A stretch of DNA of 64,000 nt from Chloroflexus sp. Y-396-1 (GTDB taxonomy: Bacteria; Chloroflexota; Chloroflexia; Chloroflexales; Chloroflexaceae). The stretch covers positions 1,396,881-1,460,880 of the forward strand of contig NZ_KI911784.1 of NCBI RefSeq assembly GCF_000516515.1, in the 5' to 3' direction. A program made the translations under genes and the position numbers. This document shows positions 1 to 64,000 of the stretch, one piece after another. Each line of letters starts with the position of its first letter. Position 1 is the first letter of the stretch. Under the pieces are notes generated by a model. It was not told where the DNA came from and searched no databases. It worked only from the letters and a program-made list of their open reading frames with translations.

Positions 1-366
1 CGTAAAATCACGCACAACAATCGCAATATCGCTGCCGATCCACGTCACGACATCGCGATCCAGGTCAACCCCAAGCAACGCGGCGACATTGGCTGCCGCA
101 TCAGATGGTAGGGTCATGCCGAAGATTTCACTCAACGCACGTTCAATGCGCGGTTGCTCAGGCACATCGCTCAGGGTTGGCGATAAACTGGCGTACAGTT
201 GCACATCAGCCGGTAAGAGTTCGGCCGGCGCTGGCCCCCTTTGTACGGTAACAAACCAGTAGAGGAAAATGGCGCCGAGTAACACGGCGATCAGCGTAAT
301 CGCCAGACCACCGACGAAAGCATACCCAAGGCCACGCTCACGAAGTACAGTTGGAGAGTTGATCAT
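1..366 (-). CDS. N-terminal part of a membrane-anchored DUF3352-type protein (cut by window edge)
   Basis: An ATG at 366 opens a leftward frame that stays open to base 1, so 122 residues are visible and the C-terminus lies outside. The sequence has a short charged N-terminus, one hydrophobic segment at about residues 15-40, and then an extracytoplasmic stretch beginning ELLPADVQLYASLSP (49-63). A single anchor followed by an LPxD…Y…LSP block resembles DUF3352 proteins, a family of unknown function common in Chloroflexi and cyanobacteria. It diverges from the MoeA-like gene at 674. The family call rests on a short segment; the single-anchor topology is firmer. Confidence 0.6.
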   Translation of the reverse strand, partial: MINSPTVLRERGLGYAFVGGLAITLIAVLLGAIFLYWFVTVQRGPAPAELLPADVQLYASLSPTLSDVPEQPRIERALSEIFGMTLPSDAAANVAALLGVDLDRDVVTWIGSDIAIVVRDFT

Positions 367-673
367 AAGTTATGCAAGTTGTGTACATACGTCACCTTGT
401 GTCTCCGTTGGTATGGTACCATGAATTACACCTGTTAACAAAAGGCTCGCTTGTAAGGAAATCGAGTATCAGTTGCAGTGACAAACATTTTACAATGTGA
501 AACGTGCGGCTGCTGGCTGTTGTTATCCCTCTGCATTTCTCTACGGCGAAAGAAGGGTGAAATGAAGCACAATGCGGAACAAGCTGTACAGACTTGGCCA
601 CGTTCTCAGCGTCTGATCGGTATGAGTACGATGTGATGGTACTAGCTCATCACTCAGGAGCAGGCAGATAGGT
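367..673. other. Divergent intergenic region without a recognisable gene
   Basis: This 307-base gap separates two divergent genes and must hold both promoters. A TACAAT at 491-496 could be a -10 element for the rightward gene, but no matching -35 box sits at the right distance. I see no RNA gene, repeat or convincing short ORF here. Confidence 0.4.
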
Positions 674-1672
674 ATGCAAATCGAGACCTTACCGGTAGCA
701 GCAGCCATCGGACATATCCTTTGTCACAATATAGCCGATGCGCAGGGACGGAAGGCCTTTAGTAAGGGTCGCCGATTACAGGCCGAAGATGTACTCCGCC
801 TCGCTGAGTTAGGTTTTACTACCGTGCGGGTTGCCGTCCTGACGTCTGATGATGTACACGAAGATGAGGCAGCATTACGCCTGGCACAGGCTGTAGCTGG
901 ACCCGGTGTAGTGATCGGTGATCCATACGCCGGCCGGGTGAACCTCCGCGCTGCGTACAACGGTCCGTTGATGATCGACGCTGAAGCTTTGCTGACAATC
1001 AATTTGATCGATGGTCTAACCGTTGCAACGTTACCGCCGTATACACTCGTCTCGGCCGGTCAGATGATCGCCACAATTAAGATTATTCCCTTTGCGGTAC
1101 CTGCTTCAGACATTGCACAGGCTAGCGCTGTCGTCGGCGAGCAGGGGGTATTGCGCGTGGCGCCGCTGGTGCGCTGCCGAATTGGTGTTGCGTTGGTAAG
1201 CAGTCCATCAGCACGGGCGCGGGTCGAACGCGGTGTACTACCGGCAATTGTCGGGCGCATTACCGATCTGGGTGCAACAATGGTCGCGTGGCATCATGTA
1301 CCACCAGACGAATCCGAAGTAGCTGCCGGACTAACATCACTGGTGGCAGCCGGTGCTGATTTGATCATTACAGCCGGTGAAACCTCTGTTGTTGATCGTG
1401 ACGATGTTATTCCACGAGCGGTCAAACGGATCGGCGGCGAGATTGCTCACTATGGCGCTCCGGTTGAACCGGGGAATCTGCTCTTCCTTGCTTACGTGCC
1501 CGGTATTGCTGATAGTATTCCGCTGATCGGCGCCCCTGGGTGTGTCCGTTCCCGCGATCAAAATATCGTCGATCTCATCTTACCCCGCTTGATGGCGAAT
1601 GAACGCATTGGCAGGCGCGAAATCGTTGCCCTTGGTCTTGGTGGACTACTCGGTTCAGTTCGTCGAGGGTGA
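674..1672 (+). CDS. Molybdopterin-binding (MoeA/MoCF-like) protein
   Basis: The 332-residue product has an N-terminal half of unclear fold and, from about residue 168 (RIGVALVSSPS), a domain resembling the MoCF/MoeA molybdopterin-binding fold. Segments GETSVVDRDDVIPRAVKRIG and YGAPVEPGNLL line up with the MoeA blocks TSGGVSVGDYD and the following KPGKP loop, and GAPGC with GLPGNP. It is shorter than true MoeA (about 400 residues), and the GGVS signature is changed to GETS. It may therefore be one of the MPT-binding proteins linked to molybdenum hydroxylase maturation instead of the Mo insertase. AGGAG lies about 13 bases before the ATG. It stands upstream of, and in line with, the TPR gene. 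No other molybdenum gene is in the window. Confidence 0.65.
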   Translation: MQIETLPVAAAIGHILCHNIADAQGRKAFSKGRRLQAEDVLRLAELGFTTVRVAVLTSDDVHEDEAALRLAQAVAGPGVVIGDPYAGRVNLRAAYNGPLMIDAEALLTINLIDGLTVATLPPYTLVSAGQMIATIKIIPFAVPASDIAQASAVVGEQGVLRVAPLVRCRIGVALVSSPSARARVERGVLPAIVGRITDLGATMVAWHHVPPDESEVAAGLTSLVAAGADLIITAGETSVVDRDDVIPRAVKRIGGEIAHYGAPVEPGNLLFLAYVPGIADSIPLIGAPGCVRSRDQNIVDLILPRLMANERIGRREIVALGLGGLLGSVRRG

Positions 1673-1741
1673 GCACGATGAAACATCACTCTGGCGCCAT
1701 TTGTATGTTTGATCATTATCCATAGCTAAGAGAGGAAAACG

Positions 1742-4275
<2,534 letters not shown>

Positions 4276-5018
4276 TGGATACAGGAGCCTTGCCAGGGCT
4301 ACAATACGCGCCTAATACGTGCCAGTACCGAACGTTGATCGGCGCAGCCGGCTATAAAGTAGTCTTGGATTGTGGGATATGACCCTATCTGAACACCTCG
4401 TCGTTACGACGGAGGAACCCTTTCAGTAGGGGAACAGCGGCGCTGTGTCATTACCGGTAGGCTTTGTTCACAGGCGCATCGACCATGCCCACGCTGCCTA
4501 ACCTGCATCACGGCTATTATGCGATCCCGTGCCAGTTGTCCCATAGCGACGGTTCGTGAACCACCCCTACGCCATTGACAGAAATGTTGCGTCTGTCGTT
4601 ATGCCGCACATTGAACATTCTAATGAGCTACCTCCGCCAGGGGCAATGGACACACTGGTGACCATTTGACCATTGGCATACCCCGGTGCCACTGCATTCG
4701 CATAAGCACGTGCAGGGGCAACCTGCGATGACCTTCATTTCTCGCGATGAGATGTCTCGGACAGGCTCTATGACCCGCAGCAAGATATTTCGGATAGGTT
4801 ATTAATATTGCGCACGGGACGCTCTCGCTTCTCCTCCAGCGTAAGCCCATCTCACCATCGGAGACGTGATGTGGTCGGGAGTCCGTACTCCCAGGCGCTA
4901 TTCCGTGCTCCGTTCGCTATCCTCCCCTTCCTCCGAGTTAGCGATAACATTTTATCTGAATCGTGTTATCATCATTCCGACGTTATTGTTCTTGGGGGTA
5001 GGAGAGGACTCTGTAGCC
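4276..5018. other. Intergenic region with no gene
   Basis: About 740 bases without a supported gene. The short ORFs inside have no recognisable motif or ribosome site. The region contains a roughly 100-bp element (4476-4574) that recurs at 13629-13728 and ends in a GGTTCGTGAACC palindrome core. Confidence 0.5.
4476..4574. repeat. Dispersed intergenic repeat, copy A
   Basis: This segment aligns by eye over about 100 bases with 13629-13728. Shared blocks include CCATGCCCAC, CTGCCT, GCATC.CGGCTAT and GCGACGGTTCGTGAACC (GAGCGGTTCGTCAACC in the other copy). Both lie between genes. The right end carries the GGTT-CGTG-AACC palindrome and a CCCCTAC border typical of the palindrome family found elsewhere in the window. 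Confidence 0.6.
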
Positions 5019-6302
5019 ATGATCGCCACCCATCCGCAAGCTAACCGCCCGATTCGGGTGGCAATGTTGGCTCGCGCTGTCTTCCCGCTGCACGGGTATG
5101 GTGGTATCGAGCGCCACGTCTACCACCTTACCAAGTATCTCACCCGTCTAGGAGTTGAAGTCACCCTCTACGTTCAATCACCGTCGGTCAGCAGTGATCC
5201 AGGTGATCTTCGCCCGTATGCCATCGAGACCCTCCGCTACGATTACACGTCACCGTTACTAGCACCCAACGGTGTTATCGGGCGACAAATCAACTTTCCA
5301 ATCTACAGTTGGCGTATCGGCCAACGTGCCGCTAGGCGCGTGCTGCAAGGGGACTTCGATGTTGTTCACAGTCAAGGTTTGTGTGCGTTCGGTTATGCAG
5401 TAGCACGAAACCGTACACCACAACTACGACTTGTTCCGTTCGTAGCAAATCCGCACGGTATGGAGGAGTTTCGCACACCAGACTGGCGTAAATGGTTGGC
5501 GTATGCACCGTTTCGTACCCTCTATGCTTATGGGCATCGCCAGGCTGATCGGGTCATTGCGACCGATGCCTGCACCAAAGATGATCTGCCACGCTACCTC
5601 AAGGTCGATCCCGCACGGATTGTCGTGATTCCATCAGCCATTGATACGGAAGAGTGTCTATCACAAGTACGCAGCGATCTCCGTGCTGCACTACGATTTC
5701 GCTTTGGTCTAACCAGTAGCAATCCAATCTTACTCAGCGTCGGTCGGCTCGAACCAAACAAGGGCTTTGATGTGTTAATTGCCGCTCTGGCGCGCTTACG
5801 CGACGAATTGCCACCCAACTGGCTGTGGCTGGTTGTTGGCAGTGGCTCGGCGCGCGCTGCGCTGGAACAGCAGGTTAACGCAGCCGGCATTGCCGGTCAT
5901 ACATTGTTTGTGGGTCGGTTGAACGATGAAGAGTTGCATAGTCTGTACGAAGAGGTTGATTTGTTCGTTCATCCGACGCTGTACGAGGGTAGTTCTCTGG
6001 TAACCCTTGAGGCAATGATCCATCGCCGACCGGTCGTGGCAAGTGAGATCGGTGGTATTCCCGATAAGGTTTTTCCTGGCCGCAACGGCTTACTGGTTCG
6101 CCCCGGTGATGTTGATGATCTCACAGCCAAACTCCGCCTCGCCCTGGAATCGCGTGACCGCTGGTCAGAATGGGGGACGGCGGGTGAACAAATTGTGCGC
6201 TCGACCTTCGACTGGCCGATAGTGGCCCGGCAAACGGTTGAACTCTACTTCGAGCTGTTATCAACCGGGACGAGCACTTCACAACCGACACGTTCTGGGT
6301 GA
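5019..6302 (+). CDS. GT4-family glycosyltransferase
   Basis: The 427-residue protein has the two-domain GT-B layout. The N-terminal acceptor domain carries the GGIERH loop near residues 28-33. The C-terminal donor domain starts near residue 225, with SVGRLEPNKGFDVLI and the nucleotide-sugar motif EGSSLVTLE whose glutamates are E323 and E331 (EX7E). It should transfer a sugar from a nucleotide donor to a lipid or glycan acceptor; the substrates cannot be told from sequence. The ATG at 5019 was chosen over an upstream in-frame one (4866) because GGAGAG lies just before it and the homologous region starts right after. The 3' end overlaps the convergent gene by 58 bases. Confidence 0.88.
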   Translation: MIATHPQANRPIRVAMLARAVFPLHGYGGIERHVYHLTKYLTRLGVEVTLYVQSPSVSSDPGDLRPYAIETLRYDYTSPLLAPNGVIGRQINFPIYSWRIGQRAARRVLQGDFDVVHSQGLCAFGYAVARNRTPQLRLVPFVANPHGMEEFRTPDWRKWLAYAPFRTLYAYGHRQADRVIATDACTKDDLPRYLKVDPARIVVIPSAIDTEECLSQVRSDLRAALRFRFGLTSSNPILLSVGRLEPNKGFDVLIAALARLRDELPPNWLWLVVGSGSARAALEQQVNAAGIAGHTLFVGRLNDEELHSLYEEVDLFVHPTLYEGSSLVTLEAMIHRRPVVASEIGGIPDKVFPGRNGLLVRPGDVDDLTAKLRLALESRDRWSEWGTAGEQIVRSTFDWPIVARQTVELYFELLSTGTSTSQPTRSG

Positions 6303-6820
6303 TCGGTGACCAATGCCTGCGGTGGATCGTTGCGCAGTAACCATAAGACGAGAAAATCTCCACCGGCACTGAGTGTAAAGAATGCACCGTATACTGTGAA
6401 GAGTGACAAGTTGCCGATAATACCGATAATTGCTGGCAGCAGACCTAACCCTATCGCCGGCAAGACGACGCCAAACCGGTAGGGGTTGATGGGTAGTGGT
6501 TGTCGTAGATGTGCGTAGGGACTGAGCGTTTCGCGATCAACTCCAAATTTGATCGCGCTGAAAGGTACTCGCCCGGCCAATATCCAGCCAAGTGCATGCA
6601 ACAGTTCATGAACGATGATACCGATAACGATCAGGATCAAAAACAGGATGAGCGACCACCAGTGACCAGAATCATCAATTAGGGTTAAATGACCGTTGTA
6701 GAGGATGTGGCCGAGACACAGAGCCATTGCCGGGATTGCACCCAGCCCGCCACCTACCAGGTTGGCAGCGATGAGAGACGTTGTGCGGTCGAACCGCTGA
6801 TACTGTGTAGATGGTTGCAT
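6245..6820 (-). CDS. DUF3267-type membrane protein with HExxH motif (putative metalloprotease)
   Basis: The 191-residue protein has about four hydrophobic segments (near 17-40, 56-70, 115-136 and 140-160). HELLH at residues 71-75 lies at the end of the second segment, and NPYRFGVVLPAIGLG follows, the pattern of DUF3267 putative zincins. A membrane-embedded zinc peptidase role is inferred from the motif; no substrate is known. The last 19 codons overlap the convergent glycosyltransferase gene. The ATG at 6820 lies only six bases from the first CACAGAG repeat, so its leader and probably its promoter are inside the repeat array. The ribosome site (GGTGATAT) is poor. Confidence 0.72.
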   Translation of the reverse strand: MQPSTQYQRFDRTTSLIAANLVGGGLGAIPAMALCLGHILYNGHLTLIDDSGHWWSLILFLILIVIGIIVHELLHALGWILAGRVPFSAIKFGVDRETLSPYAHLRQPLPINPYRFGVVLPAIGLGLLPAIIGIIGNLSLFTVYGAFFTLSAGGDFLVLWLLRNDPPQALVTDHPERVGCEVLVPVDNSSK

Positions 6821-6825
6821 ATATC

Positions 6826-7188
6826 ACCACAGAGAGCACAGAGGGCACAGAGAATGTTTTGGAGTTTTCGGCGATGAACCTACTTGCTGCTGCATACGCG
6901 GTTTAAGTGTACCACAGAGAGCACAGAGGGCACAGAGAATGTTTTAGGGTTTTCGACGATGAACCTGACTTGCTGCTGCATACGCGGTTTATGTGTACCA
7001 CAGAGAGCACAGAGGGCACAGAGAGGGTTTGGGGGCGGCGATGGACAGTGACCTGCTGAATGGGCGGTTTATGTGTACCACAGAGAGCACAGAGGGCACA
7101 GAGAATGTTTTGGGGTTTTCGGCGTGCAAGTGTCTGCTGCTGAATGGGCGGTTTATGTGTACCACAGAGAGCACAGAGGGCACAGAGA
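6826..7188. repeat. Five-copy CACAGAG tandem-dispersed repeat array
   Basis: A 28-base core containing CACAGAGGGCACAGAG occurs unchanged at 6826, 6911, 6997, 7077 and 7161, spaced 85, 86, 80 and 84 bases apart. The sequence between cores is itself partly repeated (AATGTTTTGGGGTTTTCGGCG, CGGTTTATGTGT), so the larger unit is about 84 bp. The same core type is a known dispersed repeat in many bacteria. Here the array fills the whole divergent region between the DUF3267 gene and yvcK. The open frames running through it are repeat artefacts. Confidence 0.9.
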
Positions 7189-7206
7189 GGGTTCAAGGAG
7201 TTTGTT

Positions 7207-8235
7207 ATGTCTGAGTCGACCAATACTCGAGCGCTCCGAATTGTCGCGCTTGGTGGTGGTGGTGGCAGTGCACAAGTCTTGCTCGGGACTCGCCCTTTCT
7301 TTGCCGAACGTACTGCCATCATCGCAGTTACCGACTCGGGGCGTAGCACCGGTACAGCCCGAATGATTGCCAATATCCCTGCTCCCGGCGATCTGCGCAA
7401 TCTGCTGGCAACCCTCGCTGCCGATCCCGATGCCGTTCTGCCGCGCTTAATGCAACATCGCTTGCGCAGTTCAGCAGTTCCACTGCTTGATGGTATGGCA
7501 GTCGGCAATCTGATGATAGGTGGCTTGACCCAAATGGCGGGTGATATTGCCGCAGCGGTCGAACTGGCCCGCCAGATGTTGGGGTGTCCTGAACAGATTC
7601 TGCCGGTTTCAACGGCCAACACCCATTTGTGTGCTGAACTAGTTGATGGCCGGATCGTCGTTGCAGAGGCGGCGGTACGTGCGCTGGGCAAACCGGCAAT
7701 TCGACGTCTCTTTCTCGACCCGCCAGCGGCAGCTTACCCACCGGCAATCACCGCGATTACCAATGCCGATGTTGTCGTCATTGGGCCTGGGAGCTTCTAC
7801 ACCTCATTATTGGCTACGCTCTGCTTTGAGGGGATCGTTACTGCGCTACGCGAGACATCGGCAACGGTCGTCTTCGTCTGCAACACAACTACTCAACCAG
7901 GACAGACTGATGGGATGAGCATTGCCGATCACGTTACGCGATTAGTCGATGTGCTCGGCCCTGGTGTGCTGGATGTAACTCTAATTAATGACACTACCGA
8001 ATTACATCCGGCGGTTGTAGCCCGTTATAGCGCTGCTGGTCTTCATCCGCTGGTCTTTACTGAAACTGATCGGCAGGCGATACGGGCATTAGGGGTTGAA
8101 CCGCTGGTTCGTCATCTGGCCGAATCCGATCCTGGTTATCGCGAGTTGTGGAATAAAGCTGATACCATTCGTCATGATCCGCAGGTGCTGGGCTTAGCTC
8201 TGTGGAAGATTGCGTTGGATCGCGGTAAACCGTGA
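7207..8235 (+). CDS. YvcK/CofD-family protein (gluconeogenesis factor type)
   Basis: The 342-residue product carries the YvcK block set: GGGGGSAQVLL at the N-terminus, VTDSGRSTGTAR (compare VTDDGGSSGR), PAPGDLRNLL (compare PPGDIRN), GPGSFYTSLLA and FVCNTTTQPGQTDGMS. YvcK proteins bind UDP-GlcNAc-type nucleotide sugars and affect cell-wall precursor supply and growth on gluconeogenic carbon; they share a fold with the F420 enzyme CofD. YvcK is preferred because no F420 genes are nearby. The ATG at 7207 follows CAAGGAG, which directly adjoins the fifth CACAGAG repeat. A longer in-frame ORF starting at 7144 would read through the repeat and was rejected. Confidence 0.82.
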   Translation: MSESTNTRALRIVALGGGGGSAQVLLGTRPFFAERTAIIAVTDSGRSTGTARMIANIPAPGDLRNLLATLAADPDAVLPRLMQHRLRSSAVPLLDGMAVGNLMIGGLTQMAGDIAAAVELARQMLGCPEQILPVSTANTHLCAELVDGRIVVAEAAVRALGKPAIRRLFLDPPAAAYPPAITAITNADVVVIGPGSFYTSLLATLCFEGIVTALRETSATVVFVCNTTTQPGQTDGMSIADHVTRLVDVLGPGVLDVTLINDTTELHPAVVARYSAAGLHPLVFTETDRQAIRALGVEPLVRHLAESDPGYRELWNKADTIRHDPQVLGLALWKIALDRGKP

Positions 8236-8275
8236 GGAGTTAGTGATCTGTTTGCTTCCCTATTCGCATGCTGAG

Positions 8276-8296
8276 GGGCGGGTTCCCAACCCGCCC
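8276..8296. repeat. Short palindrome (9-bp arms), possible yvcK terminator
   Basis: GGGCGGGTT and AACCCGCCC are separated by CCC, 41 bases after the yvcK stop. It belongs to the REP-like palindrome family of this window. No T-tract follows, so it is a weak terminator at best. Confidence 0.6.
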
Positions 8297-8463
8297 GCGA
8301 TGCACTTCTCATCTGGCGGATGTTGGTGTTGCTTGTTGATCAATCCCACAATGGGAGAGTTGGACGATCAAACTACCCACGTGGTGTACCGATACTAATG
8401 AACGGTCTGTCCTTTTTGGATAGGAATGGAGCTAGAGGCAGGTAAAGGACACCTGTCTTACAT

Positions 8464-8769
8464 CTACACACCGAACTTCTCCCCCCGTACCACCTGCACG
8501 TCCATTGTGTATGCAATAACAGCAAAGTGAGGAAAGTAGACCGCTGCCAGATGCTGTAAAATCTTTTCGGCTGTTTCAGGTGATACCAGCGTCTCTATCC
8601 GCAGACTCTTCCCCTCCCATTCACTGGCGTGTACCCCACGGGTTCCTTCTCCCTGCACCGTACCAATCGTATATCCCCGTGCGCCAAGCTGACGCAGATC
8701 GTGTAATATCTGCTCTTCAAGCACCGCCTCGGCAATAATGGTCACCAGTTTGACAGTAGTCAATTCCAT
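8464..8769 (-). CDS. sbtB: SbtB-like PII-family regulator of the bicarbonate transporter
   Basis: The 101-residue protein has the ferredoxin-like PII pattern: KLVTIIAEAVLEEQILHDLRQLGARGYTI at the N-terminus, a T-loop region (QGEGTRGVHASEW) and the strand VIAYTMDVQVVRGEKF near the end. Its place directly downstream of an SbtA gene identifies it as SbtB, which in cyanobacteria binds adenine nucleotides, including cAMP, and blocks SbtA. It ends KFGV and lacks the C-terminal CGPEGC redox loop of the Synechocystis protein. The start at 8769 is preferred over an in-frame upstream one (8802), which would overlap sbtA and adds residues not expected for PII folds. The gap to sbtA is 19 bases. Confidence 0.8.
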   Translation of the reverse strand: MELTTVKLVTIIAEAVLEEQILHDLRQLGARGYTIGTVQGEGTRGVHASEWEGKSLRIETLVSPETAEKILQHLAAVYFPHFAVIAYTMDVQVVRGEKFGV

Positions 8770-8788
8770 CGTGCTGCCCTTTCGCCGC

Positions 8789-9763
8789 TTAATGCCCACC
8801 AACGATCCATGATGCTATAGTGTAGTACAGCGGTAAGCCGATAGCCAAATTAAAAGGAAACGTGATACCGAGCGCCGCTGTCAGGTAGAAGCCAGGATTT
8901 GCCTGCGGTAGAGCAATCCGAACTGCCGCCGGTGCAGCAATGTACGATGCACTAGCAGCCAATACGCCCAAAATGGTACTGCCACCCAGTGATAGACTGG
9001 TCATGCTTCCAAACCAGATTCCAAGCAGCCCGTTGAAAATCGGTATGATGATACCAAAACCGAGCAAGAACAGACCAGCACTAGGCAAATCGCGAAATCG
9101 GCGAGCAGCAACCATGCCCAACTCAAGCAGGAAGAAGGTCAGCGCACCTTTAAACAGATCAACAAACAATGGCGCGACCTCCTTCCCGCCGCGTGGGCCG
9201 GCCAACCAACCGATAACCATACCGCCGACGAGAAGCAAAATACTCTTACTCGTAATCAGCTCACGCAGCGCTTTACGCCAGTCACCACTTTGGGGGCCAC
9301 CAGCTACCTGTGCAATCAACAATGCTATGACAATCGCCGGTACTTCTAGAATTGCGACCAACGCTGGCATAAAACCTTCATATCGTACCCCTACCGTGTC
9401 AAGGAACGTCTGCGCTGCTGCGAACGTAACTGCCGACACTGAACCGTAGTGGGCAGCCAGGGCCGCTGCATCAGCCACGCTAAGCTTCCCAATTTTGCGG
9501 GCTACTCCGTAAGCGATGATCGGAATGATAACGCCAAGTGCCAATGTGGCCAGAGCTGGAGCCCAAAAGGCAGCCAGACTTGTTTGAGCCAGTGCGATAC
9601 CACCCTTGAGGCCAATGGCCAGTAATAAATAGATGGAAAGCGTTGTGTATAGCTCATCAGGGAGCTTGAGATCACTTCGCACTAATGTAGCCGTGATTCC
9701 GAGCGCAAATGCTAGTACCATTGGTGAAAGGAGATTGATCTGCAACAACTCTACAATTGCCAT
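8789..9763 (-). CDS. sbtA: SbtA-type sodium-dependent bicarbonate transporter
   Basis: The 324-residue protein consists of about ten hydrophobic segments in two related halves. It includes AAHYGSVSAVTF in the first half and the glycine/serine stretch LGVLAASASYIAAPAAVRIALP in the second, both typical of SbtA (DUF897). SbtA is a high-affinity inner-membrane Na+/HCO3- symporter. In this organism bicarbonate would feed acetyl-CoA and propionyl-CoA carboxylation in the 3-hydroxypropionate bicycle, an inference from the genus. The gene is followed after 19 bases by sbtB, so the two are co-expressed. It diverges from the sugar transporter at 9898, sharing a 134-base promoter region. Confidence 0.88.
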   Translation of the reverse strand: MAIVELLQINLLSPMVLAFALGITATLVRSDLKLPDELYTTLSIYLLLAIGLKGGIALAQTSLAAFWAPALATLALGVIIPIIAYGVARKIGKLSVADAAALAAHYGSVSAVTFAAAQTFLDTVGVRYEGFMPALVAILEVPAIVIALLIAQVAGGPQSGDWRKALRELITSKSILLLVGGMVIGWLAGPRGGKEVAPLFVDLFKGALTFFLLELGMVAARRFRDLPSAGLFLLGFGIIIPIFNGLLGIWFGSMTSLSLGGSTILGVLAASASYIAAPAAVRIALPQANPGFYLTAALGITFPFNLAIGLPLYYTIASWIVGGH

Positions 9764-9825
9764 AGCGCCCCTTCATTCATTGCAATAGCTACTCTGCTTA
9801 ACGTATCCCGGTTATCGTACCATTT

Positions 9826-9853
9826 CTTACAACATCGCTAGCAGTGCTACAAT
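9826..9853 (+). promoter_or_regulatory. Possible sigma-70 promoter for the GPH symporter
   Basis: CTTACA (9826-9831) and TACAAT (9848-9853) are 16 bases apart, 45 bases before the ATG at 9898. The -10 is good and the -35 is partial. Confidence 0.4.
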
Positions 9854-9897
9854 AACAGCTATCAGTGGTCTTTTCGCAACTAGAGGAGAAGATTTCT

Positions 9898-11352
9898 ATG
9901 GCCGTCACGCTGTCGGCTCCCTCAGAGCGTTTGCCCCTCTCGACCCGGCTTGCTTTTGGTGCCGGTGATTTAGGTCCAGCCATCGCTACCATCATTGCTT
10001 CATTCTTCCAGCTCTATTTCCTTACAACTATTGCCGGCCTACCACCTGGCCTGGCGGGTACCATCTTGCTGATTGTCAAAATTTGGGATGCAGTCAACGA
10101 CCCAATTATCGGCTGGCTGACCGACAAAACCCAGACTCGTTGGGGGCGACGGCGACCATGGCTATTGTTTGGCGCGGCGCCGTTTGGGCTACTCTTCTTT
10201 TTGCAGTGGGTTATCCCGCCATTTGATGTGACCGGTAAATTTATCTACTATCTGATAATTGCGCTTCTCTTTGACACAGCTTTTACAGTGGTGAACGTTC
10301 CATACACGGCACTCACTCCCGAATTAACTCGCGATTACGATGAGCGTACTGCACTCAATTCATATCGCTTCGCCTTTAGTATTGGCGGGAGTCTGCTTGG
10401 TGGCATTTTGCACCAGATTATTGTAGGGCAATTTGCCGATCAACAAACTGGTTATCTGGTCTCAGGTGCCGTTATCGGGGTGCTTATTGCGCTTCCCTTC
10501 CTCTGGTGTTTTTTCGGCACTCGTGAGCGTTACGAACCAGAACCCGGCAGCGAAGAGTTGAGTCTGCCAGATCAGATTCGGTATGTTTTTAAAAATCGTC
10601 CCTTTCTCTTTGTGGTTGGGATCTACATGTTCTCCTGGCTGGCAGTACAGGTTACTTCTAGTGTCCTCACCTTCTTCATAGTATTTTGGTTAGGAAGTAT
10701 TCCGCAGTTTCCGCATGTCAGTTTTGGTCTGACATTTAACACCGTCAACGACCTGATTCCAGTGATGTTATTCGCAGTTCAGGGTTCAGCACTCGTGTTT
10801 CTGTTTGTCTGGAGTGCAGTAAGTCGGCGGATCGGTAAAAAGGCAGTCTACATGATCGGCAGCCTGATCTGGATCGGTGTGCAGGCATTTCTGTTTTTTC
10901 TACAGCCCGAACAAATCGATCTGGCGATCATCCTTGGCCTGATCGCCGGTGCTGGTGTTGCCACTGCCTATCTCATCCCGTGGAGTATGATGCCCGATAT
11001 TATTGAACTTGATGAACTTGAGACCGGTCAACGTCGGGAGGGCATGTTCTACGGATTTATGGTGTTCTTGCAAAAGATGGGGTTGGCGCTAGGGTTATTT
11101 CTGGTCGGTCAGATTTTACAATTTTCCGGTTTTAACGAAAATCTGCAACCCGGTCAGCAACCCGAAAGCGCCTTGCTGGCAATTCGCTTACTGATTGGCC
11201 CAATGCCGACCTTGATCCTGATCAGCGGGATGGTGCTCACAGCCTTCTACCCGATTACAAAAGCCAGTCACGCGGAAACACTGGCAAAGCTGGCGTTGCG
11301 GCGAAGCGAGCGTTTTGATCAAGCACACTCAGGTCGGAAGGTGGAAGGGTAA
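9898..11352 (+). CDS. GPH-family (glycoside-pentoside-hexuronide) sugar:cation symporter, MFS
   Basis: This 484-residue membrane protein has about twelve hydrophobic segments. It carries GPH/MelB-like landmarks: GAGDLGPAI near the start, IWDAVNDPIIGWLTDKTQTRWGRRRPW after the second helix, and PWSMMPDIIELDELETGQRREGMFYG in the second half. Relatives move glycosides or hexuronides with H+ or Na+; the substrate cannot be assigned here. The ATG at 9898 follows a strong AGAGGAGAAG site; an upstream in-frame ATG (9865) lies before that site and was rejected. It stands alone, with no sugar hydrolase next to it. Confidence 0.85.
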   Translation: MAVTLSAPSERLPLSTRLAFGAGDLGPAIATIIASFFQLYFLTTIAGLPPGLAGTILLIVKIWDAVNDPIIGWLTDKTQTRWGRRRPWLLFGAAPFGLLFFLQWVIPPFDVTGKFIYYLIIALLFDTAFTVVNVPYTALTPELTRDYDERTALNSYRFAFSIGGSLLGGILHQIIVGQFADQQTGYLVSGAVIGVLIALPFLWCFFGTRERYEPEPGSEELSLPDQIRYVFKNRPFLFVVGIYMFSWLAVQVTSSVLTFFIVFWLGSIPQFPHVSFGLTFNTVNDLIPVMLFAVQGSALVFLFVWSAVSRRIGKKAVYMIGSLIWIGVQAFLFFLQPEQIDLAIILGLIAGAGVATAYLIPWSMMPDIIELDELETGQRREGMFYGFMVFLQKMGLALGLFLVGQILQFSGFNENLQPGQQPESALLAIRLLIGPMPTLILISGMVLTAFYPITKASHAETLAKLALRRSERFDQAHSGRKVEG

Positions 11353-12003
11353 GCGACTATCCGAAACATCCCATTACGGGAAGTGCAGGTTATCCCACGT
11401 CGTCCCTTATCAGATCGGTACGTATCCGAAAGGAGGGGCGAGGCTCCGCCTCGCCCACTTACCTCTGGTCGTAAATCGTATTGCATCCACCAACAGGCTT
11501 CATCCGCCGTGACATGATGACGGGGTATTTGGACAGACTCATAGCGAAATGACCTTCGTTCCTGGCAGTAGGAATAAGTGGTGCAGCTTATTAAAACTTA
11601 TCTCTACCAGATAATGATGCACCTACACCCGATGGGCACACCTATCGCAGCGTGGTCGAAGTAGCCAACGATCTGGCGTATGGCACGTTCTGGAAACCAT
11701 CGGCGGCGGGCGCACCCTCACACGCATGGGGTTGCTGGATGGATGGATGTGCGTAGCAGAGAAGCTACCACAACGACGCTGATGGCACATCACGACCATC
11801 AGACCCGCTGCTGGTGGTCCAGCTCTGTCGAATACCTGCGCAAGACGTATGAACAAGAGACCTTTGACAGACTTTACCGGAGCGGCGCGAGAGCGTTGGC
11901 AGCGCCGCTCATCGAGATGTCTCCAGTATTGATCTCGCTACCTGCGAAACGTAGTGGCGGGCTTGGCTCAGCATAAACACTGAGGCACAACCTGCCCCTG
12001 AAT
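11353..12003. other. Intergenic region with one palindrome, no supported gene
   Basis: About 650 bases between convergent genes. It holds the palindrome at 11436-11456. Around 11608-11710 one frame reads PDNDAPTPDGHTYRSVVEVA, which looks protein-like but is closed by stops on both sides and matches nothing I recognise; it may be a gene remnant. Confidence 0.45.
11436..11456. repeat. Short palindrome, GGGCGAGGC / GCCTCGCCC
   Basis: Perfect 9-bp arms with a TCC loop, 84 bases after the symporter stop. Member of the REP-like palindrome family. It could also act as a weak bidirectional terminator between the convergent genes. Confidence 0.7.
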
Positions 12004-13422
12004 TCAATCACCCGGCATATGTGTGCGTCGGGCTACACCATCAGCAATTGCTGCCTGAGCAACCGCAGCGGCGACTGTTGGCACAATCTGACGATTGAAC
12101 ACACTAGGCACAATATAATCTTCATTCATCTCTTCCGGTGGGATCACCATTGCCAGAGCATCAGCCGCAGCCAAGCGCATTGCTGAAGTAATTCGGCGGG
12201 CATGGACATCAAGCGCACCGCGGAAGATTCCGGGGAAACTCAAGACGTTGTTGATCTGGTTGGGTTGATCACTACGTCCGGTAGCAACCACTCGCGCATA
12301 CTGGCGTAGCATATCAGGATCACCCTCGGGAATGGGGTTTGCCAGCGCAAAAACGATTGGATCACTCGCCATAGCTGTTATGTGATCAGGGGTGAGGATA
12401 TTACCACGTGAAACACCAATAAACACATCAGCCCCTTGAAGCGCCACCGCCAGATTACCACGCCGCCGGTCACGATTGGTCTGCGAGGCAATGATCCGCT
12501 GCATCGGCGTCTGTCGTGCGTAATCGCCCTCAACCAAAATACCAAACCGATCAACCGCCGTTATTTCCCCGACACCAGCTTCAATCAAAGTACGGATAAT
12601 CGCAGTTCCGGCTGCGCCAATCCCATTGACGACCACTCGTACATCGTTCAGCCGTTTACCAACAATCCGCAACGCATTACGCAATGCAGCCAATACTACA
12701 ACAGCAGTACCATGCTGATCATCGTGCATCACTGGCAGATCAAGACTCTCTTCCAGCCGTCCTTCGACAATAAAACAATTTGGCGCGGCAATATCTTCGA
12801 GATTAATCCCGCCAAAACTTGGTGCAATCTGCTCAACCGTTTGCACAATAACATCAGGGTCTTGCGAGCGCAGACAGATCGGTACTGCATCAATATTGGC
12901 TAGCTCTTTGAAAAGAATCGCTTTGCCCTCCATCACCGGCATAGCAGCTTCCGGGCCGAGGTTGCCTAGACCAAGAATCGCTGAACCATCACTGACCACT
13001 GCAACACTATTGCCCTTCCATGTCAGCGAATAGACTTTTTCGGGATCGTCGGCAATCGCCCGACAAACACGCGCAACGCCGGGCGTATAGGCCAGCGAAA
13101 GATCATCACGTGTCTTAAGAGGTACCCGACTCTGGGTGGCTAGTTTACCGCCAAGGTGCGTGAGAAAGACACGGTCGCTTACCTGAAGCACTTTGATATT
13201 TTGCAACGAATTGATTGCTGCTACCAATTGTTCGCCATGCTGCTCATCTTGTACGCGCACGGTGATGTCGCGCACTATGATGTTACGCTCGGCACGTACA
13301 ATATCAATCGCACCGATGTCACCACCGACCTCGCCGATTAAGGTTGTTAATCGCCCAAGCATACCCGGACGATTTTCAATTTGACAACGCAAGGTCAGCG
13401 TATAAGCCACCCCAACCGACAT
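12004..13422 (-). CDS. ACT-domain malic enzyme (malate to pyruvate, decarboxylating)
   Basis: The 472-residue protein begins with an ACT regulatory domain (about 1-78, CQIENRPGMLGRLTTLIG), followed by the malic enzyme N-domain (LSLAYTPGVARVCRAIADDP) and an NAD(P)-binding domain with GIGAAGTA; DDQHGTAVVVLAAL marks the metal and substrate region. It oxidatively decarboxylates malate to pyruvate and CO2 in the cytoplasm; the ACT domain suggests control by a small metabolite, perhaps an amino acid. Cofactor preference is not readable by eye. The ATG at 13422 follows AGAGGTGAAG; the GTG three codons upstream is part of that ribosome site. A terminator-like hairpin lies in its leader. Confidence 0.9.
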   Translation of the reverse strand: MSVGVAYTLTLRCQIENRPGMLGRLTTLIGEVGGDIGAIDIVRAERNIIVRDITVRVQDEQHGEQLVAAINSLQNIKVLQVSDRVFLTHLGGKLATQSRVPLKTRDDLSLAYTPGVARVCRAIADDPEKVYSLTWKGNSVAVVSDGSAILGLGNLGPEAAMPVMEGKAILFKELANIDAVPICLRSQDPDVIVQTVEQIAPSFGGINLEDIAAPNCFIVEGRLEESLDLPVMHDDQHGTAVVVLAALRNALRIVGKRLNDVRVVVNGIGAAGTAIIRTLIEAGVGEITAVDRFGILVEGDYARQTPMQRIIASQTNRDRRRGNLAVALQGADVFIGVSRGNILTPDHITAMASDPIVFALANPIPEGDPDMLRQYARVVATGRSDQPNQINNVLSFPGIFRGALDVHARRITSAMRLAAADALAMVIPPEEMNEDYIVPSVFNRQIVPTVAAAVAQAAIADGVARRTHMPGD

Positions 13423-13459
13423 AATCTTCACCTCTTATTCTGGAATGAAATACACAAAA

Positions 13460-13482
13460 ATGCCCGTCACTACGACGGGCAT
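13460..13482 (-). promoter_or_regulatory. Terminator-like hairpin in the malic enzyme leader
   Basis: ATGCCCGTC and GACGGGCAT form a perfect 9-bp stem with a GTAGT loop. In the malic enzyme direction it is followed at once by TTTTTGTGTATTT, 38 bases before the start codon. With an upstream -10 at 13500-13505 the hairpin would begin about 10-20 bases into the transcript. It may be an attenuator or a 5' stability element. Confidence 0.6.
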
Positions 13483-13499
13483 CACTGCCTTATTCTTGT

Positions 13500-13508
13500 A
13501 TAGTACCA
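13500..13508 (-). promoter_or_regulatory. Possible extended -10 promoter for malic enzyme
   Basis: On the minus strand TGGTACTAT gives a TGn extended -10 with TACTAT. No good -35 is present at 16-18 bases. It resembles the TGGTACAAT boxes before 14358 and 39983. Confidence 0.4.
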
Positions 13509-14320
13509 CAACTGTGCAATTAGTGCCTATCCGCATATCTTATCGTCACGTCCACAACGGATGAATCTTGTTAGTAGCTACTACACAATGGACGACCGGT
13601 CTAGCGCCGGTGGGAGCCGTCCACCAGTGCATCACCCATGCCCACACTGCCTGCCCCGCATCGCGGCTATCAGGCGCCTCCGGTGTCCATTATCCCGGAG
13701 GAGCGGTTCGTCAACCGCTCCTCCGCCATCGGCGGATAGCAGTGCATCGCAACGAGACGGAGGAGAGAAGATTAGGAGATAAGGGAGAGAGGTAGAAGCC
13801 GGTTCTAAACCCTCCCCGGCACGTACCGGATCGCTCTTCCCGTTCCGGTAGTTGTCTCCTGTCAAGGGAGGAGCAAATCTCACCGACAATGCTCGTCATT
13901 GCATCGGCAGGAGAGGGTTCCAAAGCAACCCGTTAAGATTTGCGATGGTAGGAGTTCTCAAAGTTTTCAATTTGCCTGGGAGCACAGGCCACTGACCCGC
14001 ACCCTGAAATGAGCGGGTTCTCCCTCTTCCCTAGCCTCCACAAGCGGAGGGTCAAGGGTAGAATCTGCCCCTGCCACTTATACCTCTGACCTCTTTCCCA
14101 TCACCACTGCTAGGCATGAAAAACGTTGGAAACCTCTGGTGCGGTAGTGATCTCCTCGAGATGAACGGATATGGCGGCGCCGCACCTCAACACGGCGTGT
14201 AATAGTCTACGCCACGGGTGGAATGCAAGACGTTCATCAGCGGATAAAAAACTCCCAAAAACTGGAAACTTTGAAAATCCTTATCGGGGAATAGGCAGAC
14301 ACAACCTTTAGGCTCGTTCG
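13509..14320. other. Intergenic region with repeats, no supported gene
   Basis: About 800 bases between divergent transcription units. It holds the second copy of a dispersed repeat (13629-13728) with a strong palindrome. Short ORFs in several frames have no motif, no ribosome site and poor codon character, and are treated as noise. Confidence 0.5.
13629..13728. repeat. Dispersed intergenic repeat, copy B, ending in a 12-bp-arm palindrome
   Basis: Aligns with 4476-4574 (see that entry). Its right end is a perfect palindrome: GGAGGAGCGGTT at 13697-13708 and AACCGCTCCTCC at 13713-13724 with a CGTC loop. Copy A has the same core with decayed arms. Confidence 0.65.
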
Positions 14321-14329
14321 TGGTACAAT
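14321..14329 (+). promoter_or_regulatory. Extended -10 promoter for the proA operon
   Basis: TGGTACAAT at 14321-14329 fits a TGn-TACAAT extended -10, 28 bases before the ATG at 14358. A potential ATG at 14328 overlaps this box, which argues for the later start. No clear -35 is visible. Confidence 0.5.
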
Positions 14330-14357
14330 GCAACAAACAGTAAACTATGGAATCAGT

Positions 14358-14693
14358 ATGAGCCTTGAAATCATTCGTGCAATCGTGGCATTCATTCTCG
14401 GCATCCTGCTCGTTGATCAATACCGACGCAGCACTGCCGGTTCACGCCGCCGTCGAGCATTTGCTCTCGGCACAGCCGCGATGCTGGTCATTGCCATTTC
14501 CAATCTCTTTACGGCGGCTCTGGTACCGCTCATGATGATTGGCGGTGGTTTGACCCTGGCAGCCGTCTGGTTCCTCTGGCAAGCGTATCGACGCGGCGAG
14601 CTGGAAGATCGCTTTGAACAAGCCCGTAACTACCTCGAAGCAGAGCGTCGCAGATACGATGAACAGGACAGGGGAGGTTCTCAACATGACTGA
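14358..14693 (+). CDS. Small two-helix membrane protein of unknown function
   Basis: The 111-residue product has a hydrophobic segment at about 4-20, a very basic loop ([12 protein letters not shown]), and two close hydrophobic stretches at about 37-72, then a charged, likely helical tail ([27 protein letters not shown]). I do not recognise a family. Its stop codon overlaps the start of proA by eight bases, so it is the first gene of the proA operon and translation is probably coupled. The start at 14358 is chosen because the upstream in-frame ATG (14328) falls in the promoter box. Confidence 0.6.
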
Positions 14694-15954
14694 CCTGGAG
14701 ATGATTGGACGACGGGCCAAGACAGCAGCCCGGGCATTGGCGAAATTATCAACTGAACAAAAAAATGCGGCATTGCACGCAATTGCCGATGGATTGCTGG
14801 CACAGCAAGCGGAGATTCTTGACGCCAATGCGGCTGATGTTGCCGATGCCGAAAAAGCCGGTACCCCCCCGGCAATCATTGATCGAATGCTGCTTAACCC
14901 ATCACGTCTGGCAGCAGTTGCCAACGATTGCCGCAATGTCGCCGCGTTGCCTGATCCTGTCGGCGAGATCTTCGATCAACGTGAACTCCCCTCAGGTTTA
15001 CGAATCTATAAACGGCGTGTTCCGATTGGGGTCATCGGCGCAATTTATGAAGCTCGCCCAAACGTCACTATCGATATCGCCTCACTGTGCCTTAAAGCCG
15101 GCAACGCCGTCATCTTACGTGGTGGCAGTGATATTGCACGGAGTGTTGCGGTAACGACAAAGGTTGTTGCATCGGCTTTGGAACAGGCTGGATTGCCGCC
15201 GTTCGCAGTACAAAGTATTACCGATCCTGACCGTGAGCTGGTAAAACAATTATTACGACTTGATCGCTACGTCGATATGATTATTCCGCGCGGTGGCGCC
15301 AGTCTGCATCGCTTCTGTGTTGAGAATGCTACTGTTCCTGTGATTGTCGGTGGTATGGGCGTCAGTCACATATATGTCGAACCAAGTGCTGATTTCGCCC
15401 GTTCCGTATCGGTTATCGTTAACGCGAAGGTTCAACGGCCAGGGGCCTGTAATGCTCTCGATACATTACTTGTTCATCGTGAGGCAGCATCGGTCTTTTT
15501 ACCGATGGTCGCAGCCGCACTCGCACAACATGGCGTCGAAATGCGTTGTGACCTCGAAGCGTTAGCCATACTGTCAGATGCACCCGGTCACGAAAGCTGG
15601 AATATAAAACCGGCCAGCCCAACCGATTTTGGTTGTGAGTTCCTGGCGTTGATTGTCGCTATCAAGATTGTTGGCAGTATCGATGAGGCCCTCGATCACA
15701 TTGCACTATATGGTGGTCATTCCGAGGCTATTCTAACCGGTGACCCAGTCAGTGCCAGGCGTTTCACCCACGAAGTTGACGCCACCGCTGTCTTTGTGAA
15801 TGCCAGCACCCGCTTTAACGATGGTGGTCAATTTGGCCTTGGTGCAGAAGTCGCAATTTCGACTAATCGCCTGCACGCCCGTGGCCCAATGGGGTTACGC
15901 GAACTCACCACCTACACCTGGATCGGCGAAGGTGACTACCTGGTGCGAGCGTGA
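14686..15954 (+). CDS. proA: Gamma-glutamyl phosphate reductase (proline biosynthesis)
   Basis: The 422-residue protein matches ProA along its length: [23 protein letters not shown] at the N-terminus, [32 protein letters not shown], the catalytic cysteine in [12 protein letters not shown] (C255) and [23 protein letters not shown] near the end. It reduces gamma-glutamyl phosphate with NADPH to glutamate semialdehyde in the cytoplasm, the second step of proline synthesis. ATG 14686 follows GGGGAGGTTC; the in-frame upstream ATGs lie inside the preceding gene. proB and proC are not in the window. It overlaps both neighbours by a few bases. Confidence 0.95.
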
Positions 15955-16703
15955 ATATGCAACTGACTCTGCGACTGGCCCATCTCTACCCAGAGCACAT
16001 GAACGTGTACGGCGACCGTGGTAACATTATTGCGTTACGCCAGCGTTGTCAGCGCCGGGGCATTGCGCTGGAAGTGATACCGGTCAATCCTGGGGATACC
16101 GTTGACTGGCAGACAATGGACTTGGCTTTTTTCGGCGGCGGGCAGGATAGCGGTCAGGCGTTGATAGCTACCGATTTGATCGAGCGCCAGGGACCAGGAC
16201 TGCGGGCAGCGATTGCAGCCGATCTCGTGGTACTGGCGATCTGTGGCGGTTATCAATTGCTGGGACATTACTTTCTTACCCATACTGGCGAGCGCTTACC
16301 CGGCCTGGGTGTGCTTGATGTTTATACTATTGCCGGGAAACGACGTATGATTGGCAATGTTGTGATTGAGGTTGATCTGGGGAAAGGGCCATGGCAGTTG
16401 GTCGGATTTGAGAATCACAGTGGCCGCACCTTTCACGGACCTGGTGTGCAACCGTTAGGGCGCGTATTGGTCGGCTATGGTGACAACGGTCAGGATCGCA
16501 GGGGTGGCGCCATCTATCGCAACACCTTTGGCTGTTACCTCCACGGTGCCCTGTTACCTAAAAATCCCCAACTGACCGATCATTTGATCGAACTGGCTCT
16601 ACGGCGACGGTACCGTACACAGGTTGAACTAGCTCCGTTACCTGCCGAACGTGAGCTTACAGCCCAGCGCGTTATGGTACAACGCTTACTGTCACGCCGG
16701 TAA
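15951..16703 (+). CDS. gatD: GatD-like glutamine amidotransferase (lipid II amidation subunit)
   Basis: The 250-residue protein is a class I amidotransferase of the CobB/CobQ type. Landmarks are [29 protein letters not shown], the nucleophile C98 in [19 protein letters not shown] and the catalytic histidine in [13 protein letters not shown], all as in GatD. With MurT, GatD amidates the D-glutamate of lipid II to isoglutamine. MurT is normally adjacent but is absent here. The GTG at 15951 overlaps the proA stop (GTGA); an ATG two codons later (15957) is equally possible. Confidence 0.85.
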
Positions 16704-16727
16704 CTCAACTACAGAAGAGGTAAACTC

Positions 16728-16979
16728 ATGCACGTCACGACGACAGGTGCTCCCTCCGAAGAAGAGACGGCAGCAGCAGTAGCTGCAATTATGACGCTTC
16801 TGACCGAAGAGAACACCGTGATCGGTGACCAACCAGCATTGCCGACACGCTGGAAAGACTCGATGCGTCTGATCGCACAGGGGATGTCACCGATGCGTCT
16901 GCCGGTTCCACCACGTTGGTCAACGATTGAACGCCTCCGTCGCGCTGGTCGTGGCGGAATGGGTATTGTAGGCATGTAA
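16728..16979 (+). CDS. Small conserved-looking protein, possibly acyl-CoA carboxylase epsilon-like
   Basis: The 83-residue product has an acidic N-terminal helix (EEETAAAVAAIMTLLTEE), a middle with TRWKDSMRLIAQGM and a second tryptophan motif PRWSTIERLRRAGRGG. The helix followed by W-xx-S/T motifs recalls small subunits found with biotin-dependent carboxylases, but no carboxylase gene is near and the resemblance is weak. AGAAGAGGTAAACTC precedes the ATG, and it follows gatD after 24 bases, so it is likely the last gene of the proA-gatD operon. The minisatellite begins 17 bases after its stop. Confidence 0.55.
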   Translation: MHVTTTGAPSEEETAAAVAAIMTLLTEENTVIGDQPALPTRWKDSMRLIAQGMSPMRLPVPPRWSTIERLRRAGRGGMGIVGM

Positions 16980-16995
16980 CAGGTTCAAATGTGCC

Positions 16996-17406
16996 TAGGA
17001 TACGCGGGCCCTCTGCCCTCGCCTGCCCTGGGTGCGCGGGCCCTCTGCCCTCGCCTGCCCTGGGTACGCGGGCCCTCTGCCCTCGCCTGCTCTGGGTGCG
17101 CGGGCCCTCTGCCCTCGCCTGCCCTGGGTACGCGGGCCCTCTGCCCTCGTCTGCTCTGGGTGCGCGGGCCCTCTGCCCTCGCCTGCCCTGGGTACGCGGG
17201 CCCTCTGCCCTCGCCTGCCCTGGGTACGCGGGCCCTCTGCCCTCGCCTGGCCTAGGATACGCAGGCCCTCTGCCCTCGCCTGCCCTGGGTACGCGGGACC
17301 TCTGCCCTCGCCTGCCCTGGGTGCGCGGGCCTCCGGCCCGCCTGGCCTGGGTGCGCGGGACCTCAGCCCTCGCCTGCCCTGGGTGCGCGGGCCTCCGGCC
17401 CGCCTG
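16996..17406. repeat. GC-rich minisatellite, thirteen units of about 32 bp
   Basis: Thirteen head-to-tail units, each reading TGGGTRCGCGGGCCCTCTGC followed by CCTCGCCTGCCC. Ten full units are nearly identical; units 11 and 13 are shortened and contain GCGGGCCTCCGGCCCGC, a palindrome like those elsewhere in the window. A unit length of 32 is not a multiple of three, so long open frames appear in several phases; none is a gene. The array lies just downstream of the proA-gatD operon. Confidence 0.93.
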
Positions 17407-17777
17407 TGCAGGACACGGAGAAGACCTTATCGGCTGGCGCATCAGCACACCATCACCCACTAGGTCCCAATTCCCCTCCTCCTGCTTGCGGCGGGCAAGG
17501 CAAACCCGCCCCTCCCGCCGGGCGACGGGCAAGTATTTTCAAGATACGGTATTACTGCGGGCGGGTTGCGAACCCGCTCCTACCATACGCTGACGACATG
17601 ATCGATGAGAGAAGGGAGTCTTAGGCATACCGCTGTTGGAATGGGAAGCTGAGCACCACTACACATACTTTGGAAATGGTAGGACCATGTCTCTTCTGCT
17701 CTTGTTCCTCTCTTCGCTCCGCACCTCTGCCGAATAGGGTGAGAACTTTGAAAACCCCATCTCCAACTGGTCTACCA
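17407..17777. other. Intergenic region after the minisatellite
   Basis: About 370 bases with no supported gene. It contains GC-rich inverted sequence near 17483-17530 and the palindrome at 17561-17577. Confidence 0.45.
17561..17577. repeat. Short palindrome GCGGGTT-GCG-AACCCGC with CTCCTAC border
   Basis: Seven-base arms around GCG, followed by TCCTAC. It matches the core and right border of the REP-like family (GGTT…AACC, CCTAC). Confidence 0.6.
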
Positions 17778-17807
17778 TTGACACAACTGGTCATGCTGTG
17801 CTATTAT
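17778..17807 (+). promoter_or_regulatory. Sigma-70 promoter for the CocE-type hydrolase
   Basis: TTGACA (17778-17783) and TATTAT (17802-17807) are 18 bases apart, placing transcription start near 17814, 36 bases before the ATG at 17850. Confidence 0.7.
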
Positions 17808-17849
17808 CAATGACGCAGTGTGTTATAAACAGACGGAGCGGAGTGGCAC

Positions 17850-19586
17850 ATGCGCTGGATCGGTTGGTCTCTGGCCGGAGCTAGCATAACGGCAGCAGCG
17901 ATCTTTGCTGCTCGTCGCCCGTTGCTGGCACGACTACTTGAACTGCGCCCCGCCGAATACCAGGTCAGCGTGACTCGTGATATTCCTGTGCGCATGCCCG
18001 ATGGGGTTGTGTTATACGCCGACCACTATGCACCCCGCTCTAGGGAAAGACACCCGACAATCCTGATTCGTACCCCTTACGGTCGCCCCGGCGAGCTGGG
18101 ACCACTAGGTATCTTTGAGCATACCGGTTGTATGCTCTTTGCCGAACGTGGCTACCACGTTATCGTCCAGAGTGTTCGTGGCCGTTACCGCTCGGAAGGT
18201 GAATTTGAGCCATTTGTAAACGAAGCTGCCGACGGTCGCGCTACGGTGGCCTGGATCGCTGCTCAACCCTGGTTTGATGGGAATCTGGGGTTGTGGGGAC
18301 CCAGTTATGTTGGTTACACCCAGTGGGGACCAGCCATTGACGGCCCACCGTATCTGAAGGCCATCGTACCGGTTGTAACCAGCGCACGCTTCTCTCCACT
18401 GTTCTACCCCGGTGGCGCCTTTGCGTTCGAGTCTACGCTACGTTGGGTTTTTCTGATTGACGCAACCAACCGCCATCGACACCGACTCGATCCGGCAGCA
18501 CTCTGGCGATTGTTGGTCTTACGCGAGCGCATTCTGGCCCGTGCGCTCCATCACCGACCATATGCTCATGCCGATGCCATCGCGACCGGCGCCACAGTAC
18601 CCTTTTTCCAGCGCTGGCTAAACGATCCCGATCCGCAGGGTGATTACTGGTCAAAGGTCGACATGCATCGCCAGTTGCACCGTATCAATGCAGCCGTTCA
18701 TCTGGTAGCTGGTTGGTACGACATCTTCCTACCTGGTCAGTTAGCCGACTACACAGCGCTGCTCGCCGCCGGGAAGCGTCCCTATCTCACCGTCTTACCA
18801 CGTGCACATACCGATCTGGCATTGGTTTTTGAAGGCATGCGTGAAGGATTGTGGTGGTTTGATGCCCATCTCAAAGGGAAACGTGAGTTATTGGCCCGCC
18901 GACCGGTTCGCATTGCGTTGATGGGGAGTCATGAATGGCATGAAATGGATTTCTGGCCACCACCGGCAACGCTGACACGCTATTTTCTCCAGCCGAATCG
19001 TGGACTTGATCGTACTCTACCACCTGTTAATGCACCACCAAGCCGGTTTGTCTACGATCCTACTAATCCAACACCAGCCATTGGGGGAGCAGTGCTCAGC
19101 GCTTGGGGCGGGCCACGTGATCAACGATCGGTAGAAACTCGTGCCGATGTTTTGACATTTACCAGCCAACCATTATCTACCGATCTCGACGTCATCGGGC
19201 CGGTGCGTCTCATTCTTTACGTGTGTAGTGATCGACCATTCTTTGATCTGGTTGGCAGACTCTGCGATGTCTATCCTGACGGGCGCAGTATCAATATCTG
19301 CGATGGAATAGTGCGGGTACGACCAGGTGTAGGTGAGCAACAGGCCGATGGCTCCTACCGTATCGAAATCGATCTCACCGCAACTGCGCAACGGTTCCGA
19401 GCCGGTCATCGCTTACGGGTTCAGATTGCCGGGGGTGGCAGTCCTCGCTGGGGACCACACCCAGGTGATGGCAGCCCTTATGGGCAGGGGTACGGTGGTT
19501 CGCCTATCAAACAACGTGTGCTTCACGATGCTGCCCATCCTTCGGTCATTATCCTACCGGTGATGAACAACGATCCTACCAGATAG
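17850..19586 (+). CDS. CocE/NonD-family serine hydrolase (S15 type), N-terminally anchored
   Basis: The 578-residue protein starts with a hydrophobic segment (about 4-21) that could be a signal anchor. An alpha/beta-hydrolase domain of the X-Pro dipeptidyl-peptidase S15 type follows: RTPYGRPGELG, QSVRGRYRSEGEF and the nucleophile S152 in GPSYVGYTQW, with the likely acid in GWYDIFLPGQLADY and histidine in PRAHTDLAL. The C-terminal third (from about 380) is the beta-rich S15 C-domain (LRVQIAGGGSPRWGPHPGDG). Members hydrolyse esters or amides, including cocaine and beta-lactams; the natural substrate here is unknown. It has its own promoter (17778) and GGAGCGGAGTGG before the ATG. Confidence 0.85.
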   Translation: MRWIGWSLAGASITAAAIFAARRPLLARLLELRPAEYQVSVTRDIPVRMPDGVVLYADHYAPRSRERHPTILIRTPYGRPGELGPLGIFEHTGCMLFAERGYHVIVQSVRGRYRSEGEFEPFVNEAADGRATVAWIAAQPWFDGNLGLWGPSYVGYTQWGPAIDGPPYLKAIVPVVTSARFSPLFYPGGAFAFESTLRWVFLIDATNRHRHRLDPAALWRLLVLRERILARALHHRPYAHADAIATGATVPFFQRWLNDPDPQGDYWSKVDMHRQLHRINAAVHLVAGWYDIFLPGQLADYTALLAAGKRPYLTVLPRAHTDLALVFEGMREGLWWFDAHLKGKRELLARRPVRIALMGSHEWHEMDFWPPPATLTRYFLQPNRGLDRTLPPVNAPPSRFVYDPTNPTPAIGGAVLSAWGGPRDQRSVETRADVLTFTSQPLSTDLDVIGPVRLILYVCSDRPFFDLVGRLCDVYPDGRSINICDGIVRVRPGVGEQQADGSYRIEIDLTATAQRFRAGHRLRVQIAGGGSPRWGPHPGDGSPYGQGYGGSPIKQRVLHDAAHPSVIILPVMNNDPTR

Positions 19587-19684
19587 TAGGGGACGATGGC
19601 ATGCACCGCACCCTGCTCCTGTAGGAATACATGGTTTCTTTTGGTTCAGGTCAGGTACTGTATCAGCAAAGGAGAGCTACGACA

Positions 19685-20854
19685 ATGGAGTACGAGCACA
19701 GTGCAGAGATCAAAATGTTCCGCCAGACGGTACGTGAGTTCGTAGACAAGGAGATTCGGCCAATTGCCCGCGCTATCGATGAAGAAGAGCGGGTACCTTT
19801 TGAAACGATGAAGAAAGCGGCCGAATTAGGATTACTCGGCGTCCCCTTCCCCGAACGTTATGGTGGGCTTGAGCTGGGCATCACTGGTTACTGTGTGCTC
19901 ATGGAAGAGATCAATCGGGTCTGTGCCAGCCACGCCACTATCATCGGCGCCCATTCGCAATTGGCGGCAATGAGTATCTATCTCGGTGGTACTGAACAGC
20001 AGAAGGAGACATACCTGCGTGCATTGATCGAGGGTCGTAAGTGGGGAGCGTGGGCCTTGACCGAACCTAACGCTGGCTCCGACGCGGCACACATCCAGAC
20101 TACTGCCGAGCGGCACGGCGACGAATGGGTCCTCAACGGGCAGAAGATGTGGATTACGAACGGTAGCTTCGCCGATGTTATCGTGGTCTTTGCTGCAACC
20201 GACAAGAGTCTGGGTGCACGCGGTGGAATTACTGCCTTCATTGTCGAGAAGACGATGCCTGGCTTCCGTGTTGGCAAGGTCGAAGACAAGATGGGGTTGC
20301 GTGCTTCGCATACGGCAAGCCTCTACTTCGAGAATTGTCGCGTTCCAGCCGAAAATGTTCTTGGGCAGGTCGGCATGGGCTTCCCCCTGGCAATGCGTAC
20401 TCTTGACATTGGCCGCTGTGGTCTGGGAGCTAGTAGCATTGGATCGGCTAAAGAAGCCTTTGAGATGAGCCGGCGCTACATGATTGAACGTCACCAGTTT
20501 GGCCGTCCTATTGCTGAATTTCAGGCCCTTCAATTCAAGCTGGCCGAGATGGCGGTCAAACTATACACAATGGAGCAGATCGTTTACGATTGCGCCCGTC
20601 GGGTGGATGCTGGTCAGCAGGCAACGCTTGAAAGCAGTATCGTGAAGCTCTACTGCACCGAAATGGCGAGTCAGATCATCGACGAGGCCATTCAGATTCA
20701 CGGCGGTATGGGCTTCTCACGTGAATTACCGCTCGAGCGGATGTACCGTGATGCACGGGTTACCCGTATCTTCGAGGGCACGAATGAGATTCAGAAGCAC
20801 GTGATTGCCAGTGAGTTGCTCAAGCAAGTCGGGTATAAGATTCGGCTTTATTGA
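19685..20854 (+). CDS. Acyl-CoA dehydrogenase
   Basis: The 389-residue flavoprotein has the family's three parts: an N-terminal helical domain (FRQTVREFVDKEIRPIARAID), the FAD-binding middle (WALTEPNAGSDAAHIQTTAER, KMWITNGSFADVIVVFA) and the C-terminal helices with IHGGMGFSRELPLERMYRDAR and the catalytic base E364 in FEGTNEI. It introduces the alpha-beta double bond in acyl-CoA esters and passes electrons to ETF. Length and motifs fit short-chain or branched-chain enzymes; chain length is not decidable by eye. ATG 19685 follows AAAGGAGAGC; the earlier in-frame ATG (19631) precedes that site. Confidence 0.93.
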   Translation: MEYEHSAEIKMFRQTVREFVDKEIRPIARAIDEEERVPFETMKKAAELGLLGVPFPERYGGLELGITGYCVLMEEINRVCASHATIIGAHSQLAAMSIYLGGTEQQKETYLRALIEGRKWGAWALTEPNAGSDAAHIQTTAERHGDEWVLNGQKMWITNGSFADVIVVFAATDKSLGARGGITAFIVEKTMPGFRVGKVEDKMGLRASHTASLYFENCRVPAENVLGQVGMGFPLAMRTLDIGRCGLGASSIGSAKEAFEMSRRYMIERHQFGRPIAEFQALQFKLAEMAVKLYTMEQIVYDCARRVDAGQQATLESSIVKLYCTEMASQIIDEAIQIHGGMGFSRELPLERMYRDARVTRIFEGTNEIQKHVIASELLKQVGYKIRLY

Positions 20855-21004
20855 GGAATAAGCGTCCATTGAAACATCCGAATCACGGGAGGTAAAGATC
20901 ATCGAAGAACGTCTCTAGCTAGATCGGTATTCTTCCGAGATCGATACCTCCCGTCCCACGCTTTGCAACCTTACCCATCGACACTGAGGGCATCACAATC
21001 ACCG

Positions 21005-21030
21005 TAGGGGCAAGGCACCGCCTTGCCCTA
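21005..21030. repeat. Palindrome TAGGGGCAAGGC / GCCTTGCCCTA
   Basis: Eleven paired bases with one bulged G and an ACC loop, with a GTAG left border, as in the palindrome at 52798. Confidence 0.7.
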
Positions 21031-21097
21031 GCCTTGACCGGTGGGATAAAACCCGTCGATGGATCGAACACGATAGACGCTCAGACTAACGCAAGAC

Positions 21098-21118
21098 GGG
21101 CGCAGCAGCGCTGCGCCC
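21098..21118. repeat. Palindrome GGGCGCAGC / GCTGCGCCC
   Basis: Perfect 9-bp arms, AGC loop. It represents the GCAGC-core subtype, decayed versions of which appear near 4430, 31443-31612, 38610 and 44436. Confidence 0.7.
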
Positions 21119-21248
21119 CGACTAATCTTCTTCTGCCACCTCTAGCAGCCCATCCCCATCGCACCTCAGCAGAACGACGGTACTGTTGCAAGGGCCGTTG
21201 ATCGAGGGGTGGCAAAGCCAGAATTCACCGCCCCTTTATCATCCTCGT

Positions 21249-22226
21249 CTACCGTTCACGCGGGTCGAGCGCATCGCGTAATCCATCTCCCAGGAAGGTA
21301 AACGACAGCATCAGCCCGGCAATCAGGATGACCGGAAAACTGAGTAGCCATGGCCCTGCTGAGAGATTATTGTAGCCCTCTGTGAGCATCACTCCCAGGC
21401 TGGTAGGAAAGGGATTATCTGGATCAAGTGATGGACGCATACCAACGCCGAGAATCGTCAATACCGCTTCAGCACTGATCAATGCCGGAATGCTAAACGA
21501 AGTCGAGACGATAATTGGAGCCATCGTATTAGGTAAGATATGTCGCCACAGAATAGCCAGCGTTGGCACACCAATCGTTCGCGCCGCCTCGACAAACTCT
21601 TTTTCCTTAAGCGACAATACCTGACCGCGCACCAGACGGGCAATACCCGTCCAACTCACCAACGAAACAGCTACAAAAATCAGCAACAGGCCATTAAATG
21701 TCCGACCGAGCCAGGTCTCGCGAAAAGCGGTTGATAAGGCGATGATAAAGAGCAAATCTGGGAACGCAGCAACAATCTCGGTAAACCGCATCAACAGATT
21801 ATCAAGCCATCCACCGGCAAATCCGGCGATCAAGCCTATGGTAACACCAATCAGCAGAATAGCGAACTGTGGTACGATGCCGACAATCAACGAAACGCGA
21901 ATTGCATACATCAGACGCGACAACACATCACGGCCTAACGTATCCGTTCCCAGCAGATGCTCAGGTACACCCATGCGAGCTGGATTATCGGTAACCCAGG
22001 CTGGTGGCCGCAAACTGTTATTTGGAATCTGCTGCACCGGATTATACGGCGCCAGCCACGGGGCAGCAATGGCCACGATAATGTAGAGAACAATTACCAC
22101 CAGGCCGATGACTGCCGCACGATTACGTAACAAACGACGCAGTGCATCCGACCATAAACTTCGTGGTTTAGTGTTCAGATTCTGGAGATCAATCGGGTTC
22201 GTCAACGGCTTAGCCGATGAAGTCAC
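21249..22226 (-). CDS. Peptide/nickel-type ABC transporter permease (DppC/OppC family)
   Basis: This 325-residue inner-membrane permease has an N-terminal OppC-like region (LWSDALRRLLRNRAAVIGLVV), about six membrane helices, the family block GTDTLGRDVLSRLMYAIRVSL, and the EAA loop EFVEAARTIGVPTLAILWRHILPN that contacts the ATPases. It is the last of three co-directional genes (binding protein, DppB-like, DppC-like); the stop of the preceding permease is 12 bases upstream. No ATPase genes follow in the window, so these must be encoded elsewhere. Substrate probably peptides, not proven. Confidence 0.9.
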   Translation of the reverse strand: MTSSAKPLTNPIDLQNLNTKPRSLWSDALRRLLRNRAAVIGLVVIVLYIIVAIAAPWLAPYNPVQQIPNNSLRPPAWVTDNPARMGVPEHLLGTDTLGRDVLSRLMYAIRVSLIVGIVPQFAILLIGVTIGLIAGFAGGWLDNLLMRFTEIVAAFPDLLFIIALSTAFRETWLGRTFNGLLLIFVAVSLVSWTGIARLVRGQVLSLKEKEFVEAARTIGVPTLAILWRHILPNTMAPIIVSTSFSIPALISAEAVLTILGVGMRPSLDPDNPFPTSLGVMLTEGYNNLSAGPWLLSFPVILIAGLMLSFTFLGDGLRDALDPRER

Positions 22227-22238
22227 ACCTATTCCTCA

Positions 22239-23243
22239 CTACTTATAACTAATCCGCGGATCAAGCACGCCATAGGCAATATCGACCACAAGATTGGCAA
22301 TTCCCAGAAAGAAGACATAAATTAGCGACCCGGCCATAATCATCGAATAGTCACGCTTACCGATAGCGTCAACGAACGTGCGCCCCATACCGGGGACTTG
22401 AAAGATGGTCTCAACAAACAACGTACCGGTGATCAAGCCTGCTAGCGCTGGACCCAAAATCGTCACTACCGGCAGCAGCGAATTTTTTAGCATATGGCGC
22501 CAAATAATAACCCAATCTGACAAACCCTTTGCCTGCGCAGTACGAATATAGTCTTGTCGCTTCACTTCAAGCACACTGGCGCGCGTGAGGCGGGCAATAA
22601 ATGCCATGCTAGTCGATCCCAATGCCACCGTTGGCAAGACCCACGGTTTAACAGGATCGCTCCAATCGGGGATAACGGTAAACCAGTTGAGAATCACGGC
22701 AAATACAATGACGAGAATCAAACTAGTTATTAACGTCCCCAAGGCCACGAAGATAGTCGACGACAGCGAAAGAAGATAGTCAAGCCAACTATTCTGGCGT
22801 AACGCTGCCAGCACACCGAGCGGAATACCAAACACGACAGCAAATGCCAGGGCCTGCAAGCCCAACCGCGCTGAGTAATAAAACTTACTTGGTCGTGATG
22901 GTGTTCCTTCAAACAGTTCCTGTTGTACTGTTCGTGCGCCACGGGAAGCGTAGGTTGGCCCCAAATTCCCGGCAATTGCCCCCCACTGGATCTGCCATTG
23001 GCCGGTTCGTGGGTCAGGCACAACATCAAAAAACATATAGCGGGTAAATTGGCGCCAGAACGGAAGGTCCATGCCAAAACGTTCGCGCAAGATGGCTTCA
23101 ACCCGAGGGGAAAGCTGACGACGTTCAGGTTGAGTGTCAAACGGGCCACCCGGTGTCAGCTTAGCAATGCCAAAGGTAATAAAACCGACTAGTATCAACA
23201 CCGGGATGTTCCATAGAATGCGCCGGATAATGTAGGCAGTCAT
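22239..23243 (-). CDS. Peptide/nickel-type ABC transporter permease (DppB/OppB family)
   Basis: The 334-residue permease begins with the family signature MTAYIIRRILWNIPVLILVGF and carries the EAA loop DYIRTAQAKGLSDWVIIWRHMLKN and the C-terminal YGVLDPRISYK. Between the first helix and the core there is a longer periplasmic insert than usual (about 45-120), with FDVVPDPRTGQWQIQWGAI. The start at 23243 is preferred over an in-frame upstream codon (23288), because the latter would place a GC-rich 11-bp hairpin (23255-23286) inside the reading frame and adds 15 residues before the conserved N-terminus. Confidence 0.9.
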   Translation of the reverse strand: MTAYIIRRILWNIPVLILVGFITFGIAKLTPGGPFDTQPERRQLSPRVEAILRERFGMDLPFWRQFTRYMFFDVVPDPRTGQWQIQWGAIAGNLGPTYASRGARTVQQELFEGTPSRPSKFYYSARLGLQALAFAVVFGIPLGVLAALRQNSWLDYLLSLSSTIFVALGTLITSLILVIVFAVILNWFTVIPDWSDPVKPWVLPTVALGSTSMAFIARLTRASVLEVKRQDYIRTAQAKGLSDWVIIWRHMLKNSLLPVVTILGPALAGLITGTLFVETIFQVPGMGRTFVDAIGKRDYSMIMAGSLIYVFFLGIANLVVDIAYGVLDPRISYK

Positions 23244-23254
23244 AGCGATTACCG

Positions 23255-23286
23255 GGCGGCGCGAGGTGCTTGCTACTCGCGCCGCC
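23255..23286 (-). promoter_or_regulatory. Strong GC hairpin between binding-protein and permease genes
   Basis: GGCGGCGCGAG and CTCGCGCCGCC form a perfect 11-bp stem with a 10-base loop. No T-tract follows in the operon direction. Such hairpins after ABC binding-protein genes usually protect the upstream mRNA and lower permease expression. Confidence 0.7.
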
Positions 23287-23308
23287 AATGCGGCGTCAGT
23301 GACGCCAA

Positions 23309-25045
23309 TTAAGGTTGAACATCAACATTAGGCAGGTTGAAGAAGCCAAGCCAGTAATCGATTGGAGTAATAGTATCGGGTGTTACTCCCTTGACGTATG
23401 GCTTCACTAAGACTGGACCGCCGTTGTTGAGCATGAAGACAACGGGCGCATCCTCAACCAGGATCCGCTGAGCCTGGGCATATAGCTCAGCCCGTCGCAC
23501 CGGGTCTTGCTCGACATCGGCCTGACGCACCAACTCATCGAGTTGTGGATTCGAGTAGTTGACGCGCGCACTCAGCAAGCCGTTCGTCTGGAAGAGTGAA
23601 ATCCAGTTCTGCGGATCGGGATAGTCAGCGCACCAGCCGAGCGAGAACATCTGCGGCGGATTATCTTTAGTCGCAGCGGCAAAGGCCGTCGGATCGATTG
23701 GATCGAGGATAACATCAATGCCCAGATTCTGCTTGAACTGGTTTGCTACCCACTCGAAGCGCGCATTATTGCGTGCCGTACCTGAGTAAGTTAGCCGAAT
23801 CTCCGGCAAGCCCTGACCGTTGGGATACCCGGCTTCGGCAAGCGTCTGCTTTGCTTTTTCGGGGTTGAACTCCCACAACCTCAAATCAGGCTGGTAGCCA
23901 GGAAAACCAGGCGGAATGAAGCTGTAGGTTGGTGTACCCAGACCCTGGAAAACATCGCGCACATACGCTTCGCGGTCAAGTGCCTGAGCAAAGGCTTGAC
24001 GCACCAGCTTGTTGTCAAAGGGTGGTTTGGCGAGATTAAAACCGAAGTAGAAGGTACACGATCCAGGCACATCAATCGTCTGCTTGCTCAACACGGGATC
24101 AGACTTGACCGTCGCCAGGTCCTCGGCGCCAACGCCAAGGATATCTATCTCACCATTCTGATAGGCCTGGAAGGCAACCTGACCGTCGGTGATCATATAG
24201 TACTCAACCCGTTTGAGCTTTACCGGACCGAGTGGGCCGACATAGTAGGGATTCGGCTCCCACACCGCCTTACTATCGTGTTCCCACTCTTTGAGGACGA
24301 ACGGCCCATTCCCGACATAGTTTTCGGGGTAATACCACCAGTCATCACCCTTGGCCACATCCTCTTCACGTACTGGGGCGCCGATCCACAGCGCAGCCAT
24401 ACTCAGGAAGTAAGGAGCTGGCGCAACTAGCTCGATCTGGAGCGTGTAATCATCAAGCGCCTTGACGCCGAATTCATCACGCAGCTTATCAAGATCGAGC
24501 TTCATAACTTCTTCCATCGATAGACCCTGGCACGCGGCGGCGCTGTACTCGCTGTAACCCTTGATAATACCACACGGCAACGACTGGTACTCACCGGCTG
24601 TTTCCGGATCGGCCAACCGCTTCCAGGCATATTCAAAATTGTAAGCAGTGAGTGGGGTACCATCGCTGTACTTGCCATCGCGCCGCAGGGTAAAGGTGTA
24701 AACCTTCCCGTCTTCCGAAACATCGACCTTTTCAGCAGCGCCAGGAATCGGGTTCATATCGAGATCGAAGGTCATCAGAGCCTGATAGGCCATCATGATG
24801 AACTGAATCTCGTTGACGAAGCTCGCCTTCTGCGGATCGATATTGTCTGGTTCAGAGCCAGTAACCAGGCGAAGTACACCAGGTTGAGCAGTACCAACAA
24901 CCGGAGCCGCTGTCGGTTGGGCAGCCGGTGCCGTGGTTGGCTGCGTATCAGGAGCTGAACCGCCACCGCAGGCCGCTAAAATGGGCAATAGTATGCCAAA
25001 TAGCAGAGCCAGGGCAAATGGATGACGCCAGCGTAGGAGATTCAT
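23309..25045 (-). CDS. Peptide ABC transporter substrate-binding lipoprotein (SBP_bac_5)
   Basis: The 578-residue protein starts with a lipoprotein signal ending LLPILAACGGG, so it should be lipid-anchored after cleavage before the cysteine; a proline/threonine/alanine linker follows. The body is a family 5 binding protein: GSEPDNIDPQKASFVNEI, VYTFTLRRDGKYSDGTPLTAYNFEYAWKR, and NPQLDELVRQADVEQDPVRRAELYAQAQRILVEDAPVVF. It should bind oligopeptides or a related solute for the two downstream permeases. ATG 25045 follows CAAGGAGTGTAAC; an in-frame longer start (25108) lacks such a site and would precede the signal peptide. Confidence 0.9.
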   Translation of the reverse strand: MNLLRWRHPFALALLFGILLPILAACGGGSAPDTQPTTAPAAQPTAAPVVGTAQPGVLRLVTGSEPDNIDPQKASFVNEIQFIMMAYQALMTFDLDMNPIPGAAEKVDVSEDGKVYTFTLRRDGKYSDGTPLTAYNFEYAWKRLADPETAGEYQSLPCGIIKGYSEYSAAACQGLSMEEVMKLDLDKLRDEFGVKALDDYTLQIELVAPAPYFLSMAALWIGAPVREEDVAKGDDWWYYPENYVGNGPFVLKEWEHDSKAVWEPNPYYVGPLGPVKLKRVEYYMITDGQVAFQAYQNGEIDILGVGAEDLATVKSDPVLSKQTIDVPGSCTFYFGFNLAKPPFDNKLVRQAFAQALDREAYVRDVFQGLGTPTYSFIPPGFPGYQPDLRLWEFNPEKAKQTLAEAGYPNGQGLPEIRLTYSGTARNNARFEWVANQFKQNLGIDVILDPIDPTAFAAATKDNPPQMFSLGWCADYPDPQNWISLFQTNGLLSARVNYSNPQLDELVRQADVEQDPVRRAELYAQAQRILVEDAPVVFMLNNGGPVLVKPYVKGVTPDTITPIDYWLGFFNLPNVDVQP

Positions 25046-25377
25046 TGTTACACTCCTTGGAGTATCTGTGAGGCGAAAGACAGTCTTACCGGCCAGAAAA
25101 CCGAACACCTGTTAAACCAGACCCTCGTGTCGTGAATCTTGAGGATCAGTGAACACAGAGCCGCTACAATGCTATAAAGCACCTCCTTTCTGATCTGTTG
25201 CGATACGAACTCTTCTGTGTCCAACTATTACCTGTGTGTGGCAGTGATCGTAACACGTTTCGCAAATACTTGTCAAGACAAAGAATACAATTGGAAGAAT
25301 TGAAGAAGAGGTAGGGGTAGATTTTGAACCCATCTCTAGCGCGTGCCAGAGATTGGATTGCTCAGGTCACGTTCCGT
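25046..25377. other. Leader and promoter region of the dpp operon
   Basis: About 330 bases. It holds the promoter at 25247-25276 and a leader of about 195 bases. AGAAAGGAGGTG around 25180-25192 looks like a ribosome site, but the only codon after it touches the motif, so no upstream ORF is called. Confidence 0.5.
25247..25276 (-). promoter_or_regulatory. Sigma-70 promoter for the dpp-type operon
   Basis: On the minus strand TTGACA (25276-25271) is followed after 18 bases by TACGAT (25252-25247). The -35 is consensus and the -10 matches four of six. Confidence 0.6.
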
Positions 25378-26313
25378 TCAAACACGCGCTCGTAGCACCG
25401 CAGCAGCAGCAATGATAAAAAATATCTGTACTCCCACCGAAAATCCCTGCCAGAGACGCGCAGCCAATGGGCTACGCCGGTAGACGATCAAACCAGCGAG
25501 TACATTAACCAACGACGTAAGGAAGGCGGCAATAGGTAGAAAAAAGATGCGAACGCGGGGAACCAGTTCTGCAGCCGCCCCGATCTGATCACCGCGCCAT
25601 TCAATTTCGGCAGGTAATGCAGGATAGATGACGGCTAACGCTCCAAACAGGAGCAAGTTTAAGGTTAAAGTGACCAATAGCAGGCGACGAATCACCGAAT
25701 CGGCCCAAAAGTCGTACACTAGGAAATGGGCAACGTGAATCCCCGGTGTGAGAGTCTGGACAGCACCCAAACGGCGTCGCTGTTCTAGTTCTTGAACAAA
25801 GGCCTCCTGATCAACCGGTGAGATCGCATACGCCTCTTGACCAACGTAAATGACAAGAGCTTCTGCCAGAGGACGGGTAGTGAAGCGATGGATGGTGATA
25901 CCATCGCGGGTTTTGACGCGGCCATGATAGTAGCCAATGCTGCCCAGGGCAGTCTGCCAGTTGCCAATAGCGAGGGCGCCCTGATCGATCCGTTCTATCA
26001 GATGCAGTGGAATGACAGCCCGACTGCCCAACCAGTGGATGTAGAGTCCGTTCCGGTCGATTCCGTACTGTAGGGTTAATGCAGCCCCCAGCCGATATAA
26101 AAATGCACCGGCCAGAACAAGCAAACCAAGGGCCAATACCGCCTCGGCAAAAAACCAGCCGTCAATCGGCCATTGTTCAGGGGAAGCAGCGGTTACGCGC
26201 GAAAACAGTTTGGTAAACACCCCGATCCCTCCCGCCAAGCTACCGAGGGCGAGAGCAAGTGCAATCCAGATTCGTGATGATGGGAGCGGACGCCAGCGTT
26301 GCATAAGCATCAT
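25378..26313 (-). CDS. Membrane protein with bacterial PH-like domain
   Basis: About 311 residues with two hydrophobic segments near the start, two more after about residue 200 and one at the C-terminus. Between them lies a beta-rich region (YGIDRNGLYIHWLGSRAVIPLHLIERIDQG … GRVKTRDGITIHRFTTRPLAEALVIYVG) resembling bacterial PH domains of the bPH_5 type. Function unknown. The start is uncertain: ATGs at 26313, 26310 and 26304 sit directly behind an 11-bp hairpin, and none has a clear ribosome site. It follows the PPIase gene and is probably the last gene of the rpsF operon or expressed weakly from it. Confidence 0.65.
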   Translation of the reverse strand: MMLMQRWRPLPSSRIWIALALALGSLAGGIGVFTKLFSRVTAASPEQWPIDGWFFAEAVLALGLLVLAGAFLYRLGAALTLQYGIDRNGLYIHWLGSRAVIPLHLIERIDQGALAIGNWQTALGSIGYYHGRVKTRDGITIHRFTTRPLAEALVIYVGQEAYAISPVDQEAFVQELEQRRRLGAVQTLTPGIHVAHFLVYDFWADSVIRRLLLVTLTLNLLLFGALAVIYPALPAEIEWRGDQIGAAAELVPRVRIFFLPIAAFLTSLVNVLAGLIVYRRSPLAARLWQGFSVGVQIFFIIAAAAVLRARV

Positions 26314-26341
26314 GCGTGCCGAAGCCAAGACTTCGGCACGC
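26314..26341 (-). promoter_or_regulatory. Perfect 11-bp hairpin between PPIase and PH-protein genes
   Basis: GCGTGCCGAAG and CTTCGGCACGC pair with a 6-base loop, starting seven bases after the PPIase stop (operon direction) and ending at the next start codon. No T-tract follows. It may limit read-through or translation of the downstream gene. Confidence 0.6.
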
Positions 26342-26347
26342 GCTAGA

Positions 26348-27898
26348 CTATGGAACAGTCGTTGTTGATGTTGGGGTCGGTGTTCCTTCCGCAGTCGGCT
26401 CTTCAGGTATTTCCGCAGTTGGGGCCAATGTCGGCGTTGGGAACGGAGTGGGCGGGCCAGGCAGATACGTTGGCACCGGCGTCGGAATCGGCTGGGTTGG
26501 CACGGGCGTTAAGGTTGGTGTCGGCTCGGGGAAACGCCGGACATCAGCAGCAGCGCGCTGCTCGGCCATCCAACGGTCAAAGGCTTCAGTGCGGGCCTTC
26601 TGTAACTGATCCTCTCGCGAAGGGATCGTCTGATCGATGACTTCCAGGATATGCCAGCCAAACTGCGTGCGGATCGGCTCACTGATCTGATTGACCGATA
26701 GGCTGAAGGCGGCTGTCACCAATTCAGGTGGATAGGTCGCACCATTATCGGCGAAACCATTGCGATCAAACGAACCGATGTCACCACCATTCTCGCGCGA
26801 TCCAATATCATCAGAACGTTCTGCAGCCAGGGTTGCGAAATCAGCACCGTTGCGTAACCGGACTACAATGTCTTGCGCAGCAGGCAATGCGGCTGCAAAT
26901 GCGGCCTCGATTTGCTCAGCAGTCGCTTCAGCAGGCAGCTTCACTGCCACCAAAATCTGACGCGCTCTTACCCGCTCCGGCTCTGCGCTATACGTGAACC
27001 CATCTTCAGGCACCAGACGAGCCTGAATCTGGTCATTGAGCAAGCGTTCACGGTATTGTTCGAGCAGCGCCTGTCGAAACTCATCTTTGGTCAGCTCAGG
27101 CTGCCGCTCGGTCACCACCAGTTCAAGTTCGTAACGACGGTAGATTTCATCGACAATCTGGTCAAACTGTACTCGCGCCTCAGCCGGTAGCGGAGTTGGT
27201 TCAGGAGTAAAGGTTGGGAACGGCGTCGGTGTCGGTTCTGGCGTAGGTGTTGGGCCGCCGGGCGTTGGTGATGGTGTAGCAGTCGGTTCAGAGGTGGCTG
27301 TCGCTGCCGGATCAATAGTTGGCTCTGGCGTAACATTTGGATCTGGCGTTGGTGTAGGTGGAGGAAGTGGTGGAATAAAGATAAATCCGAGATCGGCTAC
27401 AATATTCTGAATGATCTCATTATCACTCACCACAATTCCAAACTCACCGGCAGCCCGTTGCTTGAGCTGACGGTCGATCCATTCTGAAACCACCTGCTGA
27501 TCAACCTCTGCACGGCGCAAGGCTCGAATTTGTTGATCGATCACAATACTCCGCCCCTGAAATTGCTGGGCAATTTGCGGATTATTGCCGAAAAGGTCGA
27601 GCAATTGAAAGTTCTGAATAATCTGGCGTGCATAGGCGATCCGCTGTTCACGCCAGTAATCGCTACGGGTCAAGGTAACAGAACCAACCTGAGCGACAGG
27701 TCGGCTGGGAATCCAGAGCTGTTCGTAGGCCAAACCACTCACCACAGCCAGTAACGCAATCGCGATGGCAGTGGCAGTGACGATGATAATCAGACGTTGA
27801 CGACGCTCTTCTTCTAAACGACGACGCGATGGACGGCGCGGCGCAGGAGTTTGCGCCGATGACGGAGCGCTTCGTGGCGGTTTGGGTGTTTGTGACAT
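26348..27898 (-). CDS. Membrane-anchored peptidyl-prolyl isomerase (SurA/PrsA-like, parvulin domain)
   Basis: The 516-residue protein has a basic cytoplasmic tail (to about 35), one membrane segment (about 36-58), and a SurA-like N-domain (about 65-170). A long Pro/Thr-rich linker (about 178-240) follows, then more chaperone helices and a PpiC rotamase domain (about 305-425; [42 protein letters not shown]). A second Pro/Thr tail closes the protein. It should fold secreted proteins outside the membrane. It starts three bases after the ssb stop, so the two are translationally coupled, an unusual continuation of an rpsF-ssb operon. Confidence 0.87.
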
Positions 27899-27901
27899 AG
27901 G

Positions 27902-28318
27902 CTAAAACGGAATATCATCATCACCAATATCCGGCGGCGGTTCACGATGAGGGCTACGTGATGGATCGTCGATACGTGATGAACGTTGATCAAGCAAAAT
28001 CATATCCTGCATCACGACCTCAAGTCGTGAACGGGCTTGGCCAGTCTGCGCATCTGTCCACGTTCGCGTTTGCAAACGTCCCTCGATATAGACTCGTGCA
28101 CCACGACCGAGATATTGGTGACAGATTTCAGCCAATCGATTCCAGGCAACGACATTAAACCATTCGGTCTCTTCGTGCAAATCACCATTCTGGTCACGCC
28201 ATTGGTGACTAGCCGCAACGCGAAAGGTAGCGACCGGCGTGCCGGCGGCAGTGTGACGAAATTCAGGGTCGGCGCCAAGGCGACCAATGATTAAAATCTT
28301 ATTTAAATCACGTGCCAT
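27902..28318 (-). CDS. ssb: Single-stranded DNA-binding protein
   Basis: The 138-residue protein has the SSB OB-fold (MARDLNKILIIGRLGADPEFR, FRVAASHQW, EWFNVVAWNRLAEICHQYLGRGARVYIEGRLQTRTW), a short flexible tail, and the acidic tip DDDIPF that recruits repair and replication partners. ATG 28318 follows GGGGGAAACGCC; the longer in-frame ORF begins 14 codons earlier without support. It lies 53 bases after rpsF in the usual rpsF-ssb order, but rpsR and rplI do not follow. Confidence 0.95.
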   Translation of the reverse strand: MARDLNKILIIGRLGADPEFRHTAAGTPVATFRVAASHQWRDQNGDLHEETEWFNVVAWNRLAEICHQYLGRGARVYIEGRLQTRTWTDAQTGQARSRLEVVMQDMILLDQRSSRIDDPSRSPHREPPPDIGDDDIPF

Positions 28319-28371
28319 GGCGTTTCCCCCTATCTGTCGCGTGCTCTGCCGCTGACACACCGGTCTGGCAG

Positions 28372-28788
28372 CTACGCCTCACTCGATGTCTCCGTTGTTT
28401 CCGTGGCCGCCGATTCGACGGTTTCAACCGGCTCGGTACGAATCGGTTTTTCGTCCACCAGTACCAGGAGGTGACGAAGAATGTTGTCATTCAACCGGAT
28501 CGCCCGATCTAGCTCGGCAACTTTGGCAGCGCTCAACTCGAGGGTGAAAAAGACGTAATAACCCTCAGTGAACTTGCGCCGGCTGGCTTCGCCAGTCACA
28601 TATTCACGGATGGGGTACGCCAGCTTCCGACGGCCCCACGGCGACGACTGGCTCACAGTGTAGACTTGTCCGCCAAGCTGTTCGACCGTCTGCTTAATGC
28701 GGTCGATGTTGGCAGGAATGCCCTCTTCGTTTGCGTACAACGGATTGATGATGATGACAAGTTCGTACTTTCGACGACGATCGCGCAC
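28372..28788 (-). CDS. rpsF: 30S ribosomal protein S6
   Basis: The 138-residue protein has the S6 fold: RKYELVIIINPLYANEEG, the middle GRRKLAYPIREYVTGEA, and YYVFFTLELSAAKVAELDRAIRLNDNILRHLLVLVD. A glutamate/threonine-rich tail (about 118-138) extends beyond the conserved core. It binds 16S rRNA with S18 in the platform of the small subunit. GAGGAGGATTTTGTGCGCGATC lies upstream (AGGAGG about ten bases before the start). First gene of the rpsF-ssb-PPIase transcript. Confidence 0.95.
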   Translation of the reverse strand: MRDRRRKYELVIIINPLYANEEGIPANIDRIKQTVEQLGGQVYTVSQSSPWGRRKLAYPIREYVTGEASRRKFTEGYYVFFTLELSAAKVAELDRAIRLNDNILRHLLVLVDEKPIRTEPVETVESAATETTETSSEA

Positions 28789-28905
28789 AAAATCCTCCTC
28801 TGGTGACGTTTCGCTCAGCGTGCAGCCGGCAGCGCGTTCCGACCGTGTGGCGAAACAGAAAGACTAATGGGAGCATCCTGTAACACTCCCTCGTAACATC
28901 AAGCG

Positions 28906-28914
28906 ATTATAACA
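28906..28914 (-). promoter_or_regulatory. Extended -10 promoter for rpsF operon
   Basis: On the minus strand TGTTATAAT gives a consensus TATAAT with a TGn extension, about 118 bases before the rpsF start. No convincing -35 is present. The leader contains GGGAG…CTCCC inverted sequence at 28868-28890. Confidence 0.6.
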
Positions 28915-29296
28915 CAACCTTGACCAATATGATGTCGGATATTCAACGGTTTCACCTCACCCGACAGTGGAATGAGATGAGAGGGAAGAGCAGTGAAGAG
29001 AGATAGATACATTCCTAACCCGTCCGCTCTACGTGTAGAGACGCACAGTTTTCCGTCCCAAAATGAACGGCCCGACTTCCTGTTGGCTCACCAATCATAG
29101 GCTGAATATGGTCAGGGGGTGGGGTGCAATATAACGCGGGTTGCCGCCTGCCCATCCAGGCAGTTGCGTAGATCGCGAGTCATCAGCAGCGGGCGGGTAA
29201 TAGTTTTCAGTGTCGCTCCGCTGTTGAACCGTTCGGTCATTGGTGTCGTATCAGAAGCTGAGCACTCTAAACAGCCTTAAGTGGGCCATAAACCTA
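28915..29296. other. Intergenic region upstream of the RNA candidate
   Basis: About 380 bases with no supported gene, repeat or RNA. Short ORFs lack ribosome sites and motifs. Confidence 0.4.
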
Positions 29297-29325
29297 TTGA
29301 CGGCTACCTGCAACAGATGTATAAT
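29297..29325 (+). promoter_or_regulatory. Near-consensus sigma-70 promoter
   Basis: TTGACG (29297-29302), a 17-base spacer and TATAAT (29320-29325). It is among the best promoter matches in the window, yet no gene starts within 500 bases downstream. Expected transcription start is near 29332. Confidence 0.75.
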
Positions 29326-29331
29326 GCGTTT

Positions 29332-29668
29332 CCGGTCGAGCCAATCGACCATGTCATTCGCGCCCCCCGTTACGTTTGGGTTACGGGTTTCGCGTTTCGG
29401 GAAGGCACCCGATACTCGCAACACGCAACACCGAACGCCGAGCGGAAATCGTCGTCATGGCAATGTCGATTGCCCAGGGTATAAGACGGCGTCGGGTGGG
29501 CTAGTGTGAGGCAGTATGGACGGCGCATACAATTTACGCGCGATTCAGCGCTTACCAAACTGCACACCTGTACGCCGTGCGTCGGTAGAATTGCTTTACT
29601 AGACGTGCGCGAGTGACGCTGCACGCTCTCGCTCCTCCGGCCGCTGCATCAGGTGCAGGGCCTTTTTT
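29332..29668 (+). ncRNA. Candidate structured non-coding RNA or long attenuated leader (about 337 nt)
   Basis: The segment is bounded by a near-consensus promoter on the left and an intrinsic terminator on the right, and has no credible ORF with a ribosome site. Local stems are visible: GGTCGA/TCGACC at 29334-29350, CCCGT/ACGGG around 29376-29397, CGGG/CCCG around 29398-29411, and the terminator stem. It lacks the RNase P core (GAGGAAAGTCC), the tmRNA tail and the SRP GGAAG hairpin as I know them. It could be an independent RNA or the leader of the decarboxylase gene at 29831, with the terminator acting as an attenuator. Confidence 0.45.
29639..29668 (+). terminator. Intrinsic terminator
   Basis: GGCC-G-CTGCA pairs with TGCAG-GGCC around a TCAGG loop (one bulged G), followed directly by six T (29663-29668). 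It lies 163 bases before the nearest downstream gene start. Confidence 0.8.
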
Positions 29669-29830
29669 CATCCCCTGACGCTGAATCGCTATCACCATGG
29701 CGTTGTTGTGCCCGTCACAACAACAGCCACTGTACGCTTGTGATCTTGCCCGCTTCTGGTGGGAAGGGTCTCGTCTTGCCGTGGTTTCGTTACGCGGGTC
29801 ATTATCCGCCTTACAGACAAATGGAGGGAT

Positions 29831-31348
29831 GTGGTACAGTTGAAGACGCTAACCTTTGCCGATTTGATTGCACAACAGACCGGCTTTGCCGGTGAAGGCC
29901 GCCTGACCGATTTCGTGAGCCGCTACGATGGTGAGCTTTACTTCGGCGATCATCTCAACTTGAATCGGCTGGTACGTCAATATGGCGCACCTCTGGAAGT
30001 TGTGTATACCCCACAAATTACCGCTCAAGTCCGACGAATGATCGACTGGGCTGCGCAGGCTCGTGTCAGCACTGAATACGCAGCACCGTTTCACTACGCC
30101 TATGCGACGAAAGCAAACTTCGCCGCCGAGGCAGTGAAAACGGCATTAGCCGCCGGCGCTCATTATGAAACCTCGGCAACTGCCGATCTGATTATTGCCC
30201 ATGGTCTCTGGCGTCAGGGTGTTTTGCCTCCTGATCGACTGATCTGCTGCAACGGATCGAAGGAGCCAGCGTACCGCGACGCGATCCGTCAATTTCGCCT
30301 CGACGGTTGCGAGACGGTTATTCCCGTTCTCGATGATCTCTCCGAATTACGTGATCTGATCACCACTTCTGCTCCAATCCAATTTGGTGTGCGTGAGCGG
30401 GCTGCCGGAAACCGTGATGGACGTCATCCAGGAAACGATCGTTTTGGTCTGACAACAACCGAAATCGAGCAGGCTGCCACAATAATCGCGGAAACTGACC
30501 ATCGTCTCGTGCTTTACCACGCGATGATCGGTAGTCAGATCGAAGATGAAGCTCATTTTCTGCATACCCTCCGCGCTTCAATTGAGAATTACTGTCGTCT
30601 ACGCCGCCGTGTGCCAACGTTACGCTACTTCAATTTCGGCGGTGGTGTGCCAACAGCCGGTTATCAATTGCAGTTCTCCTTTGATTACCAGCGCTTTCTC
30701 AGTCGGCTGATGACAACGATCAAGGAGATATGTGCCGATTACGAGGTGCCTGTTCCTGAGTTAATCGGTGAGTTTGGGCGCTACACAGTAGCAACCCACA
30801 GCGCTTATCTGGTTGAAGTGGGCGCTGTCAAACAGGGACAACCCGATCAACCGGATTGGTATCTGGTTAATGGATCGCTAATGGTGATGCTGCCCGATAC
30901 GCTCTTTGTCAGTGGACAGGAATTCGTGATCTTGCCCCTCAGCGACTGGCACCGTCCGCTACGTCCGGTGCGACTTGCCGGTCGTCGCACCTGCGATAGC
31001 GATGACATTTACCCGCGACCTGATCGGCCACCATTGTGGCTACCGGCGACTGATGGCGGACTGATACTGGCCATTTTTGGAATTGGTGCGTATCAGCAGA
31101 TGATTTCCGGGCGTGGTGGGGCACACCACTGTCTGACTCCAGAAGCGGCGCGCTTCATCGTCGAAGAGCGTAATGGTCGCCTTAGCTCACGTTTAGTACC
31201 ACAGCAAGACCAGGCGACGATTATGCGGTTACTTGGCTATCGACCTCAACCAACTGTGATGCCGCTACCGTTCCGCCAACCAGCCCGCCCAGTGGTTTTA
31301 GCTACCCGACGGCGCACCCGTGACCGTGAACGGGCGGTGTCGGTCTAG
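29831..31348 (+). CDS. PLP-dependent decarboxylase, arginine-decarboxylase-like (fold type III)
   Basis: The roughly 505-residue protein belongs to the Orn/DAP/Arg decarboxylase 2 family. An alanine-racemase-like barrel carries the PLP lysine K94 in HYAYATKANF, a glycine-rich phosphate loop (YFNFGGGVPTAGY) and a beta domain with the active-site cysteine C388 in CDSDDIYP. GIGAYQQM recalls the GAYQE block of biosynthetic arginine decarboxylase, so polyamine synthesis from arginine is a reasonable guess, but lysine, ornithine or diaminopimelate cannot be excluded. The start is uncertain: GTG 29831 or TTG 29840 after GGAGGG; the longer ORF back to 29759 lacks conserved sequence. Confidence 0.75.
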   Translation: MVQLKTLTFADLIAQQTGFAGEGRLTDFVSRYDGELYFGDHLNLNRLVRQYGAPLEVVYTPQITAQVRRMIDWAAQARVSTEYAAPFHYAYATKANFAAEAVKTALAAGAHYETSATADLIIAHGLWRQGVLPPDRLICCNGSKEPAYRDAIRQFRLDGCETVIPVLDDLSELRDLITTSAPIQFGVRERAAGNRDGRHPGNDRFGLTTTEIEQAATIIAETDHRLVLYHAMIGSQIEDEAHFLHTLRASIENYCRLRRRVPTLRYFNFGGGVPTAGYQLQFSFDYQRFLSRLMTTIKEICADYEVPVPELIGEFGRYTVATHSAYLVEVGAVKQGQPDQPDWYLVNGSLMVMLPDTLFVSGQEFVILPLSDWHRPLRPVRLAGRRTCDSDDIYPRPDRPPLWLPATDGGLILAIFGIGAYQQMISGRGGAHHCLTPEAARFIVEERNGRLSSRLVPQQDQATIMRLLGYRPQPTVMPLPFRQPARPVVLATRRRTRDRERAVSV

Positions 31349-31739
31349 GCGAACCCTGCTCGTTCTGCAACCCGCGAGTGGTACAGCATTGCTGTACCAC
31401 TCCTGTGCTTGAATGGTCATTTCGATGGCGAATGATTGTGGAAGGTGCGGCGGTGCTGCGCTCCACCTACCCCGTAAACGAGGTTGCCCCCACCCCTCGT
31501 TAGCACGTCGCGCAGCGCTATAACGCATGTAGGGGTGCAGCGGTGCTGTATCCTGTCTTCCTGGGTTATCGTAATAACGAATGCGTATAGAGACGCCGCG
31601 GTATTGCGCCCCACCATCATGCAGCGGCATTACCCCACTCGTTCCTCATTCCGAACCCAACATAGCAAATGCTGGCTCGGTACAATGTGCTAGCATGGAG
31701 CACACCAGAAAACCGCTGCTTCCATTCAAGGGGGTACAC
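31349..31739. repeat. Intergenic region with three decayed GCAGC/GCGGC palindromes
   Basis: Related inverted segments lie near 31443-31468, 31529-31553 and 31586-31612 (for example GTAGGGGTGCAGCGGTGCTG). They are degenerate versions of the palindrome at 21098. TACAAT at 31681-31686 is a possible -10 for the dehydrogenase. No gene is supported. Confidence 0.45.
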
Positions 31740-32780
31740 ATGCGCGCTGTTTACTACGAAGCGTTTGGTCAAATGCCATGGATCGCCAATCTCCCCGATC
31801 CAACCCCAACTTCTGAGGGAGTTGTGCTTGCAGTACGTGCTACCGGTCTGTGCCGTAGCGACTGGCACGGCTGGATGGGACATGATCCCGATATCAAGTT
31901 ACCTCATGTCCCAGGGCATGAATTGGCCGGTGAGGTTGTTGCTGTCGGCGCCCAGGTTCGACGCTGGCATATCGGCGATCGGGTGACGGTGCCTTTCATT
32001 TGTGCTTGCGGTTTTTGCCCACAGTGTCAGGCTGGTCAGCAACAGGTGTGCGATAACCAGTTTCAACCGGGTTTTACCCATTGGGGATCATTTGCCGAAT
32101 ATGTTGCCATTGATCGCGCCGATCTGAACCTGGTGCGCTTGCCTGACGATATGAATTTTATTACCGCAGCCAGCCTTGGGTGCCGTTTTGCCACGGCATT
32201 TCGCGCTGTCGTTGATCTGGGTAGGATCACTGCTGGTGAATGGGTAGCCGTCTACGGCTGCGGTGGTGTTGGGCTGTCGGCAATTATGCTGGCGGCTGCA
32301 CTCGGTGGGCAGGTGATTGGCATCGATATTAATCAAGAACGACTGGCACTGGCCCAAACGGTGGGTGCCACCGCAGTGGTTGATGCAACCGCCGAAACCG
32401 ATGTCGTTCAGGTCGTGCGCGATCTCAGTCGGGGTGGCGTTCATCTCTCCATAGATGCGTTGGGCAGTCCAACCACGTGTGCCAATTCCATTGCCAGTCT
32501 GCGCAAACGCGGTCGTCACGTCCAGGTAGGATTACTGTTAGCCGAACAACGCATGCCGCCACTGCCAATGGATATTGTTGTAGCCCGCGAGCTAACGATC
32601 ATGGGTAGCCACGGCATGCAGGCGCATCGGTATGATGCCATGCTCGACCTGATTCAATCCGGTAAAGTACAGCCACAACGCCTGATCGGGCGCACTATTC
32701 GTCTGGACGAAGCACCGAAAGCATTGGTCGATCTCGATAGCTTTCGCGGTTCTGGAGTGACGGTAATTACCGAGTTTTAG
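31740..32780 (+). CDS. Zinc-dependent alcohol dehydrogenase (MDR family)
   Basis: The 346-residue enzyme has catalytic zinc ligands C38, H60 and E61 ([22 protein letters not shown]), a structural zinc lobe with C90, C93, C96 and C104, and a Rossmann fold with GCGGVGLSA. It should oxidise an alcohol or reduce an aldehyde with NAD(P)(H); relatives include broad-range and threonine/sorbitol-type enzymes. ATG 31740 follows CAAGGGGGTACAC; the ORF extends upstream to 31581 without conserved sequence. It stands alone. Confidence 0.9.
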
Positions 32781-32931
32781 CATCAGAGCTAATAGGGCAG
32801 CTTCCAAACCTGCCTTGCCACTTGTGTGCAAGATGAGGAAGAGCCTTCATCATCACGTCCCGGCAAGCAATGGTGACGTTCCCTTTCCGCTCCCGATTAT
32901 GTGGAAGGGTTGGCGGGGAAGGTGGGATATT

Positions 32932-33801
32932 TCAAACACGCTCCGTGAGCCGGCCCAGTGCCCGAAGCACCTCGTGAACGCCACGTAGGCGATAACCCAG
33001 TTGGCGTGCACGACTGATGTCAAGTGCACAATTGCGAGGCCGTGGTGTCGGACTTTCGGCGCTAAACCCACCAACAATCCGGTCGGGATCGAGACCATGC
33101 GCTTGCGCAAGCAGACGTCCCCATTCGTAGCGGCTGAGTGTCTCGGCGCCGGCAAAGTTGATCACCCCGCGATAATCGCTCTGTGCCAGATCGAGCAGCG
33201 CCGTCGCCAAATCTTCTACGAACACCGGACAACGAAGCTCATCACGGAAGAGTCGTTCTGACCGTTCACCACGCGCTATCGCTAGAGCAAATGCACTGTG
33301 GCGATCAATTGGATCGAAGCCATAAATGAGCGATGTACGCACAATAGCCGCTGCTGGATGATACCGCTGTACCAGCGCTTCAGCGCGAGCCTTAGCCCGA
33401 CCATAATCAGTGATCGGGTTGGGTGGATCTTCCTCAGTATAGGCCCCAACTTTCTCACCGTCGAAAATAACATCGCTCGATATGTGAATCAAGCGTGCCC
33501 CTACTCGTGCTGCTGCCTCAGCGACGTAACCAGCACCTTCACCAGTAACCGCCATGAGATCGGGATCGTACTGTCGAAATGCAGTGTGAATAATGACGGT
33601 TGGCTGAACTTCGTGAATCACCGACATAACCGCTGCCGGTTCACGTAGATCGAGATGATACCAGGCAATATCCGATGTTAGCGATTGCGGTTGAGTGTGA
33701 AATGTCGCCGCCACCTTCAAACCACGATGACCAGCCTGACGGATCAATGCACGACCAAGATACCCCGTACCACCAGTGATCAGATAACAATCGGCATTCA
33801 T
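32932..33801 (-). CDS. RmlD-like SDR (dTDP-4-dehydrorhamnose reductase family)
   Basis: The 289-residue extended SDR has the Rossmann motif GGTGYLG (10-16), IHISSDVIFDGEKVGAYTEEDPPNPITDYGRAKARAE with the catalytic Y-xxx-K, and NFAGAETLSRYEWGRLLA, all as in the RmlD_sub_bind family. It may finish dTDP-rhamnose or act in another sugar-nucleotide pathway; some members are methionine adenosyltransferase beta-like. No other rml genes are nearby, so the substrate is open. GGAAACGAG precedes the ATG. It converges with the dehydrogenase gene. Confidence 0.8.
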   Translation of the reverse strand: MNADCYLITGGTGYLGRALIRQAGHRGLKVAATFHTQPQSLTSDIAWYHLDLREPAAVMSVIHEVQPTVIIHTAFRQYDPDLMAVTGEGAGYVAEAAARVGARLIHISSDVIFDGEKVGAYTEEDPPNPITDYGRAKARAEALVQRYHPAAAIVRTSLIYGFDPIDRHSAFALAIARGERSERLFRDELRCPVFVEDLATALLDLAQSDYRGVINFAGAETLSRYEWGRLLAQAHGLDPDRIVGGFSAESPTPRPRNCALDISRARQLGYRLRGVHEVLRALGRLTERV

Positions 33802-34153
33802 CTCGTTTCCGTTCTGCTACGTATGGGTCTGAATATGCTCTTTTCGCAGGTTACCGTCTGTCACCACCCTCTTCCGCTCTCGGATGCGAAAGGAGCAGAG
33901 AATGGTAAGGTTGCCAGGTGTGCCAACTAGGCACAGTAGTGTCAGTTACTGGCTCAGATCGGATTCCACCCACTTGTACCAGAAAGCGGATCGGCGACCG
34001 TGATCCCATGCAAGCATAGGGGCTTGTTCAACGCTACCTATGTCATTCCTGGCGGTTATCTTCTGCTCCCATCAGATAAGGTGAAGCAACCTGCCAGTTC
34101 ACCCTGCTGCCACAACCTGCTGTTATTCCGCGATTTTCGCACCAGTTCTAGGC
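33802..34153. other. Intergenic region, nothing recognised
   Basis: About 350 bases between the rnc 3' end and the RmlD-like gene. I see no clear promoter, repeat, terminator or RNA. Confidence 0.4.
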
Positions 34154-34885
34154 TTACTTTGATTTCGGATCAATCGGCCCTAGTGGATCGAGACCATGTT
34201 CACCCCAGGCTACCAGGGCCTTACGCGCCGCAGCCTTCTTGGCCTCTTTCTTACTTGAACCAGAACCGGTAAACTGGTGGCCCATAACGTTCACCGCCAT
34301 GACATACTCGCGACAATGTTCAGGGCCACGCTCCTCAACCATCTCGTAGGCGGGAAGCTGCTTGTATCGTGCCTGCATCAATTCTTGCAACCGCATTGTC
34401 GGATCAAGATCGAGACGGGTAATCCGATCAATTCGTTCTTGCCAGAAGCGCAAGATAAACGTGCGTACTGTTTCTAGACCCTGATCGAGATAGATCGCAC
34501 CAACCAGCGCCTCAAACAGATCAGCCAGCAACTTTTCGCGACTCCGACCGGCCGGATTGTCCTCACCACGAGAGAGATAGGCGTACTGTCCTAAATTGAG
34601 TTGACCAGCGCACTCGGCCAGACCTTTCGTGCTCACCAGCGCAGCACGCCAATGGGTCAGTGTTGCCTCGTTTTGTTCGGGAAAGGTCGTAAACAGCCAG
34701 GTTGTTGTTACGAAATGCAACACCGAGTCGCCGAGAAACTCTAACCGCTCGTTATCGGTCAATTGGTTTAGAAGATGAGGTTGTTCGTTAAACAGCGAAC
34801 GATGCATAAATGCTCGTTGTAACAACGAGCGATCCCGAAATGTAATCCCAATTATCTGCTCAAGCTCTGCTAATCGTTCGGACAT
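34154..34885 (-). CDS. rnc: Ribonuclease III
   Basis: The 243-residue protein has the RNase III signature [12 protein letters not shown] near residues 44-55, the second acidic site in [20 protein letters not shown], and a C-terminal double-stranded RNA-binding domain ([29 protein letters not shown] … [16 protein letters not shown]). It cleaves double-stranded RNA, including the long stems that flank pre-16S and pre-23S rRNA; a matching 26-bp stem is present around the 16S gene in this window. It follows fabF after five bases in one operon. Confidence 0.95.
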
Positions 34886-34890
34886 AAGCG

Positions 34891-36132
34891 CTATCCGTGG
34901 TATTTGCGGAACGCAAGACAGACGTTATGCCCACCAAAACCGAATGAGTTACTCAGAGCCACTTCGATCTGGGCCGGGCGGGGATGGTTCGGCACAAAAT
35001 CGAGATCACATTCCGGATCGGGATGCTGGAGATTGATAGTCGCCGGTAACAGATTGTTTTGCATTGCCAACACAGTGACAACCGCTTCGATGGCGCCTGC
35101 TGCACCGAGAAGATGTCCGAACTGCGACTTGCTGGCACTGACCGGAGGTGACTGTTCACGACCGCCGAAGACCTGCTTGATAGCTGCGGCTTCTACCGGA
35201 TCACCGGCCGGTGTCGAAGTCGCATGAGCGTTAATGTAATCGACATCGCCGGGAGCCAAGCCACCTCGCTGTAATGCCAGACGGATTGCTCGTGCGACCC
35301 CTTCACCATCTTCAGCTAGATTCGAGATATGGTACGCATCAGACGTTGCACCGTAACCGACCACTTCGGCCAGAATACGGGCGCCACGAGCAAGTGCAAA
35401 TTCGAGGTCTTCGAGGATCAGCACTGCTGCTCCCTCACCCATCACAAAACCATCTCGCTCAGCATCAAACGGACGTGAGGCATGGGCATAATCTTCATTA
35501 CGGGTGGAAAGGGCACGCATTGCATTGAACCCGGCTACCCCAATTGGCGTAATACTGGCTTCGCTCCCACCCACAATCATCGCCTTCGCCCAACCGCGCC
35601 GGATAGTCTCTGCTGCCTCTCCAATCGCATGCGCTGAACTAGCGCATGCCGACGTCACACAGTAGCTTGGCCCACGGGCGCCGGTGACAATCGAAACCTG
35701 ACCAGCAGCTAGGTTCGTAATCATTGCTGGAATCAGGAAAGGGCTGATCCGGCCCGGCCCACGGCTGCGTAACACCTCTAGCTGCTCGGAGAGAGTCGCA
35801 ATCCCACCGATACCACTGGCAATGAAGACCCCAACCTCATCACGATTAGCCGGTGTAATCTCGAGTTCGGCATCACGCAACGCCTCTTTCGTTGCCGCAA
35901 CTGCGAACTGGACAAAACGGTCGGTGCGTCGCGCTTCTTTGCGATCCATATAGTTCGTTGGATCGAAACCTTTCACCTCGGCGGCAAACCGGGTGTCAAA
36001 ACCGGTCGGATCGAACAATGTGATTGGACCGACGCCGCTCCGCGCTGCGACGATCCCCTGCCAGAGTTCGGCTACGCTGAGACCAAGCGGGCTAATTGCC
36101 CCCATTCCGGTCACTACCACCCGTCGATCCAT
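34891..36132 (-). CDS. fabF: 3-oxoacyl-[ACP] synthase II
   Basis: The 413-residue enzyme shows the KAS pattern [15 protein letters not shown], the nucleophile C163 in [17 protein letters not shown], the histidines in [15 protein letters not shown] and [15 protein letters not shown], and the end [17 protein letters not shown]. It elongates acyl-ACP by condensing with malonyl-ACP. The ATG at 36132 sits five bases after AAGGAG; the GTG two codons earlier overlaps that site and was rejected. The order fabF-rnc is shared with many bacteria, though acpP is missing here. Confidence 0.95.
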
Positions 36133-36175
36133 GATCACTCCTTAGTGTTGCAAGCAACGAATAACATCGTCGCGC

Positions 36176-36184
36176 ATTATATCA
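36176..36184 (-). promoter_or_regulatory. Extended -10 promoter for fabF-rnc
   Basis: TGATATAAT on the minus strand: consensus TATAAT with TGn extension, about 44 bases before the fabF start codon. No good -35 box. Confidence 0.6.
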
Positions 36185-36185
36185 T

Positions 36186-36245
36186 GTTGTACCAGGAACA
36201 GTGACAAACGGCTCCCGGTACAACAACGACGGCACCCGGTACAAC
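36186..36245. promoter_or_regulatory. GTTGTACC repeats upstream of the fabF promoter (possible operators)
   Basis: GTTGTACC occurs on the plus strand at 36186-36193 and on the minus strand at 36217-36224 and 36238-36245. The latter two are part of a longer direct repeat (GTTGTACCGGG.GCCG) exactly 21 bases apart, two helical turns. This spacing just upstream of the -10 suggests a regulator site; no regulator is identified. Confidence 0.4.
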
Positions 36246-37105
36246 TACTCGACGGTATTCCGTAATACTCCAATGCCATCAATCTCAGCTTCCATGACGT
36301 CACCGGCTTTCAACCAACGCTGCGGGGTCATCCCCATTCCCACCCCGGCCGGCGTACCGGTTGCGATAATATCACCAGGCTCAAGCGTAATGCCGCGGCT
36401 GAACGTAGCAATACAGGTTGGAATATCAAAGATCATGTCGCGCGTGGTCGAATTCTGAACTAATTCACCGTTCAGCCGCAATCGAATACCGAGCGCGTGA
36501 GGATTGGGAATTTCGTCGGCAGTGACAATCCACGGCCCTAGCGGCGCGCTGCCATCGAGACTCTTGCTGTAGAAGAACTGCTGGTGGCGCGTCTGCAAAT
36601 CACGGGCACTCACATCATTCATGATGGTATAGCCAAAGACATAATCGAGCGCAGCACTCACCGGAATATCTCTTCCGCGTCGTCCAATAATGACGGCTAA
36701 TTCCACCTCCCAGTCACGCTGGGCCGATACGTCGGGCATAAGCGGAACCGGTGCGTTCGGGTGATTTACCGCTGTCGGCATCTTACTGAAGAAGACCGGA
36801 TATTCTGGCAGTTTTTCCGGCAAACCTTTCGCCCGCAGCGACTCAATCGCGTGCGCAGCATAATTCATGCCTAGGCAGATGATGTTTTTACGCGGACGTG
36901 GAATCGGTGCCCGCAGTTCAATCTCAGCCAACGCCAGCCCCCCTTCTGCTACTGCCACCAATTTCCGCGCTTCAGCCAGCAGATCAGGCCCGCCATCGAT
37001 CAGATCCAACATCGACGCCGCCAACGGCGACAGATCGATGACCTCATCGCCGCGTAGAGCACCAACACGCTCAACCCCATCATACCGATACGTCAAGAGC
37101 TTCAT
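36245..37105 (-). CDS. Fumarylacetoacetate hydrolase family protein
   Basis: The 286-residue protein has a short N-terminal domain and the FAH catalytic fold: CLGMNYAAHA, PVFFSKMPTAVNHPN, RDWEVELAVIIG with metal-binding acidic residues, FGYTIMNDVSARDLQTRH, and DIIATGTPAGVGMGMTP. Members hydrolyse or decarboxylate 2,4-dioxo acids (catechol meta-cleavage, oxaloacetate decarboxylation, acylpyruvate hydrolysis); this one is not assignable to a substrate. The next gene upstream ends 19 bases before its start codon, so the two are probably co-transcribed. Confidence 0.87.
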   Translation of the reverse strand: MKLLTYRYDGVERVGALRGDEVIDLSPLAASMLDLIDGGPDLLAEARKLVAVAEGGLALAEIELRAPIPRPRKNIICLGMNYAAHAIESLRAKGLPEKLPEYPVFFSKMPTAVNHPNAPVPLMPDVSAQRDWEVELAVIIGRRGRDIPVSAALDYVFGYTIMNDVSARDLQTRHQQFFYSKSLDGSAPLGPWIVTADEIPNPHALGIRLRLNGELVQNSTTRDMIFDIPTCIATFSRGITLEPGDIIATGTPAGVGMGMTPQRWLKAGDVMEAEIDGIGVLRNTVE

Positions 37106-37124
37106 ACGTCCTCCATATATCCCT

Positions 37125-38222
37125 TCACGGCGTATTCACCGTAATCGGAATCGGTGTAAAAACCAGGATAAACGTCAAGATACCGATGTATGCCAGCCAC
37201 CGCCACGGGCCCTCGAGCGGAGAAATCTCGTTCCGCAATGGACTACGCTGCTGACCGATCAGAGCAATCATCACTGCCCAGATGAACCAGCCCGACCAGA
37301 AAAATCCTAGGCCGAGAAGCACCACTGCAACGACCACACTCATCATGCGTGCTGCACGTGGCCCAAACAGCGCAAAGAAGATGTGCCCGCCGTCAAGCTG
37401 ACCGGCTGGCAACAGATTAAGACCGGTGACCAGCAGACCTGCCCAACCGGCAAGTGCCATCGGATGCAGGTAAACATCTTCTCCGCCGCTCGGCAGAAAG
37501 CGCCCGAAAATCAATATCTTCATTGCTGCGTAGAGCAACGAATTGCCTTCGGTAAAGCTGCCCGGCAGCGGTACGACCTGTTTCACTTCCGAAATGCTCA
37601 ATCCGATAGCCAGCACCGGTATGGCGACGAACAGACCGGCCAACGGCCCGGCAATTCCGATTGCCAGCAGCGCCCGCCGGTTTGGCACCAGGTCTTTTAT
37701 CGCGATAAATGCCCCCATTGTCCCTAGTAAAAAGAATGGCATTGGAATGAAAAAAGGGTAGCTAACCGCCACTCGTTCACGACGAGCTACAATAAAATGA
37801 CCTAGTTCATGGGCCAGGAGAATTGCTAGTAGTGAACCGCTGAAACTCAGGGCATAACCCCAGTTGAACACAACTTGACCGGTACTTTCGATATACTCTT
37901 GCCCGCCAACCAGCATCGTTGAGGCAACAGTAAGCAGAAAGAGCAACACTGCCAGCCACAAACGTGAAGGCTGGGCTTTAGGCGGTGTAGGAATAAACAG
38001 AATTGCTGCACCGGCTGGATCATGCTGAAAAAGCGGTGTGTAACCCAATCGCTCTGCTCGACCGACAATCGCATCATGCGCAGCCTGTGCCTCTAAGAGC
38101 AACTGTCCCCGACAGCGGACAGCCCGCTGATCACCGTTGGTCAGTTCTTCCGTGGCGCTAACCAGCATCACTTCAGCGGCCAACATACGGAGTGTAGAAA
38201 TTGTGTCAATCTCGAACATCAT
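37125..38222 (-). CDS. Site-2 protease family membrane metalloprotease (M50)
   Basis: The 365-residue protein has a soluble N-terminal region (about 1-85) and then six or seven membrane helices. HELGH at 138-142 gives the zinc-binding site, and NLLPAGQLDGGH at 269-280 gives the third ligand, the classic S2P pair. It should cleave membrane-embedded substrates, such as anti-sigma factors or membrane remnants, within the bilayer. AAAGGAAAC precedes the start. It lies upstream of the FAH gene in one transcript. The N-terminal domain, common in chloroplast EGY-type homologues, supports an EGY-like subgroup. Confidence 0.88.
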   Translation of the reverse strand: MMFEIDTISTLRMLAAEVMLVSATEELTNGDQRAVRCRGQLLLEAQAAHDAIVGRAERLGYTPLFQHDPAGAAILFIPTPPKAQPSRLWLAVLLFLLTVASTMLVGGQEYIESTGQVVFNWGYALSFSGSLLAILLAHELGHFIVARRERVAVSYPFFIPMPFFLLGTMGAFIAIKDLVPNRRALLAIGIAGPLAGLFVAIPVLAIGLSISEVKQVVPLPGSFTEGNSLLYAAMKILIFGRFLPSGGEDVYLHPMALAGWAGLLVTGLNLLPAGQLDGGHIFFALFGPRAARMMSVVVAVVLLGLGFFWSGWFIWAVMIALIGQQRSPLRNEISPLEGPWRWLAYIGILTFILVFTPIPITVNTP

Positions 38223-38693
38223 GGTGTTTCCTTTGCTGGAACAGTGTCATGGTTCATCTTACCACAGGCCCGACCAGGCCATGCGACCGTCATGTAGTTT
38301 ACCAGCGCTTTTTAGCGTTCTTGGTGCTGGGTGACATTATCGAGCACTTAACAATAACAATGGAGCAACGCTGATACACATGAGCCACGTGCTGTGATAA
38401 TCCACTACCGTGCCATTTCCCTGGAAACGCGGGCTGCTGGCCTGTGTTGTGCAGTGTGCAACGAGACCCCGGTTGAGTCGCAGCACAAGTCCGAACGGGA
38501 ACACCGCTATGTACGTCCTGTACTCAGATCGACGGTACGCGAAGATAAGCATGGATTCGCACTCATGCTGTGCAAATAGATAGCCAATATCTCGTATAAT
38601 GAGATAGATTTCAAGAGCGGCGCTGTATTCTGTCCTGGGTTTTGACCACTAACAGTGGCCGAATATGAGAGTCTATCAACGCCGGGGAAAACT
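38223..38693. other. Divergent intergenic region with a consensus TATAAT
   Basis: About 470 bases. TATAAT at 38595-38600 lies 94 bases before the GGDEF gene start and is the likely -10, but no proper -35 is present. A decayed GCGGCGCTG palindrome fragment is near 38610. No gene seen. Confidence 0.4.
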
Positions 38694-39656
38694 ATGGCAA
38701 ACCCCAATGTTATCCTGCGTCGCGATCCCAATACCGGCGCTGGCAATTTGTTGGCCTTCGCCGAATGGCTCGCCCAACCAACGTTACCCTGTCATCTGAT
38801 CGATGTGCAACTACCACCTGCTCTGCCGCCAACAACCCTCCGCTGGCTCGCACTTTTATTGCGTGAAGAACTTGCAGGAACACTCTACCAGCCGGGAAAT
38901 ACTCAATTTGTGATCGTTGCTCCTGTCAGTAACCACACTACGCAAACGATGCAGATCGAGCGTCTGCGAGCGTTGTTCCAGCGACAAATGCAACGACTCT
39001 ATCTCGACACCATACCTGTTATTCGGTGCCATTCGATTCCTATCAACAGCGATCCGGCAACAATTCTGCAATACCTCACTCCCGACAACGCCGACCCTGG
39101 CGCACTTCTCAACCGTTTGATCACGCAACTGGCAGCATTAGGCACAACCATTAACAACCAACAGCAGTTTGAGGTGGATCCAGTCTCTGGCTTACCCAAC
39201 AGCCTCGTCGCCCACAGCCGTCTCGACGATCTGATACGAATTGCGCTTGAACAAAATCAGCCGTGTAGCATATTGCTGATCAACGGTGACCATCTGCGTC
39301 GTTATAATGAACTAAGTTACGCCGCCGGCGATCAACTGATCCGCGATCTGGCAGCGACATTGCGTGAACAACTACGTCCAAGTGATATTCTGGCTCGTTG
39401 GGAAACGGGAGATCAATTTCTGGCGATACTGCCCCACACCGGCGTAAGTGGCGCGGCTGCGTTGGCTGAACGATTACGACAACGGATCATCGAGCGTTCA
39501 CAGCTCTGGCCTTTTCCCGTCACTGTCTCGATAGGGATTGCCTCCGTTCCCCAACATGCTCGCGACACTGATACTTCCCTGCGTATCGTAACCGAAGCTG
39601 TACTTCAAGCGAAAGCTGCCGGGAAAAACCGCATCGTTGTAGGTCACTCAGCATGA
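38694..39656 (+). CDS. Degenerate GGDEF-domain protein
   Basis: The 320-residue protein has an N-terminal region of about 150 residues of unknown fold and a C-terminal GGDEF domain (VDPVSGLPNSLVAHSRL … VTVSIGIASVPQHA). The active-site loop reads RWETGDQF instead of R-W/Y-GGDEF: it is one residue longer, the second-last acidic residue is glutamine, and one glycine is lost. The RxxD inhibitory site (RPSD) upstream is kept. It probably cannot make cyclic-di-GMP but might bind it or act as a regulator. No membrane segment. ATG 38694 follows CCGGGGAAA; the GTG at 38655 is less likely. Confidence 0.8.
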   Translation: MANPNVILRRDPNTGAGNLLAFAEWLAQPTLPCHLIDVQLPPALPPTTLRWLALLLREELAGTLYQPGNTQFVIVAPVSNHTTQTMQIERLRALFQRQMQRLYLDTIPVIRCHSIPINSDPATILQYLTPDNADPGALLNRLITQLAALGTTINNQQQFEVDPVSGLPNSLVAHSRLDDLIRIALEQNQPCSILLINGDHLRRYNELSYAAGDQLIRDLAATLREQLRPSDILARWETGDQFLAILPHTGVSGAAALAERLRQRIIERSQLWPFPVTVSIGIASVPQHARDTDTSLRIVTEAVLQAKAAGKNRIVVGHSA

Positions 39657-39982
39657 TTATTCGTAAGCCTGTTTGATGCCAATCTCGGCAATGAACACCG
39701 TGTTTCATCCCACCAACCGTATGTTTCAACGCACGGCATGCGATGAACGGATGGAATCGGTGCAACCTGCGGTTGGCACGATCTATCACGGTGCTGCGTG
39801 ACAGAAGTGAGATAAGGCGGGTCAGCGGTGAACTCAGACCATAAAGGCTTTTGTACCGAGACTTGTGCTAAGAACAACAGCGCATTTCACAATGAGATCA
39901 TTCGCAATGTACGGACACTGTCTGATGCAACGTGGTACAATAAAGGGAGACATGATCAGGTTACATGCATTGGTAGACACCT
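39657..39982. other. Intergenic region with extended -10 near its end
   Basis: About 325 bases, no gene supported. TGGTACAAT at 39933-39941 is the only regulatory element I can name. Confidence 0.4.
39933..39941 (+). promoter_or_regulatory. Extended -10 promoter for zinc-ribbon/TPR genes
   Basis: TGGTACAAT, identical to the box before the proA operon (14321-14329), even sharing the preceding CG. It lies 42 bases before the ATG at 39983. No clear -35. Confidence 0.5.
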
Positions 39983-40189
39983 ATGGCAATGATCTTTTAT
40001 CGAGATATGGAGTTAATCTGCCGCAGTTGTGGAGCGACCTTCATCTTCACTGCTGGCGAGCAAGAGTTCTACGCCGATAAGGGCTTTCTCAATGAACCGA
40101 CTCGTTGCCCAAAGTGTCGTAACCGTCGCGAGACTCAGCGTCGCCGTGCTGAGCCACGTGCAGAGCTAGCAGAGCTAGATGAAGAGTGA
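39983..40189 (+). CDS. Small zinc-ribbon protein
   Basis: The 68-residue product has two CxxC knuckles, CRSCGATF and CPKCRNRR, about 25 residues apart, with FTAGEQEFYADKGF between them. This is the pattern of the probable zinc-ribbon family zf-trcl, small proteins thought to bind nucleic acid or protein; the role is unknown. A basic stretch (RRETQRRRAEPRAE) and an acidic tail follow. The start could also be the third codon. Its stop overlaps the GTG of the next gene, so the two are coupled. Confidence 0.8.
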   Translation: MAMIFYRDMELICRSCGATFIFTAGEQEFYADKGFLNEPTRCPKCRNRRETQRRRAEPRAELAELDEE

Positions 40190-41661
40190 TTGACCACCGT
40201 TGGCGTCAGAACATCACCTGGGGAGCCTACGCCCTTCTGACAGTCGTTGCAATATCACTTGCACTCCGTCCTGACCCTTACGATACATTACGTCAGGCCG
40301 ATACCCTCTTTGCTGCCGGTCATTATCGTGCGGCGCTTATTACATACGCTTCGCTAACCAACACCCTCAGCGACGCTTCACTACGGCTCGGCATCGTCCT
40401 GACTGTACGCGACGAAATCGATCTGGCCCGGCGAGCCTTTGCATCTGCAATTCAATCCGGTCTGCGGCTGCGTGAATATCAGCTTGCTGTACTCTATTTA
40501 GGTTATCTGGCGATGCGCGAGGGAGAATCGGCAGCAGCATACCGTACCTGGCAGGCACTTACCAACTGTTCGCCCTCGCTCTGTGCAGTGCGCGATCTTT
40601 TATCGGCCGATGTTGATCTGAAGGAAGGTCGACTGGATCAAGCCTTCCATATCTACCGGTCAGTCGCTATCGAGCAACTACCCTCTGATTGGGCCAAATT
40701 TACCGTTGAACGCCGGACACTGCTTGCGACCTTATTCAATCCAACGAACGTATCAATCACTCCAATTCCACAATCAGCAACCTTCGCAGAACCCTTTCTC
40801 CAACCGCTGTTGCCGCCGATGGTCGGTTCAGATATACTCAACCGCGCCCTTACCCTCGATCTGGCAACCCGCCAACAACTCTTTGGTCAGTTGGCACTTG
40901 ATATGGGTTATGAACGTTTAGCGCTAGCCTTCTTTGAGCAAGTTGAACCAACCGGTGAACATGGACTGGCAGCAGCGATCTATCGTGCCTATACCCATTT
41001 ACGTCTCGGTAACCACCAAGAGGGCATTGAACAGCTTGAACAACTGGCTCATACCCACCCCGACGACGCCCGTATCGGGTCATTGCTAACCACAGCGTAT
41101 ATCTATTCTGGTGATCTGACTGCAGCAGCCAACTACCTGCAGCGCCTTCAGGCCAGCGGTCGCTCTGATCCAACCATTGCCCTGATTCAAGCTAGCTTGG
41201 CCTTCGCGCAACGTGACTTCGTCGCCGCTGCTGATGCTTATGAACAAGCCGTTATTCTTGCACCGACCAACGAACGAGCTTACTACCTGACGTTAGCTGC
41301 CCGTTTCCACCTCGACAGTGGCTTCGAGCGCTGTATCAGTGGCTTGCAGGCAGCGCAGGCGGCTGTGAGTACCGCACCAGACAATCCTGAAGCCCTCACC
41401 ATCCTAGCCGGAACGCGGTACTATTGTGGCGATCTGCCAGGTGCTCTGCAAGCTGCCGATGCTGCTCTCAAAGCCGGCGCCGGTATCGAAGCCCGTTTTT
41501 ACTACGGTCTGACCCTCAGCGCGCAAGGTAATCTAGACCAGGGCCGCGCTCATCTTGAATCTGTCGCCGATCAGGCGCCAGCCAGTGTGTGGCGACAACG
41601 GGCCGAAACAGCCCTGGAATTGATAGGAGTGAAGTTACCGGTACTGTTTCGTAATCCATAA
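40186..41661 (+). CDS. Membrane-anchored TPR-repeat protein
   Basis: The 491-residue protein has a short basic N-terminus, one membrane segment (about 12-27) and then a chain of loosely conserved TPR-like helical pairs up to the end (for example YRAALITYASLTNTLSDASLRLG, DFVAAADAYEQAVILAPTNERAYYL, DLPGALQAADAALKAGAG). It is probably an extracytoplasmic scaffold for protein interactions. The start is a GTG that overlaps the preceding stop (GTGATTGA). No enzyme domain is visible. The repeats are much more diverged than in the TPR protein at 1742. Confidence 0.75.
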   Translation: MIDHRWRQNITWGAYALLTVVAISLALRPDPYDTLRQADTLFAAGHYRAALITYASLTNTLSDASLRLGIVLTVRDEIDLARRAFASAIQSGLRLREYQLAVLYLGYLAMREGESAAAYRTWQALTNCSPSLCAVRDLLSADVDLKEGRLDQAFHIYRSVAIEQLPSDWAKFTVERRTLLATLFNPTNVSITPIPQSATFAEPFLQPLLPPMVGSDILNRALTLDLATRQQLFGQLALDMGYERLALAFFEQVEPTGEHGLAAAIYRAYTHLRLGNHQEGIEQLEQLAHTHPDDARIGSLLTTAYIYSGDLTAAANYLQRLQASGRSDPTIALIQASLAFAQRDFVAAADAYEQAVILAPTNERAYYLTLAARFHLDSGFERCISGLQAAQAAVSTAPDNPEALTILAGTRYYCGDLPGALQAADAALKAGAGIEARFYYGLTLSAQGNLDQGRAHLESVADQAPASVWRQRAETALELIGVKLPVLFRNP

Positions 41662-41971
41662 CGCAACAGCATGCTCTGGAGTACCGGTAGCGGCAGGTGC
41701 TGAAGTATTAGCGAGGAGCGGCTTCCCAACCCATCCACAGAGCACAAGGATACACTCAGCTTCTCGTTACAACATAGATTTTCAGCCACGCACGTCTTCC
41801 AGCACACCAATACTACCGCACCTTCCCCCAACCCAGTGCTTGCCTACCAGAAGAGAGCATAGGGAGACTGGCAGGAGGTTCCGCCCACTCCCCTCGCCTC
41901 TTCCGCTGCTTCTCTCACCGAGGTGTCCGGTGCGCACGGAATCCTCGACAAACCACCCTTGCCCACGCCAC
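41662..41971. other. Intergenic region before the rRNA promoter
   Basis: About 310 bases with no supported gene. A half-palindrome GAGGAGCGGCTTCCCAACCC near 41712 resembles the REP-like family. Confidence 0.4.
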
Positions 41972-42000
41972 TTGACAAACGGCGCAAGTTCCGTTATACT
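41972..42000 (+). promoter_or_regulatory. rRNA promoter
   Basis: TTGACA (41972-41977), 17-base spacer, TATACT (41995-42000). Transcription should start near 42007, about 155 bases before mature 16S. Confidence 0.85.
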
Positions 42001-42070
42001 ACCCCACGTTGCAAGCGCAACGGTCTCACCACTCCGGTAGACCCAACAAGCCATCGGGCGCGTCATCGCC

Positions 42071-42101
42071 AACTAGCGTCACCTCGTGACACTAGTTTTT
42101 T
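42071..42101 (+). terminator. Terminator-like hairpin in the rRNA leader (possible attenuator)
   Basis: CTAG-C-GTCAC pairs with GTGAC-A-CTAG around CTC, then six T at 42096-42101. It lies between the rRNA promoter and the 16S gene on the same strand. An outer stem CATCGGG (42052-42058)/CCCGATG (42108-42114) could enclose it. Confidence 0.65.
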
Positions 42102-42123
42102 GTTCCCCCCGATGCGCAATGCA

Positions 42124-42149
42124 CCTTGACAAGCAAGCGTGATCACACC
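42124..42149 (+). other. 5' arm of the 16S processing stem
   Basis: These 26 bases pair with 43689-43714 at 23 positions; the inner 17 (GCAAGCGTGATCACACC) are perfectly complementary. Such a stem enclosing 16S is the usual RNase III site. Confidence 0.8.
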
Positions 42150-42161
42150 CGCCCTCGTCCA

Positions 42162-43652
<1,491 letters not shown>

Positions 43653-43688
43653 GGGAGTTTCTCCCACACCTACCAATTGTCGAGGCGT

Positions 43689-43714
43689 GGTGTGATCACG
43701 CTTGCCTGTTCAGG
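43689..43714 (+). other. 3' arm of the 16S processing stem
   Basis: Pairs with 42124-42149 as described there, with GTGTGATCACGCTTGC as the perfect part. Confidence 0.8.
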
Positions 43715-43718
43715 TGAC

Positions 43719-43753
43719 CACCCCCAGCGATACCGCTGGGGGTGTGACTTTTT
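43719..43753 (+). terminator. Intrinsic terminator of the 16S transcript
   Basis: ACCCCCAGCG pairs with CGCTGGGGGT around ATAC (10 bp), then GTGACTTTTT. It closes the rRNA transcript about 100 bases after 16S, before any 23S could be reached. Confidence 0.88.
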
Positions 43754-43774
43754 GGAGGATATTCTTTAGTTCCT

Positions 43775-44281
43775 CTACTCACCCCAGGCACGAGCCTGTA
43801 ACGCCCAGTAGCGTCGTCCTAGGTACGCCCGTGCCAGCCGGGCTGCATGGGCAACTGCTCGTTCGGTAGCCGGGCTGAGCGCCAGATTGAGCGTTGTGTC
43901 ATAGGCCGGAATGGTTATTAGAACAGCACGAGGAACACGACCATAAAGGAGACGTGCCAGAGCTAATAACCCTGCCGGATCACTCTGATGGCTGACATTC
44001 CGTAATGGTGCAGGTTCTACCACACGCACATCAACATCGGTTCGATCTACCGCTGCATCAAGAAAGATAACGCGACGCGCCCGCGCAATCACAGATGCCA
44101 ACTCAGGCGAGAGCTGTGTCTTTGTGATCACATGCGCCCCGACGATGTGCCATTGTCGTAATCGCTCGGCCGCCGCCTGTCCGGCATAGTCGTCGCCACG
44201 CAATGGGCTGCCGTAGCCGATGACTACTCCTCGTGGCGCTACCGCTGGACATCGACGCTGGCAAATGCTTCCCATAGCCAA
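43775..44281 (-). CDS. hoxW: Hydrogenase maturation endopeptidase
   Basis: The 168-residue protein has the M52/HybD family start GVVIGYGSPLRGDDYAGQAAAERL with the metal-ligand aspartates, the ELASVIARARRVIFLDAAVD segment, and the histidine-containing block NVSHQSDPAGLLALARLLYGRVP. Such proteases check nickel insertion and cut the C-terminal peptide of the large hydrogenase subunit. The HoxH gene just upstream ends in a 24-residue extension after DPCxxCxxH, the expected substrate. Separated from hoxH by a 390-base gap carrying a palindrome, so expression may be partly independent. Start may be the first or third codon. Confidence 0.85.
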   Translation of the reverse strand: MAMGSICQRRCPAVAPRGVVIGYGSPLRGDDYAGQAAAERLRQWHIVGAHVITKTQLSPELASVIARARRVIFLDAAVDRTDVDVRVVEPAPLRNVSHQSDPAGLLALARLLYGRVPRAVLITIPAYDTTLNLALSPATERAVAHAARLARAYLGRRYWALQARAWGE

Positions 44282-44671
44282 CTCTTTCTACGATGTTCCC
44301 TTATACCGGTAGTACAATTATACCGCAAAAAGATACAACAGATGCACCCAGATGATAGCCAGAACACGACAGGCAATCATCCTGATGCCGATTGGTAGCG
44401 CACGGTGGGGTACTCTGACAGACGGAGGCAGAGACGGACGGGTGCAGCGGTGTTTCCTCATGACAGACGCACTCTGGCAGGAAGAGACGGTACGCCGTGC
44501 GCTGATAATCACCACCTCGCAGTGCCGGAGGTGCGGTTTGCGAAACGCACCTCCTCTGAAACGAGGTCGAATGTTCGGATCAGCCCTCTGCACGATAGAC
44601 AACTTGATTCAGGCAGAGACATTTAAACACTCGCTCGCCTGACCGGTTGCCGGGCACGGTATGCTTGTCGT
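44282..44671. other. Gap between hoxH and hoxW with a palindromic element
   Basis: About 390 bases. It contains the palindrome at 44527-44554 and a decayed GTGCAGCGGTG element near 44440. The short ORFs on both strands lack ribosome sites and motifs. Confidence 0.45.
44527..44554. repeat. Palindrome GGAGGTGCGGTTT / AAACGCACCTCC
   Basis: Twelve pairs with one bulged G and a GCG loop; its GGTTTGCGAAAC core matches the REP-like family. It separates hoxH from hoxW. Confidence 0.7.
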
Positions 44672-46093
44672 CTAACGACAAAGACGCCCTACCAGCTCAC
44701 CACGAGCATCGTACAACTCCACCTCCATTGCCATTTGACCAACGGCATGGGTTGAGCAACTGAGACATGGATCATAAGCACGCACACCGGCTTCAATCCG
44801 GTTGAGCATTCCTTCATCAAACCGACCGTTCTGAATATAGCTCTGCGCAATTTGGGCAACAGTGCGGTTTATGGCGAGATTGTTTTGACCGGTAGCGATG
44901 ATTAGATTGACGTGAGTAATCAACCCCTTTTCATCGACTCGATAATGATGGAAGAGGGTGCCCCGTGGCGCTTCACTTACCCCTACCGCCTCGTGACGAT
45001 TGACACCGGCATCAGCACGTAAATCCGACGAGAGTAAGTCGTCATCTTCAAGCAGAACTTCCATCCGCTCAAGCGCAGCAATAATCTCGATGAGGCGTGC
45101 GTGGTGGTAGTAGAAACTCCCTTCAATGACCGGCCCAACTGCCTGACGTAGCTCCTGTAATTCGGCATCGGCTCGCGGCGCACCCATTGTTGTACAGATG
45201 TTGATCCGCGCCAGCGGCCCGACTCGGTACATCCCTTGCGGATAGCCTAAAGCCCGAATGTACGGGAATTTCAAATAACTCCACGGTTCAGCCGCTTCAC
45301 CAATAACATCACAATAGTCAATGGGATCGAGTTCATCAACTAGAATGTTGCCACGGTGATCGATCACACGGAGCTTCCCGCCATAGTGCATCCACCGTCC
45401 ACCAGGGCCAACCATACCCAGATAGAGACTGGGAAAGACACCGAATGTTTCAATTTCACGTTGATATGTTTCGCCGAGCTGCTTGAGTCTACCGAGTGCC
45501 TGACAGGCAATGGTCAGCATGTCTGGTAGTTTTGACCGGATATGATCGCGACTCCGTTCACTCAGGCCACTGCGCACACCGCCTGGCACAGCCCAGGCCG
45601 GGTGAATCTTGCGTCCGCCTAGCAGTTCAATCACCTCTTGCCCAAACTGACGGAGCCGAATGCCATTACGTGCCAGCTCTGGATCGGCTGCAATCAGACC
45701 AAAGATGTTGCGCTGAGCCGGATCACTATCAAAACCAAGCATCAGATCGGGACCACTCAGGTGAAAGAAACTCAGCGCGTGAGATTGAATGATCTGCCCC
45801 AGATTCATCAATCGACGCAATTTCTCGGCAGCAGGTGGAATTATCACCGCGAGAATTCCATCACCGGCACGCGCTGAGGCGAGCAAGTGGCTTACCGGAC
45901 AGATACCACAGATGCGTGCCGTAATGCCCGGCATCTCCCAGAAGGGTCTGCCAATACAAAAGCGCTCGAAGCCACGAAACTCGGTGACATGAAACCGTGT
46001 TTCCGCAACATTACCGGCCTCGTCAAGATGAATACTGATTTTGGCATGGCCCTCGATGCGCGTGACCGGATCAATGAGAATACGTTGGCCCAT
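44672..46093 (-). CDS. hoxH: NAD-linked bidirectional NiFe hydrogenase, large subunit HoxH
   Basis: The 473-residue protein carries both nickel-binding motifs: RICGICP (C62, C65) and DPCLSCSTH (C443, C446). [16 protein letters not shown] and [15 protein letters not shown] are typical of the group 3 branch. The 24 residues after H449 (AVGQMAMEV…) are the peptide removed during maturation. With HoxY it forms the hydrogenase module that interconverts H2 and protons plus electrons in the cytoplasm. Co-directional with hoxEFUY, 43 bases after hoxY. Confidence 0.94.
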
Positions 46094-46136
46094 CGTTCAC
46101 TCCCTTGCTCAACGCAGTTGTAGCACCAGCGCCTGC

Positions 46137-46670
46137 TTATCCGTAGCGAATATCGGCTGGTGGTTCGCGCCCTTCTATCAGCGCTTCTAGCAGCGCACGG
46201 ATGCGTGGCGCTGAGGGCGGACAGCCCGACAGGTAATAATCTACAGGAATAACCTGGTGTACCGGCACGACTTTATCGAGCAGTATCGGGATAATGCCCG
46301 GTTCATGAGGAATCACCCCTCGTGGGTCACTGTGCTCGACATACACCTGCTGTAACACATTCCTGGCCGGGCCAAGCGGGTTACGCAGCGCTGTTACATT
46401 ACCGGTTACCGCACAATCACCGAAGGAAACGATACATTTGCTCTGACGGCGTGCCGTCTTTGCCAGCTCACGATGTTCGTCGCTGGCAATCGCACCTTCG
46501 ATGAGGGTCAGATCAACCTCTGCTGGAAAATGTTTCGCATCGGCAATAGGACTATAAACGAGATCGGCACGAGCGGCCAGCTCGATTAGCCACTCATCGA
46601 GATCGAGGAACGACATGTGGCATCCCGAACATCCGCCCAGCCAGATCGTCGCAATGCGCAAGCGGCTCAT
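46137..46670 (-). CDS. hoxY: NiFe hydrogenase small subunit HoxY
   Basis: The 177-residue protein starts [23 protein letters not shown], with C14 and C17 as the first ligands of the proximal 4Fe-4S cluster. The others are in [10 protein letters not shown] and [10 protein letters not shown]. Only the proximal cluster is encoded, as expected for cytoplasmic HoxY proteins, and there is no twin-arginine signal. It passes electrons between HoxH and the HoxU/HoxF diaphorase. The gap to hoxU is 68 bases and to hoxH 43. Confidence 0.93.
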
Positions 46671-46738
46671 AAGTTGCTTCCTCTCACCTGTGGCTCACCA
46701 TTGCGCCAGCACTATCTCAAACAGCAATTACGTTCTGC

Positions 46739-47446
46739 TTACCAGCGTTGCTTCCGTGCCTCAACAATCAGCGCAATCCGCTCGCTAGCATGTGGCCGTT
46801 CACCTACCGTTACCCCACGCGGGAAGATAGCCCCCGTCGGACAGGCCAGTTGACATTTGCCACAACTGGTACACGTGGTTGATGTCCCCCACGGCTGGTT
46901 CATGTCGGTGATCACCCGTGCCTGCACGCCACGACCAGCAACATCCCAGGTATGTACACCCTCAATTTCATCACAGGCGCGAACACAACGGGTACAGAGG
47001 ACGCAACGGTTATGATCAATGCCAAACCGGGGGTGCGAGATGTCAACCGGACAGTCGGGTGAAAGGTAGTCATAGCGCACGTGTTCCATGCCCACCATCA
47101 CTGCCAGCCGTTGCAATTCGCAGTTGCCACTGGCAACACAGACGGCACATACATGGTTGCGTTCGGCAAAAAGCAATTCAACAATCTGGCGCCGATAAGC
47201 TTGCAATCTTGGCGTAGAGGTGCGCACCACCATCCCCTCGCTCACCATCGTCATACAGGCTGGCTGTAACCGCCGTTGACCTTCGATCTCGACCAGACAG
47301 AGCCGACAGGCACCTACATCCGATAGGCCGTCGAGATGACAAAGAGTAGGAATAACAATCCCTGCTTCGCGAATAGCCTCTAGCAACGTCTCGCCAGGTC
47401 GGGCTGAAACCAGGTGATCATCAATCGTGAGGGTTTTAGCTGCCAT
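46739..47446 (-). CDS. hoxU: Hydrogenase diaphorase iron-sulfur subunit HoxU
   Basis: The 236-residue protein corresponds to the N-terminal part of NuoG. It has a 2Fe-2S ferredoxin domain ([20 protein letters not shown] … PAC), a His-Cys-type cluster region ([17 protein letters not shown]) and two 4Fe-4S motifs ([25 protein letters not shown]). It wires HoxF to HoxY. The ATG at 47446 lies inside the last codons of hoxF (11-base overlap), implying coupled translation; an ORF extension to 47464 is less likely. Confidence 0.93.
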
Positions 47447-49043
47447 GATCAACCTCCACGCCAATCAGTTGCTCGTATTCGTGTCGGAAGTATTGCAACG
47501 TACTTAGCACCGGATTTGGTGCTGATTGCCCTAACCCGCAGAGGCTCGTTTCGCGCATTAACTCGCACAACTCTTCTATAGTATCGAGATCGCGTGGTTG
47601 TGCCTGCCCGTTCCGTAATTTGGTCAGCAGATTGAAGAGCTGCACCGTGCCGACCCGACAGGGAATACATTTGCCGCAAGACTCATCTTTACAAAACTCG
47701 ATGTAAAAGCGAGCGACATCAACCATGTTGGTGTGCTCGTCCATGACCACCATCCCACCGGAGCCCATAATCGAACCGACAGCAGCAAGCGATTCGTAAT
47801 CAACCGGAGTATCGAACAGCTCAGCCGGAATACACCCACCTGAAGGGCCACCTGTTTGGACGGCTTTTACCGGTGTGCCATCGGGTGTGCCATCTCCAAT
47901 CTCGTAGACAATCTCGCGTAGCGTGATCCCCATCGGCACTTCGATCAAACCGGTATTGCGAATCTTGCCGGTCAACGCGAAGACCTTTGTCCCTTTACTC
48001 TTCTCAGTTCCAATCTGGCGGAACCACTCTGGGCCATTCTCAATAATGGCAGTAACATTGGCGAAGGTCTCGACATTGTTGATCAGAGTGGGCATGCCCC
48101 AGAGGCCCTTTTCGGCCGGATATGGCGGACGCGGACGCGGTTGACCGCGCCGTCCTTCAATCGAAGCGATTAAAGCCGTCTCCTCACCACAGACAAAAGC
48201 ACCAGCGCCAACCCGAATATCAACCCGAAAGTTAAAACCGCTTTCAAAAATCTGGGCGCCCAGCAAACCCAGCCGACGAGCCTGTACAATCGCTTTCTGT
48301 AATCGTTCAATCGCCAGCGGATATTCGCCACGCACGTAAATAAACCCTTGTTCAGCGCCCACCGCATACGCTGCAATCGCCATACCCTCGAGCACCAGGT
48401 GCGGATCGCTTTCTAGTACACTGCGATCCATAAATGCTCCCGGATCACCCTCGTCAGCATTACAGATCACAAACTTTCGTTCCCCAGGACTCTTTGCGAC
48501 AGTAGCCCACTTCAACCCGGTCGGATACCCGGCGCCGCCCCGTCCCCGCAGACCACTGCGCGCAATAATCTGGATGACTTCAGCCGGAGTCAACTCGTGA
48601 ATCACTGTGTAGAGCGTGCGATAGCCGCCAACCGCAATATAATCCTCAATTCGTTCAGGATTAATCCGACCGCAGTGCCGCAATACAATCGGCCGCTGGC
48701 GGGTAAAGAAGGGATGGTTCAGGTTACAGCGCAAGACATTACAAGGGCCTTGCTCAAGCGCACTTACAATCTCTTCGGCATCTGCCGGAGTCACCCGCTC
48801 GAACACTGTCCCTTCAGGTTCAATGCGCACCAGTGGGCCATGGCCGCACAGTCCCATACACCCAACCGGCGCCACCTCAACCTCGGCCAGCTTACCGGCA
48901 GCGGAAAGGACCAACTCTAACCGACGCTTAATCTCTAATGCGCCTGAAGCCTGACAACCAGCCGCAGCACAGCAGAGGATCCGCAAACGGGGACGTTGAG
49001 CTTGCTCGCGTTCAGCAATCGCCTCAAGTTCGTGGAGATCCAT
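47436..49043 (-). CDS. hoxF: Hydrogenase diaphorase flavoprotein HoxF (NAD(H)-binding)
   Basis: The 535-residue protein has an N-terminal thioredoxin-like 2Fe-2S domain ([23 protein letters not shown]), then the NuoF core with the NAD/FMN loop [30 protein letters not shown] and [18 protein letters not shown], and a C-terminal 4Fe-4S site ([12 protein letters not shown] … SLCGLG). It oxidises or reduces pyridine nucleotides for the hydrogenase. It begins three bases after the hoxE stop and overlaps hoxU. Confidence 0.95.
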
Positions 49044-49046
49044 ACG

Positions 49047-49568
49047 CTACTCCTCACGGCCAAGCAGTTTCTGAATGCGGGCTGCCAGATCAGAACGATC
49101 AGCGTGGCCGATGACCTCACCATCAAGCACGACTGCTGGCGCAATACCGCAGGCGCCCAAACAGCGCGCTGTGAGTAAGGAAAACTTCCCATCGCTGCTA
49201 GTGTGACCAGCCTTTACACCACTGAGCGTCTCTAGTTCATGCAGCAGGTGTGCAGCACCGCGCACGTAGCAGGCCGTACCTAAACAGACCGTGCAACTAT
49301 GTTCACCCTGCGGCACAAGGGAAAAAAAGTGGTAAAACGTCGCTACTCCATAGACTCGGCTCGGTGGTAATCTGAGACGATGCGCCACTTCACTCAACAG
49401 CTCCGGTGACAGAAAGCCGTACAACTCTTGGGCTTTGTGGAGGACCTCGATCAGTGCATCGCCTTGATACTGGAAGCGTTTCATCGTCGCTTCGAGAATC
49501 TTACGGCGATTGTCACTGGCAGGGCGAACATTGCGGTCGGTAGCAGTATCGGTCGTGGGTGTCGTCAT
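49047..49568 (-). CDS. hoxE: Hydrogenase diaphorase subunit HoxE (NuoE-like)
   Basis: The 173-residue protein is a 2Fe-2S thioredoxin-like subunit: ALIEVLHKAQELYGFLSPELLSEVA, VYGVATFYHFFSL, and cluster cysteines in CTVCLGTACYVRGA and ARCLGACGIAPAVV. First gene of the hoxEFUYH operon. ATG 49568 follows GGGAGAAGTGCG; the longer in-frame ORF (49652) reads through the putative promoter. The presence of hoxE points to the pentameric cyanobacterial-type (group 3d) enzyme. Confidence 0.93.
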   Translation of the reverse strand: MTTPTTDTATDRNVRPASDNRRKILEATMKRFQYQGDALIEVLHKAQELYGFLSPELLSEVAHRLRLPPSRVYGVATFYHFFSLVPQGEHSCTVCLGTACYVRGAAHLLHELETLSGVKAGHTSSDGKFSLLTARCLGACGIAPAVVLDGEVIGHADRSDLAARIQKLLGREE

Positions 49569-49594
49569 CGCACTTCTCCCAGACTGATGAGCGA

Positions 49595-49623
49595 ATGCTA
49601 CTCTGATCCTATCCTGCTGGCAA
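49595..49623 (-). promoter_or_regulatory. Possible sigma-70 promoter of the hox operon
   Basis: On the minus strand TTGCCA (49623-49618), 17-base spacer, TAGCAT (49600-49595), about 33 bases before the hoxE ATG. Both boxes match in four or five positions. A run of T/A upstream (49630-49645) could be an UP-like element. Confidence 0.5.
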
Positions 49624-49830
49624 CAGTTTTTGGAAAAAAAATTCACTACCAATCGTTAACAATTAGGATGGTCCAGTTCTGATAACGAAAAGAGGCATGA
49701 GTGAGCTATTAATGATTTCAGCTTCGGGTTGCATGTGATCGCCGAACTGCACAACCACGGCACAACATTGACGAACGTCGCGTGTTTGCAGACAGTAATC
49801 CCTGCAACCACTGTATGGTCAGAAACAAAT
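49624..49830. other. Intergenic region between hox promoter and hppA terminator
   Basis: About 200 bases; with flanking elements the gene-free stretch is 310. No further feature seen. Confidence 0.4.
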
Positions 49831-49857
49831 TTAGGGGTGGGTTCATTCCACCCCTAA
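49831..49857 (-). terminator. Intrinsic terminator of hppA
   Basis: TTAGGGGTGG and CCACCCCTAA form a perfect 10-bp stem with a 7-base loop, 21 bases after the hppA stop. In the hppA direction it is followed by ATTTGTTTCT. Confidence 0.8.
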
Positions 49858-49878
49858 GCATCACGTTCAAGAAACATG

Positions 49879-52206
49879 CTAATCAGCCGAAGCTGGAGCC
49901 TGAGCGATCTCTTTCAGCGCTTCACTCTCGCGCTTGCTTTGCCAGATAGCCCAGATCAACGCCGCCACACAGATAATCATTGCGATAATGACGCCTGGGC
50001 TTCCCGGTTCAATCGTCACCACAATCGGCGCAATGATCAGCGCCACCAGGTTAATCACCTTAATCATCGGGTTCAGCGCTGGCCCAGCCGTATCTTTCAA
50101 CGGATCGCCGACGGTATCGCCAACTACTGCCGCCTTATGCGGCTCGCTATGCTTACCACCGAAATTCCCCTCTTCAATGTACTTCTTAGCATTATCCCAG
50201 GCGCCACCAGCATTAGCCTGGAAAACGGCCATCAATTGACCAGTAAGGATAATACCAGCAAGGAAGCCTCCAAGTGCTTCCACACCTAACGTAAAGCCAA
50301 CAATAATCGGCACCATCACCGCAATCAAACCCAGACTAATCAGCTCTTTCTGAGCTGCCGTCGTCGAAATTTGAACCGCACGAGCGTAATCGGGCTGAAC
50401 CTTCCCCTCCATCAAGCCAGGGATACGGAACTGTCGCCGCACCTCGTTGACGATCTGGGCCGCCGCCCGCGACACTGCACGGATAGTCAGGGCCGAGAAA
50501 AGGAACGGTACTGCACCGCCGATCAACAGACCGATAAATACCGGTGGAGCCGCCACGTTAATCGAAGCGAGTAGTTCAATACCTTCCTTACCCTCGTTGA
50601 TCATCTGCAACAACACCTTATTCACATCCGTGAAATACGAACCATAGAGCGCTACTGCTGCGATGACCGCCGAACCGATAGCAATACCCTTGGTAACGGC
50701 CTTGGTTGTATTACCAACTGCATCAAGATCATCCATTACATTGCGGGCATTCTTATCGAGACCGGCCATCTCGCCAATACCATTGGCATTATCAGAAATC
50801 GGCCCGAAGCTATCCATCGAGATTGTGTTCCCGGTGAGCAGCAACATCCCGATACCGGTCAGCGACACACCGTAAAGGATAGCAGTAAACTGAGTTGCTG
50901 CCGGTTCTCCTGAATAAATCAACACCGAGGTAAAGATCGAGGCAGAGATAACCAGAATCGCCCAAACACTACTCTCCATACCCAGTGCTAGGCCTGAGAG
51001 GATATTCGTCGCCGATCCGGTCTGAGAAGCCTTGGAGGTCTCTTTCACCGGGCTATAGTGGGTACTAGTAAAATACTCGGTCAGCTTATCGAGCACAATA
51101 GCCAGAACCACACCCGACAGCGTCGCAAAGAAAGGCCGCCAGTCCACTACACCGGTGGCCTCATTCACCATAAAGACAGGTGTTACCGCAGCGCTAGCGG
51201 CAATAGCCAGGCCAGCGGCAATGTAGAAGCCGCGGTTCATCGCCGCCATTGCGTTGCGCTTGCGCTCATCGGTAGTTACAAACAGGTTCCCGATAACCGA
51301 CGCTACGACACCAATGGCCCGCAACACCAGGGGGAAGATGATAAAGCGCAGATCATAGTCACCATCGCCGATTGTACCGACGACCGCATCGCCCAACACC
51401 AGACCCAAAATCAATGCTGAAACGAGCGTGACTTCAAAGCTCTCAAACACGTCGGCAGCCATACCGGCACAGTCACCAACATTATCACCAACCAGGTCGG
51501 CAATCACTGCCGCGTTGCGGGGATCGTCTTCAGGGATACCGGCTTCTACTTTCCCGACCAGATCGGCGCCTACGTCAGCCGCCTTGGTGTAGATACCACC
51601 ACCCACACGCATAAAGAGTGCGATCAGCGATCCGCCAAAGCCGAAACCGAGCAGGGCATCAGGAGCAGCGATGCCAAACACCATAAAGATCAAGGTCCCA
51701 CCAAGTAGCCCCAGACCGACGGTCAGCATACCGGTCACCGAACCGGACTTATACGCGACCTGTAACGCCGGATTATATCCCTTGCGTGCAGCCGCCGCCA
51801 CGCGAACATTACCTTCGACTGCCACATTCATGCCCACGAAGCCAACGGCATAGCTGAAGAGTGAGCCCATCAGGAAGGCAACGGCCCGCCCAATTGCCAC
51901 CCAGAGCGTTGCAGCTTCTTTGCTACCAAAGCGCTCAACTGCTTCGGTTGTTGGGGGAATGATAAATACACTCGCCGCCAGGACAAACGTTAAGATAACG
52001 ATTAAGATAGAAATGGTGCGGAATTGCTGGCTCAGGTATGCGTTCGCTCCGGTCTTGATGAATCCCCAGACCTCACGCATTTTTGGGGTACCCGTATCCT
52101 GAGCAAGGATTTGACTGCGAATGAAGAAGGCGTAACCGATACCGAGCAACGAGATAACGAGGACGACCCAGACTGCGAGACTTTGGACGGCATTCAGATC
52201 CTGCAT
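49879..52206 (-). CDS. hppA: Membrane proton-pumping pyrophosphatase (K+-independent type)
   Basis: The 775-residue protein has about 16 membrane helices and the pyrophosphate site blocks [37 protein letters not shown] and [21 protein letters not shown], as well as [13 protein letters not shown]. In [10 protein letters not shown] the position that is alanine in K+-dependent enzymes is lysine, marking the K+-independent H+-pumping class. It hydrolyses PPi and moves protons out of the cytoplasm, conserving energy from biosynthetic PPi. ATG 52206 follows GAAGGAGTTGGGATC. It has its own promoter and terminator. Confidence 0.95.
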
Positions 52207-52582
52207 GATCCCAACTCCTTCGTTGCACGAATGCACGAACCGATGAACTTGCTGGCGCGGCGTGCGACTCAGGGATAGCGCGAAGCGCTGGTGATAGTGG
52301 AAGAATCCCCCTGTCGTAGACGTGCATTATTCTAGCATAGTCGAGTTACGATTGCAACGGGCGGCACAAAGGAAGTGTTGGGCAGAAATGGTGCGAAGGG
52401 TGTGCATGCACAACATGGACTGCAAAGCCGACGTGGGTGATGGTGCTACTCATCCCCCGCTCCTCCAAAAACCGTTCCGCATTTCACCCGCGGCGCGCCG
52501 GAGATGAGTTTGGGCAGTAGTGCGGCAGCCATCGGCCAGCCGGGGATGGCGAATTTATACAAACTGCACCTGGTACCTGTGC
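52207..52582. other. Intergenic region upstream of hppA
   Basis: About 375 bases with the hppA promoter (52329-52357) and no gene. The stretch from 52360 to 52582 shows nothing beyond weak inverted GC-rich sequence. Confidence 0.4.
52329..52357 (-). promoter_or_regulatory. Sigma-70 promoter of hppA
   Basis: TTGCAA (52357-52352), 17-base spacer, TAGAAT (52334-52329) on the minus strand; leader of about 115 bases. Confidence 0.6.
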
Positions 52583-53117
52583 TTAGTAACCGCGACTCTC
52601 CCGATCCATAGACCAACGCGATGGATTGGTAGCGATATACCGACGAATCCGCGCCAGCGACACCGCGCCACAGATGATATGTTCATAATAATAGCGCTGC
52701 CAGACCACTGCGCCCGACGTACCGTGCTGTTCGTTGATGCCGTTTGGTGGACACCGTTTTGAATGCCCCCACCAGCCGCCCGACCGATTTGCGCCGGGTA
52801 GAGACGGTTTGTGAACCGTCCCTACCCTGATCGGCATCCCCATCGAGGTCGGTGATCACCATAATCCCGTGCAGGTGGTTGGGCATGATGACCCAGGCGT
52901 CCAACATCACGTAATCGTACTGGGTGGTCAACCACTGCCAAGCCTCAACAACGATGCGTCCGGTATCGTTCCGGCACATCGCGCCATCGACAACATCGCC
53001 GAACACACACACCCGACCCTACGCAACGATAGTGATGAAATAGGCCCCCGGCTGACTGTAATCGTATCCCTTCAGGCGGATACTGTGGCGATGGTGCTTT
53101 TCGGGATCGTACCTCAT
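52583..53117 (-). pseudogene. Broken REP-associated tyrosine transposase (RAYT, Y1 type)
   Basis: Read leftward from an ATG at 53117 the frame gives HHRHSIRLKGYDYSQPGAYF, a typical RAYT start. It hits a TAG at 53021-53019 (where relatives have glutamine), continues with GRVCVFGDVVDG and the HUH histidine motif PNHLHGI, and after a one-base insertion near 52742 carries on in another frame with VWQRYYYEHII and IRRYIATNPSRW. So it has one nonsense and one frameshift lesion. It contains a REP-like palindrome (52798-52825). RAYTs are single-strand transposases that mobilise palindromic REP elements; this one should be inactive. Confidence 0.87.
52798..52825. repeat. REP-like palindrome inside the transposase pseudogene
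   Basis: GTAGAGACGGTT and AACCGTCCCTAC pair over 12 bases with one mismatch and a TGTG loop. It shows the family borders GTAG and CTAC most completely. Confidence 0.8.
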
Positions 53118-53152
53118 CCCCCTCACGCCTCTCAAAACCGTTCCGCTACCCG

Positions 53153-53869
53153 CTACTCCAAACCCAGGTATGCCTTCTGCACCATCGCGTTGTTACGCAG
53201 ATTGGTGGCGGTATCTTCTAGCACGATCTCACCGCTCTGCAACACATACCCACGATGCGCAATTGAGAGAGCCTGCAAGGCGTTCTGCTCTACCAACAGA
53301 ACGGTTGTACCTTGCTGATTAATCGTCTGAATAATCTCGAAAATCTGCTCGACTAATACTGGGGCTAGCCCCATCGATGGTTCATCGAGCAGCAACACCT
53401 GGGGACGGGTCATCAGCGCCCGACCAATAGCGAGCATCTGCTGTTCACCACCTGACAGTGTCCCTCCCTTCTGGCTCACCCGTTCGCGCAAGCGTGGGAA
53501 GAGGGTTAGCACCCGATCAAGGTCGGCCTGATATTCAGGGCTGCGGGTATTGTAGAGGAAAGCGCCCATTTCAAGATTTTCCAGCACGGTCAAACGTGGA
53601 AAGATCCGTCGGCCTTCCGGCGCCTGTGCAATCCCTAGTTTCACAATCTCGTGCGGTGGTAAGGTATCAATCCGCTGCCCTTTAAACAAAATCTGGCCAT
53701 GGCGAGGTTTCAACAACCCTGAAATGGTGCGTAATGTCGTGCTCTTGCCAGCACCGTTCGAGCCGATAAGGGTCACGATCTCTCCGGCTTCAACCCGCAT
53801 CGAGATGCCCTTCAAAGCGTGGATTTTTCCGTAGTAGGTATGTACATCCTGCAATTCCAGCAGCGCCAT
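53153..53869 (-). CDS. livF: Branched-chain amino acid ABC transporter ATPase LivF
   Basis: The 238-residue ATPase has Walker A GSNGAGKST, the signature LSGGEQQMLAIGRAL and Walker B VLLLDEPSMGLAP. The insert RIFPRLTVLENLEMGAF and the start LELQDVHTYYGKIHALKGISM are characteristic of LivF. It powers the importer with LivG. Last gene of the liv operon, 191 bases after livG, a longer gap than between the others. The RAYT remnant follows 36 bases downstream. Confidence 0.93.
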   Translation of the reverse strand: MALLELQDVHTYYGKIHALKGISMRVEAGEIVTLIGSNGAGKSTTLRTISGLLKPRHGQILFKGQRIDTLPPHEIVKLGIAQAPEGRRIFPRLTVLENLEMGAFLYNTRSPEYQADLDRVLTLFPRLRERVSQKGGTLSGGEQQMLAIGRALMTRPQVLLLDEPSMGLAPVLVEQIFEIIQTINQQGTTVLLVEQNALQALSIAHRGYVLQSGEIVLEDTATNLRNNAMVQKAYLGLE

Positions 53870-54060
53870 AATTTCCTCTGTCCTAAGCCATGGTTACGCA
53901 GAACTCAATTCACCAGGCACGCAAACGTTGTAACGGAGAGTTATTGCCTTTAATCACGCTCACGTTCACGGCTGGCATGGCCGGAGGAAGGTTCAAACCC
54001 TCCTTTGCACGCCTGCACGGCTGATCTGGTTGCCCATGGCTACACATTCCCAATGAAGTC

Positions 54061-54840
54061 TCAGGCAGCGTGACCAGCGGCACCTCTACCAAGGTAAGCC
54101 TCAATCACCCGCGGATTGGTACGGATAGCCTGCACATCACCTTCGGCAATCTTACTACCGTAATCAAGCACTGTAATGCGTTCAGAAATCGACATCACCA
54201 GCCGCATATCGTGCTCGATCAAAATAACAGTGATCCCACGTTCATCGCGCAAACGACGAATCAACTGGGTAGCCTCTGTCGTCTCGTGCGGGTTCATACC
54301 AGCAGTTGGCTCATCAAGCAGAATGATCTTCGGATCGCCTGCCAGAGCACGAGCGATCTCAAGCCGACGCTGGTCACCGTAAGGTAAATTCTTCGCCAAC
54401 TCGTTGCGCTTGTCAGCAATACCGACGAAATCGAGCAATTCGATAGCCTTATTGCGGGCTTTTGCCTCTTCCCGCACCATATTGCGGGAACGGAAGATAA
54501 TGCTCCAGATTGAGGCTTTCAGATGCACGTGCATGCCGATCAAAACATTCTCCAGCACGGTCATGTTGCCAAACAGGCGGATATTCTGAAATGTGCGCCG
54601 TATGCCTAGAGCAGCAATCTGGTCGGATCGCCAGCCGGTGATATCCTGACCGGCAAAGATCACCTGACCTTTATCAGGCTTATAGATACCGGTCAAAACA
54701 TTGAAAAACGTGGTCTTCCCGGCGCCATTCGGCCCAATCACGCTGACGATACTTCCAGGTTCAACAGTGAAGGTCACGTCGTTGACTGCGACCAGGCCAC
54801 CAAAGACTTTCGTAATATGTGTAGCTTCTAAAAGCGCCAT
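54061..54840 (-). CDS. livG: Branched-chain amino acid ABC transporter ATPase LivG
   Basis: The 259-residue ATPase has Walker A GPNGAGKTTFFNVLTG, Walker B KIILLDEPTAGMNPHET and IRRTFQNIRLFGNMTVLENVLIG, the LivG hallmark; the signature sequence is diverged (LPYGDQRRLEIARAL). It couples ATP hydrolysis to import together with LivF. It starts two bases after the livM stop. The 191-base gap to livF contains no visible gene. Confidence 0.93.
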   Translation of the reverse strand: MALLEATHITKVFGGLVAVNDVTFTVEPGSIVSVIGPNGAGKTTFFNVLTGIYKPDKGQVIFAGQDITGWRSDQIAALGIRRTFQNIRLFGNMTVLENVLIGMHVHLKASIWSIIFRSRNMVREEAKARNKAIELLDFVGIADKRNELAKNLPYGDQRRLEIARALAGDPKIILLDEPTAGMNPHETTEATQLIRRLRDERGITVILIEHDMRLVMSISERITVLDYGSKIAEGDVQAIRTNPRVIEAYLGRGAAGHAA

Positions 54841-54842
54841 AG

Positions 54843-56192
54843 CTATCTCCCTGTATCGGCGCTGGTCGAGGCAACAGTCTTATCAGCCTCCAACTCTTCT
54901 TCGCCAATCTCAACTTCGTGCTGCTCTTCGCGACGCCGTTCATCGGGCCATAATCCCTCGGGGCGGAAGATCATCATAACGACCAACAGCAAACCAAAAA
55001 AGAGCCGCTGATACTGGGTTGGGTCAAACTGACGAGGAATAGGTAAGCCAGCCGCTTGCGCTTCACGGATCACCGCTGCGGTACGAGGTAGGATTTGCAA
55101 ATCAAGCATCGTGACAATAATAGCGCCAAGCATCGTGCCAGGGATTGAACCCATACCACCGAGAATCACCATAACCAGGATATTGATTGAGCGTAGGAGA
55201 TCAAACGTCGGCGGATTGATGAAGAGCTGCTTTGCAGCAAAGACGACACCCATTACACCCGCAAAAGAGGCGCCAATGGCAAAGGCCAATAGCTTCATTC
55301 GCACCCGCGGAATGCCCTGCGCCACAGCAGCCACTTCATCTTCGCGAATCGCTTCCCATGCCCGACCGATGCGTGAATTTTTCAGGTGAGCAACAACTAT
55401 CACCGTTAGCAGTAAGATGATCAGTACCAAATAGTAGAAGAAGAGTTGGTAGAGGCGATTGTCATCAGCCTGCACACCCAGATTACGCACCAGATCGACC
55501 AATATCAGTGGCGGGCGTTCAATATCCCGAATACCCTGAGAACCATTCGTAACATTAATCGGGCGATCAAGGTTATTAGCAACCACCCGGATCACTTCAC
55601 CAAAGCCCAGCGTCACGATTGCCAGATAATCACCACGCAAGCGCAATACCGGCAAACCTAACAGCACACCAGTGATCAGGCCCAGGATCAGACCGATGAC
55701 TAGAAATGGATAGAACATAATCGGGTCAACCGGACTCCAGGCCGGATTAATGTTTGAAATTTGTGGCGTGCTAAAGATGGCCCAGGCATACGCACCGACA
55801 GCAAAAAACGCCACATAGCCAAGGTCAAGCAGACCGGCAAACCCGACAACGACATTCAAACCGAGGGCTAATGCCGTGAAGATTCCAGCTTGGGTCGCCA
55901 CATCGATGTAGAACGGATTAAGCGTCCCAAAGTAAGGTAAAACAATGCCCAGCGCAATCGCTCCAAGCGTAACCTTAAACCACGCTGACACCCGCGACCG
56001 ATAAGCTACGAGCATCGATAACATAAAGAGCACAAACACTATATCGGTGCTCAGTTCGGTACGTGGGTTGGTCAAGAGGAGAACAGAACAAACCACCACG
56101 TAGAACGTTAGAAACGCATACGCGGTAGGCCCACTGCTGAGAGGCGCTGTTACACGTTGCCAGAGACTCTGCGCGGAAGTGCTCGTAGTCAT
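54843..56192 (-). CDS. livM: Branched-chain amino acid ABC transporter permease LivM
   Basis: The 449-residue protein has about ten membrane helices, with VGFAGLLDLGYVAFFAVGAYAWAI and RLRGDYLAIVTLGFGEVIRV, both LivM signatures, and the coupling segment GRAWEAIREDEVAAVAQGI facing the ATPases. A charged C-terminal tail (about 415-449) is rich in glutamate. It forms the translocation channel with LivH. Five bases after livH. Confidence 0.93.
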   Translation of the reverse strand: MTTSTSAQSLWQRVTAPLSSGPTAYAFLTFYVVVCSVLLLTNPRTELSTDIVFVLFMLSMLVAYRSRVSAWFKVTLGAIALGIVLPYFGTLNPFYIDVATQAGIFTALALGLNVVVGFAGLLDLGYVAFFAVGAYAWAIFSTPQISNINPAWSPVDPIMFYPFLVIGLILGLITGVLLGLPVLRLRGDYLAIVTLGFGEVIRVVANNLDRPINVTNGSQGIRDIERPPLILVDLVRNLGVQADDNRLYQLFFYYLVLIILLLTVIVVAHLKNSRIGRAWEAIREDEVAAVAQGIPRVRMKLLAFAIGASFAGVMGVVFAAKQLFINPPTFDLLRSINILVMVILGGMGSIPGTMLGAIIVTMLDLQILPRTAAVIREAQAAGLPIPRQFDPTQYQRLFFGLLLVVMMIFRPEGLWPDERRREEQHEVEIGEEELEADKTVASTSADTGR

Positions 56193-56197
56193 ATTTC

Positions 56198-57364
56198 TTA
56201 CACCTTCTGCGTTGTCGCCTCACCGAGCAGACCGGAAGGACGGAAGATCAATAGCAAGATCAAAATACTGAACGCAGCAATATCGGCATAAGCTGCACCC
56301 GAGAAATTACCGCCGGTGAAGATAGCCAGGTAAGCGGCGACAAAGGCTTCAAGAAAGCCCAGTACAATACCACCAACCATTGCGCCGGTGATATTGCCGA
56401 TACCACCTAACACAGCAGCAGTAAACGCCTTCAGGCCGGGAATTAGGCCCATATATGGATTTACGGTACCAATGCGCAGACCAAACAGTGCACCAGCAGC
56501 GCCACCGAGTGCTCCGCCGATCAAAAAGGTTAGCGCAATGATCCGATTGACATCAACACCCATTAAGCTCGCCGTTGGCATATCTTGCGCTGTCGCTCGT
56601 ATTGCCTTACCGAGCTTTGTCACATTCACAATGTAATTCAGCACGATCAACATGATCGTTGCCGCGACAATAAAGATAAGATCACGCGGACTGAGAATAA
56701 CCGGTACGCTACGTTCGCCAACTTGCATCTCAAATAAGCGAAGCGGTTGACCAAAATCAGGGGTCTGATACCGTGCGTTAAATCCCAGCGGACTATTGGT
56801 CATCACCAGGCGAGCCAAGTCCTGCAAGATCAGCGACATCCCAATTGCCGAGATAAGTGGTACCAGACGTGGGGCATTACGAAGCGGTCGATATGCGATT
56901 CGCTCAACCGTGACAGCCAGCATCCCACAGAAGGCCATTGCAATCAACACAACCAACAAAACGAAGACCAGGGGTGGAATACTTGCCATTGTACCGGAGT
57001 TCACCAGTAGCAAACTCACCGTTGCCCCTATCACTCCACCGATCATGAAAATTTCGCCGTGGGCAAAATTGATGAATTCAAGGACACCATAAACCATCGT
57101 GTATCCGAGGGCGATGGTGGCAAAGAGAAACCCACGGACTAACCCGTCGATAATAACCTGGGGCAGAATAATCACTACCCGCTGCATAATATCGGGTTGT
57201 CCCGGCGAGAGTACGAGGGCAAGCACAACCACGATCAACGCCAGGCTGGCCGCACTCCCAACAATGAATGCCAGTAGTTGGCCGATCGGACCTAGAACAA
57301 CCCCCAACACTTCTCCCAACGACCGACGTGCAGTCGTGGATGCAACCGTTGCATCGACAGCCAT
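56198..57364 (-). CDS. livH: Branched-chain amino acid ABC transporter permease LivH
   Basis: The 388-residue permease has LivH landmarks: IDGLVRGFLFATIALGYTMVYG, FINFAHGEIFMIGGVIGATV, and GRAIRATAQDMP-type coupling loop (KAIRATAQDMPTASLMGVDV), then AVLGGIGNITGAMVGGIVLG. The N-terminus is about 70 residues longer than in E. coli LivH and adds one more hydrophobic segment. ATG 57364 is preferred over an in-frame upstream start (57385) because the conserved neighbours and a hairpin lie just before. 80 bases after the binding-protein gene. Confidence 0.92.
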   Translation of the reverse strand: MAVDATVASTTARRSLGEVLGVVLGPIGQLLAFIVGSAASLALIVVVLALVLSPGQPDIMQRVVIILPQVIIDGLVRGFLFATIALGYTMVYGVLEFINFAHGEIFMIGGVIGATVSLLLVNSGTMASIPPLVFVLLVVLIAMAFCGMLAVTVERIAYRPLRNAPRLVPLISAIGMSLILQDLARLVMTNSPLGFNARYQTPDFGQPLRLFEMQVGERSVPVILSPRDLIFIVAATIMLIVLNYIVNVTKLGKAIRATAQDMPTASLMGVDVNRIIALTFLIGGALGGAAGALFGLRIGTVNPYMGLIPGLKAFTAAVLGGIGNITGAMVGGIVLGFLEAFVAAYLAIFTGGNFSGAAYADIAAFSILILLLIFRPSGLLGEATTQKV

Positions 57365-57391
57365 GAATACTCCCGAACTAATCATTAGGCA

Positions 57392-57420
57392 AGTGCGCGG
57401 GCATTGCTATCCCGCGCACT
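57392..57420 (-). promoter_or_regulatory. GC hairpin between livJ-like and livH genes
   Basis: AGTGCGCGGG and CCCGCGCACT form a perfect 10-bp stem with a 9-base loop and no T-tract. It parallels the hairpin at the same place in the dpp operon (23255-23286). Confidence 0.7.
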
Positions 57421-57444
57421 GCACATTACCTTACATCCCTCATT

Positions 57445-59868
57445 TTACTTCGGAGGTGCAATCTCGAGACGGCTAATCAGCTCATTCTTGTTCCAATCCG
57501 ACGCATTGACCTTCAACACGAAGTAGGTAGCAACTGTTGGATCACCCTTCTCGTTGAAGTCATAGGTACCGGTGATACCCGGGAAAGGCGGCAAACCGCG
57601 AATGGCCTGCACAACCTGCGCACGTGTCGGCTTACCACCCGCTGCGATAGCCGCAGACAGAATACCGGCAGCACAGATGTTGGTTGCATCATACGCCTGA
57701 GCCGAGAACGCAGGTGCAGCGTCGCCATACGCAGCCTGGTAATCCTGGGCGTATTTCGCAGCCTTCGGGAACTGGCTTACCGGCGCGGCGACGGTCGTAT
57801 AGTGCATACCATCAACGGCATTACCGGCCAAATCAACCAGTTCTTCCGACTCAAGACCGTCGGGACCCATAAACTGAGCGGTGATGCCACGGTCACGGGC
57901 CTGGCGGAAGAACGGCCCAGCCTGGTCGTAGATGCCACCAAAGAAGATTAGGTCTGGGTTTGCCGCCAAGATCGGGGTCAAAATCGCTGAAAAGTCACTG
58001 CGCTCCTCCGTCCCCTCGAAGCCCAACACTTGCAGGCCGTTGGCCTCAGCGTTGCGACGGAAGAACTCGGCCACACCCTGACCGTAGGCCGTCGTGTCGT
58101 GAACGATGTAGACCGACCTCACCTTCAGCTCTTCGCGGGCAAACTTCTCGGCCACTGCACCCTGCACATCATCACGTCCCACCACGCGGAAGGCCACTTC
58201 GTAGCCACCCTCGGTAATCTGTGGGTTGGTGTTGGCCGGTGAGACCATCGCCAGACGGGCGTTCTTGTAATCCGGCAAGGCAGCCAGTGCCACCCCCGAA
58301 TTCAAGTGCCCAACCACGCAGAGAATATCCTGATCCGACACGATATTCTTCGCGTTGGCTGACCCCACCTCTGGCCGGGCCTGATCGTCGAACGGCACTA
58401 GCTCAAACTTAATCCCAAGCGCACCCAATTGGGCATTGAGTTGCTCGACGGCCAACTCGGCAGCATTCTTCATTCCAGTACCGAGCGCAGCCTGGCCACC
58501 CGAGAGCGGCCCCTGAGTAGCAATCTTGATTGTACCGAGACGTGCGGCAACGTTACCGAGTTGGGCGGCTAATGCTGCCAGATCAAATGTTGCTGCACCA
58601 CCAGCCGCAGCCTCACCAGGCGGTGCAATCTCAAGTCGGGTTACGAGTTTGTTCTCATTCCAATTGGCAGCATTGACCTGAAGCACGAAGTAGGTTGCCG
58701 GATTAGGATCACCCTTCGCGTTGAAGGTGTAGGTACCGGTGATACCCTTGTACGACTTGAGCGCCTTGATTTCGGCCAAAACCTGAGCCCGCGTCGGCTT
58801 CCCACCAGCAGCCTTTGCCGCATTGGTGATCGCGGTAATGCAGATACCGGCCGCATCATACGCCTGAGCCGAGAAGGCAGGCGCCGAATCACCATACGCA
58901 GCCTGGTAATCCTGAGCGAACTTCGCCGCATCAGGGAACTGGCTTACCGGCGCAGCGACGGTGGTGTAGTACATCTTATCAACTGCATCACCGGCGAGCG
59001 TTACCAGTTCTTCCGACTCAAGACCGTCGGGACCCATAAACTGAGCGGTGATGCCACGGTCACGGGCCTGGCGGAAGAACGGCCCAGCCTGGTCGTAGAT
59101 GCCACCAAAGAAGATTAGGTCTGGGTTTGCCGCCAAGATCGGGGTCAAAATCGCTGAAAAGTCACTGCGCTCCTCCGTCCCCTCGAAGCCCAACACTTGC
59201 AGGCCGTTGGCCTCAGCGTTGCGACGGAAGAACTCGGCCACACCCTGACCGTAGGCCGTCGTGTCGTGAACGATGTAGACCGACTTCACCTTCAGCTCTT
59301 CACGGGCAAACTTCTCGGCCACTGCACCCTGCACATCATCACGTCCCACCACGCGGAAGGCCACTTCGTAGCCACCCTCGGTAATCTGTGGGTTGGTGTT
59401 GGCCGGTGAGACCATCGCCAGACGGGCGTTCTTGTAATCCGGCAAGGCAGCCAGTGCCACCCCCGAATTCAAGTGCCCAACCACGCAGAGAATATCCTGA
59501 TCCGACACGATATTCTTCGCGTTGGCCGACCCTACCTCTGGTCGGGCCTGATCGTCGAACGGAGCAAGCTCGACACGGAAACCCAACTCTGCGAGAGGGC
59601 CAGATAGTTGTTTCACCGCCAGCTCAGCGCCGTTCTTCAAACCGGTACCGAGTGCGGCCTGGCCACCTGACAACGGGCTTTGGGTCGCAATCTTAATAAC
59701 TTGTGCGGCAGCCGCAGTTGGCTGAGGCGCCGCAGTTGGCTGAGGCGCCGCTGTGGCCTGGGTCGCCGGTTGCGGTGTGGCTGTCGGCTGTGCCTGTGGC
59801 GCACCACAAGCCGCTAGCAGCGAAGCCAGCATACCGACCAGCAACAAGAAACTGATCGAACGCTTCAT
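57445..59868 (-). CDS. Double-domain branched-chain amino acid binding lipoprotein (LivJ x2)
   Basis: The 807-residue protein is about twice the family length. After a lipoprotein signal (MLASLLAACG) and a Pro/Ala/Thr linker it contains two complete type I periplasmic binding domains. Each starts IKIATQ.PLSGGQAALGTG and ends NATYFVL-like/RLEIAPP; they are offset by 389 residues and joined by an alanine-rich linker (GGAATFDLAALAAQLGNVAA). About 187 residues of each domain are nearly identical, and so is the DNA. The two outer thirds differ more. It should bind branched-chain amino acids or related solutes; two domains may raise capture or serve two substrates. First gene of the liv operon. Confidence 0.92.
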   Translation of the reverse strand: MKRSISFLLLVGMLASLLAACGAPQAQPTATPQPATQATAAPQPTAAPQPTAAAAQVIKIATQSPLSGGQAALGTGLKNGAELAVKQLSGPLAELGFRVELAPFDDQARPEVGSANAKNIVSDQDILCVVGHLNSGVALAALPDYKNARLAMVSPANTNPQITEGGYEVAFRVVGRDDVQGAVAEKFAREELKVKSVYIVHDTTAYGQGVAEFFRRNAEANGLQVLGFEGTEERSDFSAILTPILAANPDLIFFGGIYDQAGPFFRQARDRGITAQFMGPDGLESEELVTLAGDAVDKMYYTTVAAPVSQFPDAAKFAQDYQAAYGDSAPAFSAQAYDAAGICITAITNAAKAAGGKPTRAQVLAEIKALKSYKGITGTYTFNAKGDPNPATYFVLQVNAANWNENKLVTRLEIAPPGEAAAGGAATFDLAALAAQLGNVAARLGTIKIATQGPLSGGQAALGTGMKNAAELAVEQLNAQLGALGIKFELVPFDDQARPEVGSANAKNIVSDQDILCVVGHLNSGVALAALPDYKNARLAMVSPANTNPQITEGGYEVAFRVVGRDDVQGAVAEKFAREELKVRSVYIVHDTTAYGQGVAEFFRRNAEANGLQVLGFEGTEERSDFSAILTPILAANPDLIFFGGIYDQAGPFFRQARDRGITAQFMGPDGLESEELVDLAGNAVDGMHYTTVAAPVSQFPKAAKYAQDYQAAYGDAAPAFSAQAYDATNICAAGILSAAIAAGGKPTRAQVVQAIRGLPPFPGITGTYDFNEKGDPTVATYFVLKVNASDWNKNELISRLEIAPPK

Positions 59869-60014
59869 GACCATCTTCTCCTTACCTCCTCAAACAGGCA
59901 ATCTGCTGTCTCCAAAAGGTAACCGTAAGCAACACAATGAAGACAAAACGCTTTATTTCAGCGTTGCGCACCTTTGCGTTGCGAACAGTTAACCATAGTG
60001 GATGACAGTAGCCG

Positions 60015-60043
60015 AATATACGCCATTCACGCCAGTTTGTCAA
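60015..60043 (-). promoter_or_regulatory. Strong sigma-70 promoter of the liv operon
   Basis: On the minus strand TTGACA (60043-60038), 17-base spacer, TATATT (60020-60015). Start near 60008, leader about 140 bases before the binding-protein gene. Confidence 0.8.
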
Positions 60044-60321
60044 GCAGACCGGCCCCGGCTAGAATATAGAGATTAGAAGTGAGGAGTGAGAGCGGAAGGA
60101 GGGTTGGGGGAAAATAAGGGTTGCTGGGTAGGCCACGAACTACGCGCATTGGAAGCGGCTGTCCTCCGCGCAGACCGATCCACCCGCTCACATCATGACA
60201 CAAGTAAGCAGTTCCAGCGTCCGGTCGATCAAAAATGTTCTTCAGCCACTCTCCGAGAGTATGGAAGCAAGTAGTACACACGATACCAGGTATGCTTGAA
60301 ATAAACGAGGTATAAGGTTTT
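60044..60321. other. Intergenic region upstream of the DUF/yggS/tsaD genes
   Basis: About 280 bases (450 with the liv leader). No gene. GAGGTATAAGG just before 60322 serves as ribosome site for the next gene; no convincing promoter was found. Confidence 0.4.
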
Positions 60322-60906
60322 ATGCACGATAATGCGCCACCCATCCCGTTCTGGATGATCGGCTTATTGGGAGCACTTGTCTTAATAGGTATCAGTATCT
60401 TTATGCAACAAACTCGTACCGCTGCCCTCAGTGATCAGTTTGCCCTCCAACCGACGCCAATGTTGCCATTGCCCGCTTTACCGCAGTTGGATGTGCAAAA
60501 TCTGTCACCAGAGGTACAGGAGATGGCGCGTAACCTTTGGCGACAGATCGGCGCCGGGAATCGTTCACAGCCGATTGATCCTGTTGGTAGTAGTCAACGG
60601 CTACGAGTTATTATTGATGCGCTGGAACCAACTGCAAATGGAATACGGATTAAGGGAACGGTTACGAATCTTACCACTACTGAATTATCAGTCCCTATTA
60701 GTGCCTTTGAACTGCGTGACAGTAGTGGCGAAAGCTATCGAGCGCCGGGAACAACCATTGCCAACCTACCGCCAGGTGGTTCAACGCCGCTTGATCTGAG
60801 TGTACCGTTACCGAACGGACGGGGGCTTTTACTCATCACGCACCTCCCGCCTGATCCGCCAATCGAGCAACGCCTGCTGATTGATATTCAGGAAACGCAA
60901 CCATGA
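60322..60906 (+). CDS. Membrane-anchored protein with an FxLYD/DUF4352-like beta domain
   Basis: The 194-residue protein has one membrane segment (about 10-27), a proline-rich stalk (about 40-60), and a C-terminal beta-sandwich-like region (RLRVIIDALEPTANGIRIKG, VTNLTTTELSVPISAFELRD, GGSTPLDLSVPLP) like domains that mediate extracytoplasmic contacts. I cannot assign a function. Its stop overlaps the yggS start (ATGA), so the two genes, and tsaD behind them, form one transcript. Confidence 0.6.
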   Translation: MHDNAPPIPFWMIGLLGALVLIGISIFMQQTRTAALSDQFALQPTPMLPLPALPQLDVQNLSPEVQEMARNLWRQIGAGNRSQPIDPVGSSQRLRVIIDALEPTANGIRIKGTVTNLTTTELSVPISAFELRDSSGESYRAPGTTIANLPPGGSTPLDLSVPLPNGRGLLLITHLPPDPPIEQRLLIDIQETQP

Positions 60907-61643
60907 GCGAAACGCTACGTGAACGTCTGGCATTGGTACAGGCCCAAATTGCTACTGCGGCAGCCGCTGCGGGTCGTCAGGCACATGAGATACAACTGAT
61001 CGCGGTCAGTAAGACCCATCCGCCAGAAGTGATCGCTGAGGCAGCAGCGGCTGGCATCAGCGATTTTGGCGAGAATCGGGTGCAAGAGGCGCAGCAAAAG
61101 ATCGCTGCACTCCGCCATCTGCACCCTCGCCCACGCTGGCATCTGATCGGCCATCTCCAGCGTAATAAAGCGCGCCTCGCAGTGGAACTTTTCGATCTGA
61201 TCCATTCAGTTGACAGCTTACGACTGGCCGAAACGCTTGATCGTTATGCGCGCGAACGCGACCGTCGGCTGCCGATTTTGTTGCAGGTGAATGTCAGTGG
61301 TGAGACAAGCAAAGAGGGATTCCCCTTAACCGGTGGGATCAACAATGAGCCGGCGTATCGGGAATTTTTGCACGATGTAGAGGCTATCTTGCAACTACCT
61401 GCGCTTGAAGTGCGTGGCTTGATGACCATTGCCCCGATTGTCGATCATCCCGATCAGGCACGACCCTACTTTGCGGCGTTGCGCGAGCTGCGCGACGACC
61501 TGGCCCGCCGCTATCCAAACACCGATTGGCGCGAACTGTCGATGGGGATGAGTGATGATCTGACCGCAGCGATTGCGGAAGGGGCGACAATGGTGCGGAT
61601 CGGACGAGCCATTTTCGGCGAACGTCGTTCTAATCAGGGATAA
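60903..61643 (+). CDS. yggS: PLP homeostasis protein, YggS family
   Basis: The 246-residue protein is a PLP-binding TIM barrel without the second domain of alanine racemase. The PLP lysine is in [13 protein letters not shown], followed by [50 protein letters not shown] and [29 protein letters not shown]. YggS has no known catalytic role and keeps free PLP in balance. Four-base overlap with the preceding gene, 14 bases before tsaD. Confidence 0.94.
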
Positions 61644-61657
61644 GAAGGTCCTGGGCA

Positions 61658-62713
61658 ATGAATCAACTTCCCACCGATTTCACAATTCTCGCGCTAGAGA
61701 CATCGTGTGATGAGACTGCCGCTGCCGTTGTTCGTGGCGGACGGACGGTCATTAGCAATATTGTTGCTTCCCAGATGGCAACTCACGAGCGTTACGGTGG
61801 GGTGGTGCCAGAAATCGCTTCCCGCCAACATATTCTGAGTCTCGTGCCAGTGGTGCGGGCAGCACTCGCTGCCCTACCCAACGGCTGGGCTGACGTCCAC
61901 GCCGTAGCTGCAACCCACGGGCCGGGCCTAAGCGGTGCGCTCCTCACCGGTCTTAATGCGGCTAAGGCAATGGCATGGCAGCGCGGTCTGCCTTTTGTGG
62001 CGGTTAATCATCTCGAAGCCCACCTATACGCCGGCTGGTTAGGAGATACGCCACCACCACCGTTTCCGCTTGTCGCTTTGCTGGTGAGTGGTGGACACAC
62101 GTTGCTGGCCTTGCTACGTGACCATGGTCAGTACGAGCTGCTCGGTCAGACACGCGATGATGCGGCTGGTGAAGCCTTCGATAAGGTAGCCCGCATTTTG
62201 GGCCTCGGTTATCCAGGTGGGCCGGCTATTCAGGCTGCGGCAGCGCAGGCTACTCCTGGCGGTTTACTACCACGAGCCTGGCTCCGTGACAGTTACGATT
62301 TCTCGTTTAGCGGATTAAAAACGGCTGTCTTGCATCGAGTGCAGGATCGGTTGGCACAAATTTCTCGTTTGAGTGGGCGTAAGGGTGTCGCGGAGCCTTC
62401 CCAACTCGATGCACCGTTTGTTGCTCAGATGGCTTACGCTTTTCAAGAGTCGGTCGTCGATGTGCTGGTAACAAAGACAGTTGACGCTGCACGGCGTTAC
62501 AAGGCTCAGGCCATTCTGTTGGCCGGCGGTGTCGCCGCTAACCGCCGTCTGCGCGAAGAGCTAATCCGACGGGCTCATGTGCCGGTTCATTTGCCAGCAC
62601 TTGACCTCTGTACCGACAACGCAGCCATGGTGGCGGCGGCTGCCTTTTATCGTTTTCATGCCGGTGTGCAACACGGCTGGGATGTCGATGTTACGGCTAA
62701 TTTGCCACTCTGA
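61658..62713 (+). CDS. tsaD: tRNA N6-adenosine threonylcarbamoyltransferase TsaD
   Basis: The 351-residue ASKHA-fold enzyme shows ALETSCDETAAAVV, VVPEIASRQH, ATHGPGLSGALLTGLNAAKAMAW, the iron-binding NHLEAHLYA, LVSGGHTLL, GEAFDKVARILGLGYPGGP, DFSFSGLKTAV and AGGVAANRRLRE. It transfers the threonylcarbamoyl group to A37 of ANN-decoding tRNAs with TsaB and TsaE, which are not in this window. An AAGG site precedes the ATG. Last of three co-directional genes. Confidence 0.96.
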   Translation: MNQLPTDFTILALETSCDETAAAVVRGGRTVISNIVASQMATHERYGGVVPEIASRQHILSLVPVVRAALAALPNGWADVHAVAATHGPGLSGALLTGLNAAKAMAWQRGLPFVAVNHLEAHLYAGWLGDTPPPPFPLVALLVSGGHTLLALLRDHGQYELLGQTRDDAAGEAFDKVARILGLGYPGGPAIQAAAAQATPGGLLPRAWLRDSYDFSFSGLKTAVLHRVQDRLAQISRLSGRKGVAEPSQLDAPFVAQMAYAFQESVVDVLVTKTVDAARRYKAQAILLAGGVAANRRLREELIRRAHVPVHLPALDLCTDNAAMVAAAAFYRFHAGVQHGWDVDVTANLPL

Positions 62714-62811
62714 ACACTAAACTTGCGTCGGTTGAACGCATGGCACCTTGGCTGAGGTGTTGTTTGACTATGATCGGTTCGACTCAATGACTACATGTTC
62801 AACAAAGAATC

Positions 62812-63498
62812 CTATTCTGCCCGCCGACGCAGAAACCAGATACCGGCAAGGATGACCAGAAGGATGGCCAAACCAACAACCACCGGTAACGGGGGCGGAT
62901 TGGGGCGGGCGGGCTGGGGCGAAGCGGGTAGCCCGGCATGCCCGCCATCAGCAGGTTCACGAGCAGCGCCATTCGTTGGCTCTGATTGGATCGCAGCTAT
63001 TCCTGCTGCCGGTGACGCTTGTTCGGCCATTGCACTTATCACCGATTCGGAAGTTGGCTCCTGTCGGGTAAGCTCATCTGGTCTGGCAGCAAGAGCCGGC
63101 ATGTTTTCAGGAACAGCCGTCGCAGCCGCAGGCGCCGCCGTCTGGAGTGGTATACGGTTGAGATTGAGCAATTGCCAACCGATCAACATCACCAGAACCA
63201 GCGCGCCCAGGGCACCGAACGGCTGCCACCAACGCGAGAACGCAAAGCGGCGAGGACGCACACCGACCATCGCAGGTGTGAGCGTAAACGAACGTGGTGG
63301 CGTCACCCACGGCTGTTCACGGAGGATGTCGCGCACTGCGCGCAGCTCGGCCAATTCACGACGTAACAACGGCTCAACCGCTAATCGCTGTTCAAGCGCA
63401 GCGCGCTCGTCTAGCGACAGCTCATTATCGATATACGCCGAGAGCAACTCGCGGTCACGCTCGGGCAATTCAGTTGGTGAAGAAGACGGATGTGTCAT
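62812..63498 (-). CDS. Putative membrane anti-sigma factor
   Basis: The 228-residue protein has an N-terminal helical region (LLSAYIDNELSLDERAALEQRLAVEPLLRRELAELRAVRDIL) typical of anti-sigma domains. It has a membrane helix at about 88-107, an Ala/Pro-rich extracytoplasmic part, and a second hydrophobic segment at the C-terminus (VVVGLAILLVILAGIWFL) followed by RRRAE. The zinc motif HxxxCxxC of ZAS anti-sigma factors is absent. It lies just after the ECF sigma gene on the same strand, the usual sigma/anti-sigma pairing. ATG 63498 is chosen; a TTG four codons earlier is possible. Confidence 0.78.
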   Translation of the reverse strand: MTHPSSSPTELPERDRELLSAYIDNELSLDERAALEQRLAVEPLLRRELAELRAVRDILREQPWVTPPRSFTLTPAMVGVRPRRFAFSRWWQPFGALGALVLVMLIGWQLLNLNRIPLQTAAPAAATAVPENMPALAARPDELTRQEPTSESVISAMAEQASPAAGIAAIQSEPTNGAAREPADGGHAGLPASPQPARPNPPPLPVVVGLAILLVILAGIWFLRRRAE

Positions 63499-63531
63499 CA
63501 GGGTACTCAAACAACCATCTAGCGTGTTTAC

Positions 63532-64000
63532 TCATGATGCTTTTGACTCATCATTTAGACGAAATCTTAACGGCAACAGTTCCCCTGCCCGGAGAATGTC
63601 ACGCAATTTGGCCCGCGCCCGACTTAAGCGAGATTTGACTGTTCCGAGCTGTGTACCGGTAATTTGGGCAATTTCTTCGTAAGCTAGCCCCTGAATATCG
63701 CTAAGGATAAGCACGATTCGCTGATCCTCCGGTAATTCAGCTAGACCCCGTTGAATTGCAGCACTTAGTTCATGTTGCAGTACGATCTCATCGAGGGTTG
63801 CCCCTGGATCGGGCAGTTCAGATCGACGCCCTTCCTCTTCATCATCTCCTATGTCGAGCGAAACTGATGGACGTCGCTTCCGAGTACGTAGGACATCGTA
63901 GCAGGTATTGGTGGCAATACGTAAGAGCCACGACTTCAACACACCACCCCGAAAGCTCGCTAAACTACGAAAAGCGGCGATAAATGTATCCTGGGTTGCA
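63532..64000 (-). CDS. ECF RNA polymerase sigma factor (cut by window edge)
   Basis: The frame is open to the end of the window. The visible 155 or so residues start in region 2 (ATQDTFIAAFRSLASFRGG … WLLRIATNTCYDVLRTRKRR), followed by an acidic linker (DIGDDEEEGRRSELPDPGA) and region 4 with its helix-turn-helix (LAELPEDQRIVLILSDIQGLAYEEIAQITGTQLGTVKSRLSRARAKLRDIL). It directs RNA polymerase to an alternative promoter set, probably under control of the next gene. The N-terminal start lies beyond base 64000; a methionine codon near 63942 is internal. Confidence 0.92.
   Translation of the reverse strand, partial: ATQDTFIAAFRSLASFRGGVLKSWLLRIATNTCYDVLRTRKRRPSVSLDIGDDEEEGRRSELPDPGATLDEIVLQHELSAAIQRGLAELPEDQRIVLILSDIQGLAYEEIAQITGTQLGTVKSRLSRARAKLRDILRAGELLPLRFRLNDESKAS

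Follow-up and report, generated by a model that had tools for sequence, protein, structure and literature searches.

A leader RNA with a small reading frame upstream of an arginine-decarboxylase-like gene in Chloroflexus and its relatives: a candidate translation-dependent attenuator

In the genome of Chloroflexus sp. Y-396-1, assembled as one contig of 4,890,986 bases, a promoter and a terminator enclose a stretch of DNA that ends shortly before a decarboxylase gene. Is this stretch the source of an independent RNA, or is it the leader of the gene that follows? A preliminary description of the window, i.e., the 64,000 nucleotides analyzed here and used to number all positions, took it for a promoter-to-terminator unit without a gene. 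We find that it is a real leader RNA with a small reading frame, which matches no Rfam family and for which we found no description in the open-access literature searched. Its parts are the following:

29297-29325, plus strand: sigma-70-type promoter, TTGACG (29297-29302), 17 nt, TATAAT (29320-29325), with an 11/12 match to the consensus.
29334-29350, plus strand: P1, hairpin GGTCGA-GCCAA-TCGACC beside the predicted transcription start, with changes on both sides in 3/6 pairs.
29362-29369, plus strand: 5' strand of P2, GCCCCCCG, which closes a multi-helix domain; 7/8 pairs are invariant in the home group and the helix differs between groups.
29373-29444, plus strand: P3, a long hairpin with bulges that hardly varies in the home sub-group and has one match in its own genome.
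29450-29491, plus strand: P4, a hairpin with changes on both sides in 6/7 pairs.
29493-29501, plus strand: 3' strand of P2, CGGGTGGGC, ending 6 nt 5' of GAGG, placed by pairing and covariation.
29508-29511, plus strand: Shine-Dalgarno sequence GAGG of the small frame, placed by sequence and kept in relatives.
29516-29602, plus strand: small reading frame MDGAYNLRAIQRLPNCTPVRRASVELLY, ATG at 29516, 28 codons and a stop, recurring in relatives.
29639-29668, plus strand: intrinsic terminator, hairpin GGCCGCTGCA-TCAG-GTGCAGGGCC followed by six T, found by a scan; in relatives the T run is also preceded by a hairpin.
29840-31348, plus strand: short arginine-decarboxylase-like gene with a TTG start (alternative GTG at 29831), assigned by PF02784 and with its start context kept.

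The TTGACG-17-TATAAT promoter, the GC hairpin with six T ending at 29668, and the local hairpins are all where the preliminary description had put them. Promoter-like sites occur at the level expected by chance (one found vs 1.2 expected in 2 kb, both strands), terminator-like sites above it (six vs 1.8 expected in the scan), and the predicted fold of 29332-29670 beats 100 of 100 shuffles (z -3.3). The unit is more than a chance assembly because the promoter, P1, P2, the Shine-Dalgarno-ATG element and, usually, the terminator are found again, in unchanged order, in further genera and families. In Chloroflexus and four families of its order, the succession is promoter, P1, P2-closed domain, ribosome site, AUG(G/A)AC frame, usually an intrinsic-type terminator, and the gene. 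An alignment of 24 loci keeps the promoter, the 5' hairpin, the long hairpin, the Shine-Dalgarno-ATG element and the terminator; TATTGAC is invariant in 24/24 and the -10 box is TATAAT, TACAAT or TATACT. Comparable promoter boxes are present in other families.

The segment had been said to lack the features of RNase P, tmRNA, SRP and 6S RNAs, and this holds: a cmscan with all 4227 Rfam families gave no match to 28780-29860 at E ≤ 5. Known RNA families were thus set aside at this locus, by the Rfam search and by model searches of the genome itself. The only genomic match to RNase P RNA (RF00010) lies elsewhere, at 4137410-4137844, and scores 86 bits against a curated cut-off of 100; a genome-wide search for 6S RNA (RF00013) found nothing at E ≤ 10, which may reflect a limit of the model. 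The 6S and RNase P RNAs of this genome may be divergent. A degenerate repeat was also rejected: P3 is single-copy in its own genome and has in other genomes only short partial matches and a 38-nt piece (in G027). Repeated DNA lies further upstream. The stretch 29146-29279, just 5' of the promoter, resembles eight further places of the genome at 74-86% identity and is a dispersed repeat outside the leader.

Conservation in close relatives was found by DNA search, alignment and covariance model. A DNA query of 981 bases matched 25 of 61 genomes, that is, 25 of the 37 from the same family (its own included) and none of the 24 others; the decarboxylase itself was found in 57 of the 61 relatives. 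We took 34 upstream stretches from the genomes without a DNA match, from G030, and from the second copy in G009, and a profile search recovered the Shine-Dalgarno-ATG part in 28 of them at a loose threshold (E ≤ 0.15). A scan of named genomes, from which the best 80 of 89 loci were used, includes Chloroflexus islandicus, Chloroploca, Viridilinea, Oscillochloris, Roseiflexus, and Herpetosiphon. We split these 80 loci by decarboxylase identity into 65 near (at least 50%) and 15 distant (at most 43%) ones; "Chloroflexales side" is our label for the near loci, because L129, L134, L152, and L172 are titled as other groups. The distant loci are titled Anaerolineae or Anaerolineales (five), Thermoflexia (one), or only Chloroflexi or Chloroflexota (nine). 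In family f2, promoter and frame are present in L157, L159, and L165 and, by eye, in L086 and L087; the ribosome site is less typical there and P2 was seen by eye only. A covariance model searched over 158 genomes of the class matched 31, of which 30 are in the home family. The match in G113 (E 0.003) was taken as false, as it lies in a repeat-rich place where no decarboxylase frame was seen.

The gene downstream was described as a decarboxylase starting 163 nt past the terminator, which agrees with the GTG at 29831 counted from 29668; the distance is 172 nt from the TTG at 29840, the start position that is kept in relatives. Its product is a fold-III PLP decarboxylase (Pfam PF02784). NCBIfam profiles of the SpeA type give 100-116 bits and LysA 87 bits, all below the NCBI cut-offs, while a separate LysA elsewhere in the genome reaches 422 bits, and the best solved relative, PDB 3n2o, is an arginine decarboxylase. 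From these profiles, the gene's predicted role is probably that of a polyamine-making, arginine-decarboxylase-like enzyme. C. aurantiacus is credited with an "ancestral short-form ADC" in the available text of PMC7857480, which is likely the gene of this leader.

The same gene follows the RNA on the same strand in all 25 genomes with a DNA match, and adjoins it in the 30/30 home-family genomes matched by the covariance model, G063 being cut at a contig end. G017 and G027 have their contigs cut at the leader-gene locus, and G027 has two further RNA pieces, of which one is 38 nt long and the other lies at a contig end. This linkage bears on the idea that the segment encodes a small RNA acting in trans, perhaps together with a small peptide, and only happens to adjoin the decarboxylase gene. 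Such an RNA would have its own promoter and terminator, as here, and the model search finds one full copy per genome, the contig-end pieces in G027 aside. However, wherever checked, the RNA precedes the same gene and is in line with it, whereas the gene on its other side varies between genomes, and we regard a trans-acting role as very improbable.

An RNA without reading frame can be rejected as well. The preliminary description saw no ORF with a ribosome site, which is wrong, since GAGG (29508-29511) and the ATG at 29516 open a frame of 28 codons; nor is "without a gene" supported, the short frame being the most widely kept part of the unit. Among the best 80 of 89 loci, 63 near ones have 240 nt or more of upstream DNA, and 60 of these carry a TATG(G/A)AC(G/A) frame of 22-42 codons whose stop lies before the gene. 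The exceptions are L144 (269 nt upstream), L152 (353 nt), and L169, a divergent second copy. No such leader frame was found in the 14 distant loci of this set with enough upstream DNA, where two matches to the pattern open frames of 143 and 14 codons. In 58/58 distinct sequences, frame 0 is open for 22-42 codons, against runs of 20-45 codons in 13/58 and 19/58 for the other two frames; most of the 58 were first picked by filters for 15-60 codons and for a ribosome site, neither of which was used for the 60/63 count.

The start of this frame is its best-kept part. A T precedes the ATG in 48/48 distinct starts. Codon 2 is GAC (45) or AAC (3), codon 3 encodes Gly, Val, or Ala in 47/48, and codon 6 encodes Asn in 36/48; codons 2 and 3 were fixed in part by the search pattern itself. 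Of the 26 distinct starts with Leu at codon 7, 18 use TTA, which perhaps keeps the start region unstructured. In the Roseiflexus-titled loci another sequence replaces the usual GAGG. Past the first codons, the peptide is barely conserved, which counts against an attenuator. The pN/pS ratio is 0.61 for codons 2-7 in all sequences; in five home-group sequences it is 0.48 for codons 2-8, 0.65 for codons 9-18, and 0.99 thereafter, and in three Chloroflexus sequences it is 0.90 for codons 2-18. Across 63 distinct frames the tails differ, with neither a regulatory codon run nor a conserved peptide end, and an Arg-Arg codon pair occurs in some frames only. Since the peptide is poorly kept, these patterns suggest that in Chloroflexales it is translation as such, rather than the peptide, that matters.

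The RNA upstream of the frame is structured. A structured RNA had been proposed, and one that is kept in relatives is borne out by covariation in the home group and, for P2, across groups. The consensus consists of P1, stem P2 that closes the domain, the long P3 hairpin including its tip, and P4. In the home group (23 distinct sequences, 45 pairs), 99.4% of 1030 cells are paired, a value biased in favor of the structure because the structure was derived from these same sequences. The changes on both sides of pairs in P1 and P4 are stronger evidence for the structure than this percentage. Over all pairs, 58 cells are changed on both sides vs 16.2 in shuffles, and 13 pairs show such changes vs 6.9. 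Further pair types are not clearly above the shuffles in the home group (29 vs 26.7; 64/500 shuffles). When the structure is slid along the alignment, pairing falls to 37-41%.

P2 is the helix that can be followed between groups. It reads GCCCCCCG/CGGG-GGGC in the home group, GCUCAUCUGG/CCAGAUGAGC in the other loci on the Chloroflexaceae side, GCUCUCCGG/CCGG-AGAGC in Roseiflexus, and GCCUUCUCGG/CCGAGCGGGC in Herpetosiphon. Over 50 loci, 195 of the 200 cells of its outer four pairs are paired; swapping the 3' strands gives a mean of 171.8 and reached 195 in 0/2000 trials, a control that corrects incompletely for the P2 register having been fitted to pairing. A duplex test on long segments was uninformative (cognate -28.2, other-clade -26.0, shuffled -26.3 kcal/mol). 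With short segments the values were -17.0, -12.9, and -12.2; the difference from other clades is clear only in the home group, while shuffles are clearly surpassed in f1b and most loci of the Herpetosiphon group but weakly so in the home group and in part of the Roseiflexaceae. The domain was tested independently with a covariance model whose sequences all came from the home sub-group. In 13 of the 38 loci from other groups, this model recovered the whole domain where it was expected (E ≤ 0.0032), the best misplaced match being at E 0.014, and it had no match at E ≤ 0.0032 in 12 more distant Chloroflexota loci. It also missed every Roseiflexus- and Herpetosiphon-titled locus given, which counts against our reading.

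In these analyses, the truncated L022 was left out of alignment A1, and L013 and L027 out of the model alignment A4. The clade tests (duplex, masking, terminator, P2 swap) exclude L127, which has too little upstream DNA, and the near-duplicates L109, L112, L115, L117, L120, L121, and L136; L164 is excluded from the short-segment duplex, Shine-Dalgarno-masking, and P2-swap tests. L157, L159, L165, and L141 enter only the frame count and the peptide and model tests.

Such a domain could itself be the sensor. The P2-closed domain would then be a riboswitch that directly binds arginine, agmatine, putrescine, or spermidine and controls ribosome loading or terminator folding, with the frame as its expression platform only. 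As far as structure alone goes, a conserved structured domain does precede an expression platform: a covarying multi-helix domain lies ahead of the Shine-Dalgarno site and the terminator, P3 is nearly invariant with its bulges kept in the home sub-group, and a decarboxylase gene follows. Yet nothing like P3 is visible in the alignment of the other groups, which would be unusual for an aptamer core, and the similarly placed alpha-proteobacterial speF element bound no tested compound of the polyamine pathway, according to the available text of PMC1273637. We consider a riboswitch unlikely.

The succession of promoter, short frame with its ribosome site, intrinsic terminator, and structural gene is that of an attenuator. 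A TTTT run with a preceding hairpin lies at most 120 nt past the stop of the frame in 46 of 51 loci, the hairpin of L133 being weak; the run is absent in the other five, which counts against attenuation. It starts about 60 nt past the stop codon in the locus itself and about 43-97 nt past it in relatives where the terminator was found. The promoter scan gave no second promoter-like site from the leader to the decarboxylase gene, which speaks for attenuation. Predicted pairing of the Shine-Dalgarno site has no consistent pattern between species, and masking of this site was therefore rejected. An unsystematic look at the leader revealed no mutually exclusive or conserved antiterminator, a point against an attenuator. 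Positions 29540-29550, in the small frame, and 29679-29689, just past the terminator, are perfectly complementary over 11 nt. Similar pairing with different letters is present in several genera and is not statistically general: only 15 of the 46 loci show pairing that is equaled by at most 5/100 shuffles, and in the home group and one Roseiflexaceae group a neighboring control stretch had the better average. With no consistent masking, no antiterminator seen, and no general helix from the frame to the region past the terminator, we infer the coupling step.

We consider it probable, by a modest measure, that the segment is the 5' leader of the arginine-decarboxylase-like gene and a cis-acting, translation-dependent transcription attenuator. 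The preliminary description had suggested an attenuated leader, and a structured RNA in cis to a decarboxylase-like gene with a terminator between them supports that idea. The sequences themselves show which parts there are, how they are ordered and covary, and that they are linked to one gene; to this the proposed mechanism would add a transcript, translation of the frame, control of termination by this translation, and a signal from arginine or the polyamine pathway. RNA polymerase would start near 29332 and make P1 and the P2-closed domain, which ends 6 nt before the Shine-Dalgarno sequence. Ribosomes would load at GAGG and translate some 30 codons, and whether and how fast they do so would decide between termination, giving an RNA of about 337 nt, and read-through, giving expression of the decarboxylase. 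The signal may be arginine or a compound of the polyamine pathway, sensed by the structured domain or by the ribosome. By analogy with speF leaders, as described in the available text of PMC1273637 and PMC6386406, it would most likely be a product or substrate of the pathway.

The nascent peptide could instead sense the metabolite and stall the ribosome, as in speFL/orf34. A small frame does stand 5' of the gene throughout the order, and many home-family frames contain R(H/Y/F/L/S)P(D/N)CT. However, the C-terminal part varies freely within the order and no single codon run is kept; a shared motif obtained by Gibbs sampling (384 vs 309-327 in 12 shuffles) is confounded because the rows are related. 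The best case for a peptide comes from family f5, in another order of the class, which we take to be Chloroheliales. Five of its genomes have a decarboxylase-like gene (40-41% identity), and in all of them (G082-G086, L196-L200) the preceding frame, of 24-31 codons and with a ribosome site, has the fixed C-terminus VRHPS(T/A)TAG-stop. The gap to the likely ATG of the gene, counted by eye, is about 34-41 nt. P2-like helices of ten pairs form in 5/5, yet 12-70 of 200 shuffles are equally good. No such frame was seen in G097, the sole f10 genome with the gene, and no open-access paper containing "RHPSTTAG" was found. From its sequence, the f5 frame looks like a candidate arrest peptide, while for the Chloroflexus leader we hold an arrest peptide to be quite unlikely. 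A composite scenario can be conceived, which we also think unlikely: an RNA domain that binds an arginine-pathway compound would set translation of the short frame, and passage of the ribosome, not the peptide, would set the intrinsic terminator of an ancestral-type arginine decarboxylase, a layout that in the VRHPSTTAG-stop lineage became, or came from, a true arrest peptide.

To our knowledge, the known control of polyamine synthesis by leader RNAs concerns ornithine decarboxylase genes of proteobacteria. The leader described here belongs to the gene of an arginine-type enzyme and is conserved across an order of a different phylum; it unites structure, small frame, and terminator in a single unit. 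Its relatives form a natural set of variants for testing the interplay of RNA structure, upstream translation, and termination, and are perhaps also informative on the sensing of arginine or polyamines.

We found no description of this element in open-access literature, as judged from titles and abstract openings among the matches listed. The three comparisons that follow are limited to the available text of the papers cited. Chloroflexi-1 RNA (RF01698) is a candidate structured RNA from Chloroflexus aggregans (PMC2864571); its model of 84 positions has no match at this locus and only two in the genome, elsewhere and far below the cut-off. The speF element of alpha-proteobacteria (RF00518; PMC1273637) is, like this leader, a long structured leader near a putative transcription start and 5' of a PLP decarboxylase of the same broad family, and the gene here is likewise a COG0019-like PLP decarboxylase, as judged by PF02784 and SpeA/LysA-like profiles. 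Unlike this element, the leader has no Rfam match at E 5, belongs to a different phylum and gene, and includes a small frame and a terminator as parts of the unit. The orf34-speF leader of Salmonella (PMC6386406) also has a small frame within the long leader of a polyamine decarboxylase gene, and translation of orf34 acts on transcription termination. That leader, however, has a Rho-dependent terminator, and a pair of consecutive arginine codons is important in it, whereas the terminator here is of the intrinsic type and Arg-Arg is confined to some frames. The leader would act in the manner of the known attenuated leaders of polyamine decarboxylase genes, and by the tests made it belongs to none of them.
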